Below, in pieces: positions 1 to 64,000 of a stretch of 64,000 bases of DNA (positions are counted from its first letter, which is position 1; the number at the start of each line of letters is the position of its first letter). The notes under the pieces are model-generated. The model ran no database searches. It was not told the DNA's origin and worked only from the letters and a program-made list of their open reading frames with translations. This DNA is from Pseudomonas sp. S09G 359 (GTDB taxonomy: Bacteria; Pseudomonadota; Gammaproteobacteria; Pseudomonadales; Pseudomonadaceae). The position numbers and the translations under genes were made by a program. Location of the stretch: positions 4,865,501 to 4,929,500 of the forward strand of contig NZ_CP025263.1 in assembly GCF_002843605.1 (NCBI RefSeq), read 5' to 3'.

Positions 1-150
1 CGGCTCGTCCATGCGCATGCCACGGCCGGGCAGCTCCAGCGGGCTGACCTGGATCCAGTCCGGCATGGCTCGGCGCCAACGCGCATAAACCATGGCGCTG
101 GCACCCGAATAGGGCAGGCAGAACAGGCGCAGCCGAGTCGGCGTGTTCAT
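1..150 (-). CDS. pvdG: Type II thioesterase, pyoverdine locus (partial, N-terminus only)
   Basis: The 50 visible N-terminal residues begin MNTPTRLRLFCLPYSGASA and continue with ELPGRG, the opening of the alpha/beta-hydrolase type II thioesterases that edit non-ribosomal peptide synthetases by removing misloaded acyl groups. The catalytic Ser, Asp and His lie outside the window. In P. aeruginosa the thioesterase gene pvdG lies next to pvdS, and the same neighbour is present here with divergent orientation. The PvdG name is therefore inference from fold plus position. A candidate PvdS promoter lies about 110 bp upstream. Confidence 0.75.
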   Translation of the reverse strand, partial: MNTPTRLRLFCLPYSGASAMVYARWRRAMPDWIQVSPLELPGRGMRMDEP

Positions 151-261
151 CGAACGGCGACGCCAAACTGAAACACGCTGTGTGCACGATAAAAACCCAT
201 TTCGTCCTCCTGCGGGTGTTGATCCTTGGCCGTTTCACTTACGGACCTGTCACCCAGAAGA

Positions 262-285
262 ACGGACGGCACCGGCAAATAATTA
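262..285 (-). promoter_or_regulatory. Candidate PvdS-dependent promoter (iron-starvation box) for pvdG
   Basis: On the minus strand the sequence reads TAATT, 16 bases, CGT. The known PvdS promoter pattern is TAAAT-N16-CGT, so one of eight defined positions differs. Its orientation towards the thioesterase gene and the neighbouring pvdS support it. The match is weaker than the exact box at 2101-2124. Confidence 0.45.
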
Positions 286-353
286 GTCGCCGGGCGCAAG
301 CGAGACGCGGTTCACATCGAACAAGAAAGCATAAGATTAGTTCGTCTTCTCAT

Positions 354-380
354 TTGACAATCATTATCATTAAGCATAAT
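354..380 (+). promoter_or_regulatory. pvdS promoter with overlapping Fur box
   Basis: TTGACA (354-359) and CATAAT (375-380) form a sigma70-like promoter with a short 15-bp spacer. The stretch between them, around CAATCATTATCATTAAG, matches the AT-rich Fur operator (GATAATGATAATCATTATC family). Iron-loaded Fur would cover the promoter, which fits the known Fur repression of pvdS in pseudomonads. The promoter lies about 75 bp upstream of the pvdS start. Confidence 0.8.
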
Positions 381-452
381 TTGTTGCCCGATGTGTAGGA
401 GGCCTCAGCAAGGACGCCCTCCCCTAACCTCTTTTGCGACAAGGTGATTTCC

Positions 453-1004
453 ATGACGGAACAAGTAACCACAGGCAGGTGCGACTCACCTCTTCTCCAG
501 GCGTTCGTCGACAATCGACTGATTTTGGTGAAGATCGCGGCACGTATTACCGGTTGCCGCTCCCGCGCCGAAGACGTAGTGCAGGACGCCTATTTCCGCC
601 TGCAATCAGCGCCGACCATCACATCATCGTTCAAGGCGCAGCTCAGCTATCTGTTCCAGATCGTGCGCAACCTGGCGATCGATCACTACCGCAAGCAGGC
701 CCTGGAGCTCAAATACTCCGGGACGGAAGAGGAAGGCTTGAATGTGGTTATTCACGGCGCTTCACCGGAAACCTCGCACATCAATTTCAGCACCCTGGAA
801 AACATCGCCGACGCCCTGACGGAGCTGCCCCAGCGCACCCGCTACGCGTTTGAGATGTACCGCCTGCACGGCGTACCGCAAAAGGACATCGCCAAGGAAC
901 TGGGCGTATCGCCGACCCTGGTGAACTTCATGATCCGCGATGCGCTGGTGCATTGCCGCAAGGTGTCGGGCAGCCACAGCGACACCTTCGCCCGCCGGGT
1001 CTGA
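453..1004 (+). CDS. pvdS: Extracytoplasmic-function sigma factor PvdS (iron starvation)
   Basis: This 183-aa protein is a group IV (ECF) sigma factor that directs RNA polymerase to pyoverdine genes when iron is scarce. Region 2 is seen in RAEDVVQDAYFRLQS and SYLFQIVRNLAIDHYRK, and region 4 in PQKDIAKELGVSPTLVNFMI. The sequence is close to P. aeruginosa PvdS over its whole length from recall. The ATG at 453 is preferred over an in-frame GTG at 444 because AAGGTG lies 6 bases upstream and the protein then starts MTEQ, as in the family. It is preceded by a Fur-controlled promoter and followed by a hairpin at 1010-1042. Two likely targets flank it. Confidence 0.96.
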   Translation: MTEQVTTGRCDSPLLQAFVDNRLILVKIAARITGCRSRAEDVVQDAYFRLQSAPTITSSFKAQLSYLFQIVRNLAIDHYRKQALELKYSGTEEEGLNVVIHGASPETSHINFSTLENIADALTELPQRTRYAFEMYRLHGVPQKDIAKELGVSPTLVNFMIRDALVHCRKVSGSHSDTFARRV

Positions 1005-1009
1005 GCGCA

Positions 1010-1048
1010 GGCTGATCGCTCCCGGGTCGGGAACGATCAGCCCCCTTT
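1010..1048 (+). terminator. Hairpin between convergent pvdS and the acyltransferase gene
   Basis: GGCTGATCG (1010-1018) pairs with CGATCAGCC (1034-1042) and an inner TCCC/GGGA pair shortens the loop. CCCTTT follows. The U tract is short, so efficiency is uncertain. It sits between two genes that converge and could serve both. Confidence 0.55.
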
Positions 1049-2061
1049 CAGGCTAAATCGCACCGATCAAAAAACCGCTCCCGCCCCAGAATCATCAACG
1101 CCGCACGCTTGTGAGGGAAATCGAATTCCTTCTCACAGTGGAAACACTGGTTGTGCATATGCCCGATCATCTTCGCATTGTCGGCACGCGGCTCCGCCAC
1201 CACGCGCTGGGTGCGCGGGTCATCCAGAAACAGGTAGTGCACCAGCGCCGAGAGCCAGCTGGCGACCTTGTGCGGGCCACGGTGATGCTCCTCGCCCACC
1301 AGCATGTGAATGCCACGGTCATAGTCACCAGCATCGTAGAACGGCGCGATGCGGTCTTCCTTGGCCCAGTAGGCTTCGAAATAAGCGAAGGGTTCGTCAT
1401 CGAAACAGCCGATCAACGTCAGGGTGTGCGGGTCGGCTTGGAGTTTGTCGAGGTACTCGCGGTGCTGTTCCAGGCTGCCGCTTTCCTGCCAGAAACTCGC
1501 CACGCGGGGGCTGTTCTGCCAACGATTGAAGCGGGCCAGGTCCACATCGATCTCAACCGTGCGCAGCGAAATCCAGGCGCCCAGGCGCGCGTCATAACGA
1601 CGATAAACTTCACCCCGCGGCTTCGGCGCACGCGCAGGGTGGCGCTTGCCGCCACTGATCACCATCTGCTGCGGGTAGCTGCCACCCATCGATTGCCCGA
1701 GCCACGGCTGGGGTAATTGCCAGAACTGGGTGCGCTCGCAATGAAACTGCCCGGCCACCTCAGTGGCGACCAGCAGGCCACTGCGCAAGGCGTCTTCCGG
1801 CACATGCTCCAGGCACCACACCAGCCGCTGCCGGGCCGGCTCCTTGGTGAACAACCAATAACAGGCCGCCCACAAAGCGCGGGCCGGAGCGACATGGCCG
1901 GCGTCCTGCAAATGCACGTGCAATGCGTCACCACGCTCAAGGCGCAAACGCAGCAGAGGCTCGCCCTCCAGCGTCAGGCTCAGGTGGCTTTCGGTTTCAT
2001 CAGCATTCAAGGCAGGCCCGGCCGGCAACGGCAGGACCGACAAGTCATTCAGATTGGACAT
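1048..2061 (-). CDS. IucB-type siderophore N-acyltransferase (PvdY-like)
   Basis: This 337-aa cytoplasmic protein has a GNAT-fold C-terminal half of the IucB/RhbD/AlcB siderophore acyltransferase type: LARFNRWQNSPRVASFWQES, YFEAYWAKEDRIAPFYDAGD, GIHMLVGE, HHRGPHKVASWLSALVHYLF and VAEPRADN. The family transfers acyl groups to the hydroxylamine of N-hydroxylated lysine or ornithine. In some Pseudomonas strains a homologue (PvdYII) makes N-acetyl-N-hydroxyornithine for pyoverdine. The exact acyl donor here cannot be read from sequence. An exact PvdS promoter lies 40 bp upstream of the start, tying it to the pyoverdine regulon. It is convergent with pvdS. Confidence 0.85.
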   Translation of the reverse strand: MSNLNDLSVLPLPAGPALNADETESHLSLTLEGEPLLRLRLERGDALHVHLQDAGHVAPARALWAACYWLFTKEPARQRLVWCLEHVPEDALRSGLLVATEVAGQFHCERTQFWQLPQPWLGQSMGGSYPQQMVISGGKRHPARAPKPRGEVYRRYDARLGAWISLRTVEIDVDLARFNRWQNSPRVASFWQESGSLEQHREYLDKLQADPHTLTLIGCFDDEPFAYFEAYWAKEDRIAPFYDAGDYDRGIHMLVGEEHHRGPHKVASWLSALVHYLFLDDPRTQRVVAEPRADNAKMIGHMHNQCFHCEKEFDFPHKRAALMILGRERFFDRCDLA

Positions 2062-2100
2062 GGGAAGGGCTCACGATAGTCATCGACAGATGAAGAGGTG

Positions 2101-2124
2101 ACGTGAGCCGGGAGCACAAATTTA
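2101..2124 (-). promoter_or_regulatory. PvdS-dependent promoter of the siderophore acyltransferase gene
   Basis: The minus strand reads TAAAT, exactly 16 bases, then CGT, an exact match to the iron-starvation box, and it is preceded by GGC as in many PvdS promoters. It lies 40 bp upstream of the ATG at 2061. Confidence 0.85.
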
Positions 2125-2179
2125 GCCCGTAAGGCCCATAGCCCGAACACAACTGATGCTGACTGAGCACGTAGGCTTT

Positions 2180-2480
2180 TGATTTGCGTTTGATCTTGAT
2201 CTTGATCTTGATCTCAGACGCCCCGTCAAACACGCTGGCCGCACGCAGGCTTGAATCCGTGGGTAACCCGGCAGGACGCCGGGTTAGCCGCGATGGGCCA
2301 AGGATGGCCCATGGCGGCGGCCCACGGATTCAAGCCGGAGTGCGGGCACACCGAGCCCAGGCGAGGTGCCGAGTGTTGGGGCGAGGACCTTTTGGTTACT
2401 TTTGGGTCCTTCCAAAAGTGACCCGCTGTAAGAGCGGAACCATAGGCCGCCGTTACCTAAATAACGGATATGTACACCAA
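2180..2480 (+). repeat. Long structured intergenic repeat, copy A
   Basis: This is one of three copies in the window (others at 10488-10745 and 10871-11160). It opens with tandem CTTGAT units. A nested cruciform follows: outer stem 2248-2263 with 2321-2336 (GGCTTGAATCCGTGGG and its exact complement) enclosing an AACCCGGC/GCCGGGTT hairpin and a GGGCCA/TGGCCC hairpin. Downstream come a GGTTACTTTTGG/CCAAAAGTGACC hairpin and a CCGCT/AGCGG hairpin. No convincing reading frame is conserved. It fills most of the gap between 2062 and 2582. Confidence 0.9.
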
Positions 2481-2489
2481 CATACCGCT

Positions 2490-2514
2490 ATCGGGGGCAA
2501 GCCCCCTCCCACAT
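2490..2514 (-). repeat. Single REP palindrome
   Basis: ATCGGGGGCAAGCCCCC followed by TCCCACAT is the core of the common P. fluorescens-group REP sequence that recurs as inverted pairs at 19728, 34343, 40505 and 44533. Only one arm is present here. Confidence 0.85.
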
Positions 2515-2582
2515 TCGAACCGGTTTACAGCAGAGAAAACTCAGTCGTCTGAGAGGCAATTAAGGGTTCAGCACCACCGTTC

Positions 2583-3371
2583 TCAAGGCACTGGCATCAC
2601 ATCAATACGGTAGGGCTCAAAAATCTTCAGCATCTCACCACTGTCACGCAAGCGCGTGAGCAGCGCAGAAAACGCCTCGCCAGTGATCGGCGCCTTCGGC
2701 CGCAGCAGCGCGTAATGGTGATAAACCTGGTCGATACGCTCCGAAACCAGAAACTGCCCGGCCATGTCCGCATTACGCACCATGAAATCACTCAAGTACG
2801 AACGGGTCACCAGCGCGATATCCGCACGCCCGCGCACCACCATCAGCAGGTTGCTGTCATGGGAGTAGGTCAACGTGGCGTTGAAATGCTCGGCCATGTA
2901 CTTGGGGTCGGGGTTGAAGTTGGCAAAGGCATAGTGATAACCACTGAACACCGCCAGGCGTTTGCCCGCGAGGTCAGTGAAATAGTCCTGCCCGCGACCG
3001 GGCTGACGCTGGGCGACGAAAATTTCCGCGTCTTCCAGGCCCATGTCGACACTGGTGTGGGGAATCTTGCGCCAACCCCAGTCGGGGTTCTCGAAGATGG
3101 CCATATCGACGCGGCCCTGTTCGAAATCACGGAACCGCCGCGGAATCGAGGTGGGCACCAGCACAAACTGGTAGTCGGTTTGCACGGCGTTCAGGGCCTC
3201 TACCAGCTGCGGCAGCAAACCGGTGTCGGCGCCCTGCTCAGGGCGCACGGTGTAGGGCGGGAAGTGTGCCGCGCCGATCCGCACCAATTGTGCAGCCGAA
3301 GCCGGCATCCACCACGCGGTGCCCAGTGCCCATAAAGTAAGTCCTGCAGCCAGCCGCCAAGGCGAATACAT
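2583..3371 (-). CDS. Periplasmic substrate-binding protein, SBP_bac_3 family
   Basis: From the ATG at 3371 the protein has 262 residues, with a signal peptide (MYSPWRLAAGLTLWALGTAW, cleavage likely after PASA). The mature part has the bilobed solute-binding pattern of amino-acid transporters: FPPYTVRPEQGADTGLLPQL, FEQGRVDMAIFENP, LAGKRLAVFSGYHY and LMVVRGRADIALV. A GTG four codons upstream (3383) is possible; neither start has a clear ribosome site. No permease or ATPase gene adjoins it, so it is an orphan, either serving a distant transporter or acting as a sensor-type binding protein. The ligand is unknown. Confidence 0.75.
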   Translation of the reverse strand: MYSPWRLAAGLTLWALGTAWWMPASAAQLVRIGAAHFPPYTVRPEQGADTGLLPQLVEALNAVQTDYQFVLVPTSIPRRFRDFEQGRVDMAIFENPDWGWRKIPHTSVDMGLEDAEIFVAQRQPGRGQDYFTDLAGKRLAVFSGYHYAFANFNPDPKYMAEHFNATLTYSHDSNLLMVVRGRADIALVTRSYLSDFMVRNADMAGQFLVSERIDQVYHHYALLRPKAPITGEAFSALLTRLRDSGEMLKIFEPYRIDVMPVP

Positions 3372-3464
3372 CAAGGCACACACCGTTCAACACATCGATG
3401 GCGATAAGCTAGGCGTTTTTGTCTGGCGAGACAACTTTCCACCCGCAAATTAATAGCTTGCGCC

Positions 3465-4088
3465 TCAGTCGGGTTTCAGAACCATCAACAGGGCTTCTTC
3501 GGCCAATTGCTCGAGCGTGAGGCTGCCCTCGGCACGGAACCAGGTGGTGGTCCAGGACAGGGCGCCGGTAAGGAAGCGCCGCGCGATAAACACATCGCCC
3601 TTGATATAGCCGGCGGCCTTGGCCTCGCCCAGCACCTGCAACCAGATCGCCTCATACACATCGCGCAGGGCCAGCACCTGGGCCTGGGCCTCGGCCGACA
3701 GCGAGCGCCATTCGTACACCAGCACGGCCATGGCCTCGCCGGTACCGCCCATGATCGACTGCAACTCGCAGCGAATCAGCGCCAGTACCCGCTCGCGCAC
3801 GTTCGTCGCCTCGGCGAGCGCAGCGCGCATCATCGCGGTGTTGTAGTGGATGGTTTCCTCCATCACCGCCCGCAGGATCTCATCCTTGCTCTTGAAGTGA
3901 TGGAAGATGCTGCCGGACTGGATGCCCACGGCGCTGGCCAGGTCGCGCACGGTGGTGCGTTCAAAGCCTTTGTTGCGAAACAGGTGAGCCGCCGTTTGCA
4001 GCAACTTGCCCCGGGCGCTGTCGGGGTCGGTCAATTGGCCGGCGTCGACCATGGTGCGCATCACCTGCAGGGCTTGGTGCTCATCCAT
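3465..4088 (-). CDS. atuR: TetR-family repressor AtuR
   Basis: This 207-aa regulator has an N-terminal helix-turn-helix (GFERTTVRDLASAVGIQSGS followed by IFHHFKSKDEIL) at about residues 40-75 and an all-helical ligand domain after it. It is divergent from atuA and separated from it by two CAAGCGCTTG palindromes. In P. aeruginosa, AtuR represses the atu genes by binding two inverted repeats in this same interval and is relieved by terpenoid intermediates. The ATG at 4088 has a GGAG 8 bases upstream. A longer open frame runs on antisense to atuA and is not real. Confidence 0.88.
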   Translation of the reverse strand: MDEHQALQVMRTMVDAGQLTDPDSARGKLLQTAAHLFRNKGFERTTVRDLASAVGIQSGSIFHHFKSKDEILRAVMEETIHYNTAMMRAALAEATNVRERVLALIRCELQSIMGGTGEAMAVLVYEWRSLSAEAQAQVLALRDVYEAIWLQVLGEAKAAGYIKGDVFIARRFLTGALSWTTTWFRAEGSLTLEQLAEEALLMVLKPD

Positions 4089-4146
4089 GCTGCTCTCCTC
4101 TACTTCTACAATCGTCTTGGCCGGCAATTTAGGCCGTGGCAGCCAC

Positions 4147-4205
4147 CCAAGCAAGCGCTTGGGTAAAACTTGTTTCGGCAGTTTACAAACCAAGCGCTTG
4201 CTTGG
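4147..4205. promoter_or_regulatory. Paired AtuR operators
   Basis: CCAAGCAAGCGCTTGG (4147-4162) and its exact reverse complement CCAAGCGCTTGCTTGG (4190-4205) lie 43 bp apart start to start. Each contains the 10-bp palindrome CAAGCGCTTG. The layout agrees with the two inverted repeats bound by AtuR in P. aeruginosa. The right copy lies 37 bp before the atuA start, so bound repressor would block atuA transcription. Confidence 0.85.
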
Positions 4206-4241
4206 TAGTCTCGGAGCCAGCCATTCGAGGAAGGATTTCTC

Positions 4242-6020
4242 ATGAGCAAGACGGTTCGTATCGGCTGCGCCAGCGCCTTCTGGGGCGACACCTGCACCGC
4301 CGCCGCCCAGTTGGTGCACGGTGGCGAGCTGGATTACCTGGTGTTCGACTACCTGGCGGAGGTCACGATGTCGATCCTCGCGGGCGCACGGATGAAAGAC
4401 CCCCAGGCCGGCTACGCCACCGACTTCGTCGACGTGCTCACGCCGCTGCTGGCCGATATCCAGCGCCAGGGCCTGCGCGTAATCAGCAACGCCGGCGGCA
4501 TCCACCCGCTGGCCTGCGCCGCCGCCCTGCAAGCGGCCTGTGACAAGGCCCAACTGCGGTTGAAAATCGCCGTGCTGCTGGGCGACGACCTGCAACCCCA
4601 ACTCAAGCACATGCACGGCATCACCGATATGTTCAACGGCGCGCCACTGCCGCCGGTGTGCGTGTCGGCCAACGCCTACCTCGGCGCTCCGGGCATCGTG
4701 CAGGCGCTGAAAATGGGCGCGGACATCGTGATCACTGGCCGTGTGGTCGACAGCGCGGTGGTCAGCGCCGCGCTGGTGCATGAATTCGACTGGTCCTGGC
4801 AGGACTACAACCGCCTGGCCCAGGCCGCGCTGGCCGGGCATATCATCGAATGCGGTGCACAGTGCACCGGCGGCAACTTCACCGATTGGCGCGACGTGCC
4901 CGACTACGAGCACATCGGTTTTCCCATCGTTGAAGTCAGCAACGATGGCCAGTTCACCGTAAGCAAAGTCGCCGGCACGGGCGGGCTGATCAGCGAGCTC
5001 AGCGTGGCCGAGCAGTTGCTGTATGAAATCGGCGACCCGCGTGCGTACCTGCTGCCCGATGTCATCTGCGATTTCAGCCAGGTGACCCTGCAGCAGCAAG
5101 GCAAAAACTGCGTGCGCCTGCACGGTGCCAAGGGTGCACCGCCGACCGGCCAGTACAAGGTCAGCGCCACTTACCCCGACGGGTTCCGCTGCACCGCCAG
5201 TTGCCTGATCGCCGGGATCGACGCAGTGGCCAAGGCCGAACGCGTCAGCCAGGCAATCATCAGCAAGACCGCGGAACTGTTCAGCCAGCGCGGCTGGGCG
5301 CCCTACTCCGAGGTGAACATCGAACTGCTCGGCAGCGAAGCTACCTACGGCGCCCACGCCCGACGCCAGGATTGCCGCGAAGTGGTGGTGAAGCTGGCGG
5401 TGCGACACCCGAACAAGCAGGCACTGGTGTTGTTTGCCCGCGAGATCGCCCAGGCGGCCACCGGCATGGCGCCGGGGCTGACCGGCATCGTCGGCGGGCG
5501 GCCGACGGTGTATCCGTTGATCCGCCTGTTTTCGTTCCTGATCGACAAAACGGCCTGCACGCCCGTGATCGACTTCCAGGGCAAGCAACATCCCTGCACG
5601 CAACCCATCAGCGACGCGCCCACCCTGCCCGCCGCTGCGGTTGACGCCCCCAAACCCCAAGGCCGCGCCGATGCCAGCGTGCCGCTGGTGAAACTCGCCG
5701 TGGCGCGCTCCGGCGACAAGGGCAACCACAGCAATATCGGGGTGATCGCCCGCCAGCCCGAGTACCTGGCGTGGATTGCCGAAGCGCTGACCCCGGAGGT
5801 GATCGTCGACTGGATGGGCCACGTGCTCGACCCCGTACACGGCCGCGTCGAGCGCTGGTACTTGCCCGGCAGCCACAGCCTCAATTTCCTGCTGGAAAAC
5901 GCCCTGGGCGGCGGCGGTATCGCCAGCCTGCGCATCGACCCGCAAGGCAAGGCCTTCGCCCAGCAGTTGCTGGAAATCCCTATCGCCGTGCCGCAACACA
6001 TCGCCGACTCACTTACTTAA
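4242..6020 (+). CDS. atuA: Acyclic terpene utilisation protein AtuA
   Basis: This 592-aa protein begins [18 protein letters not shown], with GAGGAAGG as ribosome site. The first ~450 residues match the AtuA family (formerly DUF1446): [39 protein letters not shown] and [15 protein letters not shown]-terminal part ([20 protein letters not shown]) follows. AtuA is essential for citronellol and geraniol catabolism in P. aeruginosa, but its reaction is unsettled; it has been discussed in connection with hydration and acetate release from the hydroxylated geranyl-CoA product. It heads the operon behind the AtuR operators. Confidence 0.92.
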
Positions 6021-6032
6021 AGGACCGTTGCC

Positions 6033-6905
6033 GTGGCCTTCGACTCGATCTTCAAAGCCAAGCTGTTCCAGGGGCAAACCGTGATTGTCACCGGCGGTGG
6101 CAGCGGCATTGGCCGTTGCACCGCCCATGAACTGGCAGCCCTGGGCGCGCGGGTGATTCTGGTGGGGCGCAAACCGGAAAAACTGCAAAAGGTCGCCGCA
6201 GAAATCGCCGAAGACGGCGGCAGCGCCCATTGGCTGGCCTGTGACATTCGCGATGAAGAGGCGGTGAAGGCGCTGGTTACGCAGCTTATTGATGAACACG
6301 GACCCATTCATGGCCTGGTCAATAACGCCGGCGGCCAGTACCCGTCGCCGCTCGCCTCGATCAATCAAAAAGGCTTTGAAACGGTACTGCGCACCAACCT
6401 GGTCGGCGGTTTCCTGATGGCGCGGGAAGTGTTCAACCAATCCATGAGCAAGCACGGCGGCGCCATCGTCAATATGCTCGCCGACATGTGGGGCGGCATG
6501 CCCGGTATGGGTCACTCCGGCGCGGCGCGCGCGGGCATGGACAACTTCACTAAAACCGCCGCCTTCGAATGGGGTTACGCCGGGGTGCGGGTGAATGCCG
6601 TGGCGCCAGGGTGGATCGCGTCCAGCGGCATGGACACCTACGAAGGCGCATTCAAGGCGGTGATCCCGACGCTGCGCGAGCATGTGCCGCTCAAGCGCAT
6701 CGGCACCGAATCGGAAGTCAGCGCGGCCATTGTGTTCCTGCTCAGCCCCGCTGCCGCGTTCGTCAGCGGCAGCACCTTGCGCATCGATGGCGCCGCCAGC
6801 CTGGGCAGCCGCGCCTGGCCGCTGCACAAGGCGCAGTCGCCGAGTGAACCCTTCAATGGCTTCCACCGCGCCTACCTGCCCGACGTCCTCAAGGCGGAGC
6901 AATAA
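6033..6905 (+). CDS. atuB: AtuB-type short-chain dehydrogenase, enoyl-CoA reductase-like
   Basis: This 290-aa SDR has the cofactor motif TGGGSGIG (residues 20-27) and NNAG (97-100). The usual YxxxK active-site pair is replaced: the equivalent place reads HSGAARAGM, with Ser162 and Arg166. The same string occurs in peroxisomal trans-2-enoyl-CoA reductase (PECR) from recall, so an acyl-CoA-handling reductase is more likely than an alcohol dehydrogenase. The start is GTG with AAAGGA upstream. It lies 12 bp after atuA and 3 bp before atuC, so it is cotranscribed. The precise step in citronellyl/geranyl-CoA breakdown is inferred from position only. Confidence 0.85.
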   Translation: MAFDSIFKAKLFQGQTVIVTGGGSGIGRCTAHELAALGARVILVGRKPEKLQKVAAEIAEDGGSAHWLACDIRDEEAVKALVTQLIDEHGPIHGLVNNAGGQYPSPLASINQKGFETVLRTNLVGGFLMAREVFNQSMSKHGGAIVNMLADMWGGMPGMGHSGAARAGMDNFTKTAAFEWGYAGVRVNAVAPGWIASSGMDTYEGAFKAVIPTLREHVPLKRIGTESEVSAAIVFLLSPAAAFVSGSTLRIDGAASLGSRAWPLHKAQSPSEPFNGFHRAYLPDVLKAEQ

Positions 6906-6908
6906 ACC

Positions 6909-8525
6909 ATGCCGGTGATTGAAAGCCTGATCGACGCCCACAGCGCGCAATTCGCGCAGAACCGCGCAGCCATGCTGGCCGGCATCCAGCAACTGCGCCA
7001 ACTGGAACAGGCGCTGCTCAACAAGGCCGAGGAAGCCAAGCCCAAGTTCGACAAACGCGGCCAGTTGCTGCCGCGCGAACGCCTCAACCTGCTGCTGGAC
7101 CCCGGCGCGCCGTTTCTGGAACTCGCCAGCCTGGCGGGCTACAAGCTGCACGATGACAAGGACGGCAGCGCCGCCGGCGGCGGCTTGATCGCCGGCATCG
7201 GCTACGTCAGCGGCGTGCGCATGCTGGTGGTGGCCAATAACAGCGCGATCAAGGGCGGCACGATTTCCCCCACCGGGCTGAAAAAATCCCTGCGCCTGCA
7301 ACAGATCGCCATGGACAACAAACTGCCGGTGGTGACCCTGGCCGAAAGCGGCGGCGCCAACCTCAACTATGCCGCGGAGATTTTCGTCGAAGGCGCGCGC
7401 AGTTTTGCCAACCAGGCGCGCATGTCGGCCATGGGTTTGCCGCAGATCACCGTGGTGCATGGCTCGGCCACGGCGGGTGGCGCGTACCAGCCGGGGCTGT
7501 CGGATTACGTGGTAGTGGTGCGCGGCAAGGCCAAGCTGTTCCTGGCCGGGCCGCCGCTGCTGAAGGCCGCCACCGGCGAAGTGGCCACCGATGAGGAGTT
7601 GGGTGGCGCCGAGATGCACGCGCAAACCGCCGGCACCGCCGAATACCTGGCGGAAAACGATGCCGACGGCGTGCGTATCGTGCGTGAGATTGTCGGCCTG
7701 TTGCCTTGGGACGACCGCCTGCCGCCAGCGCCAAAACGCGCCTACGCCGAGCCGCTGTACCCCATCGACGAGCTGCTGGGGCTGATCCCCGATGACCCGA
7801 AAAAGCCCTACGACGTGCGCGAAATCCTCGCGCGCCTGGCCGACGCTTCGCAGTTCCTGGAATTCAAGGGCGAGTTCGACCCCCACACCGTCTGCGGCCA
7901 CCTGCACATCCAGGGCCGCGCCGTCGGCGTGATCGGCAACAACGGCCCGATCACGCCCAAGGGCGCGAGCAAGGCCGCGCAGTTTATCCAGCTGTGCGAC
8001 CAGAGCCGCACGCCGCTGCTGTTTCTGCACAACACCACCGGCTTCATGGTGGGCACCGAGGCGGAGCAGCAAGGGGTGATCAAGCACGGCGCGAAGATGA
8101 TCCAGGCCGTGGCCAATGCACGGGTGCCTAAACTCACGGTGGTGGTCGGCGGTTCCTACGGTGCCGGCAATTATGCGATGTGCGGGCGTGGGCTGGACCC
8201 GCGTTTTATCTTCGCCTGGCCCAACAGCCGCACGGCGGTGATGGGCGGCGCGCAGGCGGGCAAGGTGCTGCGCATCGTCACCGAGGCCAAGCAATTGAAG
8301 GACGGCCTGGTGCCCGACCCCAAGGTGTTGGACATGCTGGAGCAGGTCACCGCGCAGAAACTCGACAGCCAATCCACCGCCCTCTATGGCAGCGCAAATC
8401 TGTGGGACGACGGGCTGATTGATCCACGCGACACCCGCACGCTGTTGGGTTTTTTGCTTGATATCTGCCATGAGGCCGAAGTGCGGCCGTTACAGCCCAA
8501 TAGTTTCGGTGTGGCGCGTTTCTAA
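6909..8525 (+). CDS. atuC: Geranyl-CoA carboxylase beta (carboxyltransferase) subunit
   Basis: This 538-aa acyl-CoA carboxyltransferase has two crotonase-like halves: N-half FDKRGQLLPRERLNLLLDPG, GSATAGGAYQPGLSDYVVVV and GPPLLKAATGE; C-half HNTTGFMVGTEAEQQGVIKH, VVVGGSYGAGNYAMCGR and AVMGGAQAGKVL. It transfers the carboxyl group from biotin to the acyl-CoA. The sequence type is shared with methylcrotonyl-CoA carboxylase (LiuB). Assignment to the geranyl-CoA enzyme rests on its place between atuB and atuD. Its partner alpha subunit is atuF, located beyond two repeats. GGAG in the atuB tail is the ribosome site. Confidence 0.9.
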   Translation: MPVIESLIDAHSAQFAQNRAAMLAGIQQLRQLEQALLNKAEEAKPKFDKRGQLLPRERLNLLLDPGAPFLELASLAGYKLHDDKDGSAAGGGLIAGIGYVSGVRMLVVANNSAIKGGTISPTGLKKSLRLQQIAMDNKLPVVTLAESGGANLNYAAEIFVEGARSFANQARMSAMGLPQITVVHGSATAGGAYQPGLSDYVVVVRGKAKLFLAGPPLLKAATGEVATDEELGGAEMHAQTAGTAEYLAENDADGVRIVREIVGLLPWDDRLPPAPKRAYAEPLYPIDELLGLIPDDPKKPYDVREILARLADASQFLEFKGEFDPHTVCGHLHIQGRAVGVIGNNGPITPKGASKAAQFIQLCDQSRTPLLFLHNTTGFMVGTEAEQQGVIKHGAKMIQAVANARVPKLTVVVGGSYGAGNYAMCGRGLDPRFIFAWPNSRTAVMGGAQAGKVLRIVTEAKQLKDGLVPDPKVLDMLEQVTAQKLDSQSTALYGSANLWDDGLIDPRDTRTLLGFLLDICHEAEVRPLQPNSFGVARF

Positions 8526-8541
8526 CAGGAGAATAAGCACC

Positions 8542-9699
8542 ATGATCTTCACCCAGGAACACCAGGAACTGCGTCGCAGCGTCCGCGCCTTCGTCGACCG
8601 CGAGATCAACCCCCATGTGGACGAATGGGAAAAAGCCGGGCGCTTTCCCATCCACGACATCTTCCGCAAGGCCGGTGACCTGGGCCTGCTGGGCATTTCC
8701 AAGCCGGAAAAATTCGGCGGCATGGGCCTGGACTACAGCTATTCGATCGTCGCCGCCGAAGAGTTCGGCACCATCCACTGCGGCGGCATCCCCATGTCCA
8801 TCGGCGTGCAGACCGACATGTGCACCCCCGCCCTCGCCCGCTTCGGCTCCGATGAACTGCGCGACGAATTCCTGCGCCCGGCCATCAGCGGCGAGCAGGT
8901 CGGCTGTATCGGCGTTTCGGAAACCGGTGCCGGTTCCGATGTGGCCGGGCTCAAGACCCACGCGCGCAAGGACGGCGACGACTACGTGATCAACGGCAGC
9001 AAAATGTGGATCACCAACTCGCCCAGCGCCGACTTTATCTGCCTGCTGGCCAACACCTCCGACGACAAGCCGCACATCAACAAGTCGCTGATCATGCTGC
9101 CGATGAACACGCCAGGCATCAGCGTCAGCCCGCCCCTGGAAAAACTCGGCATGCACAGCTCCGAGACCGCCCAGGTGTTCTTTGACGGCGTGCGCATCCC
9201 TCAGCGCAACCGCATCGGCCACGAAGGCGCGGGCTTCATGATGCAGATGCTGCAGTTCCAGGAAGAACGCCTGTTTGGCGCGGCCAATATGATCAAGGGC
9301 CTGGAGCAGTGCATCGACAGCACCATCGCCTACTGCAAGGAGCGCCAGACCTTCGGCAAGGCGCTGATCGACAACCAGGTCATCCACTTTCGCCTGGCCG
9401 AACTCGCCACCGAAATCGAATGCCTGCGCGCGCTGGTGTACCAGGCCACCGAGCAGTACATCAAAGGCCAGGACGTGACCCGCCTGGCCTCCATGGCCAA
9501 ACTCAAGGCCGGGCGCCTGGGCCGCGAAGTCAGCGACAGTTGCCTGCAATATTGGGGCGGCATGGGCTTTATGTGGGACAACCCGGTGGCCCGCGCCTAT
9601 CGGGACGTGCGCCTGGTGTCGATTGGCGGCGGCGCCGACGAGATCATGCTGGGCATCATCTGCAAACTGATGGGTACTTTGCCGGGGAAAAAGCCATGA
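8542..9699 (+). CDS. atuD: Citronellyl-CoA dehydrogenase (acyl-CoA dehydrogenase family)
   Basis: This 385-aa flavoenzyme starts at the ATG at 8542 behind AGGAGAA. Family marks include CIGVSETGAGSDVAGLKT, KMWITNS, ERQTFGKALIDNQ and LQYWGGMGFMWDNPVARAYR, followed by DVRLVSIGGGADEIM, whose final Glu is at the catalytic-base position of many members. In P. aeruginosa, AtuD oxidises citronellyl-CoA to cis-geranyl-CoA. An upstream in-frame extension into atuC has no ribosome site and is not family-like. Its stop overlaps the atuE start (ATGA). Confidence 0.9.
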   Translation: MIFTQEHQELRRSVRAFVDREINPHVDEWEKAGRFPIHDIFRKAGDLGLLGISKPEKFGGMGLDYSYSIVAAEEFGTIHCGGIPMSIGVQTDMCTPALARFGSDELRDEFLRPAISGEQVGCIGVSETGAGSDVAGLKTHARKDGDDYVINGSKMWITNSPSADFICLLANTSDDKPHINKSLIMLPMNTPGISVSPPLEKLGMHSSETAQVFFDGVRIPQRNRIGHEGAGFMMQMLQFQEERLFGAANMIKGLEQCIDSTIAYCKERQTFGKALIDNQVIHFRLAELATEIECLRALVYQATEQYIKGQDVTRLASMAKLKAGRLGREVSDSCLQYWGGMGFMWDNPVARAYRDVRLVSIGGGADEIMLGIICKLMGTLPGKKP

Positions 9700-10457
9700 A
9701 CACCCTGCTGCTCGAACCGCATAACGGCGTGCTGCACATCACCCTCAACCGGCCTGAATGCCGCAATGCGATGAGCCTGGAGATGGTCAACGAACTGCGC
9801 GCGGTGTTGGCGAACTTGGACAACCAGGTACGCGCCGTGGTGATCAGCGGTGCGGGTGGGCACTTTTGTGCGGGCGCCGATGTGAAGGACCTGGTCAGCG
9901 CGGGCACCCGGTTGCAGGCGTTGAACCGCGCGTTTGGCACCTTGCTGCAAGAAGTCGAAGCGGTGCCGCAGGTGGTGATCGTGGTGCTGCAAGGCGCGGT
10001 GCTGGGCGGCGGTTTTGGCCTGGCCTGCGTGAGCGATATTGCGATTGCTGATCACCAGGCGCAGTTCGGTTTGCCGGAAACCAGCCTGGGGCTGTTGCCG
10101 GCGCAGATTGCGCCGTTTGTGGTGAAGCGGATCGGGCTGACCCAGGCGCGGCGGCTGGCGCTGACGGCGGCGCGATTTGATGGGGTCGAGGCGCTGCGGT
10201 TGGGGGTGGTGCATTTTGTCGAGAGCGATCCGCAGGCGTTGGCGGAGCGTTTGGATGAGGTGTTGGGGCAGGTGTTGCGGTGCGCGCCGGGGGCGAATGG
10301 GCGCACCAAGGCGTTGTTGTTGGCGAGTGTGGATGAGCCGCTGGAGGCTGTGTTGGATCTTGGGGCGCAGTGGTTTGCTGAGGCGGTGACGGGGGCCGAG
10401 GGGATTGAAGGGACTCAGGCATTTGTGCAGAAGCGCAAGCCGGGGTGGGCTCGATGA
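9696..10457 (+). CDS. atuE: Isohexenylglutaconyl-CoA hydratase (crotonase family)
   Basis: This 253-aa crotonase-fold protein has the oxyanion-hole segments HFCAGADVKDL and LQGAVLGGGFGLA and the helix FGLPETSLGLLPAQIAP with an expected catalytic Glu. AtuE of P. aeruginosa hydrates isohexenylglutaconyl-CoA, the product of geranyl-CoA carboxylase. It overlaps atuD by 4 bp, so translation is coupled. Codon use turns G-rich towards its 3' end. After it the operon is interrupted by 714 bp holding two long repeats before atuF. Confidence 0.88.
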   Translation: MNTLLLEPHNGVLHITLNRPECRNAMSLEMVNELRAVLANLDNQVRAVVISGAGGHFCAGADVKDLVSAGTRLQALNRAFGTLLQEVEAVPQVVIVVLQGAVLGGGFGLACVSDIAIADHQAQFGLPETSLGLLPAQIAPFVVKRIGLTQARRLALTAARFDGVEALRLGVVHFVESDPQALAERLDEVLGQVLRCAPGANGRTKALLLASVDEPLEAVLDLGAQWFAEAVTGAEGIEGTQAFVQKRKPGWAR

Positions 10458-10487
10458 ATGGGTGAATATCGGGTGTTTGGGTGATGG

Positions 10488-10745
10488 CTGAAATGGGTTC
10501 CGCTCTTACAGCGGGTCACTTTTGGAAAAGAGCCCCAAAAGTAACCAAAAGGGCTCTTGCCCCAACACTCGGCACCTCGCCTCCGGCTCGGTGTGCCCTC
10601 ACTCCGGCTTTGGACCGTGGGCCGCCGCGATGGGCCATCCTTGGCCCAGCGCGGCTAACCCGGCGTCCTGCCGGGTTACCCACGCTCCAAAGCCTGCGTT
10701 CGGCCAGCGTGTTTAACGGGGCGCCTAAGATCAAGATCACGATCA
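10488..10745 (-). repeat. Long structured intergenic repeat, copy B (inverted)
   Basis: This is the same element as copies A and C but in opposite orientation. Its outer stem, 10606-10621 with 10679-10694, reads GGCTTTGGACCGTGGG against CCCACGCTCCAAAGCC: 15 of 16 pairs form although several bases on both sides differ from copies A and C. The inner AACCCGGC/GCCGGGTT and GGGCCA/TGGCCC hairpins are kept. It begins about 30 bp after atuE stops. Confidence 0.9.
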
Positions 10746-10870
10746 ACAGCGCAGATCAAAAGACCGCCGACTTCGTCAGCGCAAAGGATGTAAGAGCCAG
10801 ATCAAAAACAAAGCAGAGCAAAAACGCTTTTGATCTACACCACTCAGGTCGGCTTTCAGGCCGCCGTGCT

Positions 10871-11160
10871 CTGCTTTTGATTTTGATTTTGATCTGAGAC
10901 GCCCCGTCAATCACGCTGGCCGAACGCAGGCTTGAATCCGTGGGTAACCCGGCAGGACGCCGGGTTAGCCGCACTGGGCCAAGGATGGCCCATTGCGGCG
11001 GCCCACGGATTCAAGCCGGAGTGAGGGCACACCGAGCCTAGGCGAGGTGCCGAGTGATGGGGCACAGACCTTTTGGTTACTTTTGGGGCGTTTGCCAAAA
11101 GTGACCCGCTGTAAGAGCGGAACCATAACCAGCCGTTACCGCAAAAACGGATATGTACAC
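10871..11160 (+). repeat. Long structured intergenic repeat, copy C
   Basis: This copy opens with tandem TTTTGAT units. Its outer stem (10929-10944 with 11002-11017) is identical to copy A. It ends in CGGATATGTACAC at 11160, only 11 bp before the atuF start, so its 3' hairpins would lie in the atuF leader. With copy B it forms an inverted pair around a ~125-bp spacer in which GATCAAAA-type words recur and no gene was recognised. Confidence 0.9.
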
Positions 11161-11171
11161 GGAGCAAAAAA

Positions 11172-13055
<1,884 letters not shown>

Positions 13056-13129
13056 CGCCCTAGGCGGAACTACAGGGCCACGCTACGCTCTATCCCCATC
13101 AGGAAGGGAAGAGTACGGGAACCTGCACG

Positions 13130-13672
13130 ATGCCTCATTGGCTGATTATTGACCTTGAAGCCACAACGGATGATGGCGGCTGGCCCGTGACGGAGATGGA
13201 AGTCATCGAGATCGGCGCGAGCCTGGTGAACCGCGAAGGCCGCGAGCTGGACCACTTCCAGCGCTTTGTGCGGCCGCTGCGTCGCCCCTTGCTGACGCCC
13301 TTTTGTCGCAAATTGACCCACATCACCCAGGCGAACATCGACACGGCCGCGCCGATCACCGAAGTGTGGCCGTTGTTCGAGCGTTGGCTTGGCCAGCATC
13401 ACCCGCGCCTGGAAGGCTGGGCCAGTTGGGGCGATTACGACCGCGCGCAGCTTGAACTCGAATGGCAGCGCCATGGCCTGGCCAGCGCGCTGGCCCAGAC
13501 GCCGCATGTGAACCTCAAGCAACGCTTCGCCAAGGCCCGGCGCCTGGACAAGCCGCTGGGGCTCAATGGCGCCCTGCAATTGGCCGGGATGCAGTTCCAT
13601 GGCCAGCAACATCGGGCGCTTGAGGATGCGCGCAACACGGCGCGCCTGCTGCCGTTGATTTTGCCGGTCTAG
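13130..13672 (+). CDS. DEDDh 3'-5' exonuclease, ERI-1-like
   Basis: This 180-aa protein carries the DEDDh nuclease motifs: Exo I at the N-terminus (WLIIDLEAT, with Asp and Glu), Exo II around GWASWGDYDRAQLE, and Exo III HRALEDARNTARLL (His and Asp, four residues apart). The arrangement with TEMEVIEIGASLVN and CRKLTHITQ resembles the ERI-1/KapD-type RNases and exonucleases. It is cytoplasmic with no other domain. Whether its substrate is RNA or DNA is unknown. It lies 74 bp after atuF and 63 bp before ppnP. Confidence 0.82.
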   Translation: MPHWLIIDLEATTDDGGWPVTEMEVIEIGASLVNREGRELDHFQRFVRPLRRPLLTPFCRKLTHITQANIDTAAPITEVWPLFERWLGQHHPRLEGWASWGDYDRAQLELEWQRHGLASALAQTPHVNLKQRFAKARRLDKPLGLNGALQLAGMQFHGQQHRALEDARNTARLLPLILPV

Positions 13673-13735
13673 GCAGCTTCCCTGGGCTTGGGCATACTGG
13701 CCGACCTTTACAGACCCTTTTCCGAGGATTCGCCC

Positions 13736-14020
13736 ATGTTTAAAGTCAACGAGTACTTCGACGGCACCGTCAAGTCGATCGCTTTCGGCACCGCAGAAGG
13801 CCCTGCGACCATCGGCGTGATGGCCCCGGGTGAATACGAATTCGGCACCGCCCAGCGTGAAATCATGCACGTGGTGTCCGGCGCCCTGACCGTCAAGCTG
13901 CCTGACGCCAACGACTGGGAAACCTTCGCCGCCGGCACCCAGTTCAACGTGCCGGCCAACAGCAAGTTCCAGCTGAAGGTCGCCGTGGACACCGCTTACC
14001 TGTGCGAATACCGCGGCTGA
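13736..14020 (+). CDS. ppnP: Pyrimidine/purine nucleoside phosphorylase PpnP
   Basis: This 94-aa protein, the family's usual length, begins [17 protein letters not shown] and contains [20 protein letters not shown] and [13 protein letters not shown], the single cupin fold of PpnP (formerly DUF1255, YaiE). The E. coli enzyme splits many nucleosides with phosphate. GAGGA lies 9 bases before the ATG. A strong bidirectional terminator follows. Confidence 0.93.
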
Positions 14021-14036
14021 TCGTTACGCCGACCCA

Positions 14037-14072
14037 AAAAAATGCCCGTCTCCTGTGAGACGGGCATTTTTT
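14037..14072. terminator. Bidirectional intrinsic terminator
   Basis: ATGCCCGTCTC (14042-14052), loop CTGT and GAGACGGGCAT form an 11-bp stem with an A run on the left and TTTTTT on the right. It can end ppnP transcripts on the plus strand and MOSC transcripts on the minus strand. Confidence 0.92.
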
Positions 14073-14086
14073 ATGGCCGAGGGCAA

Positions 14087-14893
14087 TTACTCAAGAATGG
14101 TCACCGGCATGCCGACTTCCAGGCGCCCGATGCCCTCGTTGACCAGGTTCTGGCCAAACACCGCGCCGCTCTCGGTCTTGCGATACGCCTCAAGAGTGGC
14201 GAAGGGTTCGCGGTCGGCACTGCGTTCGCCGGTCTGCGGGTCGATGGTGGTGAGAATGCAACGGGTGCAAGGCTTGACCGCGCGAAACTCCACATCGCCG
14301 ATGCGCAGGCGTTTCCAGCCGTCTTCGGCAAAGGCCGCGCTGCCTTCGATCACCAGGTTGGGCCGAAAGCGCAGCATCTCCATGGGCCGGCCGATGCGTT
14401 GCGAAAGGTCGTCGAGGGAAGCCTGGCCGATCACCAGCAACGGGTAACCATCGGCAAAGGCGACCTGGTCATCATCGCGCCCGTAGCCCGCTTCGGTGTT
14501 GCGAGCGCGCTCCAGGGGGATTTGCACCAGCCGGGTCGGCTTGCCGATGAAGTCGCTGACCCAAGCGGCAGCCTCGTCGCCGGCATCCGGCACGCGCAAG
14601 GTGTCGCGCCAGATGGTCACACCGCGCAACTCGGCGGCGCTGCCAGGCAGTGCCACGTCCAGCGGCGCATAGCCCGGCGAACTCAGGGTAAGGCCGCCGG
14701 CGCCGTTCCACAGCGCCGATAACTGGCTCATCTTCGCCACCGCGCGTTGCGTCAGGAAGCGCCCGCTGGCCGCGTCCACCAGCATCCAGCGTCGATCCCC
14801 TTCCAGCCCGAGTTTATCCAGGCCAATCTGCTGCAAGGTGTCGGCCTTGCCGGACTTCAAGGGGTAACGGTACAACGCGCTGAGACGAAGCAT
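14087..14893 (-). CDS. MOSC-domain protein (YcbX-like)
   Basis: This 268-aa protein has an N-terminal beta-barrel MOSC_N domain (LRLSALYRYPLKSGKADTLQ, GLEGDRRWMLVD, FLTQRAV) and a C-terminal MOSC domain (LRFRPNLVIEG, DVEFRAVKPCTRCILTTIDP). The cysteines of KPCTRC correspond to the conserved Mo-cofactor or sulfur-carrying position. Related E. coli YcbX reduces N-hydroxylated bases with the molybdenum cofactor. The usual C-terminal 2Fe-2S ferredoxin domain of YcbX is absent, so a separate electron donor would be needed. It is a single gene sharing a terminator with ppnP. Confidence 0.85.
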   Translation of the reverse strand: MLRLSALYRYPLKSGKADTLQQIGLDKLGLEGDRRWMLVDAASGRFLTQRAVAKMSQLSALWNGAGGLTLSSPGYAPLDVALPGSAAELRGVTIWRDTLRVPDAGDEAAAWVSDFIGKPTRLVQIPLERARNTEAGYGRDDDQVAFADGYPLLVIGQASLDDLSQRIGRPMEMLRFRPNLVIEGSAAFAEDGWKRLRIGDVEFRAVKPCTRCILTTIDPQTGERSADREPFATLEAYRKTESGAVFGQNLVNEGIGRLEVGMPVTILE

Positions 14894-14932
14894 GGGCCTG
14901 CATTCCTGAGGAGCAAAGATGCCACCCTAAGG

Positions 14933-15868
14933 TCAAGCCGGCACTTCGTCCAGCATCAGTCGCTGACGCACCACATCTACCAGCTTGTCGGGCTGGAATT
15001 TGGACAGGAAGTTGTCGCAGCCGACCTTCTTCACCATCGAGTCGTTGAAGCTGCCCGACAGCGACGTGTGCAGCACCACATACAGCCCACGCAGGCGCGG
15101 GTCGTTGCGGATCTCGGTGGTGAGACGATAGCCGTCCATCTCGGGCATTTCGGCGTCGGTGAAGATCATCAGCAGTTTGTCGGTCATCACCTGGCCGCTG
15201 TCGGCCCAGCCCTTGAGCATGTTCAGGGCCTTGAGACCGTCGCTGGCGATGTGCATCTTGACGCCTAATTGGCCCAGGGTATCGCGCAACTGCGACAAGG
15301 CTACGTTGGAGTCGTCCACCAGCAGCACTTCGCGACCACGGGCGCGTTCCAGCACCGGGTCATCGAGTTTTTCGCGGGAAACCTTGGCGTTGTAAGGCAC
15401 GATCTCGGCCAGGACTTTTTCCACGTCGATGATTTCCACCAACTGGTCGTCGACCTTGCTGATGGCGGTGAGGTAATGCTGGCGCCCGGCACTGGCTGGC
15501 GGCGGCAGGATGGCTTCCCAGTTCATGTTGACGATGCGGTCCACGCCGCCCACCAGGAACGCCTGCACCGAGCGGTTGTACTCGGTGACGATAATGGTGC
15601 TGTTAGGGCCCGGCACCAGTGGGCGCATGCCGATGGCCTGGGACAGGTCGATCACCGGCAGGGTCTGGCCACGCAGGTTGACCACGCCACAGACGAACGG
15701 GTGACGCTGAGGCATCAGGGTCAGCTTGGGTAACTGCAGGACTTCCTGCACCTTGAACACGTTGATCGCGAACAACTGCCGCCCGGCCAGGCGAAACATG
15801 AGGATCTCCAGGCGATTCTCACCGACCAGTTGCGTGCGTTGATCTACCGTGTCGAGAATGCCGGCCAT
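14933..15868 (-). CDS. cheV: Chemotaxis coupling protein CheV (CheW-receiver fusion)
   Basis: This 311-aa protein has a CheW domain (about 20-160; VQEVLQLPKL, GVVNLRGQTLPVIDL) and a C-terminal receiver domain (about 178-305) with VLLVDDSN, phosphoacceptor Asp238 in FTDAEMPEMDG, and KFQPDK as the lysine switch. CheV links receptors to CheA and tunes signalling by phosphorylation. It stands alone here, 4 kb from the main chemotaxis operon. The start is preceded by CAGGAGC. Confidence 0.92.
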   Translation of the reverse strand: MAGILDTVDQRTQLVGENRLEILMFRLAGRQLFAINVFKVQEVLQLPKLTLMPQRHPFVCGVVNLRGQTLPVIDLSQAIGMRPLVPGPNSTIIVTEYNRSVQAFLVGGVDRIVNMNWEAILPPPASAGRQHYLTAISKVDDQLVEIIDVEKVLAEIVPYNAKVSREKLDDPVLERARGREVLLVDDSNVALSQLRDTLGQLGVKMHIASDGLKALNMLKGWADSGQVMTDKLLMIFTDAEMPEMDGYRLTTEIRNDPRLRGLYVVLHTSLSGSFNDSMVKKVGCDNFLSKFQPDKLVDVVRQRLMLDEVPA

Positions 15869-16407
15869 TAAAAGCTCCTGATGCGCTAAGGGTTTGTGCA
15901 GCTCACTAAGGCTAGTTATCGGCGGCGAGCGCCAGACCTTGACCCCTGTAAAATGCCACGTAAATTCATTGATGTCACACTGACATCATGCTTTACTGCG
16001 TTGGCCTCTCCATACGGCGGTTCAGCGACGTTGCGCGACACTCAAATCGACGCAAGGTTCCGTCATATAAGGGATTCCCCTATGCGCAATCAGGTGCAAC
16101 CTGATATTCGCAATATCTAATAGCCATTAATGTGACGCCATTCTCAATGCATGAATGGAGTCAGGCTTTTGTTCGCCATCCCTAGCCCTCGGCCCACGGG
16201 CCTTCCAGACATTCACGTCACGGCAAGTGCAGGTGTGCAATTGACCCCATTCATGAGGGCGATGCGCAGCCTTCGTCATCATTTAAATAAACGTCCTACT
16301 GAAATCTCAGAAGCAACCTACAGATTTCAGTCATATTTCAGCGCTAGTTTTAAGCCATTCACCCGGTGCGACATCTCATCACCCGACCTTAAGTTGTGGA
16401 GACTTGC
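15869..16407. other. Gene-poor interval upstream of cheV
   Basis: About 540 bp with lower GC than the surroundings. Short open frames exist (for example 16151-16411) but lack ribosome sites, family resemblance and the codon bias of the region. The interval should hold the cheV promoter (minus) and the promoter of the 16408 gene (plus); neither could be pinned down. No hairpin or repeat stands out. Confidence 0.5.
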
Positions 16408-16857
16408 ATGATGAACGACGGTAACGAGTGGCAACTTGCACTTCCCGACTTCTTGAATGAGGCTGAAAAGCTGCTGGCCAAGTCCGAAGAGTGCCTAAGT
16501 CATCTGCACCTGATTCGAAATGACAGCGATGCCATCGACTGCATGAAAATCAGCCTGATCAATCTTGCCGAAAAGGCCGATGCCCTGGCCCTGCAGGCAA
16601 TCAGCGAGTTCTCGCGACATATCCAATACCTGATCGCCAACGCCGAGAACCCCTTGCAACTGCACGATCAAGCCCTGGATGCGCTGCATGATTGCCTGAC
16701 CTTACTGGCATGGCAGTTGGAGCTTATCGATGCCAAGACCGGCCTGCTGACGTTGGATGAAACGGAACAAACCACATTGATCGCCACGGTCACACTGCAA
16801 ATTCCGCAAAAGGACTTCAGTGCCAAACCGCAGCAACGCGCGCATCACACATCCTGA
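16408..16857 (+). CDS. Small alpha-helical protein of unknown function
   Basis: This 149-aa protein begins MMNDGNEWQLALPDFLNEAE and has GGAG 6 bases before the ATG at 16408. It looks entirely helical, with heptad-like Leu and Ala and no signal peptide, membrane segment or cysteine cluster. An Hpt-like four-helix bundle was considered, but the HxxKG phosphohistidine motif is missing. It lies 240 bp upstream of a NarL-type kinase/regulator pair on the same strand, so a link to that system is possible but unproven. GC is lower than the neighbours. Confidence 0.6.
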   Translation: MMNDGNEWQLALPDFLNEAEKLLAKSEECLSHLHLIRNDSDAIDCMKISLINLAEKADALALQAISEFSRHIQYLIANAENPLQLHDQALDALHDCLTLLAWQLELIDAKTGLLTLDETEQTTLIATVTLQIPQKDFSAKPQQRAHHTS

Positions 16858-17095
16858 ACCAACAGCAGGTCGTATTCGATACGTGAGTTAGCTAAAAACG
16901 ACATGCAGTTATAGCAAATAGCCATCAACGAGCATATCGATACAAACCAACTTATGTAATACAAGTTCCCACTGTTCAAACTCTGAGACTCTTTCAGGGT
17001 ATTTGCCTGGATATCGACGCGGCCAAGCAAAGTGCCAGGCGACCAACGGTTACAGGGGTGGTACTATGACCCACTCGAAGTAACTCAACTTCATC

Positions 17096-18085
17096 ATGTA
17101 TAAAAACGATTCGGCCACGCATTCCACACAAAGCCCCGTCAGCCGCCGTGACCGGTCTTCCCGCAGCGAACCCTCATTGGCTCCATCCGCTATGTACGCC
17201 AACTTCAAGTCACTCCTCGCCAGGTCCGTGTCCCGCAGCCATGCTCGCCGCTTGATCCTTGCCCTGTGCGTGGGCTCGCTGTTGCTGAGCCTTTGGGCCT
17301 ATGCCAGCGCCGAGCCGCTGCCACTGGCGGTGCTGCTGCTGAACCTGGCGACACTGATGGTGGTTGGCCTGCAACAGTGGCTCTCACGCAAATCCATCAA
17401 GTTCCAGCCCCAGGAACTGGCTGACCGCTTGCTGCAAGTGCAGGAAAACGAACGCCACCGCTTGAGCCGCGAACTGCATGACGATATCGGCCAGTTACTC
17501 ACGGCCGCCAAGTTGCAGAGCGAATGGCTCAAGCGCCGCCTGCCGGAAGACCTGCAAAGCCAATGCACGGTGCTGTGCAACACGTTGAATGAAACCCTGG
17601 CCAAGGTGCGTGATGTTTCCGCCATCCTCAACCCGCGCCAACTGGCCAGCCTGGGCCTGGAAGCCAGCCTGCGCGCGCACCTGCTCAAGACCCTGGAAAA
17701 CACCCCGATTCACTGGAGCCTGGAATGCCAGCAACGGCTGACCGGCATCCCCGAAGAAATGGCCGTGGCAGCCTTTCGCATCACCCAGGAAGCCGTGACC
17801 AACATGCTACGCCACGCCCAGGCGCGCAATTTGCTGGTGCGCCTGCAACGCCTGCCCGAAGGCCTGTCGCTGACCATCAGCGATGACGGCCAGGGCTTTT
17901 CGCCGGCCATCAACCCCGGCCTGGAAGGTCAACGGGGCATGGCCGGCATGTCCGAGCGGATTGATCAGCTTGGCGGGTCATTATCCGTCAGCAGCCAGCC
18001 AGGCAAAGGCACACGGATCGACGCGCTTTTCCCCTGGGCGCCACGCGCCCTCGAACGGGCCAGCTCCCCTAAGGTTCTCGAGTGA
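17096..18085 (+). CDS. NarL-type sensor histidine kinase
   Basis: This 329-aa protein has two membrane segments at about residues 51-70 and 75-95 with almost no periplasmic loop, so it may sense the membrane or cytoplasm. A HisKA_3 domain with His128 (SRELHDDIGQLLTAAKLQSE) follows, then an HATPase (ITQEAVTNMLRHAQ, ISDDGQGF, GQRGMAGMSERIDQLGG). It overlaps the regulator gene by 4 bp. No good ribosome site is seen before the ATG at 17096; a later Met33 is an alternative. The signal is unknown. Confidence 0.85.
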   Translation: MYKNDSATHSTQSPVSRRDRSSRSEPSLAPSAMYANFKSLLARSVSRSHARRLILALCVGSLLLSLWAYASAEPLPLAVLLLNLATLMVVGLQQWLSRKSIKFQPQELADRLLQVQENERHRLSRELHDDIGQLLTAAKLQSEWLKRRLPEDLQSQCTVLCNTLNETLAKVRDVSAILNPRQLASLGLEASLRAHLLKTLENTPIHWSLECQQRLTGIPEEMAVAAFRITQEAVTNMLRHAQARNLLVRLQRLPEGLSLTISDDGQGFSPAINPGLEGQRGMAGMSERIDQLGGSLSVSSQPGKGTRIDALFPWAPRALERASSPKVLE

Positions 18086-18741
18086 CCTGCAAATTACTCC
18101 TGGTGGATGACCATGCACTGATCAGGGCCGGCGTGCGCGCACTGGTCCAGGATATTCCCGGCTATACGGTGATCGGCGAGGCGAGCGATGGCGCACAGTT
18201 GCTGGAGCAGTTCAGCGCCCTGCTGCCCGACATCGTGCTGCTGGACCTGTCGATGAAGCACACCGGCGGGCTGGATGCCTTGCAGCAACTCAAGCGCGCC
18301 TATCCCAAAAGCCGCGTGCTGATCCTGTCGATGCACACCGACCCGGAGCTGATCATGTGCGCGCTGGAATCCGGTGCCCACGGCTACCTGCTCAAGGACA
18401 CCACCGCCAACGAGCTTGAACACGCGCTGCTGGCGCTGAGCAACAACGAACGCTACCTGAGCCCGGCAATCGCCCACACGGTGATCAACCAGGCGCTGGT
18501 GCGCGGCCAGGGCGCCACCACCCCCGCAGGCCAGAGCCATAACCTCACCGCCCGCCAGTTGGAGATCCTGCGCCTGATCGTGCGCGGCAAATCCACGCGG
18601 GAAATCGCCCATGGGCTGGGCCTGAGCATCAAGACCGTGGAAGCGCACCGCTCGCAAATCATGAAGCGCCTGCAGATTTTCGACGTCGCAGGCCTGGTGT
18701 TATTCGCCGTGCGCGAGCAGATCATCAGCCTGGACGACTAG
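18082..18741 (+). CDS. NarL/FixJ-family response regulator
   Basis: This 219-aa protein has a receiver domain with LLLVDDHALIRAG, phosphoacceptor Asp55 (VLLDLSMKHTGG) and a switch Lys in YLLKDTT, then a LuxR-type helix-turn-helix (LTARQLEILRLIVRGKSTRE, IKTVEAHRSQIMKRL). The start is GTG inside the kinase stop (GTGA), so the two are translationally coupled. Its 3' end overlaps the convergent lipid-kinase gene by 42 bp. Confidence 0.9.
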   Translation: MTCKLLLVDDHALIRAGVRALVQDIPGYTVIGEASDGAQLLEQFSALLPDIVLLDLSMKHTGGLDALQQLKRAYPKSRVLILSMHTDPELIMCALESGAHGYLLKDTTANELEHALLALSNNERYLSPAIAHTVINQALVRGQGATTPAGQSHNLTARQLEILRLIVRGKSTREIAHGLGLSIKTVEAHRSQIMKRLQIFDVAGLVLFAVREQIISLDD

Positions 18742-19620
18742 GGGCGAGCCCACCGGCAAGTGCACGCGCAGAGCCTTGGGCACCGCCTCGAAATGCAGGT
18801 CGTCGCCCTCCAGCGGCTCGCCATCGAGGTTGATGTACAGCCCCTGCGCGACCTTGATATTGACCCATGGCAGGCGCGCCCGCACAAACATGGTGTCCAG
18901 CCCCCAGCCATTGTTCATCAGCTCACGCAGGGTGCCGACCACCTCCTGGGGCGCCGGCAGGATGCTGATATCCAGCAAGCCGTCGTCAGCCAGCGCACCC
19001 GGGCACAGCACATGCCCGCCACCCGCCTGGCGACCGTTACCGATGCCCAGCGCCAGCAGCTCGCCCTTCCAGTGAAAATCCGGGCCGTCCAGCTCGGCAT
19101 AAGCCGCCTTCAGCTCGCTGAAGCGGGTCAAGCCGGTGAACAGATACGCGGCGCCACCCAGCACCTTCTTCAAATCTTCGGACGTATTGGCAGTGACCTG
19201 GCTGCCGAAGCCGCCGGTGGCCATGTTCAGGAAAACCTGCCCGCCGACCCGACCGAGGTCGATCGCCCGTGGCGGCACGTCCAGCAGCGCCAGGGCCTGG
19301 GCAGGCTCCAGCGGCACACCGGCGGCCTTGGCGAAGTCATTCGCGGTACCCAGCGGCATCAGCACCAGGCTGGCGTCGGTCTCGGCCTGGGCCATGGCTT
19401 CGGCGACGTCGCGCAAGGTGCCGTCGCCGCCACCGGCGATGATCTGGGTGTAGCCGCCGTCCAGCGCCTCCTTGACCAGGCGCTGGGCGTCGCCGCCCTC
19501 CCATGTGACCCGCACGGCCAACTCCCCGCCCTGCTCGCGCCGGGCCTGCACGGCGGCGCGTACGTCCTCGTTAAGGGCTTGCTTGCCGTGGAGGATCAAC
19601 AGGGCTTTGGGGCTGGTCAT
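18700..19620 (-). CDS. YegS-type diacylglycerol/lipid kinase
   Basis: This 306-aa protein from the ATG at 19620 (GGAG upstream) starts MTSPKALLILHGKQA. The catalytic loop is IIAGGGDGTLRDVAEAM, followed by LMPLGTANDFAKAAG and GGFGSQVTANTSED, as in E. coli YegS. The family phosphorylates lipid alcohols such as phosphatidylglycerol with ATP. An upstream extension to 19680 lacks family residues. The last 42 bp overlap the response regulator gene on the other strand. Confidence 0.88.
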   Translation of the reverse strand: MTSPKALLILHGKQALNEDVRAAVQARREQGGELAVRVTWEGGDAQRLVKEALDGGYTQIIAGGGDGTLRDVAEAMAQAETDASLVLMPLGTANDFAKAAGVPLEPAQALALLDVPPRAIDLGRVGGQVFLNMATGGFGSQVTANTSEDLKKVLGGAAYLFTGLTRFSELKAAYAELDGPDFHWKGELLALGIGNGRQAGGGHVLCPGALADDGLLDISILPAPQEVVGTLRELMNNGWGLDTMFVRARLPWVNIKVAQGLYINLDGEPLEGDDLHFEAVPKALRVHLPVGSPLVVQADDLLAHGE

Positions 19621-19727
19621 GGGTGGGCTACTCCAGGGGGAAAGGGTTCCTGATGGATGTGGACCACAAGTAATAGGCAAAAGGTCGTCAGGCGGGAAAA
19701 TAATCCCCAGGACAATCCAGATGCAAA

Positions 19728-19816
19728 TGTGGGAGGGGGCTTGCCCCCGATAGCCGTGTGTCAGTCAGTACAGCTGATACTGAAACACTGCCATCGGGAG
19801 CAAGCCCCCTCCCACC
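19728..19816. repeat. REPIN (inverted REP pair)
   Basis: TGTGGGAGGGGGCTTGCCCC at the left and its near complement, GGGAGCAAGCCCCCTCCCAC, at the right are separated by about 45 bp. The element lies between the lipid kinase and DUF2802 genes. The right arm has one mismatch (GGGAGC for GGGGGC). Confidence 0.9.
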
Positions 19817-19836
19817 TGTTTGATCCGGGTATGCCG

Positions 19837-20229
19837 TCAGCTCTTGTGAAGCTTACTCATCAACTGCGCTTCAGCCTGGGTCAGCCCACACGACTGCGTC
19901 AGCTCATCCACGGTCGCGCCCATGCCCACCAGCTTCGCCGCCTGCGCAAACGAAAGGCTCGACGGATCACGCTGCTCAATCTGCGCCAGTTTGTCCGGCA
20001 ACGGCGCGAGGATCGCGCGCAGTTCATGCACCTCGTCCCCGACCTTCACCGCACTCTGCTGGTAATGGTCCACACGCTTGACCAACTCCAGGATGCGTCG
20101 ATCCCGCACCGCATCGCGCTCGGCCTGTTGCAGGGCCAACTCGCGCTGCTGGCGCACATAGCGCAGCAGCAATGCCAGCGTCCCGGCCCACAACAGGGCC
20201 AGGACAATTACCGCCGCCTCAAGGAACAA
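19837..20229 (-). CDS. DUF2802 protein at the end of the chemotaxis operon
   Basis: This 130-aa protein has one N-terminal membrane helix (AAVIVLALLWAGTLALLLRY), a coiled-coil region and a C-terminal helical DUF2802 segment (AAKLVGMGATVDELTQSCGL). The best reading starts at TTG 20229 directly after the cheW stop. In pseudomonads a DUF2802 gene regularly follows cheW in the large chemotaxis cluster; its role is not settled. Confidence 0.75.
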   Translation of the reverse strand: MFLEAAVIVLALLWAGTLALLLRYVRQQRELALQQAERDAVRDRRILELVKRVDHYQQSAVKVGDEVHELRAILAPLPDKLAQIEQRDPSSLSFAQAAKLVGMGATVDELTQSCGLTQAEAQLMSKLHKS

Positions 20230-20712
20230 TCAGATGCTCTCCAGTTCCGACCATTCTTCTTCGCTCATCATCTTGTCCAGCTCAACCAGAATCAGCAGTT
20301 CGCCGTTCTTGTTGCACACGCCCTGGATGAACTTGGCGGATTCTTCGTTACCCACGTTCGGCGCGGTTTCCACTTCCGATTGGCGCAGGTAAACCACTTC
20401 CGCCACGCTGTCGACCATGATCCCGACCACTTGCTTGTCGGCTTCGATGATCACAATACGCGTGTTGTCGTTGACTTCGGTTGGCACCAGGCCGAAACGC
20501 TGGCGGGTGTCGATTACCGTCACCACGTTGCCGCGCAGGTTGATGATGCCCAGCACGTAGCTTGGCGCACCCGGTACCGGAGCGATCTCGGTGTAGCGCA
20601 GCACTTCCTGCACGCGCATCACGTTAATGCCGTAGGACTCGTTGTCCAGTTTGAAGGTAACCCATTGCAGGATCGGATCATCCAAACCTTGTGCGGACGC
20701 TGACTTGTTCAT
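20230..20712 (-). CDS. cheW: Chemotaxis adaptor CheW
   Basis: This 160-aa CheW domain protein (ILQWVTFKLDNESYGINVMR, VQEVLRYTEIAPVPGAPSYV, GIINLRGNVVTVIDTR) couples receptors to CheA. The ATG at 20712 (MNKSASAQG) fits the family length; an in-frame extension to 20766 has no homologous residues. It follows parP by about 80 bp and runs directly into the DUF2802 gene. Confidence 0.93.
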   Translation of the reverse strand: MNKSASAQGLDDPILQWVTFKLDNESYGINVMRVQEVLRYTEIAPVPGAPSYVLGIINLRGNVVTVIDTRQRFGLVPTEVNDNTRIVIIEADKQVVGIMVDSVAEVVYLRQSEVETAPNVGNEESAKFIQGVCNKNGELLILVELDKMMSEEEWSELESI

Positions 20713-20792
20713 CTCTCTGACCCCTTCAAATGCCGTTGGACACGGCGTATGTACTTCTCTGACCACACTCGCATGCGGCCCTTATTGTTCAA

Positions 20793-21596
20793 TCAACTGC
20801 GTTTGGTTAGCGGCAGCGTCTTGACCGCGCCACTGGCGATCAACTCGGCCAGTTCGGCGACGTCGAGCAACGCGCACATGTGTTCGATCACGGTGCCCGC
20901 CAGCCAAGGCCGTTGGCCCCGGTGGCTGCGCCATTTGATTTCATTCGGGTCCAGGCGCAACGAGCGGCTGACTTGATGCACCGCCAGCCCCCACTCGTAG
21001 CCCTGCACCGAGATTACATATTGCAAGCCCTGGCGGAAATCATCGCGGTAGCGGTCGGGCATCACCCAGCGCGCGGTGTCCAGTACCTTGAGGTTGCCGG
21101 CCTGGCTGGGCAGGATGCCGAGGAACCACTCCGGTTGCCCGAACAGCGGCGTCAGCTCCTGGCCTTCCAGGGAATAGATCGAGCCCAGGCACACCAGCGG
21201 CACCGCCAGGGTCAACCCGGCGACGTCGAACAGCAGGCACTCGAACGGCTCCGCGGCCCAGGCCGGGCGGTCATCGCCGGCCACCGGCGGCGGCGTGATG
21301 CTCGGCGGCAGGTGCACTTCCACCACGGGCTCGACCACCACCGGCGCAACCACAACCGGCGTGATCGGTACCAGCACGGGTGCGCGCTCGGCCACTGGTG
21401 CGACCTGCGCATCGCGGGCCTGCTCTTCCAGCACCGCCAACTGGAATTCATCCAGCGTGCTTTCTGCGACTACCGCGGGCTCAAGGACCAGGATCGGTTC
21501 CGGCAGCTCTTCCTCGGTCGCATCCTGCAGCAGGGCATCCAGGTAGGATTCCAGTGCCAGTTGCGGCCGGGTCTTGAATTCGACGGGACGGTTCAT
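20793..21596 (-). CDS. parP: CheW-domain protein ParP
   Basis: This 267-aa protein begins MNRPVEFKTRPQLALESYLD. A Glu/Val/Pro-rich linker runs to about residue 110 and a C-terminal CheW-like domain follows (EPFECLLFDVAGLTLAVPLV, YEWGLAVHQVSRSLRL). In Vibrio and Pseudomonas, ParP bridges the polar ATPase ParC to chemotaxis arrays and stabilises CheA at the pole. Its ATG shares one base with the parC stop (TGATG). Confidence 0.87.
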   Translation of the reverse strand: MNRPVEFKTRPQLALESYLDALLQDATEEELPEPILVLEPAVVAESTLDEFQLAVLEEQARDAQVAPVAERAPVLVPITPVVVAPVVVEPVVEVHLPPSITPPPVAGDDRPAWAAEPFECLLFDVAGLTLAVPLVCLGSIYSLEGQELTPLFGQPEWFLGILPSQAGNLKVLDTARWVMPDRYRDDFRQGLQYVISVQGYEWGLAVHQVSRSLRLDPNEIKWRSHRGQRPWLAGTVIEHMCALLDVAELAELIASGAVKTLPLTKRS

Positions 21597-22384
21597 CACG
21601 CCACCTGCGCAACAAGCTGCTGGGACAGCAGGTGTTTGAGCAACGCGCGGTAGGCCATCACGCCACGACTCTTGCCGTCGAACTGCGAAGGCGTAAGGCC
21701 CGCACGGCTAGCATCGCGCAGGCGCGTGTCGACCGGGATATAGCCATTCCAGATGGTCTCCGGATAAGCATCGCGCAGCACCCGCAAGGTGCCGAGGGAC
21801 GCCTGGGTGCGGCGGTCAAACAAGGTCGGCACGATGCTGTAGGGCAGCGCCTGTTTGCGCGAACGGTTGATCATCGCCAGGGTACTGACCATGCGCTCCA
21901 GGCCTTTGACCGCCAGGTGCTCGGTCTGCACCGGGATCACCAGTTGCTGGCTGGCCGCCAAGGCGTTGACCATCAGCACGCCGAGCAGCGGCGGGCTGTC
22001 GATGATCGCGTAGTCGAAGTCCTGCCACAGCTGCGCCAGGGTCTTGGCGATCACCAGGCCCAGGCCGCTCTGCCCCGGCGACTGGCGCTCGAGGGTGGCC
22101 AATGCGGTGCTGGAGGGCAGCAGGGAAATGCTTTCGTTACTGGTGGGCAGCAGCAGCTGCCCAGGCAAATCGGCAGGCACGCTGCCCTTGTGCAGGAACA
22201 GGTCGTAGCAGCTGTGTTCCAGCGCATCCGGGTCGTAGCCGAAATAGCTGGTCATGGAGCCGTGGGGGTCCAGATCCACCACGACCACGCGCTTGCCCGC
22301 CTCGGCCAGCAAGCCGGCTAAGGCGATGGAGGTGGTGGTCTTGCCGACCCCACCTTTTTGATTGGCAACTGCCCAGACTCTCAT
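21596..22384 (-). CDS. parC: ParA-like ATPase ParC for polar chemotaxis arrays
   Basis: This 262-aa protein from the ATG at 22384 begins MRVWAVANQKGGVGKTTTSI with a deviant Walker A motif. Walker-type motifs VVVVDLDPHGSMTSYFG and YAIIDSPPLLGVLMVNALA follow. The MinD/ParA family member in this operon positions chemotaxis clusters at the flagellated pole through ParP. GGGAGGAACC precedes the start. It is not a chromosome partition gene: no parB or parS is nearby. Confidence 0.88.
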   Translation of the reverse strand: MRVWAVANQKGGVGKTTTSIALAGLLAEAGKRVVVVDLDPHGSMTSYFGYDPDALEHSCYDLFLHKGSVPADLPGQLLLPTSNESISLLPSSTALATLERQSPGQSGLGLVIAKTLAQLWQDFDYAIIDSPPLLGVLMVNALAASQQLVIPVQTEHLAVKGLERMVSTLAMINRSRKQALPYSIVPTLFDRRTQASLGTLRVLRDAYPETIWNGYIPVDTRLRDASRAGLTPSQFDGKSRGVMAYRALLKHLLSQQLVAQVA

Positions 22385-22435
22385 TCGGTTGGTTCCTCCC
22401 GGCAGGCACAGGCGCGACCGAGACATTGCATAAGG

Positions 22436-23323
22436 TTATTGAGCCGGTGACGGAGAATTGACGGCACCCTGTCGAACCGGCGGTTTTGCAGGGGCCGGTG
22501 CAGTTTGTGTGCCAGCCCGCTTCAAGGCCGCGTCCGGTGTTGCATTGGCGGTGCCGGTGCCGGTCAGGCTGCGGCGCACATCCAGGTTGCGCGAGACCAC
22601 CAACACCACCCGGCGGTTACGTGCGCGGCCTTCCAGCGTGGCGTTATTGGCCACCGGCTGGAACTCGCCGTAGCCCACCGACGCCAGGCGGCCAGGGTTT
22701 ACGCCCTGCATCGCGAGCATGCGCACGATGCTTGCCGCGCGCGCCGATGACAGCTCCCAGTTGGTCGGGTACTGCGCCGTGCTGATCGGCAGGTTGTCGG
22801 TAAAGCCTTCGACGTGAATCGGGTTTTCGAACGGCCGCAGGATCCCCGCCACCTTGTCGATGATGGTGAACGCCTGGTCGCTGGGCATGGCGTCGGCGCT
22901 GGCGAACAACAGGCTGGAATTAAGCTCGATCTCGACCCACAACTCATTGCCACGCACGGTCATCTGGTTGGAGCTGATCAGGTCGCCGAATGCGGCACTG
23001 ATATTGTCGGCGATGCTCTTCAGCGGGTCGCTGGTGCCACCCACGCCGGCGGCGGTTTCGTCGCTGTCGTTGACCAGCGGCTTGGCCGGGGTCACGGTCT
23101 TGGGCCGTTCTTCGCCGATGGGAATCGGCTTGAGGGCGCGGTCGGCGTCGTTGAACACGCCGATCAGCGCCTGGGAAATGACCTTGTACTTGCCTTCGTT
23201 GATCGACGAGATGGAGTACATCACCACGAAAAACGCGAACAGCAAGGTGATGAAGTCCGCGTAGGACACCAGCCAGCGTTCGTGGTTGACGTGCTCTTCA
23301 GGCTCGCGACGGCGACGGCTCAT
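22436..23323 (-). CDS. motD: Flagellar stator protein MotD (MotB-type)
   Basis: This 295-aa protein starts MSRRRREPEEHVNHERWLVS, with one membrane helix containing the proton-binding Asp (SYADFITLLFAFFVVMYSIS). An OmpA-like peptidoglycan-binding domain follows (HVEGFTDNLPI, NWELSSARAASIVRML, RARNRRVVLVV) and then a Pro/Ala-rich tail. With MotC it forms one of the two stator sets typical of Pseudomonas. The motC-motD gap is filled by a large palindrome. Confidence 0.92.
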   Translation of the reverse strand: MSRRRREPEEHVNHERWLVSYADFITLLFAFFVVMYSISSINEGKYKVISQALIGVFNDADRALKPIPIGEERPKTVTPAKPLVNDSDETAAGVGGTSDPLKSIADNISAAFGDLISSNQMTVRGNELWVEIELNSSLLFASADAMPSDQAFTIIDKVAGILRPFENPIHVEGFTDNLPISTAQYPTNWELSSARAASIVRMLAMQGVNPGRLASVGYGEFQPVANNATLEGRARNRRVVLVVSRNLDVRRSLTGTGTANATPDAALKRAGTQTAPAPAKPPVRQGAVNSPSPAQ

Positions 23324-23343
23324 TGGCAGGCAACTCTCCATTC

Positions 23344-23552
23344 AATGTGGCAAGCGGGCTTGTTATGGAGAGCGGGCTTGTTGTGGCGAGCGGGCTTGCC
23401 CGCGTTGGGGCGCGAAGCGGCCCCAAAACCCGACACACAGTTAAACCTGGAGGAATGCGGTGACTGTACTGGGGCTGCTTCGCAGCCCAACGCGGGCAAG
23501 CCCGCTCGCCACAGCAAGCCCGCTTGCCACAACAAGCCGGTTGGCCACAACA
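23344..23552. repeat. Large nested palindrome (second REPIN family) between motC and motD
   Basis: Two inverted arms each hold three tandem ~22-bp units of the type GTGGCRAGCGGGCTTG, followed by a CCCGCGTTGGG segment and a GCGAAGC hairpin. The arms face each other across about 60 bp. The element occupies nearly the full 244-bp gap between motC and motD, genes that belong to one operon. Confidence 0.88.
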
Positions 23553-23567
23553 CGCTCTCCATACCCA

Positions 23568-24308
23568 TCAATCCATGAAGCCCTGGAGCTTCAGTTCGAT
23601 GGAGCGCGGGTTCTCGCCCTCGGCAATCGACAGGATGCCTTCGAGCAGCATTTCGCGATAACGCGATTGGCGCATGGCAATCGACTTGAGCTTGCTGGCC
23701 ACCGGCAACAGCACCAGGTTGGCACTGGCCACGCCGTAGATGGTGGCCACAAACGCCACGGCAATCCCGCTGCCCAGTTGCGAAGGGTCGGCCAGGTTGC
23801 CCATCACGTGGATCAGGCCCATCACCGCACCGATGATGCCAATGGTCGGCGCGTAGCCGCCCATGCTTTCATAGACTTTGGCGGCGTTGATATCGCGGCT
23901 TTCCTGGGTGTAGAAATCCACCTCGAGGATGCTGCGGATCGCTTCCGGTTCGGCGCCGTCCACCAGCAATTGCAGGCCTTTGCGCGCGTAGCTGTCAGGC
24001 TCGGCATCGGCCACGCCTTCCAGACCCAGCAGGCCTTCCTTGCGGGCGGTGAGGCTCCAGTTGACCACGCGGTCGATGCCGCCGGGCAGGTCCACGCGCG
24101 GCGGGAAGATGATCCAGATCAGGATCTGCATCGCACGCTTGAACGAGCTCATCGGCGACTGCAACAACGCCGCGCCCACGGTGCCGCCGATCACGATCAG
24201 CGCCGCCGGGCCGTTGGCCAGCGCACCAAGGTGGCCACCTTCGAGGTAGTTGCCGCCGATGATCGCGACAAACGCCATGATGATGCCGATCAGGCTCAAT
24301 ACATCCAT
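23568..24308 (-). CDS. motC: Flagellar stator protein MotC (MotA-type)
   Basis: This 246-aa protein has four predicted membrane segments: at the N-terminus ([20 protein letters not shown]), at about 30-50, and two near 150-205 (GIIGAVMGLIHVMGNL, AVAFVATIYGVASANLVLLP). The cytoplasmic loop between segments 2 and 3 carries the charged residues that contact FliG. The ATG shares a base with the cheB stop, so the two are coupled. Confidence 0.92.
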   Translation of the reverse strand: MDVLSLIGIIMAFVAIIGGNYLEGGHLGALANGPAALIVIGGTVGAALLQSPMSSFKRAMQILIWIIFPPRVDLPGGIDRVVNWSLTARKEGLLGLEGVADAEPDSYARKGLQLLVDGAEPEAIRSILEVDFYTQESRDINAAKVYESMGGYAPTIGIIGAVMGLIHVMGNLADPSQLGSGIAVAFVATIYGVASANLVLLPVASKLKSIAMRQSRYREMLLEGILSIAEGENPRSIELKLQGFMD

Positions 24309-25441
24309 CAGAGGCAGGCCTCCACCAGGTGCTTGCCGATGTCGTCCAGGCTATAGACGGCGTCGGCCAGGTCAGCCTTGACGATGGCCATGGGCATGCC
24401 ATAGATCACACAGCTGGCTTCGTCCTGGGCCCAGATTGCGCTGCCGCCCTGCTTGAGCAGGCGCGCGCCTTCACGGCCGTCGGCGCCCATGCCGGTGAGT
24501 ACCACCGCCAGAACTTTGTCGCCGTAGGACTTGGCTGCCGAGCCGAAGGTGATATCCACACACGGCTTGTAGTTCAGGCGCTCATCGCCCGGCAGGATTT
24601 TGATCGCGCCACGCCCGTCGACCATCATCTGCTTGCCACCCGGGGCCAGCAGCGCCAGGCCTGGGCGCAGGATGTCACCGTCTTCGGCTTCCTTGACGCT
24701 GATGCGGCACAGCTTGTCCAGGCGCTCGGCGAAAGCCTTGGTGAACGCGGCAGGCATGTGCTGGATCAACACGATAGGCGCCGGGAAGTTGGCCGGCAGT
24801 TGCGTCAACACGCGTTGCAGCGCCACCGGGCCGCCGGTGGAGGTACCGATGGCCACCAGCTTGTAAGCCTTGCGCTTGGGCGCCGGCGAATGCGCAGCAG
24901 CAGGCGCCGACGTGCGCACTGGCGGCGCCGCAGGCCGTGCAACCGGCGCAGGCGCCGGGCGACCAAATGAAGAGGCTGGTGCAGGGGCTGGCGCAGCTAC
25001 CGGTGCCGGCGCGGGTGCTGGCGTGCTGAACAGGCTGCGGCGGTTACTGCGGGAAATACTGTGGACTTTCTCGCACAGCAGTTGCTTGACCTTCTCGGGG
25101 TTACGCGAGATGTCTTCGAAATTTTTCGGCAGGAAGTCCACCGCGCCGGCGTCCAGCGCATCCAGGGTCACCCGGGCGCCTTCATGGGTCAGCGAGGAGA
25201 ACATCAATACCGGGGTCGGGCAGCGTTGCATGATGTGTCGAACTGCGGTGATGCCATCCATCATCGGCATCTCGTAGTCCATGGTGATCACGTCGGGTTT
25301 CAACGCAATCGCCTGATCAATCGCCTCTTTGCCGTTAGTGGCCGTGCCGATCACCTGAATCGTTGGATCGGCGGAAAGAATTTCCGAGACGCGGCGGCGG
25401 AAGAAACCCGAATCGTCCACCACCAGGACCTTGACTGCCAT
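24308..25441 (-). CDS. cheB: Chemotaxis methylesterase CheB
   Basis: This 377-aa protein has a receiver domain ([16 protein letters not shown]; Asp55 in [13 protein letters not shown]), a long Ala/Pro linker (about 140-190), and a methylesterase domain with the catalytic Ser in AIGTSTGGP, His in LIQHMPAAF and Asp in [11 protein letters not shown]. It removes receptor methyl groups during adaptation. No cheR is in this operon. The ATG at 25441 has GGAG 7 bases upstream. Confidence 0.94.
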
Positions 25442-25488
25442 AAACACTCCGTTAGGCGGGGCGGGCGAACCGCCCTGCCCCACCAGAA

Positions 25489-27699
25489 TCAAATACGCCG
25501 AGCGGCGTAACGCTTGAGCATGCTCGGAACATCGAGAATCAGCGCGATCCGACCGTCACCGGTGATGGTCGCACCGGACATGCCCGGGGTTCCCTGCAGC
25601 ATTTTGCCCAAAGGCTTGATGACCACCTCTTCCTGACCCACCAATTGATCGACCACAAAGCCGATCCGCTGGGTGCCCACGGAGAGAATCACCACGTGGC
25701 CTTCGCGCTGCTCTTCATGCTTGGCCGATGCCACCAGCCAACGCTTGAGGTAGAACAGTGGCAACGCCTTGTCGCGCACGATCACCACTTCCTGACCGTC
25801 CACCACGTTGGTGCGCGACAGGTCGAGGTGGAAGATTTCGTTGACGTTGACCAGCGGGAAGGCGAAGGCCTGGTTGCCCAGCATCACCATCAGGGTCGGC
25901 ATGATCGCCAAGGTCAACGGCACCTTGATCACGATCTTCGAGCCCTGGCCCTTGGTCGAGTAAATGTTGATCGAGCCGTTGAGCTGGCTGATCTTGGTCT
26001 TCACCACGTCCATGCCCACGCCACGGCCGGACACATCAGAAATCTCGGTCTTGGTCGAGAAGCCCGGGGCGAAGATCAGGTTGTAGCACTCGGTGTCGGT
26101 CAGGCGGTCGGCGGCGTCCTTGTCCATCACGCCACGCTTGACCGCGATATTGCGCAGGATGGTCGGGTCCATGCCCTTGCCGTCATCGGTGATCGACAGC
26201 AGGATGTGGTCGCCTTCTTGCTCGGCCGCCAGAATCACCTTGCCGCCACGGGACTTGCCCGAGGCTTCGCGTTCTTCCGGGGTTTCCACGCCGTGGTCGA
26301 CGGCGTTGCGCACCAAGTGGACCAGCGGGTCGGCCAGGGCCTCGACAAGGTTTTTGTCGAGGTCGGTTTCTTCACCCACCAGTTCCAGGTTGATCTCTTT
26401 CTTCAACTGGCGCGCCAAGTCGCGAACCAGGCGCGGGAAGCGGCCGAAGACTTTCTTGATCGGCTGCATCCGCGTTTTCATCACGGCGGTCTGCAGGTCG
26501 GCAGTGACCACGTCGAGGTTCGACACGGCTTTCTGCATGGCTTCATCGCCACTGGTCAGGCCCAGGCGGACCAAGCGGTTACGCACCAGTACCAGCTCGC
26601 CGACCATGTTCATGATGTCGTCCAGGCGCGCGGTATCAACCCGCACGGTGGTTTCGGCTTCACTGGCGGGTTTCTCGGCGACCGGCGCCGCAGCGGCACG
26701 CGCTGGGGCCGGGGCGGCAGCCGGGGCCGGCGCAGGCTTGGCGGCCGGCGCAGCGGCTTTGGCGGCAACCGGTGCCGCCGTGGCAACGGCTGCAGCGGCA
26801 GCCGGGGCGACTTCGGTGAACTTGCCCTTGCCGTGCAAATCGTCCAACAGGGCTTCGAATTCGTGATCGGAGATCAGGCCGTCGCCAGCCGGTGCGGCAC
26901 TGGCAGCGGGCTCAGAAGCTGGCGCAGGGGCTGCCGCGACTTCCGGCAAGGCGTCGGCCGCAAACGTGCCTTTGCCATGCAGTTGGTCGAGCAACGCTTC
27001 GAATTCGTCGTCGGTAATGTCGGTGCTGGCCGCGGCGGCAGGCGCTTCGGCGGCAGCGGCCGGTGCCACGGCGTCGGCAGCGAACTGGCCTTTGCCGTGC
27101 AACTGGTCGAGCAGGGATTCAAACTCTGCGTCAGTGATGTCTTCGCTGGTCGGCGCTGCCGGTGCGGCAACCGCCGCCGGTGCTTCGGCCTCGGCCTTGA
27201 CGGCATTGAGGGAGTTGAGCAACTGCTCGAACTCGCTGTCCGTCACATCCGCTTCAGGCTCAGCCACAGGCTCTGGCGCAGCTTCAACGGCCGGCGCAGC
27301 GGACAGGTCGGCCGGCTCCGCATAGCGCGCCAGGGCGGCCAGCAGTTCCGGCGTAGCCGCCGTGATCGGTGCACGTTCGCGCACTTCGCTGAACATGCCG
27401 TTGACCGCATCCAGTGCTTCGAGAATCACGTCCATCAATTCCGAATCAACGTGACGCTCACCCTTGCGCAGGATGTCGAACACGTTCTCGGCGATGTGGC
27501 AGCACTCCACCAGCTCATGGAGCTGGAGGAAGCCGGCGCCCCCTTTTACAGTGTGAAAACCGCGAAAAATTGCATTGAGCAGGTTCGCATCATCCGGGCG
27601 GCTTTCCAGCTCGACCAGTTGTTCGGACAGTTGCTCTAAAATTTCGCCGGCCTCTACAAGGAAATCCTGAAGGATTTCTTCATCGGCGCCGAAGCTCAT
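25489..27699 (-). CDS. cheA: Chemotaxis histidine kinase CheA
   Basis: This 736-aa protein has a P1 domain with phospho-His49 ([14 protein letters not shown]), dimerisation P3 (about 355-420), P4 kinase ([28 protein letters not shown]) and P5 CheW-like domain (about 590-736). Instead of a recognisable P2 domain, residues 150-345 hold repeated 19-residue modules in Ala/Pro-rich linkers: [19 protein letters not shown] at 188-206, a second at 228-246, a third at 276-294, and a degenerate first copy near 152. The modules resemble the CheY-binding peptides of FliM and CheZ. It lies 11 bp after cheZ. Confidence 0.95.
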
Positions 27700-27710
27700 G
27701 TGGGTGCTCC

Positions 27711-28499
27711 TTAGAAGCCTAAACTGGATAACAGGTCATCTACGTCATCCTGACCTGACACAACGTCTTCACGTTTATCGGCATGAATCTGCGGACCTTC
27801 ACCCTTGGCGAGATGTTTTTTTGGATCTTTTTCCGAGAGGATCGCTTCGCGGTCATGTTCGATGCCGGCAAAACGGTCAACCTGGCCTGCCATAAGCACT
27901 AATTTGAGCAAGTTGCTTTCCACTTCGGTGACCAACTGGGTCACACGCTTGATCACCTGGCCAGTAAGGTCCTGGTAATCCTGGGCCAGCAGAATGTCAT
28001 TGAGGTTGCTGGAAACCGTGCGGTTTTCCTGCTCGCTGCGTGACAGAAAACCTTCAACCCGACGCGCCAGCTCACGGAACTCTTCAGCCCCCACTTCGCG
28101 GCGCATGAAGCGGCCCCAGTCGTGGCTCAGGGCTTGGGCTTCAGTGGCCATGCCATTGACCAGGGGCGTGGCGTTTTCCACCAGGTCCATGGTGCGGTTG
28201 GCCGCCGCCTCAGTCAGCCTGACCACGTAGGACAGGCGTTCGGTGGCATCCGTGATCTGCGAGATTTCCTCGGCCTGGGGCATATGCGGGTCAATCTGGA
28301 AATTGACGATCGCACTGTGCAGCTCGCGTGTGAGCTTGCCCACTTCCTGGTACAGGCCGCGGTCACGGGTCTGGTTGAGCTCATGGATCAACTGCACCGC
28401 GTCGCCGAACTGGCCTTTTTCAAGGCTGTCGACCAACTGGTGAGCATGCTTTTTCAGGGTCGACTCAAAGTCTCCCTGTGATGATTCTTTATGCTCCAT
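27711..28499 (-). CDS. cheZ: CheY-P phosphatase CheZ
   Basis: This 262-aa helical protein has the catalytic segment LLAQDYQDLTGQVIKRV with the conserved Gln that attacks CheY phosphate. A disordered charged stretch follows, then a C-terminal CheY-binding tail, QDDVDDLLSSLGF, at about 250-262. It follows cheY by 18 bp. Confidence 0.94.
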   Translation of the reverse strand: MEHKESSQGDFESTLKKHAHQLVDSLEKGQFGDAVQLIHELNQTRDRGLYQEVGKLTRELHSAIVNFQIDPHMPQAEEISQITDATERLSYVVRLTEAAANRTMDLVENATPLVNGMATEAQALSHDWGRFMRREVGAEEFRELARRVEGFLSRSEQENRTVSSNLNDILLAQDYQDLTGQVIKRVTQLVTEVESNLLKLVLMAGQVDRFAGIEHDREAILSEKDPKKHLAKGEGPQIHADKREDVVSGQDDVDDLLSSLGF

Positions 28500-28517
28500 A
28501 GCTCCCCCGCGATGGCA

Positions 28518-28892
28518 TTAGCCGTGGATGCGTTCGAAGATTTTTTCGATCTTCTCTTTCAAGGCCAATGCAGTGAATGGCTTGACCACATAGCCGTTAA
28601 CCCCAGCTTGGGCGGCTTCGATGATCTGTTCACGCTTGGCTTCGGCGGTCACCATCAGCACCGGCAGGCTGCGCAGCTTTTCGTCAGCGCGCACGTGGCG
28701 CAGCAGGTCGATACCGGTCATGCCCGGCATGTTCCAGTCTGTTACCAGAAAGTCGATGCTCCCGCTGTTGAGGATCGGAATCGCCGTAATGCCGTCATCC
28801 GCCTCGACCGTGTTAGTGAACCCAAGGTCACGCAACAGGTTTTTTATGATCCGCCGCATCGTTGAGAAGTCATCAACGATGAGGATTTTCAT
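28518..28892 (-). CDS. cheY: Chemotaxis response regulator CheY
   Basis: This 124-aa single receiver domain begins [20 protein letters not shown], with Asp7/Asp8, phosphoacceptor Asp52 ([13 protein letters not shown]), Thr in MVTAEAKRE and Lys in YVVKPF. It is phosphorylated by CheA and acts on FliM. The ATG at 28892 matches the family; an upstream frame starting at 28916 is possible but not family-like. It is first in cheYZAB-motCD-parCP-cheW. Confidence 0.95.
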
Positions 28893-28985
28893 GTTCTTGT
28901 CCAATTCGACCTCCAAGCAGTCTTAAACGCGCCCAGCACCTGGACGCGCCATTTCAATCAACAGGCATTACACAAAAAGGACTGT

Positions 28986-29052
28986 GGGGGGCACCACGGG
29001 TCGAATCCGCGAAGGTCTATCACCCTCGCGGCCTCGCTTTGCAGTGCTCCCC
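28986..29052 (-). other. Nested inverted repeat between fliA and cheY
   Basis: An outer near-palindrome (GGGGGGCAC at 28985-28993 with GTGCTCCCC at 29044-29052, one mismatch) encloses an inner stem CCGCGAAGG/CCCTCGCGG (29007-29015 with 29023-29031). There is no U tract on the minus side, so it is not a classical terminator. It may be a leader or attenuator-like structure for the che operon. Confidence 0.45.
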
Positions 29053-29063
29053 AACACTGCCTG

Positions 29064-29804
29064 TCAGCGCGCTCGCCACTCTCCCAAACGCCCCCGCAAG
29101 CGGGCTGCGCACTGGCTGTGCAACTGGCTGACCCGCGACTCGCTGACTCCCAGGACCTCACCGATTTCCTTGAGGTTCAGCTCTTCGTCGTAGTACAGCG
29201 CCAACACCAGCCGCTCACGCTCCGGCAAATTGGCAATCGCGTCCGCCAAGGCGCCCTGGAAACGTTCATCTTCCAGGTCGCGCGATGGCTCCATATGAGC
29301 ACTCGCGCCGTCCTCGTGCAGCCCTTCGTGTTCGCCGTCCTGCAGCAGGTCGTCGAAACTGAACAGGCGGCTGCCCAAGGTATCGTTCAAAATCCCGTAG
29401 TAATCGTCGAGACTCAATTGGAGTTCGGCCGCAACTTCGTGATCTTTAGCGTCGCGACCGGTTTTTGCTTCAATTGCGCGAATTGCGTCACTGACCATGC
29501 GCGTATTGCGGTGTACCGAACGCGGCGCCCAGTCACCTTTACGCACTTCATCGAGCATCGCGCCACGGATGCGGATACCCGCATACGTCTCGAAACTGGC
29601 ACCCTTGCTCGCGTCGTACTTGGTCGACACTTCGAGCAGGCCGATCATGCCCGCCTGGATCAGGTCTTCGACCTGGACGCTGGCGGGCAGGCGTGCCAGC
29701 AAGTGATAGGCGATGCGCTTGACCAGGGGCGCATAGCGCTCGATCAACTCACCTTGGCTGTCACGTGCCGATTTCTTGTAAAGGTTGTAGCCGCTGGATG
29801 TCAT
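29064..29804 (-). CDS. fliA: Flagellar sigma factor FliA (sigma28)
   Basis: This 246-aa protein begins MTSSGYNLYKKSARDSQGEL. Region 2 is seen in EDLIQAGMIGLLEVSTKYD and FETYAGIRIRGAMLDEVRKG, and region 4 in LVLALYYDEELNLKEIGEVL and GVSESRVSQLHSQC. It transcribes late flagellar genes such as fliC, whose promoter here matches. Its ATG overlaps the fleN stop by 4 bp, with AGGA upstream. Confidence 0.95.
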   Translation of the reverse strand: MTSSGYNLYKKSARDSQGELIERYAPLVKRIAYHLLARLPASVQVEDLIQAGMIGLLEVSTKYDASKGASFETYAGIRIRGAMLDEVRKGDWAPRSVHRNTRMVSDAIRAIEAKTGRDAKDHEVAAELQLSLDDYYGILNDTLGSRLFSFDDLLQDGEHEGLHEDGASAHMEPSRDLEDERFQGALADAIANLPERERLVLALYYDEELNLKEIGEVLGVSESRVSQLHSQCAARLRGRLGEWRAR

Positions 29805-30634
29805 AGCACCGGTCCTGCGCTCGTCTGATGCACCAATCGCTCGACGAAAAACTCCAGATGCCCCCGCGGGTTGGCAGGCAACGGCCAGGTATCGACCTTC
29901 TGGGCAATAGCCTTGAACGCCAGTGCGCATTTGGAACGAGGGAACGCTTCGTAGACTGCACGCTGCTTTTGCACAGCCTTGCGTACACACTCGTCGTAGG
30001 GAACTGCGCCGACGTATTGTAAGGCGACATCGAGGAAGCGATCCGTGACCTTGGTCAACTTGGCGAACAGGTTGCGACCTTCCTGTGGGCTCTGGGCCAT
30101 GTTGGCCAGCACGCGGAAGCGGTTCATGCCGTAGTCACGGTTAAGCAGTTTGATCAGGGCGTAGGCGTCGGTGATCGAGGTGGGTTCATCGCAGACCACC
30201 AGCAATACTTCCTGCGCGGCGCGCACGAAGCTGACCACCGACTCGCCGATCCCGGCGGCGGTGTCGATCACCAGCACGTCGAGGTTGTCGCCGATGTCAC
30301 TGAAGGCCTGGATCAGGCCGGCATGCTGCGCCGGGCTCAGATGCACCATGCTCTGGGTACCGGAGGCGGCCGGCACGATGCGGATGCCACCGGGGCCCTG
30401 CAGCAGCACGTCGCGCAGCTCACAGCGGCCCTCGATCACATCGGCCAGGGTGTGTTTGGGCGTCAGCCCCAGCAGAACGTCGACGTTCGCCAGCCCCAGG
30501 TCAGCATCCAGCAGCATGACACGACGGCCAAGCTCTGCCAGGGCCAGGGACAAATTCACTGACACGTTAGTTTTCCCGACGCCACCTTTGCCGCCGGTCA
30601 CCGCGATCACCTGTACGGGATGCATGCTGCCCAT
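29801..30634 (-). CDS. fleN: Flagellar number regulator FleN (FlhG)
   Basis: This 277-aa MinD-like ATPase has the deviant Walker A GGKGGVGKTNVSVNLSLALA, LLDADLGLANVDVLLGL and LVIDTAAGIGESVVSF. In Pseudomonas it binds FleQ and restricts the cell to a single polar flagellum. It is separated from flhF by 106 bp, in which no promoter could be assigned, and is coupled to fliA. Confidence 0.94.
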   Translation of the reverse strand: MGSMHPVQVIAVTGGKGGVGKTNVSVNLSLALAELGRRVMLLDADLGLANVDVLLGLTPKHTLADVIEGRCELRDVLLQGPGGIRIVPAASGTQSMVHLSPAQHAGLIQAFSDIGDNLDVLVIDTAAGIGESVVSFVRAAQEVLLVVCDEPTSITDAYALIKLLNRDYGMNRFRVLANMAQSPQEGRNLFAKLTKVTDRFLDVALQYVGAVPYDECVRKAVQKQRAVYEAFPRSKCALAFKAIAQKVDTWPLPANPRGHLEFFVERLVHQTSAGPVL

Positions 30635-30740
30635 TTTATTTCTTTACCTTGTCTTGCTTAGACGCAGGCTACATGGCTTGGCCGCGTGAATCGCTTGCAG
30701 ACCATCGATGTAGATACATTTCACGGTGTTCATCCTGCCC

Positions 30741-32057
30741 TCAACCCACCCGCTTTGCCGGGTTGTGGTAGAGGTCGGCGAACATATCGGCCATCGCTTC
30801 CTCGCTAGGCTCTTCTTGCATTTGCACGCTGACTGCACGGCTGACCAACTGATGACGGCGCGGCAGATGCAGATCATCCGGGATCCGCGGCCCGTCGGTG
30901 AGGTAGGCAACCGGCAATTCATGGCTGATGGCCAGGCTCAATACCTCGCCCAGGCTCGCGGTTTCATCGAGCTTGGTGAGGATGCAACCGGCCAGGCCGC
31001 AGCGTTTGTAACTATGGTATGCAGCGGTAAGAACCTGTTTCTGGCTGGTGGTTGCAAGCACCAGGTAATTTTTTGATTTGATCCCACGCCCGGCCAGGCT
31101 TTCCAGCTGCATGCGCAGTGCCGGGTCGCTGGCTTGCAGGCCGGCGGTATCGATCAGCACCACGCGCTTGCGCAGCAGCGGGTCCAACGCGTTGGCCAGG
31201 GACTGGCCCGGGTCCACGTGGGTCACCGACACATTGAGGATACGACCCAAGGTCTTGAGCTGCTCCTGGGCGCCGATACGGTAGCTGTCCATGCTCACCA
31301 GCGCGATGTTATGCGCGCCGTACTTGAGCACATAACGCGCCGCCAACTTGGCCAGGGTGGTGGTCTTGCCCATGCCGGCAGGGCCGACCATGGCGATCAC
31401 ACCGCCCTCTTCCAGCGGCTCGATTTCCGGGGTGACGATCATGCGCGCCAAGTGCGCCAGCAACATGCGCCAGGCCTGGCGAGGCTCTTCGATTTCGGTG
31501 GTCAGGGCCAGCAGGTCGCGGGACAACGGGCCGGACAAGCCGATACGTTGCAGCCGACGCCACAGGTTGGCCTGCTGCGGCTTGCTGCCTTGCAGTTGGG
31601 TCCAGGCCAGCGAGCCGAGTTGTACTTCAAGCAGCTCGCGCAGGCCATTGAGTTCAAAGCGCATCGAGTCGAACACACGCTGGTCGACTGCGGCAGCCGG
31701 AGCCGGCGCTGCAGGACGTGGCGGTTCAACAAAGGTCGGCTCAACCAACGGCTCGGCAGCGGTCAGCGGCAGGCCGGCAAACAACTGGCGGTTGGTGGTG
31801 GCATCGCTGTCGCCACGCATGCTCAGTTCGGCCTGGGCCGAGACGATCCGCGAAGCGGTCTTGCGCAGCTCGTCTTCGAGCTCCATGTTCGGCACGCGCG
31901 GCGCCAGGGCCGAGGGGGTGTAATCCAGGGCAGCCGTCAGCTCGACACCGCCGGCAATACGACGGTTGCCGATGATCGCGGCGTCGGCGCCCAGCTCATC
32001 ACGAACCAGTTTCATGGCCTGACGCATATCGGCGGCGAAAAAACGCTTAACTTGCAT
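30741..32057 (-). CDS. flhF: SRP-type GTPase FlhF
   Basis: This 438-aa protein begins MQVKRFFAADMRQAMKLVRD with a low-complexity B domain to about residue 140. N and G domains follow: G1 GPAGMGKTTTLAKLAARYVL, G3 VVLIDTAGLQASD and G4 TKLDETASLGE. It places the flagellum at the pole. It lies 12 bp after flhA. Confidence 0.94.
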   Translation of the reverse strand: MQVKRFFAADMRQAMKLVRDELGADAAIIGNRRIAGGVELTAALDYTPSALAPRVPNMELEDELRKTASRIVSAQAELSMRGDSDATTNRQLFAGLPLTAAEPLVEPTFVEPPRPAAPAPAAAVDQRVFDSMRFELNGLRELLEVQLGSLAWTQLQGSKPQQANLWRRLQRIGLSGPLSRDLLALTTEIEEPRQAWRMLLAHLARMIVTPEIEPLEEGGVIAMVGPAGMGKTTTLAKLAARYVLKYGAHNIALVSMDSYRIGAQEQLKTLGRILNVSVTHVDPGQSLANALDPLLRKRVVLIDTAGLQASDPALRMQLESLAGRGIKSKNYLVLATTSQKQVLTAAYHSYKRCGLAGCILTKLDETASLGEVLSLAISHELPVAYLTDGPRIPDDLHLPRRHQLVSRAVSVQMQEEPSEEAMADMFADLYHNPAKRVG

Positions 32058-32069
32058 AACCCACTACCC

Positions 32070-34199
32070 TCAGCCGTTGGGCCCTACTGTCGCGACGATA
32101 GTCACTTGCTTGTTGTCAGGAATTTCCTGATAAGCCAAAACGTGCAAATTCGGTACTGCCAGGCGTCCAAACCGCGACAACATCGCCCGGACGGGGCCGG
32201 CCACCAGCAGAATCACCGGTTGGCCCTGCATTTCCTGGCGCTGTGCGGCGTCGATCAACGAACGCTGCAGCTTCTCAGCCATGCTTGGCTCCAGCAGAAC
32301 GCCCTCTTCCTGGCCTTGTCCTGCCTTCTGAATACTATTGAGCAATATTTGTTCCAACCTTGGTTCCAAGGTGATCACAGGCAGCTCGGAGTCAAGCCCT
32401 ACAATGCTTTGGACGATTGCGCGCGACAATCCGACGCGCACCGCAGCCACCAGGGCGGCAGTATCTTGACTCTTGGCGGCATTGTTGGCGATGGCCTCGG
32501 CAATGCTGCGAATGTCGCGTACCGGCACCTGTTCGGCCAGCAGTGCCTGCAATACCTTCAGCAGCTGCGACAGCGACAGCACGCCCGGCACCAGTTCTTC
32601 AGCCAGTTTAGGCGACGCTTTGGCCAGCAACCCCATCAATTGCTGGACTTCCTCATGGCCGATCAGCTCATGGGAGTGCTTGTACAGAATCTGGTTGAGG
32701 TGGGTGGCGACCACGGTGCTGGCGTCCACCACGGTGTAGCCCAGGGACTGTGCCTGGCTGCGCTGGCTGATTTCGATCCATACCGCGTCCAGGCCAAAAG
32801 CCGGATCTTTGGCGGTTATGCCGTTGAGGCTGCCGAATACCTGCCCTGGGTTGATCGCCAGTTCGCGGTCCGGGTAGATCTCGGCTTCGGCCAGGATCAC
32901 GCCCATCAGGGTCAGGCGATAGGCACTGGGCGCCAGGTCGAGGTTGTCGCGGATATGCACGGTGGGCATCAAGAACCCCAGGTCCTGGGACAGCTTCTTG
33001 CGCACACCCTTGATCCGCGCGAGCAATTGGCCGCCCTGGTTGCGGTCTACCAGGGGGATCAGGCGGTAGCCGACTTCCAGGCCGATCATGTCGATCGGGG
33101 TCACGTCGTCCCAGCCCAACTCCTTGGTTTCCTGGGCGCGGGCCGGGGATGGCAGCAGTTCCTGCTGGCGCGCGATCTCTTGCTGGGCAATGACTTTGAC
33201 CTGGTTCTGCTTTTTCCAGAACAGGTAGGCGCCGCCACCGGCCAATGCCGCCATGGTCAGGAACGAAAAGTGCGGCATGCCCGGCACGATGCCCATGACT
33301 GCCATGATGCCTGCCGCCACGGCCAGGGCCTTGGGCGACGCGAACATCTGGCGGCTGATCTGCTTGCCCATGTCTTCGGAGCCCGAGGCACGGGTCACCA
33401 TGATCGCGGCAGCTGTAGATAACAACAGTGATGGCAATTGCGCCACTAAACCGTCACCGATGGTCAGCAAGGCGTACACCTTGCCCGCATCGCCGAACGT
33501 CATGCCGTGTTGGAAGATACCCACGGCCATACCGCCGATCAGGTTGATGAACAGAATCAACAGGCCGGCGATGGCGTCACCGCGTACGAATTTGCTGGCA
33601 CCGTCCATGGAGCCGTAGAACTCGGCTTCCTGGGCCACTTCCAGGCGGCGGGACTTGGCTTGGTTCTGGTCGATCAGGCCGGCGTTGAGGTCGGCGTCGA
33701 TGGCCATCTGTTTGCCCGGCATGGCGTCGAGGGTGAAACGCGCGCTCACCTCGGAAATCCGCCCGGCGCCCTTGGTGACCACCACAAAGTTGATGATCAT
33801 CAGGATCGCAAACACCACGATACCGACCACGTAGTTACCGCCGATCACCACCTCACCGAAGGCCTGGATCACCTTGCCGGCAGCGGCGTGGCCGTCCTGG
33901 CCGTGGAGCATCACCACGCGGGTGGACGCCACGTTGAGCGCCAGGCGCAGCAGGGTCGCCACCAGCAGAATCGTCGGGAACACCGCAAAATCCAGCGGGC
34001 GCAGGGCGTAGACGCACACCAACAACACCACCACCGACAGCGCAATGTTGAAGGTGAAGAACACGTCCAGCAGGAACGGCGGCATCGGCAACATCATCAT
34101 TGCCAGCATCACCAGCAACAACAACGGCACACCCAGATTGCCCCGCGAGAGGTCAGTCAGGGTGCCACGGGCCGTGCTGAGCATTTGAGAACGTTCCAC
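32070..34199 (-). CDS. flhA: Flagellar export gate protein FlhA
   Basis: This ~709-aa protein has about eight membrane segments in the first 330 residues (LGVPLLLLVMLAMMMLPMPP; the FHIPEP-region segments LRLALNVASTRVVMLHG and KGAGRISEVSARFTLDAMPG), then the cytoplasmic FlhA-C domain. It forms the export ring. The start is taken at the second of two adjacent GTG codons (34199), matching the family N-terminus and following GAGGAA by 8 bases; GTG 34202 is equally possible by spacing. A candidate sigma54 promoter lies 66 bp upstream. Confidence 0.93.
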   Translation of the reverse strand: MERSQMLSTARGTLTDLSRGNLGVPLLLLVMLAMMMLPMPPFLLDVFFTFNIALSVVVLLVCVYALRPLDFAVFPTILLVATLLRLALNVASTRVVMLHGQDGHAAAGKVIQAFGEVVIGGNYVVGIVVFAILMIINFVVVTKGAGRISEVSARFTLDAMPGKQMAIDADLNAGLIDQNQAKSRRLEVAQEAEFYGSMDGASKFVRGDAIAGLLILFINLIGGMAVGIFQHGMTFGDAGKVYALLTIGDGLVAQLPSLLLSTAAAIMVTRASGSEDMGKQISRQMFASPKALAVAAGIMAVMGIVPGMPHFSFLTMAALAGGGAYLFWKKQNQVKVIAQQEIARQQELLPSPARAQETKELGWDDVTPIDMIGLEVGYRLIPLVDRNQGGQLLARIKGVRKKLSQDLGFLMPTVHIRDNLDLAPSAYRLTLMGVILAEAEIYPDRELAINPGQVFGSLNGITAKDPAFGLDAVWIEISQRSQAQSLGYTVVDASTVVATHLNQILYKHSHELIGHEEVQQLMGLLAKASPKLAEELVPGVLSLSQLLKVLQALLAEQVPVRDIRSIAEAIANNAAKSQDTAALVAAVRVGLSRAIVQSIVGLDSELPVITLEPRLEQILLNSIQKAGQGQEEGVLLEPSMAEKLQRSLIDAAQRQEMQGQPVILLVAGPVRAMLSRFGRLAVPNLHVLAYQEIPDNKQVTIVATVGPNG

Positions 34200-34264
34200 C
34201 ACCGGTATTCCTCGTGTTCCTTGAAGCAAAGTTTTGACGCCGAGAGGCGTCCTGGAGGCGGTAT

Positions 34265-34280
34265 TGCAAGAAGCCTTCCA
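34265..34280 (-). promoter_or_regulatory. Candidate sigma54 promoter of flhA
   Basis: The minus strand reads TGGAAG, 5 bases, TTGCA, against consensus TGGCAC-N5-TTGCW. The GG and GC pairs at -24/-12 are intact with correct spacing; the -24 hexamer has two mismatches. Confidence 0.55.
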
Positions 34281-34342
34281 ACTTTTGCTTCAGCACGTGG
34301 ATCGCTACAACCCCCCAGGCTTTATCGGCTGTAAACCAATCA

Positions 34343-34437
34343 AAATGTGGGAGGGGGCTTGCCCCCGATAGAGCTGTACCAGACACCTATTTCGGGCCTG
34401 ACACACTGCAATCGGGGGCAAGCCCCCTCCCACATTG
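34343..34437. repeat. REPIN
   Basis: An inverted pair with arms ATGTGGGAGGGGGCTTGCCC and its complement, spanning ~94 bp. It lies between flhA and the cold-shock gene and marks a break between the flhB and flhA transcription units. Confidence 0.92.
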
Positions 34438-34451
34438 GGATTTGTATGTGT

Positions 34452-34655
34452 TCACGTGAGTCGCACGTTCTCGGCCTGCGGGCCTTTTTGTCCTGGTTTC
34501 ACTTCAAACTCGACTCTTTTGCCTTCTTCGAGCGTTTTGAATCCATCCCCCTGAATCGCCGAAAAGTGCACGAACACATCCGTCCCTCCGTCGTCCTGAG
34601 TGATAAACCCAAAGCCCTTTTCCGCGTTGAACCACTTCACCGTGCCCGTTGCCAT
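34452..34655 (-). CDS. Cold-shock protein, CspA family
   Basis: This 67-aa single cold-shock domain begins [18 protein letters not shown], with RNP1 KGFGFI and RNP2 VFVHF and the usual end [10 protein letters not shown]. It binds single-stranded RNA or DNA. GGAG precedes the ATG at 34655. It follows a degenerate cold-shock-like gene by 23 bp on the same strand, both inserted between flhB and flhA. Confidence 0.93.
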
Positions 34656-34678
34656 TGTTGTTCTCCGTCCACATATCG

Positions 34679-34879
34679 CTACAGCAGCCTCACGCATGAC
34701 GCGTACACGCCAGCTGGTCGGTGGATCATCTGCAGCGCCACTTTCACGCCCACCGAAAGCCGAACCCCGCCCGAAACGCGCCGATCCAGCAATACCTGCT
34801 CTGCATTGCCATCCAGCACAATCAAACCTTCACCGATCTGCGGGTCGTAAGATTTAACCGTTCCCGTCACCACACCCAT
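34679..34879 (-). CDS. Degenerate cold-shock-domain-like protein
   Basis: This 66-aa protein from the ATG at 34879 (AAGGGG 5 bases upstream) begins [20 protein letters not shown]. It keeps the length and beta-strand pattern of a cold-shock domain, but RNP1 KGFGFI is replaced by IGEGLI and RNP2 VFVHF by QVLLDRR, so nucleic-acid stacking aromatics are gone. It may pair with or antagonise its normal neighbour or do something else. It is probably a real gene, given its start signals, GC and position 23 bp upstream of the cspA-like gene. Confidence 0.7.
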
Positions 34880-35019
34880 GGCTACCCCTTCTGCATCCTT
34901 TAACCGCGTGCATGCAGCACTGGGGGTCATAAAACCGTGAGAACGCGAGGCTGGCTACTGTCAGAGTTGACAGGTAGGTGGGAATTTGCGACGAACGGTA
35001 TTTGGCCGGGTGTGGGCAA

Positions 35020-36156
35020 TCAGGAATCGCGGCGCAAGTCCGGCGGGATCGGCAGGTCTTTGAGCGGGTCTGGGCGTTTGCCCTTGCCGGCGCGGTATTG
35101 GCGGATCTGATAGACATACGCCAGCACCTGGGCCACAGCCAGGTACAACCCAGCGGGGATTTCCTGGTCGAGGTCGGTGGAGTAGAAAATCGATCGCGCC
35201 AGCTCCGGCGACTCCAGCAGCAGGATGTCGTTGGCCACGGCGATTTCGCGGATCTTGAGGGCGGTGAAGTCGCTGCCCTTGGCCAGCAGCATCGGCGCGC
35301 CGCCTTTGTCCGGGTCGTATTTGAGGGCGACGGCGTAGTGGGTCGGGTTGGTGATCACCACGTCGGCGTCGGGCACCGAGGCCATCATCTTGCGCTGGGA
35401 CATTTCCCGCTGCAGCTGGCGGATGCGTTGCTTGACCTCGGGGCGGCCTTCCTGGTCCTTGTGCTCGTCACGCACTTCCTGCTTGGTCATCAGCAGTTTC
35501 TTGTGGCTTTCCCACAATTGGATCGGCGCATCCACGGCGGCAATGATGATCAGCCCGGCGGCCATCCACAGCGCGCTCCAGCCCACCACCTGCACGCTGT
35601 GGATGATCGCCGACTCCAGCGGTTCGTGGGCAATGCGCAGCAGGTCGTCGATGTCGGACGACAATACCGTCAAGGCCACGAACAGAATCAGGATGAACTT
35701 GGCCAAGGCCTTGAGCAGCTCCACCAGGGCCTTGGCGGAGAACATGCGCTTGAGCCCGGCCGCCGGGTTCATGCGGCTGAATTTGGGTGCCATGCTGCCG
35801 GCGGCAAACAGCCAGCCGCCGAGGGCGACCGGGCCGATCAGCGCGGCCAGCAGCAAGGTGATCAGAATCGGCTGCACCGCCAGGATCGCGATCTTGCCCG
35901 AATGCAGCAGGTATTGCCCCATTGAATCAGGGTTGAGCAGCACTTCGCGGGGCAAGGTGAAGTTGTGCTTCATCAACTCCAGCAGGTCCAGCGCCAAGCC
36001 GCCGCCGTAGATCAGCAGGCCGCCCGCGCCGGCCATCATGGTGGCGACGGTATTCAGCTCTTTGGAGCGTGCAATCTCGCCCTTTTCCCTGGAGTCCTTT
36101 TTACGTTTCTCCGTGGGGTCTTCTGTTTTGTCCTGACCACTCTCGCTCTCGGCCAT
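35020..36156 (-). CDS. flhB: Flagellar export switch protein FlhB
   Basis: This 378-aa protein has a charged N-terminus, four membrane segments (about 35-55, 90-120, 145-165, 185-210) and a cytoplasmic domain with the self-cleavage motif NPTH at 270-273. It switches export from rod-hook to filament substrates. It lies 3 bp after fliR, closing the fliL-to-flhB operon. Confidence 0.95.
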   Translation of the reverse strand: MAESESGQDKTEDPTEKRKKDSREKGEIARSKELNTVATMMAGAGGLLIYGGGLALDLLELMKHNFTLPREVLLNPDSMGQYLLHSGKIAILAVQPILITLLLAALIGPVALGGWLFAAGSMAPKFSRMNPAAGLKRMFSAKALVELLKALAKFILILFVALTVLSSDIDDLLRIAHEPLESAIIHSVQVVGWSALWMAAGLIIIAAVDAPIQLWESHKKLLMTKQEVRDEHKDQEGRPEVKQRIRQLQREMSQRKMMASVPDADVVITNPTHYAVALKYDPDKGGAPMLLAKGSDFTALKIREIAVANDILLLESPELARSIFYSTDLDQEIPAGLYLAVAQVLAYVYQIRQYRAGKGKRPDPLKDLPIPPDLRRDS

Positions 36157-36159
36157 GGC

Positions 36160-36945
36160 TCAGCGCGCCCGTGCCAGATCACGTAAGAACTGCAAGGCGT
36201 CGGTCGCCAGCGGCTGATACTGATTGAGAATGTCAGCCAGGCCGACCCAGAAAATCCCCATGCCCAACACCAAGGTCAGCGGGAAACCAATCGAGAAAAT
36301 GTTCAATTGCGGCGCCGCACGGGTCATCACCCCAAACGCGATGTTGACCACCAGCAACGCGGTAATCGCCGGCAATACCAGCAACAGCGACGCGCCGAGC
36401 ACCCAACCGAGACGCCCGACCACTTCCCAGAAGTGATTGACCACCAGGCCCGAGCCCACTGGCAAGGTGGTGAAGCTTTCGGTCAGCACCTCGAAGGCCA
36501 CCAGGTGGCCGTTCATCGCCAGAAACAGCAAGGTCACCAGCATGGTCAGGAATTGCCCGATCACCGCCGCCGACACGCCGTTGGTAGGGTCGACCATGGA
36601 TGCGAAGCCCATGCCCATCTGGATCGAGATGATTTGCCCGGCGATCACAAAGGCCTGGAAAAACAGCTGCAGGGAGAAGCCGAGCATGGTGCCGATCAGG
36701 ATCTGCTCAGCGATCAGCATCAGCGCACTCAGATCCAGGGCATTCACCGGCGGCATGGGCGGCAAGCCCGGCACCAGCACTACCGTGATCGCCACCGCGA
36801 AATACAGACGCACCCGGCGCGGCACCAGGGTAGTACCGAACACCGGCATGGCCATCAACATGGCCGTCACCCGGAACAACGGCAGGATGAAGGAAGCCAC
36901 CCAGGTGCTTATCTGGGTGTCGGTCAATGCCAGCAAAGACTGCAT
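36160..36945 (-). CDS. fliR: Flagellar export gate protein FliR
   Basis: This 261-aa inner-membrane protein starts MQSLLALTDTQISTWVASFI, with about six hydrophobic segments and a typical FliR run (QIISIQMGMGFASMVDPTNG). Part of the FliPQR gate. It lies 4 bp after fliQ. Confidence 0.93.
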   Translation of the reverse strand: MQSLLALTDTQISTWVASFILPLFRVTAMLMAMPVFGTTLVPRRVRLYFAVAITVVLVPGLPPMPPVNALDLSALMLIAEQILIGTMLGFSLQLFFQAFVIAGQIISIQMGMGFASMVDPTNGVSAAVIGQFLTMLVTLLFLAMNGHLVAFEVLTESFTTLPVGSGLVVNHFWEVVGRLGWVLGASLLLVLPAITALLVVNIAFGVMTRAAPQLNIFSIGFPLTLVLGMGIFWVGLADILNQYQPLATDALQFLRDLARAR

Positions 36946-36949
36946 CGGG

Positions 36950-37219
36950 TCAGCCGATCAACTGCGGAATACTGCCGTACAACTGCAGGATGTATTCCAT
37001 GAAGGTCTGCACCAGCCACGGGCCGGCGACAATCAGCGTGATCAGCATGACCAGCAGACGCGGCAGGAAGCTCAGGGTCTGTTCGTTGATCTGCGTCGCG
37101 GCCTGGAACATCGCCACCAGCAGGCCCACCAACAGGCTCGGCACCACCAGCACGGCAACCATCACGGTGGTCAGCCACAGCGCTTCGCGGAACAGGTCGA
37201 CGGCGACTTCTGGGGTCAT
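36950..37219 (-). CDS. fliQ: Flagellar export gate protein FliQ
   Basis: This 89-aa protein, the normal length, has two membrane helices and begins MTPEVAVDLFREALWLTTVM; PSLLVGLLVAMFQAATQINE is characteristic. It lies between fliP and fliR with 4-bp gaps. Confidence 0.94.
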   Translation of the reverse strand: MTPEVAVDLFREALWLTTVMVAVLVVPSLLVGLLVAMFQAATQINEQTLSFLPRLLVMLITLIVAGPWLVQTFMEYILQLYGSIPQLIG

Positions 37220-37223
37220 AGCC

Positions 37224-37967
37224 CTATACCCCTCCGAAACTGCCGGCCAGGGTGCCGATAATCAGCGCCCAACCGTCCACCAGCACAAACAGCATGATCT
37301 TGAACGGCAACGAGATGATCAGCGGCGACAGCATCATCATACCCATGGCCATCAGCACGCTCGCCACCACCAGGTCGATGATCAGGAACGGGATAAAGAT
37401 CATGAAGCCGATCTGGAACGCGGTTTTCAACTCGGAGGTCACGAACGCCGGCACCAGGATGGTCAGCGGCGCCTGGTCCGGGGTGGCGATGTCGGTACGC
37501 TTGGACAGGCGCATGAACAGCTCCAGGTCGCTGGAGCGGGTTTGCGACAGCATGAAGTCCTTGATCGGGCCCTGGGCCTTGTCGATCGCGTCCTGGGCGG
37601 TCATTTTTTCCGCCAGGTACGGTTGCAGGGCTTGCTGGTTCACCTTGTCGAACACTGGCGCCATGATGAACAGCGTCAAGAACAAGGCCATGCCGGTGAG
37701 GATCTGGTTCGACGGCGTCTGCTGCAGGCCCAGGGCCTGACGCAGGATCGAGAACACGATGATGATCCGCGTGAAGCTGGTCATCAGCATCACGAACGCA
37801 GGGATAAAACTCAGCGCGGTCATGATCAGCAGGATCTGCAGGCTGACCGAATACTCCTGCGCCCCTGCCGCGTTGGTGCCCAGCGTAATCGCCGGGATCG
37901 ACAACGGGTCGGCAGCAAATGCCAACGGCGCGGCCAGCAACAGCATGAGCGTCAATAAAACGCGCAT
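37224..37967 (-). CDS. fliP: Flagellar export gate protein FliP
   Basis: This 247-aa protein has a cleavable signal peptide (ending PLAFA) and four membrane segments. Family marks are [29 protein letters not shown] and [18 protein letters not shown]. Its ATG shares one base with the fliO stop (TAATG). Confidence 0.95.
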
Positions 37968-38410
37968 TACTTCTTATCCTTCTGATCCTTGCCCAGCAAC
38001 TCCATCAGGCGCTGGGCGAATTCTGGCGTGGCGGGCTTGGACTGGTCGACGTTGACCGGGGTCTTGAGCACGTGCAACGGGGTGATACGCCCGGGGGTGA
38101 GGCCCAGCAGGATCTGTTCCTCACCCACTTGCACCAGCACCAGCCGATCACGCGGGCCGAGGGCACGCGAGCCGATCATTTCGATCACCTGGCCGTTGCC
38201 CGGGCCCACGCTCTGCACGCGACGAAGCAGCCAGGCCAGCACAAAAATCAGCCCGACCACCAGCAGCAAACCCAGCACCAGCTGGGTCAGCTGCCCGCCG
38301 ATGCCGCTGCTGGCCACAGGCGCCGCTGCCGCTGCCGCTTGCGCGACCGGCTCGGCCGCCAGGGCGCTCAATGGCAGCGCCAGCAACAGTCCCGCCATCG
38401 AATATTTCAT
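37967..38410 (-). CDS. fliO: Flagellar assembly protein FliO
   Basis: This 147-aa protein from the ATG at 38410 has an N-terminal signal-like segment, an Ala-rich periplasmic stretch, one membrane helix ([20 protein letters not shown]) and a cytoplasmic domain ([20 protein letters not shown]). It assists FliP assembly. It nearly abuts the fliN stop. Confidence 0.9.
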
Positions 38411-38411
38411 A

Positions 38412-38879
38412 TCAGCGCAACTTCTTGATGCGTTCACTCGGGCTGATCACGTCCGTCAGGCGGATGCCGAACTTCTCGTTGACCACGACCACTTCGCCGT
38501 GGGCGATCAAGGTGCCGTTGACCAACACGTCCAGCGGCTCGCCGGCCAGGCGGTCCAGCTCGATCACCGAGCCCTGGTTGAGTTGCAGCAGGTTGCGGAT
38601 GTTGATTTCGGTGCTGCCGACTTCCATGGAGATCGACACCGGAATATCCAGGATCACATCCAGGTTCGGGCCGTCGAGGGTCACCGGATCGTTGTTCTTC
38701 GGCACGCTGCCGAATTCTTCCATCGGCAGGCGGTTGCTGGCCGGCGCAGTGGCAGCGTCGGCGGCCAGCAGGGCGTCGATATCGTCCTGGCCAACATCGC
38801 CGGTTTCTTCCAGGGCCGCGGCCCATTCGTCAGCCAGGGCCTGGTCTTCGGCGGAAGTGTTTTCGTGTTCGGTAGCCAT
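38412..38879 (-). CDS. fliN: Flagellar switch protein FliN
   Basis: This 155-aa protein begins MATEHENTSAEDQALADEWA and has the C-terminal SpoA domain (LDVILDIPVSISMEVGSTEI, ELDRLAGEPLDVLVNG, VVVVNEKFGIRLTDVI). Its N-terminal extension carries GQDDIDALLAAD at about 30-41, which resembles the CheY-binding start of FliM. GAGGAC precedes the ATG at 38879. Confidence 0.94.
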   Translation of the reverse strand: MATEHENTSAEDQALADEWAAALEETGDVGQDDIDALLAADAATAPASNRLPMEEFGSVPKNNDPVTLDGPNLDVILDIPVSISMEVGSTEINIRNLLQLNQGSVIELDRLAGEPLDVLVNGTLIAHGEVVVVNEKFGIRLTDVISPSERIKKLR

Positions 38880-38918
38880 TACATGTCCTCGGCGAAGCAA
38901 GCATTCATAAATAAGGGA

Positions 38919-39887
38919 TCAGCGACGGTTGATGGGCTCAACCACTTGCAAAGCCAGGTTGCCCTTGTGGGAACCGAGCTTGACCTTGAACGACGGCACG
39001 CCATTGGCGCGCATGATCATTTCTTCCGGCAATTCGACGGGGATGATGTCCCCAGGCTGCATGTGCAAAATATCCCGCAGGCGCAGTTGGCGACGGGCCA
39101 CGGTGGCGCTCAGCGGCACGTCGACGTCCAGCAGGTCTTCGCGCAGGGCCTTGACCCAGCGTTCGTCCTGGTCGTCGAGGTCGGACTGGAAACCGGCGTC
39201 GAGCATCTCGCGCACCGGCTCGATCATCGAGTACGGCATGGTCACGTGCAGGTCACCGCCACCGCCATCGAGTTCGATGTGGAAGGTGGACACCACAATC
39301 GCTTCGCTGGGGCCGACGATGTTGGCCATGGCCGGGTTCACTTCCGAGTTGATGTACTCGAAATTGACTTCCATGATCGCCTGCCAGGCTTCCTTCAAGT
39401 CGATGAAGGCCTGCTCCAGCACCATGCGCACCACCCGCAATTCGGTGGGGGTGAATTCACGGCCTTCGATCTTGGCGTGGCGGCCGTCGCCGCCGAAGAA
39501 GTTGTCCACCAGCTTGAACACCAGTTTGGCGTCGAGGATGAACAGCGCGGTACCGCGCAGCGGCTTGATCTTGACCAGGTTGAGGCTGGTGGGCACGTAC
39601 AGCGAGTGCACGTATTCACCGAACTTCATCACCTGCACGCCGCCCACCGCAACGTCCGCCGAGCGGCGCAGCATGTTGAACATGCTGATACGGGTATAGC
39701 GGGCGAAACGCTCGTTGATCATTTCCAGGGTCGGCATACGTCCACGGACGATGCGATCCTGGCTGGTCAGGTCATAACTTTTGACGCTGCCGGGCTCGGC
39801 AGCCATTTCGGTCTGTACCAGACCATCGTCGACGCCATGCAACAGCGCGTCGATTTCATCCTGGGACAGCAGGTCTTGCACGGCCAT
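38919..39887 (-). CDS. fliM: Flagellar switch protein FliM
   Basis: This 322-aa protein begins MAVQDLLSQDEIDALLHGVD, with the CheY-P-binding motif at residues 8-18. A middle CheC-like domain with GGDGRHAKIEGREFT and a C-terminal SpoA domain (ARRQLRLRDILHMQPGDIIP) follow. It sits in the C-ring and controls rotation direction. It is 9 bp after fliL. Confidence 0.95.
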   Translation of the reverse strand: MAVQDLLSQDEIDALLHGVDDGLVQTEMAAEPGSVKSYDLTSQDRIVRGRMPTLEMINERFARYTRISMFNMLRRSADVAVGGVQVMKFGEYVHSLYVPTSLNLVKIKPLRGTALFILDAKLVFKLVDNFFGGDGRHAKIEGREFTPTELRVVRMVLEQAFIDLKEAWQAIMEVNFEYINSEVNPAMANIVGPSEAIVVSTFHIELDGGGGDLHVTMPYSMIEPVREMLDAGFQSDLDDQDERWVKALREDLLDVDVPLSATVARRQLRLRDILHMQPGDIIPVELPEEMIMRANGVPSFKVKLGSHKGNLALQVVEPINRR

Positions 39888-39896
39888 GTCGAGGTC

Positions 39897-40397
39897 CTAC
39901 TGCAATACGAAATTAGTGAAGAGCGCCTGCTCGACCACGACTTTGCCGAGTTCTTTCTGGGCCACTTCCTGCACGCTGGCAGTGACCTTCTGACGCAGCA
40001 TTTCCTGGCCCACCGGGGTGGCCAGGGTGTCGAAGCTCTGGCTGGAGAACAGCATCACCAGGTTGTTGCGGATCACGGGCATGTGCACCTTGAGCGCTTC
40101 CAGGTCGCCCTTGTCACGCGCGAGCAAGGTGATGCTCACCTGCAAGTAGCGTTGCCGACCGTTCTGGTTGAAGTTGGCCACGAAGGCCGGGAGCATCGGC
40201 TCGAAGATTGCCGGTTGCTTGACGTTACTGGCGGATTCGGCGGCGGGTGCCGGTTTGCTTGCACTGCTGTGCATGATGTACCAGGTGCCACCCACCGAGG
40301 CGCCGATGGCCAGGAGCAGGCCCAGGACTATGACCAGGATAAGCTTGAGCTTGCCTTTGCCTGCGGGTGCTTTTGCTGCGTCGTCGCTCTTCGCCAT
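39897..40397 (-). CDS. fliL: Flagellar basal body-associated protein FliL
   Basis: This 166-aa protein has a short cytoplasmic tail, one membrane helix (LILVIVLGLLLAIGASVGGT) and a periplasmic stomatin-like domain (RYLQVSITLLARDKGDLEAL). It supports the stator. It is first of the fliLMNOPQR-flhB operon, with a sigma54 site 51 bp upstream. Confidence 0.93.
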   Translation of the reverse strand: MAKSDDAAKAPAGKGKLKLILVIVLGLLLAIGASVGGTWYIMHSSASKPAPAAESASNVKQPAIFEPMLPAFVANFNQNGRQRYLQVSITLLARDKGDLEALKVHMPVIRNNLVMLFSSQSFDTLATPVGQEMLRQKVTASVQEVAQKELGKVVVEQALFTNFVLQ

Positions 40398-40447
40398 GCC
40401 AATAATCCGTCACTATTCGGGGATTCATAGATCTACGGAAAGGCAAG

Positions 40448-40463
40448 AGCAAGTGTTATGCCA
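40448..40463 (-). promoter_or_regulatory. Sigma54 promoter of the fliL operon
   Basis: The minus strand reads TGGCAT, 5 bases, TTGCT, one mismatch to TGGCAC-N5-TTGCW, 51 bp before the fliL ATG. Confidence 0.78.
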
Positions 40464-40504
40464 GAGTTGTCTGGCACTCGGGGAAGAGGCGGCACTACAA
40501 ATCA

Positions 40505-40598
40505 AATGTGGGAGGGGGCTTGCCCCCGATGGCGGTGGGTCAGCAACCAATACAGTGACTGACACTCAGCCATCGGGGGCAAGCCCCCTCCCACATTT
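40505..40598. repeat. REPIN
   Basis: An inverted REP pair, AATGTGGGAGGGGGCTTGCC and complement, in the fliK-fliL gap, about 40 bp upstream of the fliL sigma54 site and 21 bp from the fliK stop. Confidence 0.92.
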
Positions 40599-40618
40599 TG
40601 ACCGTTGTATGGCTTGAA

Positions 40619-41965
40619 TCAGGCGTAGTAATCCACTGCGCTGGAGCCGATCACAGTCGACGTTACCGGCGTCACTGCTTCAGCCACATCAATGTGGTTG
40701 CCGCTGTCGCCGTTATCGCCGCCACGCCCGCCGTTGCCGCTCACGCCACGGGTCTGGGCCTGCTGTTGTTGCTGCTCCTGGCCACGGGACTGGTCAGACA
40801 CGTTCACGTCCACCTGCCCCATGCCTTGCTGGGCGAACATCTCCCGCAGGCGGCCGGACTGGCTTTCCAGCGCTTCACGCACCACCGGGTGGGCGCTCAT
40901 GAAGTTGACCTGGGCCTGCTGGTCGGCGGTCATGTTGACCTTGATATCCAGGCGGCCCAGTTCGGCCGGTTGCAACTGGATCTCGGCCGACTTGAGGTTG
41001 GCGCTGGACAGGTACATCACGCGGTTGACGATCTCGTCGGTCCAGCCGCTCTGGTGCATGGCCAGCGGCGCATTGGTCAGCGGCGGCAAGGCGTTCGCGG
41101 TTTTCGGCGTGGCGGCCTGGGTCAGCGCGGCCAGGCGGTTGGCGAAGTCATCGACGCGGGTGTCGCTGCTGGCCTCCTTCAGGTCCTTGAGGCCGCCTTC
41201 GATCAAGCCGCTGAAGGCCTTTTCGCCACCCGAGTCAGTGCTGTCCTTGGTGGCTTGCTGGTCGACCATAGTGGCCAGGCCGGCGGCGAAATTCTGCGCG
41301 GCGGTCGGCTGGTCCTGGGTCGGTGCCGGGGCGGTCTTTGCCGGCGCCTGGCTGCTGGCGGACACGTGCCCGCCCTGCTCCATCGCCAGGCGCACGGCCG
41401 GCATCGCGTCGAGGGGGTCGGCCTCGGGGTCGAAGGCCGGCTTGGCCGCCTCGGTCGCCGCAAGTGGCGCAGCGACCACAGGCGCCGCCTTGTCATCCTT
41501 GGCGCTGGTAGCAGGCGCCGGGGTTTCCACCGGCACTGGCACCGGCACGGCCACTGGCGTCACGGCGGCCAGCATGGCCGGGTCGACAACCGGATCAGCC
41601 GGAGGCTGCTGCACCAGGGTCGGGTCGACCGCGGCGTCGTCATCTTTGCTGGCACTGTCGTCAGACTTGGCCGGCGGGTTGGCAGGCAAGGTATTGCCGC
41701 TATCGGCAACCGCCGGTGTGCTGGCGGCAGGCTTGTCGTCACCGGCGGCCGGCTTGGCGCTGGCATCCACAGGCTTGTCCCGCGTGGGCTTGGCCGAGTT
41801 GTCATCGGCTTTTACCGAAGGTTTTGCGCCTTGGCTGGCGAACACCTGAGCGAAGCCAGGGCCCTTGTCCCGTGGGTCCGCAGCCGCAACCTGTGGGGTG
41901 GCGACGGGCGCTTGAGGCTTGGCCGCAGGGGCAGCCTGAAGGAGCGAATTGGGGGCGACTGGCAT
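40619..41965 (-). CDS. fliK: Flagellar hook-length control protein FliK
   Basis: This 448-aa protein starts MPVAPNSLLQAAPAAKPQAP. A long Ala/Pro/Asp/Lys low-complexity region runs to about residue 260. The conserved C-terminal domain reads LQPAELGRLDIKVNMTADQQ then AHPVVREALESQSGRLREMF, and a Gln-rich stretch and short tail follow. FliK measures hook length and signals FlhB. The ATG at 41965 is preferred over one seven codons upstream because GGAG then sits at a usable distance. Confidence 0.9.
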   Translation of the reverse strand: MPVAPNSLLQAAPAAKPQAPVATPQVAAADPRDKGPGFAQVFASQGAKPSVKADDNSAKPTRDKPVDASAKPAAGDDKPAASTPAVADSGNTLPANPPAKSDDSASKDDDAAVDPTLVQQPPADPVVDPAMLAAVTPVAVPVPVPVETPAPATSAKDDKAAPVVAAPLAATEAAKPAFDPEADPLDAMPAVRLAMEQGGHVSASSQAPAKTAPAPTQDQPTAAQNFAAGLATMVDQQATKDSTDSGGEKAFSGLIEGGLKDLKEASSDTRVDDFANRLAALTQAATPKTANALPPLTNAPLAMHQSGWTDEIVNRVMYLSSANLKSAEIQLQPAELGRLDIKVNMTADQQAQVNFMSAHPVVREALESQSGRLREMFAQQGMGQVDVNVSDQSRGQEQQQQQAQTRGVSGNGGRGGDNGDSGNHIDVAEAVTPVTSTVIGSSAVDYYA

Positions 41966-42016
41966 AGGTAAAGGTCTCCACTGCATGGGGATCGGGGATG
42001 CAGTATCAGGACATAG

Positions 42017-42032
42017 AGCAAGAGTCGGGCCA
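42017..42032 (-). promoter_or_regulatory. Sigma54 promoter of fliK
   Basis: The minus strand reads TGGCCC, 5 bases, TTGCT, one mismatch to consensus with correct -24/-12 spacing, 51 bp before the fliK start. Confidence 0.72.
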
Positions 42033-42059
42033 GGTTGCAGATTTGACCGAGTTCAAAAC

Positions 42060-42407
42060 TCAAACCCCGGCAAACCGCTCCCGCTCGGATTCATACATCG
42101 GCCGAACCAAAGCAAACTCCCGATCAATCTGATCCACCAACGCCCCGAGGTCCGCCGTCACCTCAGAGGACTCAAGCTCCAACCGCTGACACAACTGCGC
42201 CAACCGCACCGCGCCCAAATTCCCGCTACTGCCTTTGAAACTATGCGCTATGCGCCCCAGCGCCTTGGCATCATCGCGAGCCTTGCGCAGCGCTTCGACC
42301 CGCTTTTGGGAATCATCCAGAAACGTATCAAGCAACTTGGGGTACTCGCCTTCCATGACCTCCTGCAAACCCGACAACACCTGCGGGTCCATATGAATCT
42401 CTGCCAC
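42060..42407 (-). CDS. hptB: Histidine phosphotransfer protein HptB
   Basis: This 115-aa Hpt domain has phospho-His55 in RIAHSFKGSSGNLGA. It resembles P. aeruginosa HptB, which passes phosphate from several hybrid kinases to HsbR and so controls the HsbA switch affecting motility and biofilm. It lies 30 bp after hsbR and before fliK. Name based on domain and module context. Confidence 0.82.
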   Translation of the reverse strand: MAEIHMDPQVLSGLQEVMEGEYPKLLDTFLDDSQKRVEALRKARDDAKALGRIAHSFKGSSGNLGAVRLAQLCQRLELESSEVTADLGALVDQIDREFALVRPMYESERERFAGV

Positions 42408-42437
42408 TTGCTCGCTCCTTGATCAAGAATCGGCGGA

Positions 42438-44156
42438 TTATGCCAGAGCCCCCCAGCAAAACTCCACGCAGACACTGCGCCCGCCATCGGCCCAGCGTAC
42501 ATCGCTGCTCAGTTGACGCACCAGGCTCAGGCCCCGGCCAGACAGACGGTCGATATCCAGCGGCCGCGCCAACACCTGTTCCACGTCAAACCCCGGGCCA
42601 CTGTCCTCCAGGCGCAAGGTCATTTTGCCGCCCGCCGACGTCGGCACGACCTCCACATGCACGCGCACAAATCCGGTATTCAGTTGCGCCAGGCGCTCGT
42701 TACGCTGGCGATAATATTCGGCAAACCCTTGGGCATCGCGCTTGAGCCGTGAATCCAGGCCCAGCACGCCATGTTCCAGGGCATTGGAATACAACTCGGC
42801 CATCACACTGTAGAGCGCCCCGCTCTGCTCGCGCAGGCCGTGGATCTCCAGCAACAGTTGCAGCAGATACGGCAGCGGGTTGTAGCGCTTGAGGGTTTCG
42901 GCGCGGAACTCGAAACTCACCGACCAATCCAGCGGGCACGACTGGCCGCTGTCGGCATACAGCGGCCCAGTCGCGCGCAGCGATTGGCCGGGCTGCAAGG
43001 TGATTTCCACCATGCTCACGTCATCGCGCACCTCACCGCGAAACGCCGCCAGGGCCTGCTCGATGTCTTCGAACAGGCGATTCGGCTCGCGGTTGGCGGC
43101 AAAGACCTGCTGCAAGCGCTCGGCGCCGAACAGCTGGTCATTCGCGTCGGCGGTATCCAGCACCCCGTCGGACAGCAGGAACACACGGTCACCCAGCGCC
43201 ATGGGCCAGACTTCGGTGCGGTCATCAAACGCCTGTGCCGACAGCACGCCCAGTGGTAAATGCCGTGACTGCAGCGGCGTGCGCTTGCCGCTGGCGACTT
43301 CATGCACATAGCCGTCGGGCATGCCGCCGTTCCACACCTCCACCACCCGCCGCTGGGTGCTCAGGCACAACAGGGTGGCGCAGCAAAACATGTCCACCGG
43401 CAGGATGCGCTTGAGCTTGGCATTCATCTCCCGCAGGGTCTGCGCCAGGCCGTAGCCCTTGGCGGTCATGCCATAGAACACTTCCGCCAGGGGCATGGCG
43501 CCCACCGCTGCCGGCAAGCCGTGGCCGGTGAAATCGCCGAGTAGCACATGCATGTCACCGGACGGCGTGTAGGCCGCCAGCAGCAGGTCGCCATTGAACA
43601 GCGCATAGGGCGATTGCAGGTAGCGGATATTCGGCGCGGCATTGATGCAGCCGGAATGCGCGACCTTGTCGAACACCGCCTTGGCCACCCGCTGCTCATG
43701 CAATAGATAGTCATGGTGCTTGGCGATCAGATCGCGCTGCTGCAACACCGTGGCTTGCAGGCGGCGCAGGCGGTCCATGGCGTTGATCTTCGCGGCCAGG
43801 ATCAACTGGTTATAGGGTTTGGGCAGGAAGTCATCGCCACCGGCATCCAGGCACTGGGCGAGGGCTTCGCTTTCGCGCAGGGAGGTGAGGAAGATGATCG
43901 GGACCAGCTCCTCCCCTGCCAGCTGCTTGATCCGTCGCGCCGCTTCGAAGCCGTCCATCACCGGCATCAGCGCGTCCATCAACACCAGTTGCGGGCGCTC
44001 GCGGGTAAACACCTCGAGCGCTTGCGCGCCATTGCTGGCGGTAAGTACCTGATGGCCCTGGCGGCGCACGATGGTGGACAGCAACAACAAGTCGGCGGCG
44101 CTGTCCTCGACGATCAGGATGGTCAGCGCCTCGAGGACGGGGGCCAGGGCACTCAA
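42438..44156 (-). CDS. hsbR: Response regulator with PP2C phosphatase and anti-sigma kinase domains, HsbR
   Basis: This 572-aa fusion has a receiver (TILIVEDSAADLLLL; Asp61 in VLMDALMPVMDGF; FLPKPYN), an SpoIIE-type PP2C phosphatase at about 185-395 (GDLLLAAYTPSGDMHVLLGD, FLLSDGVLDTADAN, RDDVSMVEI) and a C-terminal HATPase of the anti-sigma type (MAELYSNALEHGVLG, DSGPGF, GRGLSLVRQL). In P. aeruginosa, HsbR phosphorylates or dephosphorylates HsbA depending on its own state. The start is TTG at 44156 overlapping the hsbA stop; no ATG or GTG in frame is nearby. Confidence 0.88.
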   Translation of the reverse strand: MSALAPVLEALTILIVEDSAADLLLLSTIVRRQGHQVLTASNGAQALEVFTRERPQLVLMDALMPVMDGFEAARRIKQLAGEELVPIIFLTSLRESEALAQCLDAGGDDFLPKPYNQLILAAKINAMDRLRRLQATVLQQRDLIAKHHDYLLHEQRVAKAVFDKVAHSGCINAAPNIRYLQSPYALFNGDLLLAAYTPSGDMHVLLGDFTGHGLPAAVGAMPLAEVFYGMTAKGYGLAQTLREMNAKLKRILPVDMFCCATLLCLSTQRRVVEVWNGGMPDGYVHEVASGKRTPLQSRHLPLGVLSAQAFDDRTEVWPMALGDRVFLLSDGVLDTADANDQLFGAERLQQVFAANREPNRLFEDIEQALAAFRGEVRDDVSMVEITLQPGQSLRATGPLYADSGQSCPLDWSVSFEFRAETLKRYNPLPYLLQLLLEIHGLREQSGALYSVMAELYSNALEHGVLGLDSRLKRDAQGFAEYYRQRNERLAQLNTGFVRVHVEVVPTSAGGKMTLRLEDSGPGFDVEQVLARPLDIDRLSGRGLSLVRQLSSDVRWADGGRSVCVEFCWGALA

Positions 44157-44458
44157 TTGATGTCGAACAGTTTGTCGAAATTGGAGATGGCGAGGATCTT
44201 GCGCACATCGGAGCTGCTGTTGATCACCCGGACCTCCGCTTCTTCACCGCCGGCGTGGTCGCGTAACAACAGGAGCATGCCCAGGGCCGAGCTGTCCATA
44301 TAGGTGGTTTCCTTCAGGTCGACCACATACAGCTCGGGCACCTTGTAGAAACGCTCATAGGCGTCACGAAAAGTCTGGTGGCTGCCGAAGTCGAACCGGC
44401 CCTTGATGGCGATCGTCAACTTCTTCCCGTCCAGGGACACTTCTGATTCGACTGACAT
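44153..44458 (-). CDS. hsbA: STAS-domain anti-sigma factor antagonist HsbA
   Basis: This 101-aa STAS protein has the phosphorylatable Ser in ETTYMDSSALGMLLLLRD. In P. aeruginosa, HsbA binds FlgM when unphosphorylated and a diguanylate cyclase (HsbD) when phosphorylated, linking swimming and biofilm. GGAAGC precedes the ATG at 44458; an earlier ATG six codons upstream is possible. It overlaps hsbR by 4 bp. Confidence 0.85.
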   Translation of the reverse strand: MSVESEVSLDGKKLTIAIKGRFDFGSHQTFRDAYERFYKVPELYVVDLKETTYMDSSALGMLLLLRDHAGGEEAEVRVINSSSDVRKILAISNFDKLFDIN

Positions 44459-44532
44459 GCGACGCTTCCTTGTCATGGGCAATATGCAACAAGGTTTAGC
44501 AGGTGAACCGGCTGCGGGCAACACTGCAGATC

Positions 44533-44642
44533 AAATGTGGGAGGGCGGTGCGACGATTCGACTTGCCCCCCGATGGCGGTGGGTCAGTCATGAATGTATC
44601 AACTGACACTCCCCCATCGGGGGCAAGCCCCCTCCCACATTT
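44533..44642. repeat. REPIN with one expanded arm, abutting the fliJ stop
   Basis: The right arm is the normal REP (ATCGGGGGCAAGCCCCCTCC). The left arm carries about 15 extra bases (GGTGCGACGATTCGA) inside the palindrome, so the hairpins are unequal. The element's right end coincides with the fliJ stop codon at 44641-44643. Confidence 0.88.
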
Positions 44643-45090
44643 AGAACTGCGACTGGCGGGGAAGACGTTGGGATAATTCGTCGAGCAGCTTTTGCTCGCG
44701 CTTGTCTTCAATTGCCCGGGCTTCGTCAATGTAGCGCTGCACCAGTTTGCGCAGGCCTTCAACGCGGGCGAAGGCTTCTTGCCAGCTCTCGCGAGCCTTG
44801 TCGAGGTTGTTCTGGTGCCAGGCCAGGCTTTGGCGCTGCTGGCCGACGGCGGTTTCCAGTTGGTTGAGAAAGCCCTGATAACCCATCAGCCACTGGCCCG
44901 ACACGCCTTTGGTGCCACGCTCGATCCATTGTTCCTGGTATTCGGCGCGAAAGCGCTCAAGGTCGCCCAGCTTGCTTTCCGCCAAACGGACTTGGCCCTG
45001 GAAATAACCGAGGCGCTGCACCGCGGTTTTTTCGGCCTTTTCGGCCATGTCGACCACCGGGGCCAGGCGTGAAGAGCGGGTGCTGGCCAT
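44641..45090 (-). CDS. fliJ: Flagellar export chaperone/stalk FliJ
   Basis: This 149-aa coiled-coil protein begins MASTRSSRLAPVVDMAEKAE; the rest is heptad-rich, the right length for FliJ, and ends LPRQSQF. It links the FliI ATPase to FlhA. It lies 3 bp after fliI; its stop is followed directly by a REPIN. Confidence 0.92.
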   Translation of the reverse strand: MASTRSSRLAPVVDMAEKAEKTAVQRLGYFQGQVRLAESKLGDLERFRAEYQEQWIERGTKGVSGQWLMGYQGFLNQLETAVGQQRQSLAWHQNNLDKARESWQEAFARVEGLRKLVQRYIDEARAIEDKREQKLLDELSQRLPRQSQF

Positions 45091-45093
45091 GGC

Positions 45094-46452
45094 TTAGCCG
45101 CCTGGCGCCGGGGCGAAGATCGAGCCCAGGTGCGCTTCGCTTTCACCCATGCTGATCTTGTCGTTGAGGCCCTGGCGCAAGTAGGTCACCAACTGCGGTT
45201 GCAGGGCGATAGCCAGGTCGGTTTCGCGGTCACCGCCGGCCACATAGGCGCCCACGCTGATCAGGTCGCGGCTCTGTTGATAACGCGACCACAACTGCTT
45301 GAAATGCTGCGCGCGGGCCATGTGCTCCGGCGTGACCACCGCCGGCATCACCCGGCTGATGGAGGCTTCGATGTCGATGGCCGGGTAGTGCCCCTCTTCC
45401 GCCAGGCGCCGCGACAGCACGATGTGGCCGTCGAGTACGCCCCGCGCCGAGTCGGCAATCGGGTCCTGCTGGTCATCGCCTTCGGACAGCACGGTATAGA
45501 ACGCGGTGATCGAGCCACCGCCCGCCTCGGCATTACCGGCGCGCTCCACCAGCTTCGGCAGCTTGGCGAACACTGACGGCGGGTAACCCTTGGTAGCCGG
45601 CGGCTCGCCGATGGCCAAGGCGATTTCCCGCTGGGCCTGGGCAAAACGCGTGAGCGAGTCCATCAGCAACAGGACATTCTTGCCCTTGTCGCGAAAATAT
45701 TCGGCGATCCGCGTGCAGTACATCGCAGCGCGCAAACGCATGAGTGGCGCGTCATCCGCCGGGGAGGCGACGACGACCGAACGCTTGAGCCCTTCTTCGC
45801 CGAGGCTGTGCTCGATGAACTCCTTCACCTCGCGGCCGCGCTCACCGATCAACCCGACCACAATGATGTCGGCTTCGGTAAAGCGGGTCATCATGCCCAG
45901 CAACACCGATTTACCCACGCCGGTACCGGCAAACAGGCCCAGACGCTGGCCACGGCCGACCGTCAATAAGCCGTTGATGCTGCGAATGCCCACATCCAGC
46001 GGCACGCTGATGGGGTTGCGGTTGAGCGGGTTGATGGTGGGACCATCCATCGGCACCCAGTCTTCGGCCTTCATGCCGCCCTTGCCGTCCAGCGCGCGGC
46101 CGGCGCCGTCGAGGACGCGGCCGAGCATACTCATGCCCATAGGCAGGCGACCGGTATCAGCCAGCGGCACTACGCGAGCACCAGGGGCGATGCCGGCCAG
46201 GCTGCCCACGGGCATCAGGAAAATCTTGTTGCCGGAAAAGCCCATCACTTCGGCTTCGACCTGCACCGGGTGGTAGCTGTCGTCGTTGATCACCATGCAG
46301 CGGCTGCCCATGGCGGCGCGCAGGCCCTCGGCTTCGAGGGTCAGGCCGACCATGCGCAACAGGCGCCCTTCGAGAATCGGCTGGCCAGGCAATTCGGTGG
46401 CTTCGACATAGCCGCCGAGGCGCTTGGCGAAGCTGGTGCGGTCAAGGCGCAT
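45094..46452 (-). CDS. fliI: Flagellar export ATPase FliI
   Basis: This 452-aa F1-beta-like ATPase has Walker [16 protein letters not shown], the sensor stretch [17 protein letters not shown] and Walker [21 protein letters not shown]. It energises substrate unfolding for export. It overlaps fliH by 11 bp. Confidence 0.95.
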
Positions 46453-47206
46453 CGGGGGCGTCCAGGTCCACGCTCAGGTCGGGTTCCGCCGGGTTCAGCA
46501 CCTGCTCATGCACTTGATCGAGCAGCTTGGCCATGATCTGGCTGATACGGGTTTCCACCGTCGCATCGATGCGGCTGTGTTCGGTTTCGACGCGGCAACC
46601 ACCCGGCTGCAGCGCCGCGTCCTCGACGATGCGCCAGGTTTCTTCATGGCGCTCGCGCAGGGCTTTGACCTGTTCGAAATCCTGCGGGTTGATGTACAGC
46701 CGCACATTGCCGACGCCCAGGGGCAGCAGCTTGAGGGCTTCGCGCATGACGCTTTCGATATGGCTGGAATCGAGCACCAGTTCGCGCTGGATCACTTGGC
46801 GGGCGATGTGCTCCACCAGGTGCACCATGGCTTTTTCGATCTGCGAATCCTGTTCGGCGATCGGGTCGAAGAGCCCGCCCATCAAGCGTTCCAGGCTGGC
46901 CAGCTTGACGCTCAGGGCTTCCTCGGCTTCCTGGCGGACCTTGAGCGTGGTGGCCCGAAAACCGTCTTTTTCGCCGGCGGCAAAGCCTTCGTTGTAGGCC
47001 TCCTGGCGGATGCTTTCCAACTCTTCCAGGGTCAGTGGCTGGACTTCGTCCAGCGGCACTTCTTCCATTTCCACCGGCGGTTCTTCGACCGGCTCGGGTT
47101 CGGGCTCAGGCACATGCGGGTCGAAACTGGGCAACGACCAGATATCGAACCCACCCACGTCCCGTGCGCGAATCAGATCGCTGGGCGCCTCATCTTTGTT
47201 CGACAT
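46442..47206 (-). CDS. fliH: Flagellar export regulator FliH
   Basis: This 254-aa protein has an acidic Pro/Glu-rich N-terminal third ([20 protein letters not shown]), a coiled coil and a C-terminal FliH/V-ATPase E-like domain ([36 protein letters not shown]). It binds FliI and the C-ring. It is 10 bp after fliG. Confidence 0.92.
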
Positions 47207-47216
47207 CAGGGGCGCC

Positions 47217-48236
47217 TTAAATCATTTCTTCGCCGCCCTTCCCACCGAGAACGATTTCTCCGGCTTCGGCCATACGGCGGGCAATGGTGAGAATTTCTTT
47301 CTGTGCGGTTTCCACGTCGCTGACGCGCACCGGGCCCTTGGCCTCCAGGTCGTCGCGCAACAGTTCGGACGCACGCTTGGACATGTTCTTGAAGATCTTC
47401 TCTTTGACGCCTTCGTCGGAGCCCTTGAGTGCCAGCACCAACACGTCGGACGAGACCTCGCGCAGCAGCGCCTGGATGCCACGGTCGTCGACATCGGAGA
47501 GGTTGTTGAACACGAACATAAGGTCTTCGATCTGGCCGGACAGGGTGTCGTCGATCTCGCGGATCGAGTCCATCAACTGGCCTTCGACCGAGCTGTCGAG
47601 GAAGTTCATGATGTCGGCCGCGCGCTTGATACCACCCAAGGTGGTCCGCGAGGCATTCGAGTTGCCGGAGAATTGCTTCTCCAGAATCGTGTTGAGTTCT
47701 TTCAGGGCCGCCGGCTGCACCGTGTTCAGCGACGACACGCGCAGGATGATGTCCAGGCGCACTTTATGGTCGAAGTGGCCGAGCACTTCACCGGCCTGGT
47801 CCGGGTCGAGGTACGCGACGACGATGGCCTGGATCTGCGGGTGCTCATAGCGGATCACGTCGGCCACGGCGCGCGGCTCCATCCACTTGAGGCTATCGAG
47901 GCCGCTGGTGTTGCCACCCAGCAGGATGCGGTCGATCAGGCCGTTGGCCTTGTCTTCGCCCAAGGCCGAGGTGAGCATCTTGCGGATGTAGCTGTCGGAG
48001 CCGACGCCCAGGCTGGTCTGGTCGCCGACGATCTCGACGAACTCGCTCATCACCTGCTCGACTTGCTCGCGGTGCACATTGCGCATTTGCGCCATGGCCA
48101 CGCCCACCCGCTGGACCTCTTTAGGGCCCATGTGGCGCAGCACTTGGGCGGCGTCGGTTTCACCGAGGGACAGCAGCAGCACAGCGGCTTTGTCGACCTT
48201 GGTGAGTTTGGCAACAGCGGCTCGATTATCACTCAT
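47217..48236 (-). CDS. fliG: Flagellar motor switch protein FliG
   Basis: This 339-aa protein has three domains. The C-terminal torque helix carries DLMFVFNNLSDVDDRGIQAL with the charged residues that meet the stator. The N-terminal part binds FliF (VDKAAVLLLSLGETDAAQVL). It overlaps fliF by 8 bp. Confidence 0.95.
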   Translation of the reverse strand: MSDNRAAVAKLTKVDKAAVLLLSLGETDAAQVLRHMGPKEVQRVGVAMAQMRNVHREQVEQVMSEFVEIVGDQTSLGVGSDSYIRKMLTSALGEDKANGLIDRILLGGNTSGLDSLKWMEPRAVADVIRYEHPQIQAIVVAYLDPDQAGEVLGHFDHKVRLDIILRVSSLNTVQPAALKELNTILEKQFSGNSNASRTTLGGIKRAADIMNFLDSSVEGQLMDSIREIDDTLSGQIEDLMFVFNNLSDVDDRGIQALLREVSSDVLVLALKGSDEGVKEKIFKNMSKRASELLRDDLEAKGPVRVSDVETAQKEILTIARRMAEAGEIVLGGKGGEEMI

Positions 48237-50007
48237 CTGCGTTGATCCACTCTTTCACGACCTGGGCCACACGGCCCGGGTCTTCTGCCACCAGACTTTT
48301 GATTGCGTTCAACTGAGCGTCGTAGCCTTCGCTCGGGCTTGGCAACAGGATGCTTTGCGGGCCGCCAAGGCTGACGCGGTCGTTGGCCAGTTCGCCATCC
48401 AGGCCGCCCATGCCGCCCAATTCCACGTCGCTGCCACCAAACGCGGCCAGTTGCTTCTTGCCGTTGCCGGTGATGTTGTTGAGCACCGGGCGCAGCACAC
48501 CGAATACCAGTACCAGGATGAACAACACACCCAGCACTTGCTTGACGATGTCCCAGAACCACGGCTGCGAGTAGAACGCAGGTTCGGCGATCACTTCACC
48601 GCGCTCGGCGGAGAACGGCATGTTGATCACGCTGACGCTGTCACCACGGCTGGCGTCGAAACCGACGGCGTCCTGCACCAGGCGGGTGAAGCGCGCCAAT
48701 TCGTCGGCGCTCCACGGCGCACGGGTAACCGCGCCATCCGCCGGGTTGACCTTGACCTGGTCATCCACCACCACCGACACCGACAGGCGATTGACGCGGC
48801 CCTGTTGCTGCTTGGTGTGGCTGATGGAACGGTCGAGTTCGAAGTTCTTGGTCGACTGGTTACGTTTGTCCGCCGGGTACGGGGCGAGCATCGGCTGGCC
48901 GGTAGCCGGGTCCATGATCTGCTGGCCGTTGGCGTCCAACAGTGGCTGGCCAGGCTGGATCGCGCCCGCGGTGGCTGCGGCGCCGCCGGTGGTTTGCGGC
49001 GCCGAAGCCGGCGCCGGTGGCTGGTTGCTCAGGGCACCCGGCACACCTTGCGGGCCATTGCTGGCGGTACGTTGTTCGCTGGTGGACTGCTCGCTGCGCA
49101 GGGCGGGCTGGTCCGGGTTGAACTGTTCGGAGGTCGACTCGACGGCGCTGAAGTCCACGTCGGCGGACACTTCAGCCTTGTAGCGGTCGTTGCCCAGTAC
49201 CGGTTGCAGGATGTTGTGCACGCGCTGGGTGAGCATGCTCTCCATGCGGCGGCTGTAGTCGAACTGCTTGCCGGCCTGGGTCAGCGCGGAGTTTTCGGCC
49301 ATGTCGGACAGCAGGTTGCCCTTCTGGTCGACCACGGTGATCTGCGACTTGCTCAGCTCCGGCACGCTGGTGGCCACCAGGTTGACGATCGCCAGCACCT
49401 GGCCAGGCTCCAGGGAGCGGCCAGAGAACAACTCGACCAGGACCGAAGCACTTGGCTTGCGCTCATCGCGCACAAACACCGAGCTTTTCGGGATGGCCAG
49501 GTGCACGCGGGCACCCTTGACGTTATTCAAGCTGGAGATGGTGCGGGCCAGCTCGCCTTCGAGGCCACGACGGTAGCGGGTGGCTTCCATGAACTGGCTG
49601 GTACCCAGGCCCTGGTCCTTGTCGAGGATTTCAAAACCGATATTGCTGTCGGACGGGGTTACGCCGGCGGCGGCGAGTTTCATGCGTGCACGGGCCACGT
49701 CGTCGGCCTTGACCAGCAGGGCGCCGGAGTTGGGCTCCACGGTGTAGGCGATGTCGGCGGCAGCCAGGGTTTCCATGATCTGCTTGGAATCCATGCCGGC
49801 CAGGCTGCCGTACAGCGGGCGGTAATCAGGTTGCTGTGACCACAGCACCACGGCAAAACCAATCGCCACGCTGGCAGCCAGGCCGACCATCAGGCCCACC
49901 TGACGCAGCATGGTCATTTCCGAGAGGTTTTCCAGGAACGACAGGCCAAACAGTGGCGGCTTGCCTTCTGCCTTGGCGGGTACGTTGTCCACGACTGCTT
50001 CTGCCAT
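48229..50007 (-). CDS. fliF: Flagellar MS-ring protein FliF
   Basis: This 592-aa protein has an N-terminal membrane helix (about 34-52), ring-building motifs (RYRRGLEGELARTISSLNNV, GARVHLAIPKSSVFVRD), a disordered Gln/Ala/Pro middle (about 300-370), a second membrane helix (IVKQVLGVLFILVLVFGVLR) and a C-terminal FliG-binding tail (DPGRVAQVVKEWINADE). It is the basal-body foundation. Confidence 0.95.
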   Translation of the reverse strand: MAEAVVDNVPAKAEGKPPLFGLSFLENLSEMTMLRQVGLMVGLAASVAIGFAVVLWSQQPDYRPLYGSLAGMDSKQIMETLAAADIAYTVEPNSGALLVKADDVARARMKLAAAGVTPSDSNIGFEILDKDQGLGTSQFMEATRYRRGLEGELARTISSLNNVKGARVHLAIPKSSVFVRDERKPSASVLVELFSGRSLEPGQVLAIVNLVATSVPELSKSQITVVDQKGNLLSDMAENSALTQAGKQFDYSRRMESMLTQRVHNILQPVLGNDRYKAEVSADVDFSAVESTSEQFNPDQPALRSEQSTSEQRTASNGPQGVPGALSNQPPAPASAPQTTGGAAATAGAIQPGQPLLDANGQQIMDPATGQPMLAPYPADKRNQSTKNFELDRSISHTKQQQGRVNRLSVSVVVDDQVKVNPADGAVTRAPWSADELARFTRLVQDAVGFDASRGDSVSVINMPFSAERGEVIAEPAFYSQPWFWDIVKQVLGVLFILVLVFGVLRPVLNNITGNGKKQLAAFGGSDVELGGMGGLDGELANDRVSLGGPQSILLPSPSEGYDAQLNAIKSLVAEDPGRVAQVVKEWINADE

Positions 50008-50023
50008 GACTTAAATCTCGTCC

Positions 50024-50353
50024 TTAAACCGGCATCTGCATGATGTCTTGATAGGCTTGAACCAACTTGTTACGCACTTGGGTCAGGGCCTGGAACGAAA
50101 CGCTGGCCTTTTGCGAGGCGACCATCACATCGGTGAGGTCCACGCCGCTTTTGCCGATCTCAAACGCGTTGGCCAACTGGCTGGAGGCTTGCTGGGTGTC
50201 GCTGACTTTGTTGATGGCCTGGCCGAGCATGTCGGCGAAGCTGCTTTGGCCCAATTCCGGCGCTGGCGCGACGGATTTCGGTTGAGCCATGGCATCCATT
50301 TGCATGGAGCGCATATCCAACATCAACCGATTGAACTCAATACCCTGGCTCAT
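50024..50353 (-). CDS. fliE: Hook-basal body junction protein FliE
   Basis: This 109-aa protein has the FliE ending [20 protein letters not shown] and an early [15 protein letters not shown]. It joins MS ring and rod. It heads the fliEFGHIJ operon with an exact sigma54 promoter 62 bp upstream. Confidence 0.94.
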
Positions 50354-50414
50354 GACCTTCTCTCTCCGACAACACGCAAATTTTTGACACTAGGCAGCGA
50401 TTACCAGGGGAAGT

Positions 50415-50430
50415 AGCAACAAGGGTGCCA
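50415..50430 (-). promoter_or_regulatory. Sigma54 promoter of the fliE operon
   Basis: The minus strand reads TGGCAC, CCTTG, TTGCT, an exact match to TGGCAC-N5-TTGCW. In P. aeruginosa, fliEFG belongs to the RpoN-dependent class activated by FleQ or FleR. Confidence 0.88.
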
Positions 50431-50452
50431 GCTCTGTATCAACTCGTAAGAA

Positions 50453-50476
50453 AAGGTGACAAAGCTTGTCAACCTT
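50453..50476 (-). terminator. Possible weak terminator after fleR
   Basis: AAGGTGACAA (50453-50462) pairs imperfectly with TTGTCAACCTT (50466-50476); on the minus strand the hairpin is followed by TTC rather than a clear U run. It lies 9 bp after the fleR stop. Confidence 0.35.
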
Positions 50477-50484
50477 GTTACCGG

Positions 50485-51861
50485 TTATGTGGCGAACAGA
50501 TACGCTTCCACATCCATCCCGGCATCCCGCATCTGCGCCAGCTTGTAGCGCAGGGTGCGCGGGCTGATGCCAAGGCGTTCGGCGGCCTCCTTGCGGCGGC
50601 CGCGCTCGGCGCGCAGCGTGTCGATGATCATCTGGAATTCGCGGCGGCGCAGGTCGTCGCCCAAGGCGCCGGCTGACTCGGCCTCCGCCACCACCGGCGC
50701 GGGCGCCAAGGTGGGGAGCGGCGCGGCCCCGCTGCCCATCGCCAGGCAGAAATCCTGGGGTTGGATCAGGCCGCCCTGCTGCAGGATCAGCGCGCGCTGG
50801 ATGGCGTTGTCCAATTCGCGCACATTGCCCGGCCATGGGTAGCTGATCAGGCAGGCCTGGGCCTCGGCCGACAGCCGCGCCTGGGCGTGCTTCATTTTTT
50901 TGACGTGATTGTTCAGCAGGCGCTCGGCCAACGGAATGATATCCGCCGGGCGCTCGCGCAACGGCCGCCAGGCCAGCGGAAACACCGACAGCCGGTAGAA
51001 CAAGTCTTCACGGAAGCGCCCCGCCGCTACTTCGCCGGCGAGGTCACGGTTGGTGGTAGCGACCACCCGGATATCCAGCTGGATCGGCTTGCGCGCGCCA
51101 ACGCGCTCCACTTCACGCTCCTGCAGCACGCGCAGCAATTTGGCCTGCAGGCCCAAGGGCATTTCCGAGATTTCATCGAGCAGGATGGTGCCGCCATCCG
51201 CCTGTTCGAACTTGCCCGCCTGGGCCGCAATGGCGCCGGTGAACGAGCCTTTTTCGTGACCGAACAGCGTGGCTTCGAGCATGTTGTCGGGGATCGCCGC
51301 GCAGTTAATGGCGATAAACGGTTGTTTGGCGCGGGTCGATTGCTGGTGGATATAACGCGCCAACACCTCTTTACCGGTGCCGGACTCGCCGGAAATCAAC
51401 ACGGTGGAATCACTGCGCGCCACGCGGGCCGCCAACTCGAGCAATTGCGCACTGGCCGGCTCGAAGGCTATGGGGCCCTCGCCTTCGCTGGCCGCGACCA
51501 CGCCCAGGGCATGGCGCGCCACCAACTCGATCAACGCTTTAGGTTCGAAGGGTTTGACCAGGTAATCCGCCGCGCCCTGGCGCATGGCATCCACCGCGCG
51601 CTCCACGGCGCCATGGGCGGTCATCAGCAATACCGGCAGTTGCGGCTGGCGCGCACGCAGCAGGCCGAGCAACTGGTGGCCGTCCATGCCGGGCATGTTC
51701 ACATCACTGACCACCAGGCTGAAGGTTTCCTGCTCCACCGCCTCCAAGGCGTCCTCGGCAGAACCGACCGCCCGGTAGTCATGGCCCGCCAACAGCAGCG
51801 TGTCAGCCAATGCTTCACGCAGGGCGCGATCGTCTTCCACCAACAGAACCTTGATAGCCAT
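50485..51861 (-). CDS. fleR: Sigma54-dependent response regulator FleR
   Basis: This 458-aa NtrC-type activator has a receiver (VLLVEDDRALREA, Asp53 in VVSDVNMPGMDG), an AAA+ domain (Walker [20 protein letters not shown], sigma54 loop GSFTGA in place of GAFTGA, Walker B ILLDEISEMP) and a Fis-type helix-turn-helix at the C-terminus (RRKEAAERLGISPRTLRYKL). It activates mid-stage flagellar genes after phosphorylation by FleS. It follows fleS by 7 bp. Confidence 0.94.
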   Translation of the reverse strand: MAIKVLLVEDDRALREALADTLLLAGHDYRAVGSAEDALEAVEQETFSLVVSDVNMPGMDGHQLLGLLRARQPQLPVLLMTAHGAVERAVDAMRQGAADYLVKPFEPKALIELVARHALGVVAASEGEGPIAFEPASAQLLELAARVARSDSTVLISGESGTGKEVLARYIHQQSTRAKQPFIAINCAAIPDNMLEATLFGHEKGSFTGAIAAQAGKFEQADGGTILLDEISEMPLGLQAKLLRVLQEREVERVGARKPIQLDIRVVATTNRDLAGEVAAGRFREDLFYRLSVFPLAWRPLRERPADIIPLAERLLNNHVKKMKHAQARLSAEAQACLISYPWPGNVRELDNAIQRALILQQGGLIQPQDFCLAMGSGAAPLPTLAPAPVVAEAESAGALGDDLRRREFQMIIDTLRAERGRRKEAAERLGISPRTLRYKLAQMRDAGMDVEAYLFAT

Positions 51862-51868
51862 TACTGTA

Positions 51869-53083
51869 TTACTCCGTGCTTGCCGCGCATGAAAACAGCG
51901 GCAAGGTCATCAATGCACACGTGCCACGCCCCACGCGGGAACGCAGCTGCAATTCTCCCTGATGCGCACGTGCCACGGCCTTTACCACGGTCAGGCCGAG
52001 GCCGGTACCGTTGGTCTTAGTGGTAAAAAACGGTTCGCCCAAGCGTTGCAACACAGCAGGGTCGATGCCGCTGCCGCTGTCACTGATGCACAGGCGCAGG
52101 GTTTGCCCGCGGTGGTACAGGTGCACCTTGAGCCGCGCGCCGGGGCCACTGGCCTGGGTGGCGTTTTCGATCAGGTTGAGCAGCGCGCCCACCAGGGTGT
52201 CGCGGTTGCACAGCAACTCGCCGACATGGCTGTCGCATTGCCAACGCACCTGGGCGTCCGCGATGTGGGTGGCGGCAGCGGCTTGCAGCGCTTGCATCAG
52301 CTCGGCCGGCGTAAGGCGGTCGGTGAGCGGCAACTCGCCGCGGGCAAACACGAGCATGTCGCGCACCTGGTGCTCCAACTCATGCAGGCGCTCCTTGAGG
52401 CGGCCGGCAAAGCGCTGGTGGGTCGATGCTGGCAATTGCTCATCAGTCAAATGACTGGCGTAGATCAATGCCGCCGACAGCGGTGTGCGGATCTGATGCG
52501 CCAAAGAAGCGACCATCCGCCCCAGCGACGACAAACGTTCATGGCGCGCCAGTTGGTCTTGCAGGTGACGGGTTTCAGTCAGGTCGTTGAGCAGCACCAA
52601 CTGGCCCGGCTCCGCGTCCAGCGAGCGGGTGGCAATGGACAAGCGGCGGCCGTCTTTCAGGGAAATTTCGTGACCGTCGTCTTCACGCGGCGCGAAGCAG
52701 CGGGTGATGACTTCGCGCCACAGTTCGCCTTCCAGCGGCAGGCCGAGCATGTCGCAGGCGGCCGGGTTGGCTTCGCGCACACGGCCCTGGTCGTCAATCA
52801 CGATCACGCCACCAGGCAGCAGCGACAACAGGTTTTGCAGACGGTTGGCCAGGCGCTCTTTCTCGGCCAGCTCTTCCATGCGCTGGGCACTGACCACCGC
52901 CAACTCGCCTTTCAGCTCGGAAACCCGGGCTTCGAGCAGGCTGTAGGAGTCCGTCAATTGGCTCGACATCTGGTTGAACAGCGAAAAAGCCGTTTCAAGG
53001 CCCTGACGGCTCTGCTGTTCGACAGAAGGCAGCAACCCCGGAAGGGCTGGGCTGGAAGATTGCTGGGCGGCGTGGGGCATCAT
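51869..53083 (-). CDS. fleS: Flagellar sensor histidine kinase FleS
   Basis: This 404-aa soluble kinase has no membrane segment, a coiled coil at 40-80, a PAS domain at about 85-180, the H-box ASLAHQIRTPLSAALI with His196, and an HATPase (LLNLIENATQASGPG, DSGSGIDP, TNGTGLGLTVVKAVAR). It senses a cytoplasmic cue of flagellar assembly. It is preceded by a sigma54 promoter 50 bp upstream. Confidence 0.93.
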   Translation of the reverse strand: MMPHAAQQSSSPALPGLLPSVEQQSRQGLETAFSLFNQMSSQLTDSYSLLEARVSELKGELAVVSAQRMEELAEKERLANRLQNLLSLLPGGVIVIDDQGRVREANPAACDMLGLPLEGELWREVITRCFAPREDDGHEISLKDGRRLSIATRSLDAEPGQLVLLNDLTETRHLQDQLARHERLSSLGRMVASLAHQIRTPLSAALIYASHLTDEQLPASTHQRFAGRLKERLHELEHQVRDMLVFARGELPLTDRLTPAELMQALQAAAATHIADAQVRWQCDSHVGELLCNRDTLVGALLNLIENATQASGPGARLKVHLYHRGQTLRLCISDSGSGIDPAVLQRLGEPFFTTKTNGTGLGLTVVKAVARAHQGELQLRSRVGRGTCALMTLPLFSCAASTE

Positions 53084-53133
53084 GCTCTCTCGCTTGGCTG
53101 ACCGTCAGTTAAACGGAACGTTGCGAGGGCTGT

Positions 53134-53149
53134 AGCAATACCCGTGCCT
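53134..53149 (-). promoter_or_regulatory. Sigma54 promoter of fleSR
   Basis: The minus strand reads AGGCAC, GGGTA, TTGCT, one mismatch to consensus. The -24 side touches the U tract of the fleQ terminator. FleQ-dependent fleSR transcription is known in P. aeruginosa. Confidence 0.8.
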
Positions 53150-53179
53150 AAAAAAAAACCGCTGATTAATCAGCGGTTT
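53150..53179 (-). terminator. fleQ terminator
   Basis: ACCGCTGA, loop TTAA, TCAGCGGT then a run of T on the minus strand, 13 bp after the fleQ stop. Confidence 0.92.
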
Positions 53180-53191
53180 GTATTTTAGGCG

Positions 53192-54667
<1,476 letters not shown>

Positions 54668-54835
54668 GCAATAGCAACTTCCCTAGTCAATCGCTCTGCC
54701 CCAGAGTGAGGGCAATCGAGACGCCTGTAAGACTTCTTACCTTAGAGACGTCTGAAATCTGAAAACAGCACTAGTTAAGTCAAAAAAACTCGCGCAGTCA
54801 AATTTATGACGCGCATTCGGATTAACTGAGCCAGT

Positions 54836-55132
54836 TCAGCCGAACAGATGGTAAACCTTTGACGCGTTTTTCGCTTGGTTGATCTGCGACATCTCTTCAA
54901 AAATCGCCTGGCGTTCGCCAGTCGTCACTTCCAGCAACTGCTGATACACCGCCAGCAGGCTTTCCAGCTTCTCACGCAACGCATCCTCGTCCACCGGCGC
55001 CTCGCTGAGCACCTGCTCGATCACGTCGCGGCAGCCCAGGTCCAGCTCGCCGATGGCGTCCCAGTTACGGTCCGCCAGCGCGCCCATCAGCGCCTCGCGG
55101 GTTTCATCAATGCGTTGCAGTGCTTGGCTCAT
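54836..55132 (-). CDS. fliT: FliT-like flagellar chaperone
   Basis: This 98-aa helical protein begins MSQALQRIDETREALMGALA. Its size, composition and place directly after fliS match the FliT/FliT-like family that binds FliD. AGGAA precedes the ATG. The symbol is by position and length; sequence signatures in this family are weak. Confidence 0.75.
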   Translation of the reverse strand: MSQALQRIDETREALMGALADRNWDAIGELDLGCRDVIEQVLSEAPVDEDALREKLESLLAVYQQLLEVTTGERQAIFEEMSQINQAKNASKVYHLFG

Positions 55133-55173
55133 GACATATTCCTCAAGGCCCTCAGGCCCTTCTCTGCTGCGCC

Positions 55174-55578
55174 TTACTCGGTTACAGCCTGTGGCGCGGC
55201 GATAGCATCCCAGCCTTCTTTCACAGTAATCAGCAAACGCGCGACTTCGTCGATCATGTCGGCGTCGTTGTGCAGGTTCGCTTCCATCAGACGGTTGGTC
55301 ATGTACGCATACAGACTTTCCAACTGCTGGACGTAAGCCGGGTTGTCACTCTTCTCGGCATCCAGGCCGTCTCGCAGGCCGATCACGATGTCGATGGCCT
55401 TGCCGAGCATCAGGCCCTTGGCCGCGATGTCGCCGCGCGCCAGGGCGCCTTTGGCCTGGGCCATACGGTCCAGCCCGCCTTCCATCAGCATCTGCACCAG
55501 GCGATGTGGGCTGGCTTCAGAGATCTGAGCATGGGAATTGACCTTCTGGTATTGGCGAAGGGCTCTCATGGGATTCAT
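55174..55578 (-). CDS. fliS: Flagellin export chaperone FliS
   Basis: This 134-aa four-helix protein has the family segment ASPHRLVQMLMEGGLDRMAQ and ends EVARLLITVKEGWDAIAAPQ. It holds flagellin unfolded before export. GAGGTAG precedes the ATG at 55578. It is followed after 41 bp by fliT. Confidence 0.93.
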   Translation of the reverse strand: MNPMRALRQYQKVNSHAQISEASPHRLVQMLMEGGLDRMAQAKGALARGDIAAKGLMLGKAIDIVIGLRDGLDAEKSDNPAYVQQLESLYAYMTNRLMEANLHNDADMIDEVARLLITVKEGWDAIAAPQAVTE

Positions 55579-55672
55579 GTTTCTACCTCGTGACAGGCGA
55601 CAGCGAAAAGGATTCTAGTAACAAATATGTCGACGGGTTGGCAAAAAGCTTTAGCGCCAGTCGTCTCTGGAT

Positions 55673-55706
55673 AAAAAAAGCCAGGCAGTTTGCCTGGCCT
55701 TTTTTG
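55673..55706 (-). terminator. fliD terminator
   Basis: GGCCAGGCA, loop AACT, TGCCTGGC then TTTTTTT on the minus strand, just after the fliD stop. An A run on the other side could make it bidirectional. Confidence 0.92.
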
Positions 55707-55717
55707 CCTACCGTGGA

Positions 55718-57124
55718 TCAAGTATTGGTCTTGACGTTGTTCAACGCATTGAGCGTGGTCATGACGCTGGTGCTTTGCTGGCGCAGTTGGGCAACCAGGG
55801 TGTCCATGGCGTTGTATTTGGCCGACAGGCTGCTGGTGAGCAGGGTCATGCGCTCGTCGAGCGAGGACTGCTGCTTGGTCAGGTCCTTGAGGGTGTCGGA
55901 CAACGATGTAGAGCGCGTCGCCAGGATGCCAGTGGTGGACTTGGCGAAATCATCCGTAGCGCTTTTCATGCGCGCCAACATGCCATTCGTCCCGGAAAAC
56001 ATACTGCTGATATCGGCAGCGTTAGTCGCAACAGCCTTGTCCCACTTTTTGTCATCCAGCGTCAGCAAGCCAGTAGTCGAACTGGTAGTCACGCCAAACT
56101 GAGCCAAGGACTTGAACGTACCGGTACCCGACAACGTGTTGAACTCGTTGCGGATCGCATTCTGCAGCGAGCGCATGGTCGAGTCGCCGGTCAGTGCTGC
56201 CGCCGTGGTGCTACCGTCAAGGTTGGTGGTGACCTTGGTTTCGGCGTTCATCGCAGTGATCAGGGCGTTGTAGGTATCGACAAAGCCTTTGACCCCGGAC
56301 TTGAGGGCCGCATTGTTAGTACTGACCGTAATGAGCGTGGCGTTTCTCACGGCGTCGACGCCGCTATCGCCAGTCGTCGTCGGTGCAGAAAGCGACACCA
56401 GCTTGATGTTCACCCCACTGAGGGCGCCTTCGATGCTGTTGGTCTTGGAAACGGATTTGACACCGTCAATGCTGTACAGCGCATCCAACGGTTTATCAAC
56501 CACCGTAGCGCCGGCATCCAACCCGGAATTACCCGAGAGGGTCAGGTCCGAGCCCGTACCCATGTTGGTCGAGGTCAGAATCAGCCGTGAGCCATTGGAG
56601 TCGGTTTGGATGTTGGCACTTAACCCCGACGTGCCGAACTGGGTGTTGATCGAGTCACGCACCTGTTGCAGGGTAGCGCCGGCCGGCACGCTCAGGTCGA
56701 AAGCCTTGCCCGACTGGGAAATGGTCAAGGTTGTCGGCTTGTCGGTCGCGTTCACGACAGTGGTGGCACCACTCGCGTAGTTCGCGCTCGACAGCTTGGA
56801 CGCCTGCGCCAGTTGGCTCACGATCAAACGGAAACTGCCGTTGGACGCGGTGTTGCTGGCCGTCATGGTGGCGACCTTTTCGTCCGAGGACGAGCCGGTC
56901 AAGCCCGTGAAGCTGTTGCCCGTGGACATGGTGTCCAACGCGCCACGGAACGCATCCAGCGCGGCCTGAATCTTGCCGATCGAAGACAGCGTGGTGGTCG
57001 CCTTCTGGGACGCGGTATTGATCTGCGTCTGCTTGGGCACCTTTTCGGCGTTGACCAAGGATGTCACGATCGCTTGCGTATCGATGTTCGAACCGATACC
57101 ACTTACCGTTGAACCCGCCATCAT
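55718..57124 (-). CDS. fliD: Flagellar filament cap protein FliD
   Basis: This 468-aa protein begins MMAGSTVSGIGSNIDTQAIV, with D0/D1 coiled termini, Ser/Thr/Asn-rich middle domains and the conserved tail MTLLTSSLSAKYNAMDTLVA. It caps the filament and folds flagellin. Either of two adjacent ATG codons may start it; AGGAGAT fits the first. A weak sigma54-like site precedes it. Confidence 0.93.
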   Translation of the reverse strand: MMAGSTVSGIGSNIDTQAIVTSLVNAEKVPKQTQINTASQKATTTLSSIGKIQAALDAFRGALDTMSTGNSFTGLTGSSSDEKVATMTASNTASNGSFRLIVSQLAQASKLSSANYASGATTVVNATDKPTTLTISQSGKAFDLSVPAGATLQQVRDSINTQFGTSGLSANIQTDSNGSRLILTSTNMGTGSDLTLSGNSGLDAGATVVDKPLDALYSIDGVKSVSKTNSIEGALSGVNIKLVSLSAPTTTGDSGVDAVRNATLITVSTNNAALKSGVKGFVDTYNALITAMNAETKVTTNLDGSTTAAALTGDSTMRSLQNAIRNEFNTLSGTGTFKSLAQFGVTTSSTTGLLTLDDKKWDKAVATNAADISSMFSGTNGMLARMKSATDDFAKSTTGILATRSTSLSDTLKDLTKQQSSLDERMTLLTSSLSAKYNAMDTLVAQLRQQSTSVMTTLNALNNVKTNT

Positions 57125-57183
57125 CTATCTCCTGTTCGGTGGCTGCCGTTATCTTGACTTATTACGCCTCAAGCTACGACAGC

Positions 57184-57199
57184 AACAAGTTTCATGCCA
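57184..57199 (-). promoter_or_regulatory. Possible sigma54 promoter of fliD
   Basis: The minus strand reads TGGCAT, GAAAC, TTGTT. The -24 side is good but the -12 GC is GT, so activity is doubtful. It is located just after flaG, 60 bp before the fliD start. Confidence 0.35.
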
Positions 57200-57201
57200 G
57201 C

Positions 57202-57558
57202 TCAGACCTTGTCATCAAACAACAGGTTGCTTGCGCTGGAAAGGTTCTGTGCCAGCTTCAATGCTGTTTCCGACGGAATCTGGCGAATCACTTCACCATT
57301 GTCGGTATTGATGACCTTGACCACCACACGGTGGGTCGAATCATCAATCGAAAAATCCAGACTGCGCTGAGTCGATTGAACGAACTCACGCATATCGGTG
57401 ACTGCTTTTTCCAGGTCCGCGCGCTCCGGCTGCTTGCCGATGGCGGGGGCTTCCTGGACTTTAGTGACGCTTTTGTCGGCTGCCACCTGAGCAGGTGCGC
57501 TTTGAGGTGCAACCGGCGGATAAGACGGGCTCAGCTTTACACTCATGTCCATGTCCAA
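57202..57558 (-). CDS. flaG: FlaG family protein
   Basis: This 118-aa protein has a variable N-terminal half and the conserved FlaG C-terminal domain (LDFSIDDSTHRVVVKVINTD, GEVIRQIPSETALKLAQNL). In Pseudomonas, flaG lies between fliC and fliD and affects filament length. AGGAGATTG precedes the ATG. Confidence 0.9.
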   Translation of the reverse strand: MDMDMSVKLSPSYPPVAPQSAPAQVAADKSVTKVQEAPAIGKQPERADLEKAVTDMREFVQSTQRSLDFSIDDSTHRVVVKVINTDNGEVIRQIPSETALKLAQNLSSASNLLFDDKV

Positions 57559-57571
57559 TCTCCTCTAAACC

Positions 57572-57609
57572 GAAAAAACGGAAGGGCACGTAGACGCGCC
57601 CTTCCGTTA
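57572..57609 (-). terminator. fliC terminator
   Basis: AACGGAAGGGC and GCCCTTCCGTT form an 11-bp stem around about 10 bases, followed by TTTT on the minus strand, 18 bp after the fliC stop. It separates fliC from flaG. Confidence 0.88.
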
Positions 57610-57626
57610 GTTACCAAGCGCTGGAA

Positions 57627-59045
57627 TTACTGAAGCAGCTTCAGTACAGCGGATGGCAGCTGGTTAGCCTGCGACAGGATCGCAGTGGAAGCCGATTGCA
57701 GGGTTTGTTGCTTGGTCAGTTCGGCGGTTTCGGAAGCGAAGTCGACGTCCTGAACGGTGGAACGTGCAGCGGTGGAGTTCTTCTGAATGTTCTGCAGGTT
57801 GTCTGCAGTGGTAGTCAGACGGTTCTGGGTAGCACCCAGGCCCGAACGAACGCCGTCGATGGTGCCGATGGCCTTGTCGATTACAGCCAGGGCGTTTTGG
57901 GCCTTGGTGGCGTCGGTCACGTCGGTTTGAGCAACGGTGGTTTTGGTCGAAGCGGCTTCAGTAGTAGCGCTGAACAGACCGGCAACACCAGCGCCAGCCA
58001 GGGAGTAGCCCTTGGCCGAATCCAGAGACACCTGACCAGTAACGATCAGGGCGTTAGCCAAAGGAACGGCAGTACCGTAGGCGCCAGCACCGTCTTTAGC
58101 AGCAACGCTTACCGAACCAGGAGCAGTGGAACCGCTGACCACGATGTTTTCACCGGTGTCGGATTTCACTTCCAGGGTTTTCTTGCTTTCGTCGTAGCTG
58201 ACGCTGATACCCAGTTTAGCGGCGTTGGATTTCAGTTGGTCGGCCAGGCCGGCTTGGCTGGTCACGCCTTTGAAGTCAACGGACGCGCCGCCTACAGTCA
58301 GGGTGAACGAAGCAGGAGCAGTAGTCGCTGCAGCTTCGTCTACGGTGAACTTGGCTTCGGTGCTGGCAGTAGCAGTCAGGCCACCGATGATGCCGTTCAG
58401 GTTACTGGCGATGGTTTTAGCCGAGTCGCCGGCGACAGCAGTGTAAGTGCCAGTCTGACCGTTACCAGTTACAACGATGTCGCCAGCAACGGTGCCGGTA
58501 CCTGGAGCGATGGCAACGCTTTTCAGCTGCTGGGAGCCGATGTTGTTGGCCGAAACGTTTTCCAGGCTCAGGTTGATGGTTTCGTTAGCGTTGGCGCCAA
58601 CCTGGATAGCTTTGGTACCGTACGAACCGTCCAGCAGCTTCTGGCCACCGAAAGTGGTGGTGGTGGAGATACGGGTCAGTTCCGAAGTCAGAGCCTGGTA
58701 TTCGTCGTTGTTCGACTTACGGTCGTCAGCGCTGAGGGAGCCAGTAGCGGAGGACAGAGCCAGGGTACGCATTTTTTGCAGGATGTCGGTCGAAGCCTGC
58801 ATCGCGCCTTCAGCGGTCTGAGCGATCGAGATACCGTCGTTCACGTTTTTGACTGCTTGGCCCAGGCCGTTGATTTGGCTGGTCAGGCGGTTAGCGATCT
58901 GCAGGCCGGCAGCGTCGTCTTTAGCGCTGTTGATACGCAGGCCGGAAGACAGGCGCTGCATGGAAGTGGCCAGGGCGCCGCCAGCTTTGTTCAGGTTACC
59001 CTGAGTAGTGATCGAAGCAATGTTGGTGTTTACTGTTAAAGCCAT
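57627..59045 (-). CDS. fliC: Flagellin FliC
   Basis: This 472-aa protein from the ATG at 59045 has a conserved D0/D1 start (ALTVNTNIASITTQGNLNKA, MQRLSSGLRINSAKDDAAGL) and end (LTKQQTLQSASTAILSQANQ). A variable Ala/Thr/Val-rich surface domain lies at about 170-390. It polymerises into the filament. A sigma28 promoter lies about 80 bp upstream and a terminator directly downstream. An in-frame upstream extension is not part of flagellins. Confidence 0.96.
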   Translation of the reverse strand: MALTVNTNIASITTQGNLNKAGGALATSMQRLSSGLRINSAKDDAAGLQIANRLTSQINGLGQAVKNVNDGISIAQTAEGAMQASTDILQKMRTLALSSATGSLSADDRKSNNDEYQALTSELTRISTTTTFGGQKLLDGSYGTKAIQVGANANETINLSLENVSANNIGSQQLKSVAIAPGTGTVAGDIVVTGNGQTGTYTAVAGDSAKTIASNLNGIIGGLTATASTEAKFTVDEAAATTAPASFTLTVGGASVDFKGVTSQAGLADQLKSNAAKLGISVSYDESKKTLEVKSDTGENIVVSGSTAPGSVSVAAKDGAGAYGTAVPLANALIVTGQVSLDSAKGYSLAGAGVAGLFSATTEAASTKTTVAQTDVTDATKAQNALAVIDKAIGTIDGVRSGLGATQNRLTTTADNLQNIQKNSTAARSTVQDVDFASETAELTKQQTLQSASTAILSQANQLPSAVLKLLQ

Positions 59046-59124
59046 GACGAAATCCTCGTTGGATGGATACTGCGGCTTCCGGCCCTGGCAACCGCCGGGT
59101 GTGGCCTGAGAACCTACGTAATAG

Positions 59125-59151
59125 TTATCGTCGTGGTGGGCAGTTGCTTGA
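59125..59151 (-). promoter_or_regulatory. Sigma28 (FliA) promoter of fliC
   Basis: The minus strand reads TCAAGCAA, 11 bases, GACGATAA. The FliA consensus is TAAAGTTT-N11-GCCGATAA; the -10 has one mismatch and the spacing is exact. Confidence 0.8.
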
Positions 59152-59250
59152 GGATTTTTTTTGATTTTTTTGCTGGCGCGGTGCCACCCCTTGTAATTCA
59201 AGGGTTTACGCAGGCACAAAACCCAACAAACATTGGCTTTTCTGGCGCCA

Positions 59251-59291
59251 AATAAAAAACGCCGATGATCTTTCGATCATCGGCGTTTTTT
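59251..59291 (-). terminator. Terminator between the KAS III gene and fliC
   Basis: AACGCCGATGATC, loop, GATCATCGGCGTT with T/A runs on both sides. It ends the KAS III transcript on the minus strand and insulates the fliC promoter. Confidence 0.93.
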
Positions 59292-59310
59292 TGTTGCGGC
59301 TATTAAAGGG

Positions 59311-60240
59311 TCACGGGCGATAGAGAATCGCCGAACCCCACGACAGGCCCACACCAAAACCGCTGATGGCCACGCGCTTCCAGGTGGCGTCCATCACGTG
59401 CTTTTCCAGCAGCAACGGAATGCTCGACGACACGGTGTTGCCGGTCTCGACCATGTCCTTGATGAACTTGTCCACCGGCGCATCTTCAAAACGGCGGGCC
59501 ACGGCGTCGACAATCGCCGCACTGCCCTGGTGAATGCAGAACGCATCGATCTCATCCGCCTTGAGGTTTGACTCGTCGAGCAGCTCGTGCAAATGCGCCG
59601 GTACTTTAAGCAGTGCGAAGTTGAAGACCTGGCGGCCGTTCATGAAGAACACGCCGTCGCTGACCTTCAGGTGCGGCGCGCCGGAACCGTCGGTACCGAA
59701 CTTGGACTTGCCCAGCAGCCACGGCGCGTCTTCGCCCATCCAGGTGGCGGTGGCGGCGTCGCCGAACAGCATGGTGGTATTGCGATCTTCCGGGTCGACG
59801 ATCTTGGAATACGGGTCGGCGGTGATCAGCAGGCCGTTTTTCAGGCCGGCGGCTTCCATGAAGCCCTTCATCGCGTAGATGCCGTAGACGTAGCCGGAGC
59901 AGCCCAGGGAGATATCAAAGGCGGCGACGTGGGTCGGCAGGCCGAGCTTGTCCTGGACGATGGCGGCGGTGTGGGGCAAACCCTCTTCGTCGCCGTTCTG
60001 GGTGACGACGATCAGCGCGTCAATCGATTCGCGCTTCAAATCCGGGTTGTTGGCAAACAAAGCGTTGACCGCCTCGACACACAGATCGGAGGTTTCCTGC
60101 GCAGCTTCCTTGCGCGGCAGGAACGCCGAACCGATCTTGCCAATGATGAACTCTTCATCCTTGGCGAATTTGGCACCCTGGGCGTAGTTATCGATCCCGT
60201 CTGCCGGCACGTAACTGGCGATGCTTTTTATGCCAATCAT
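59311..60240 (-). CDS. 3-oxoacyl-ACP synthase III-like protein between flgL and fliC
   Basis: This 309-aa thiolase-fold protein has the FabH-type triad Cys114 (DISLGCSGYVYG), His237 (DAFCIHQGSAA) and Asn268 (METGNTVSSSIPL; read as VETGNTVSS). The family condenses acyl-CoA with malonyl-ACP or transfers acyl groups. In several pseudomonads a KAS III gene of this type (orf3 of the P. syringae flagellin glycosylation island) lies in the same place beside glycosyltransferase genes, but none is present here. It may acylate a flagellin sugar; function unproven. GGAAGCC precedes the ATG. Confidence 0.85.
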   Translation of the reverse strand: MIGIKSIASYVPADGIDNYAQGAKFAKDEEFIIGKIGSAFLPRKEAAQETSDLCVEAVNALFANNPDLKRESIDALIVVTQNGDEEGLPHTAAIVQDKLGLPTHVAAFDISLGCSGYVYGIYAMKGFMEAAGLKNGLLITADPYSKIVDPEDRNTTMLFGDAATATWMGEDAPWLLGKSKFGTDGSGAPHLKVSDGVFFMNGRQVFNFALLKVPAHLHELLDESNLKADEIDAFCIHQGSAAIVDAVARRFEDAPVDKFIKDMVETGNTVSSSIPLLLEKHVMDATWKRVAISGFGVGLSWGSAILYRP

Positions 60241-60466
60241 TGTGGCTTCCCAATACTAAATAGCTGGAGAACACCCCGAGGGCTACGCCTGGGGTGCTGA
60301 CAATAAAGGGGATAACCCCATAAAAAATCTCGCTGAAAGCCGCCCTGCATGGACCCTGTGACGACTTATCCTTTTCACACGATACAGTGAAGATGCGCTT
60401 TATGACTCACAGGTCACTCAATTGTGTGTGGTTTATGCAAAACCTTCAAACAATTAAACCCCGCAA

Positions 60467-60507
60467 ACGCAAACGGCCCACCCTGTTTCCAGGGTGGGCC
60501 GTTTGCG
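60467..60507 (-). terminator. Probable flgL terminator hairpin
   Basis: CGCAAACGGCCCACCCT and its complement AGGGTGGGCCGTTTGCG form a 17-bp stem around 6 bases, 11 bp after the flgL stop. The following U tract is broken. The interval from 60241 to 60466 shows no gene; it should contain the KAS III promoter, which could not be assigned. Confidence 0.65.
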
Positions 60508-60517
60508 GTAAAGCCAC

Positions 60518-62155
60518 TTACATCTTGTTGAACAAGCTCAACTGCGAGACTTTCACAAACGCCAGTTGCGAGGCTTCGAGCATGGTTTGCTGCAAGGTCA
60601 GGTTGATCGCTGCCTCGCCCATGTCGACGTTGGCCAGGGCGCTCATGGTCGAGGTGTTGGCCAGGCCGACGCTGGTGTTCTCGCTGGCCTGCACGGTGAG
60701 TGCGTTCTGGCGGGCGCCGATGGAGCCGCGCACGTTGTCGACCTGGTCGGACGAGTTGGTCAGATTACTCACGGCGGCGTTCAAGGCGTCCTGGAGTTTG
60801 ACGCGCGCACCTGGGATACCGTCCGCCGGTAGCTCCAGCGCCTTGCGTAGCTGGCCCAGGGTGTCGAGGGCGTTCTGGGTTTTCTGGGTGGTGTTGCCGA
60901 CTGCAAACTGATCGCCAGCGTTCGGCGCGCTGCTCAACTCAAAGGTGACGCCAGCCGCCGTGATCGTGTCCTTGGCCGGTGCGATGCCAGGCACGACCAC
61001 GCCATTGTCGACAATCGGCTTGCTGTTGGCGGTGTAGGGCTGGGCATACACCTTGAACTGCGAAGGGTCGGTGTCGTCGAACTTGATCAGGATCCCGCTG
61101 TTGCCCGGAAAGGTGCTGGCATAGTCGGCTGAGCTGCTGACCTGGGCATTGACCAATTGCGCCGACGAGGTATTGCTCGCGGTCCGCGAGATGTTGAACG
61201 CGTCCGGCGTGGCGCTCAAGCTGAACTCACGCCCCGTGACCAGCGCATCGGCATTCGGCCCGGTGGCGGTGTCAGTGAGGTCAACCGTGATATCGAACTT
61301 GACCCCGCGCACGTTGATGCTGGCGCTGCCTTCCTTGGTGGAGTCGAACGTGCCATTACCGGGCAGCTGCGAGGTAATGTTGTTGTTGTCCTTGTCGGTC
61401 ACAACGTACTGGGTGCTGCTGGTAAACGTCACCTTGTACGGCTGGCCGTCGGCGAACTGCTTGGTGTAGTCGACGCCCGAGGTGACCAGGCCCGCCGAGA
61501 TCGCGACCTTGTGATCATCCACCAGCGGCGGCGAAATCGCCGGTGCCACAGGGCCCGCTGCCGGCGCAATGTAATTGGACTGGGTGCGGCTGGTGTTGAC
61601 CGCCCCTTCCAGGATGGTCTTGCCGGTGTCGCTGGTGCGCACATTCAGCGTCTCGGACACCTGCAGGCTCAGCTCATTCTCGTCGCCCTGATAACTGTAG
61701 GTGCCATCGTTGTTGCGCGAGTACGGCGGCGTGTCGGTCTTGGAGCCGGAGAACAGATAGTTACCCGCCGAATCCTTGCTGTTGAGCAGGCCCAGCAGTT
61801 GATCTTCGAGGGCGCCCACCTCGACCGCAATCGACTTGCGGTCCGCATCACTGGTCACGCCGCCAGCACGCAAGGCCAGCTGGCTGCCGGCCTGGATCGT
61901 GGTGCTGATCGCAGTCAGGACGCTTTCTTCGTTGGTCAGCGTATTTTGAATGCTGGTGATATTGCCGCTGTACTGGGCCAGCATGTCTTTCTGCTGTTGC
62001 AGCATCAGCAGGCGTTGCGCGGCAACGGGATCATCCGCGGCGGTCTGCACACGCACACCGGAACTCGCCTGCTGCTGGGCCTGCACGACACTGGAATAGT
62101 TGCTCTGATACTTGCTGGCACTGGTGTCGAAATACTGCTGAGTAGAAATGCGCAT
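60518..62155 (-). CDS. flgL: Flagellar hook-filament junction protein FlgL
   Basis: This 545-aa protein begins MRISTQQYFDTSASKYQSNY with flagellin-like ends (SSGVRVQTAADDPVAAQRLL; ANVDMGEAAINLTLQQTMLE). It is about 100 residues longer than the P. aeruginosa protein as recalled, with the extra sequence in the Ser/Thr/Asp-rich middle. GGGAG precedes the ATG. It is 14 bp after flgK. Confidence 0.93.
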   Translation of the reverse strand: MRISTQQYFDTSASKYQSNYSSVVQAQQQASSGVRVQTAADDPVAAQRLLMLQQQKDMLAQYSGNITSIQNTLTNEESVLTAISTTIQAGSQLALRAGGVTSDADRKSIAVEVGALEDQLLGLLNSKDSAGNYLFSGSKTDTPPYSRNNDGTYSYQGDENELSLQVSETLNVRTSDTGKTILEGAVNTSRTQSNYIAPAAGPVAPAISPPLVDDHKVAISAGLVTSGVDYTKQFADGQPYKVTFTSSTQYVVTDKDNNNITSQLPGNGTFDSTKEGSASINVRGVKFDITVDLTDTATGPNADALVTGREFSLSATPDAFNISRTASNTSSAQLVNAQVSSSADYASTFPGNSGILIKFDDTDPSQFKVYAQPYTANSKPIVDNGVVVPGIAPAKDTITAAGVTFELSSAPNAGDQFAVGNTTQKTQNALDTLGQLRKALELPADGIPGARVKLQDALNAAVSNLTNSSDQVDNVRGSIGARQNALTVQASENTSVGLANTSTMSALANVDMGEAAINLTLQQTMLEASQLAFVKVSQLSLFNKM

Positions 62156-62169
62156 CGTCCCAGACTCCC

Positions 62170-64000
62170 TTAAAGACTATTGATCAGCGTACTGAAGGTT
62201 TCTTGCGCAGCCTTGATGATCTGCGACGACGCGGTGTAGTACTGCTGGAACTTGATCATGTCGCCCGCCTCTTCGTCCAGGTTGACCTGGGACACCGAGT
62301 TGCGCGCGTTCTTGTTGGCCGTCAACAGCGCAGTAGTGGCCGTGGTGTCGGTGGCGGCCGCAGCGGCCTTGGCGCCGACGGTCGAGACCAACTTGCTGTT
62401 GGCGCCCACCAGGCTGGTGCCGCCACTGCCATCCGCTGCCACACCCACGGTCGCCTTGGTCTGCAGGTTGATCAGTGCCTGGGCGTTGCGGTTATCGGAC
62501 TTGCCGGTGGCATTGAACGAGAACGAGGTGCTGTCACCGTTGGTAGGCGAACCGGCCACGGTGGTGTCGAAGCTGAAGCTCTTGGCCGGGCTCAGCAAGG
62601 TGCCGCTGGCATCGCGCATCGGTACGCTGATGGAAATCTTGTTGGCCTGGCCCGGGACGATAGTGCCCGAACCGATAGCCTCACCCTTGGAGTTACTCAG
62701 GGTGTAGCTCTGCGTGCCATCGGCTGCCGTGTCGCCGAAGACCATCTTCACCGGCATCGAATTGGCGATGCCGACACGCAACTGTGCAGCGTCGGCGCCG
62801 CCCTCGATGTCGATGGGCACCGTCAGGGTCGGCGGTGTGAACGTGCCGCTACCCTGGTTGGTCTTGCCCGCCTCGCCCTGCAACGGCCCGGCAAAGGCAA
62901 TCTTGCTCGGGTCGGTGAGTACGGTGCCGATTTCCTTGGCGCCGTTGGCGGTCGGGCTGACTTTGAAGCTGTCACCCGCCGACACGCCCGTCGCGCCGTT
63001 GTTGACCGCCAGGGTGAACCCGTCGATGACCGGCGGCGGCGTGGTGCTCAGATCGTAGGTGCCCATGGCCTTGCCGTCGGAACGCAGCACGGTCACCTTG
63101 TTGAGGTTGGTGGCGTCGTTGAAGGAGACCTTGTAGTCGAAGTTGGTCAGCTTGCTGCTGTCTGCAATCGTCACGCCCAGGCTTGCGTCACCCTGGTTGC
63201 CTTGTGCCGCCTGGCTGCGCAGGGCCACGGAGGCTGCGTTGTTGATGTCCTTGAACATCGACGCGCCGAACTCACCGTTCAGGTCTACACCCTGCCCCAA
63301 TTGGCTGTTGATTGCGTCAGCGGTGACGATGGCAATCCGACCCAGATCGTTGATCGCCGGCATCAGCACGTCGCTGCGATAACGCATCAGGCCGCCGATG
63401 CTGCCGCCACTGACCACATTGGCCAGGTCGAGCGCGGTGCCGCCGGGCATATTCAGCTGGATCGTGTACTGGCTGGTGTCGCTGCTGCTCGGCACGGCGG
63501 AAATCGTGTTGGAGCGGTCACCCAACACCAGGGATTGCCCGCTGCCGGTGCTGACGCTGAACACGCCGTTCTGCTCGGTGGCGGTCACGCCGATCAGCTC
63601 ATTGAGCGAACGCACGGCCTCGGCGCGCGCATCCAGCAGGTTGGCCGGGGCGGTGTTCGTCGAACCCTGCACCTGGTTGATCTGCTTGTTGAGCGAAGCA
63701 ATCGAGGAGGTCAACTGGTTGACCTGATCGCTCATGGAGGTCAACTGGCTGTTAATGGTTTCTTTCTGTTGGCTCAACTGGGTGGAGATCGAGTTGAAAC
63801 GGTTGCTCAAGGTTTGGGCATTGGTCAGCAGGATCTGGCGCGCCGAGGTATCGTTCGGGTTGGCCGACGCCGTCTGCACCGCAGCAAAGAACGAGCTGAG
63901 TACCGCCGACATGCCGGTGGTCTTGTCCGACAGCGTCTTGTCGATGGCACTGGCCTGGTCCAGGTACGCCGCTGCATCGCTGTTAAGCGCGGTGCTGTTC
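62170..64000 (-). CDS. flgK: Flagellar hook-associated protein FlgK (5' end outside window)
   Basis: The visible part is about 609 residues, running in from the right edge (NSTALNSDAAAYLDQASAID). Helical segments (LTSSIASLNKQINQVQGSTN, DARAEAVRSLNELIGVTATE) and the conserved FlgK tail (NLDEEAGDMIKFQQYYTASS, IIKAAQETFSTLINSL) identify it. It joins hook and filament. The N-terminus and promoter lie outside the window. Confidence 0.94.
   Translation of the reverse strand, partial: NSTALNSDAAAYLDQASAIDKTLSDKTTGMSAVLSSFFAAVQTASANPNDTSARQILLTNAQTLSNRFNSISTQLSQQKETINSQLTSMSDQVNQLTSSIASLNKQINQVQGSTNTAPANLLDARAEAVRSLNELIGVTATEQNGVFSVSTGSGQSLVLGDRSNTISAVPSSSDTSQYTIQLNMPGGTALDLANVVSGGSIGGLMRYRSDVLMPAINDLGRIAIVTADAINSQLGQGVDLNGEFGASMFKDINNAASVALRSQAAQGNQGDASLGVTIADSSKLTNFDYKVSFNDATNLNKVTVLRSDGKAMGTYDLSTTPPPVIDGFTLAVNNGATGVSAGDSFKVSPTANGAKEIGTVLTDPSKIAFAGPLQGEAGKTNQGSGTFTPPTLTVPIDIEGGADAAQLRVGIANSMPVKMVFGDTAADGTQSYTLSNSKGEAIGSGTIVPGQANKISISVPMRDASGTLLSPAKSFSFDTTVAGSPTNGDSTSFSFNATGKSDNRNAQALINLQTKATVGVAADGSGGTSLVGANSKLVSTVGAKAAAAATDTTATTALLTANKNARNSVSQVNLDEEAGDMIKFQQYYTASSQIIKAAQETFSTLINSL

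Follow-up and report, generated by a model that had tools for sequence, protein, structure and literature searches.

The repeat described here is, on balance, probably a dispersed, MITE-like carrier of a predicted CsrA/RsmA-binding RNA, which would titrate its protein partner or act locally. As we reconstruct it, the element is about 700 bp long and has a core flanked by two arms, each of about 290 bp and facing outward. Each arm is predicted to encode an RNA of the TwoAYGGAY type, with a long outer stem closing a junction of two hairpins, and both hairpins would present GGA within a CsrA/RsmA-type loop. The window is a 64,000-nucleotide stretch of the Pseudomonas sp. S09G 359 genome, and its copies are listed in Table 1.

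Alignment of arms A, B, and C confirmed the three structured copies reported in the initial annotation. Identity between A and C is 92% over a stretch of 221 nt and 91% in the 66 nt that follow; B, which is the reverse complement of both, reaches 89 to 90% over about 165 nt and 76 to 81% across the remainder. A folded module is common to all three, and its stems show paired changes. The outer-stem pairing that had been proposed also holds, as an exact complement in A and C and as Watson-Crick pairs at all but one position in B, where the unpaired bases are C.C (G.G on B's own RNA strand). The same is true of the conserved 3' hairpin, which is present in 3 of 3 copies. Copy B is inverted, as annotated, but extends over about 10466 to 10746 rather than 10488 to 10745. 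B and C had been taken as separate copies; both are real, but together they form a single 695-bp unit as its arms and are not independent.

Table 1. Positions of the repeat arms and their structural features in the window.
Feature	Position	Strand	Details
Arm A	2191..2477	+	Solo arm, no near-full-length neighbour arm
Composite element	10466..11160	.	Two outward-facing arms around a core
Arm B	10466..10746	-	Left arm of composite; RNA strand -
Composite core	10747..10871	.	Between arms B and C
Arm C	10872..11160	+	Right arm of composite; RNA strand +
A outer stem	2248..2336	+	2248-2263 (GGCTTGAATCCGTGGG) with 2321-2336 (CCCACGGATTCAAGCC); 16 bp, encloses two hairpins
B outer stem	10606..10694	-	10679-10694 (CCCACGCTCCAAAGCC) with 10606-10621 (GGCTTTGGACCGTGGG); 15/16 pairs
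C outer stem	10929..11017	+	10929-10944 (GGCTTGAATCCGTGGG) with 11002-11017 (CCCACGGATTCAAGCC)
A hairpin 1	2264..2286	+	Loop CAGGACG
A hairpin 2	2287..2318	+	Loop CAAGGATG
B hairpin 1	10656..10678	-	Loop CAGGACG on - strand
B hairpin 2	10624..10655	-	Loop CAAGGATG on - strand
C hairpin 1	10945..10967	+	Loop CAGGACG
C hairpin 2	10968..10999	+	Loop CAAGGATG
A 3' hairpin	2394..2423	+	GGTTACTTTTGG / CCAAAAGTGACC
B 3' hairpin	10514..10546	-	GGTTACTTTTGG / CCAAAAGTGACC
C 3' hairpin	11075..11106	+	GGTTACTTTTGG / CCAAAAGTGACC
TwoAYGGAY match in A	2232..2352	+	46.9 bits, Rfam covariance model
TwoAYGGAY match in B	10599..10701	-	45.6 bits, Rfam covariance model
TwoAYGGAY match in C	10922..11024	+	50.4 bits, Rfam covariance model

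In a covariance-model scan, all three copies matched the Rfam family TwoAYGGAY (RF01731) above its gathering score of 43 bits, and no other family reached gathering score in the window. Scores rise to 64.8 bits within the S09G 359 genome, and 17 of 20 loci scanned from other Pseudomonas genomes lie above gathering, with 3 missing the Rfam cut-off. The initial annotation could not name a known family, and these matches now provide one. It also held that a match to a described repeat family with known behaviour would count against its reading; the family is described, but its role is still putative. Like TwoAYGGAY, the arms have an outer stem that closes two GGA-loop hairpins joined by an AG linker. 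Both GGA loops are in place, as in a family defined by two hairpins with AYGGAY loops, although the window loops deviate from strict AYGGAY; the commonest loop among 52 diverged copies, CATGGATG, contains the namesake AUGGAU. TwoAYGGAY came from a computational screen, with examples in the human gut, gamma-Proteobacteria, and Clostridiales, and was rated probably RNA and "n" for cis-regulatory (PMC2864571). In the S09G 359 genome the arms form dispersed elements in divergent pairs, with tens of arms, an arrangement that the table entry of that screen does not mention (PMC2864571). The divergent-pair layout of TwoAYGGAY arms is new. Among the matches listed for open-licence literature naming TwoAYGGAY, no title concerns Pseudomonas.

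The initial annotation attributed the paired changes to selection on a folded form and looked to covariation over many copies for support. Across 36 pairs in the 52 diverged copies, 94.9% of cells are paired, compared with 32.8 to 45.1% in slid controls; 33 of the 36 pairs show both-side changes, and 0 of 500 shuffles attain any of the five measures used. Within the S09G 359 genome, RNAalifold applied to 23 distinct modules found both-side changes in 18 of 48 pairs. A tree-based null, run once from our own script with one seed and 60 null alignments, left 12 column pairs with E<0.05; 10 fall within the consensus structure and 2 lengthen hairpin 1. The tree behind this null is violated by recombination between copies.

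Because the antisense RNAalifold structure, made of other pairs, holds G.U and A.C cells of its own (82 and 58, a weaker control than hoped), pairs were then picked blind to strand. The 27 covarying pairs chosen this way contain 70 G.U cells and 0 A.C cells, with G.U present in 39 of 52 copies and A.C in none of the 52. This asymmetry therefore supports selection on a folded RNA of one strand, and not on a DNA cruciform. Covariation, the tree null, and the wobble asymmetry together bear out the folded-RNA part of the annotation. The protein-bound DNA cruciform that it also offered, for which near-perfect inverted repeats would be suitable, was dropped since wobble pairs occur in one strand's sense only, and it now seems hardly credible. 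A strand-specific fold of single-stranded DNA is, strictly, compatible with the G.U/A.C asymmetry.

Paired changes can also come from mutation rather than selection, by template switching in quasi-palindromes or by gene conversion between arms or copies, and outer-stem versions are in fact exchanged as blocks, including between same-site arms in related genomes. Such repair has no strand sense, however, yet the wobble pairs stand at 70 to 0. The 12 column pairs survive the tree-based null, despite its violated tree, and the GGA loops are fixed. With the strand-blind test and the tree null both disfavouring it, we consider a mutational origin very unlikely.

The count of three copies was right for the window, and the genome as a whole contains 30 near-complete arms. 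No match to arm C among the 30 is weaker than E 5.7e-61, which excludes chance. Twenty-four of these arms sit in 12 divergent pairs, and the solo arms are probably remnants. Of the 11 other composites, 10 have the core of the window composite, and the divergent-pair layout is found in other families of the order as well. When 199 genomes were surveyed, with at most 15 candidates scored per genome, element matches were found in 150, and 111 had a best E of 1e-10 or better (counted by eye). Weaker matches in this survey partly reflect a sister core. Copy number varies between the 20 genomes that were picked from those matching.

Crude ORF calls place the window composite between enoyl-CoA hydratase-like and biotin carboxylase-like genes, one composite amid two co-directional catabolic-type genes, and 5 of 18 element sites between convergent ORFs. 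The convergent sites would suit a transcription barrier or RNA-processing device, in which the composite forms a long hairpin cut by a double-strand RNase, or the stems and a C-rich flank halt transcription. The 60 nt downstream of the 30 arms are indeed C-rich (40% C and 16% G, vs 33% and 28% at 300 to 900 nt), and the thermodynamic minimum of a whole-composite transcript is an inter-arm duplex, at -544 kcal/mol vs about -310 kcal/mol when arms and core fold separately. Such a device leaves the fixed GGA loops unexplained, however, and fits poorly with the composite between co-directional genes; we regard it as quite improbable. Arm-arm pairing at equilibrium would also hide the GGA loops, and was counted against the CsrA/RsmA carrier that we favour.

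GGA is retained in loop 1 of 51 and in loop 2 of 51 of the 52 diverged copies, and strict CANGGANG in 35 and 51, respectively; loop 1 of the window arms misses the strict motif by a single base. The arms present GGA in hairpin loops within CANGGANG, as CsrA/RsmA-type sites do. The published Rsm motif is 5'-A/U CANGGANG U/A-3' (PMC4353343), and SELEX gave the consensus RUACARGGAUGU, with GGA mostly within six-base hairpin loops (PMC7652899). Stems of the SELEX winners mostly have at most 4 pairs, very stable structure being thought disadvantageous (PMC7652899); arm stems are longer, which was counted against the CsrA/RsmA reading. CsrA binding by TwoAYGGAY was proposed earlier from motif matches (PMC4333381), and the S09G 359 genome has three PF02599 (CsrA) genes. 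Like the sponge RNAs CsrB, RsmY, and RsmZ, the arms carry GGA repeatedly (6 or 7 motifs in each window arm, two of them in hairpin loops), but they differ in being a multi-copy repeat with a different fold and no promoter found; simple scans for sigma-70-like promoters gave none in the composite, its core, or near A. Among the matches listed for open-licence literature, none was on point for a connection of Pseudomonas repeats with Rsm/CsrA (PMC4383904 included). From the resemblance of their loops to docking sites, we infer that the arms may bind CsrA/RsmA.

With arms facing outward, read-through from either side would meet one arm in sense, and the two loops of the transcribed arm could hold a CsrA/RsmA/RsmE dimer. 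The arm RNA would then titrate CsrA/RsmA/RsmE, as the known Rsm small RNAs also do, or, alternatively, might act locally on its carrier transcript. Abundance in culturable Pseudomonas and strong RNA-level selection make an Rfam family with a putative role testable, and the S09G 359 genome, with two loops in each of its 30 arms, has about 60 candidate loops for RsmA/RsmE. Should RsmA binding by the arms occur in vivo, a repeat element would belong to a global regulatory switch, and strain-to-strain differences in copy number would be of consequence; failing that, the fixed loops and the wobble bias of 70 to 0 still call for another RNA partner.

The transposases of REP elements require the REP hairpins in single-stranded form. 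A purely selfish repeat, its hairpins used as single-stranded DNA by a putative transposase and its CsrA-like loops incidental, would account for dispersed inverted pairs sharing recurring outer ends, for variable copy number, and for the same pair layout in a sister core without GGA loops. Stems have been rewritten, yet GGA was kept in 51 of 52 copies per loop, and G.U with no A.C in the strand-blind pairs fits RNA better; we find this explanation unlikely. The sister core lacking GGA loops on a similar scaffold is new, and because it has no CsrA-type loops, spread of the scaffold needs no CsrA binding. A more tentative and somewhat doubtful extension of the CsrA/RsmA carrier is an RNA chassis that spreads across Pseudomonadales, whose exchangeable core is either CsrA/RsmA-binding TwoAYGGAY or three-hairpin and whose copies tune or hijack Gac/Rsm. 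If true, outward arms would guarantee one sense copy in either landing orientation, and tens of copies per genome would act on the host Gac/Rsm switch.

The MITE-like dispersal suggested in the initial annotation stands as a pattern, with 12 inverted pairs, variable copy number, and presence/absence in one gene gap. Like a MITE, the element has terminal inverted repeats and many copies, with no need of an ORF. The mechanistic marks did not emerge: no transposase or other mover was found for the element, no target-site duplication was seen by eye at the 12 pairs, and no exact or clean empty site was obtained among relatives lacking it, most of which have different hairpin repeats at that place. 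Some mover presumably exists. Plasmids and phages were rejected as the usual vehicle: among 72,556 plasmid records a single one matched, at 3 places, and among 50,697 phage records likewise one. Like MITEs and REPINs, the element consists of short non-coding dispersed inverted repeats, mostly intergenic; unlike them, it has long arms that fold as RNA and are under selection at the RNA level, and a cognate transposase and target duplication were not found. Among P. fluorescens intergenic repeats, R200 (320 bp; 47 copies in SBW25, 8 in Pf-5) and R178 (101 bp; 18 copies in SBW25, 28 in Pf0-1, 9 in Pf-5) resemble the arm or its core in size, the one feature compared (Silby et al. 2009, PMC2718517). 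A search for an autonomous partner by the end motif, with at most 1 mismatch, gave 31 places in the genome, 26 of which are ends of the 30 arms, and a reversed control of the pattern occurs at 4. One exact end-motif place lies away from the arms, at 2814748.

The three repeat copies described in the initial annotation are real, and its stems and 3' hairpin were found where it had placed them, with 15 of 16 pairs forming in arm B. It could name no known family for them; arms A, B and C, however, all match Rfam RF01731 (TwoAYGGAY) above the gathering threshold in a scan against Rfam 15. The same model scores above gathering in 17 of the 20 loci scanned in other Pseudomonas genomes (L071, L075 and L078 fall below), and the alignment follows the TwoAYGGAY plan of outer stem, GGA-loop hairpin, AG linker, second GGA-loop hairpin and closing strand. 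By score and architecture, the RNA is a TwoAYGGAY member. As described in PMC2864571, TwoAYGGAY was a product of a computational screen, in which it was rated as probably an RNA and given an "n" for cis-regulatory, whereas Rfam types RF01731 as cis-regulatory. In the related genome of L075, a PhrS small RNA gene (1788-2008, - strand) adjoins arms of the element.

Coordinates of the arms in the window and of the sister family copies
Feature	Position	Strand	Alignment
Arm A	2191-2477	+	aligns with C at 91-92% identity
Arm B	10466-10746	-	reverse complement of A/C, 89-90% across ~165 nt, lower further out
Arm C	10872-11160	+	aligns with A at 91-92% identity
Sister family copies	L098 7444-7602 and 7838-7997; L138; L148; L321-L350		

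BLAST across the genome, a single contig of 6.77 Mb, gave 37 matches, 30 of them near full length. Twenty-four of these 30 arms fall into 12 pairs, each with its left arm on the - strand and its right arm on the +, spaced 121-243 bp apart and spanning 665-809 bp in total. B and C form one such pair; six arms, A among them, have no near-full-length partner. A single asymmetric core is common to 11 pairs, 7 of which lie in one orientation and 4 in the other; the core of the twelfth (809 bp) is longer and different. Given this layout and a shared asymmetric core found in both orientations, the repeat unit is a discrete composite element. The 60 nt immediately downstream of the 30 arms are 40% C and 16% G on the RNA strand. 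C-rich, G-poor RNA is the character of Rho loading sites, and the flank may be of that kind or may reflect an insertion preference.

Taken by themselves, the 23 distinct 145-nt modules of this genome (the folded part of the arm) yield a consensus of 48 pairs, of which 18 vary on both sides, and the outer stem occurs in four very different versions, each fully or nearly self-complementary. A covariance model search of 199 Pseudomonas genomes (E<=0.001, no more than 15 candidates scored per genome) matched 150, some weak matches being the sister core treated below; 20 genomes chosen among those with matches held 3 to 62 each. Of the 59 and 134 hits from two model searches, 44 antisense and 24 short ones were set aside; the remaining 125 together with the 23 modules reduced to 57 representatives under 90% identity, and leaving out five without the core gave alignment A5, of 52 copies. 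In A5, 94.9% of 1867 cells are paired, and both sides vary in 33 of 36 pairs. None of 500 shuffles came up to A5 on any measure, and with partners slid by 1-3 columns 32.8-45.1% of cells stayed paired. Our own test modelled on R-scape, in which a FastTree tree served to redistribute the substitutions (60 null alignments from one seed), gave E<0.05 at 12 column pairs spread over the outer stem, both hairpins and the side hairpin; ten lie within the RNAalifold structure and two extend hairpin 1. In the window composite (10466-11160) and its relatives, different outer-stem versions often occur within one pair, and versions are exchanged between arms at the same site across related genomes, which suggests conversion between arms.

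The initial annotation had proposed selection on a folded RNA or DNA form. In folded double-stranded DNA or antisense RNA, a sense-strand A opposite C would be as acceptable as G opposite U. Picking pairs by Watson-Crick covariation alone, and so blind to strand, yielded 27 unique-partner pairs over the 52 copies, with 1235 Watson-Crick cells, 70 G.U, 0 A.C and 89 other mismatches; G.U is present in 39 copies and A.C in none. The 41 candidates from which these pairs were drawn, conflicting partners still included, held 96 G.U and 40 A.C. The A5 consensus structure holds 72 G.U and 0 A.C, plus 65 A-G cells. The antisense RNAalifold structure, built from other pairs, holds both G.U and A.C, so the strand-blind choice of pairs matters. 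The sense fold is also more stable than the antisense in all 52 copies. Together with the 70 G.U against 0 A.C, this makes RNA of the GGA strand most likely the selected form; the RNA half of the proposal is supported and a double-stranded DNA form is not. Among DNA forms, a strand-specific single-stranded fold would still fit these counts.

Despite the rewriting of the stems, GGA is kept in loop 1 and in loop 2 in 51 of 52 copies each. Strict CANGGANG occurs in loop 2 of 51 copies and loop 1 of 35, most of the remaining loop 1 sequences being CAGGACG. Two or more CA(N)GGANG motifs are found in all 30 copies of this genome and in 112 of the 125 longer hits outside it (one in 6, none in 7); no such motif occurs on the antisense strand of A, B or C. 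The Rsm site is published as 5'-A/U CANGGANG U/A-3' (PMC4353343), CANGGANG is also given as the Rsm motif in PMC6849547, and the SELEX consensus reported in PMC7652899 is RUACARGGAUGU, mostly within six-base hairpin loops. CsrA binding of TwoAYGGAY was proposed earlier from motif matches (PMC4333381), and this genome has three CsrA-family genes. Judged by these motifs, the loops would most likely work as CsrA/RsmA binding sites. Against this, however, the SELEX winners in PMC7652899 have stems far shorter than those of the arms, loop 1 in the window is one base short of the Rsm motif, and the whole composite at equilibrium favours arm-to-arm pairing (-544 vs ~-310 kcal/mol).

Copy number of the element differs widely among Pseudomonas genomes. 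The gap between enoyl-CoA hydratase-like and biotin carboxylase-like genes that holds B-C measures 714 bp here. Among 30 loci, the best matches from 398 genomes searched, BLAST called the element in this gap in eight, including our own (L237, L238, L239, L240, L243, L248, L249 and L253; the L239 contig stops ahead of the second gene); 21 have none, L258 and L266 among them showing remnants by eye, and L244 is unassigned. Across L241-L266, most element-free relatives have other palindromic repeats of type GCAGGCAAGCCAGCTCCCACA in this gap, as though repeats tend to land there. No target duplication was seen at the 12 pairs of this genome, nor any partner element with the same ends elsewhere in it, leaving out an exact end motif distant from the 30 arms (G000:C1:2814748-2814762, G000 being this genome). 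For the earlier "MITE-like element", dispersal holds as a pattern of copy number and gap occupancy, with MITE-like mobility as a putative mechanism. What is new is that the carrier of TwoAYGGAY in Pseudomonadales is a dispersed element with two arms, under strong strand-specific RNA selection. Plasmid and phage matches are nearly absent; in the sole plasmid record, from P. antarctica (NZ_CP015601.1 58031-58184, L317), the match is flanked by genes with type III secretion annotations. Composites also form arrays with alternating - and + arms: in L065 and L083 (genome G196) like arms recur every ~675-690 bases, and in L085 (genome G116) every ~1,310-1,345.

Also new is a second core carried by a similar scaffold. 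The outer stem and side hairpin persist in three loci (L098, L138 and L148), and the pair layout in L098 and L148, around a core of three hairpins without GGA hairpin loops; none of these loci has an Rfam match at gathering. A DNA search with this multi-copy sister core matched 24 of 59 Pseudomonas genomes, 15 by our reading at 1e-25 or better, and the matches in our own genome (best 9.6e-7) are probably shared scaffold. CA(N)GGANG is absent from 38 of 41 sister copies and single in three, and downstream of 19 of the 41 lies a AAAAGTGA-type stretch like that of the 3' hairpin. At least two copies in - then + layout occur at 10 of 33 loci, and the RNAalifold structure of 13 representatives holds 37 G.U vs 7 A.C cells. 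Both cores occur in genome G046 and probably in G058, where the fetched TwoAYGGAY-type copies have one GGA loop each. Hence the scaffold seems able to take more than one kind of core.

Beyond Pseudomonas, a search of the order with the Rfam model gave matches at E<=0.001 in 30 of 194 genomes, 17 of them over the cut-off; these come from 17 of 96 genera, and all 14 control genomes lacked a match. Pairs in close - then + order also turn up in further families of this order (e.g., genomes G530, G480 and G500), so the divergent pair is probably an old layout. GGA motifs lie on both strands in this arrangement at L300, L302 and L311, and by eye the outer stems of the two L300 arms are quite different, each self-complementary.
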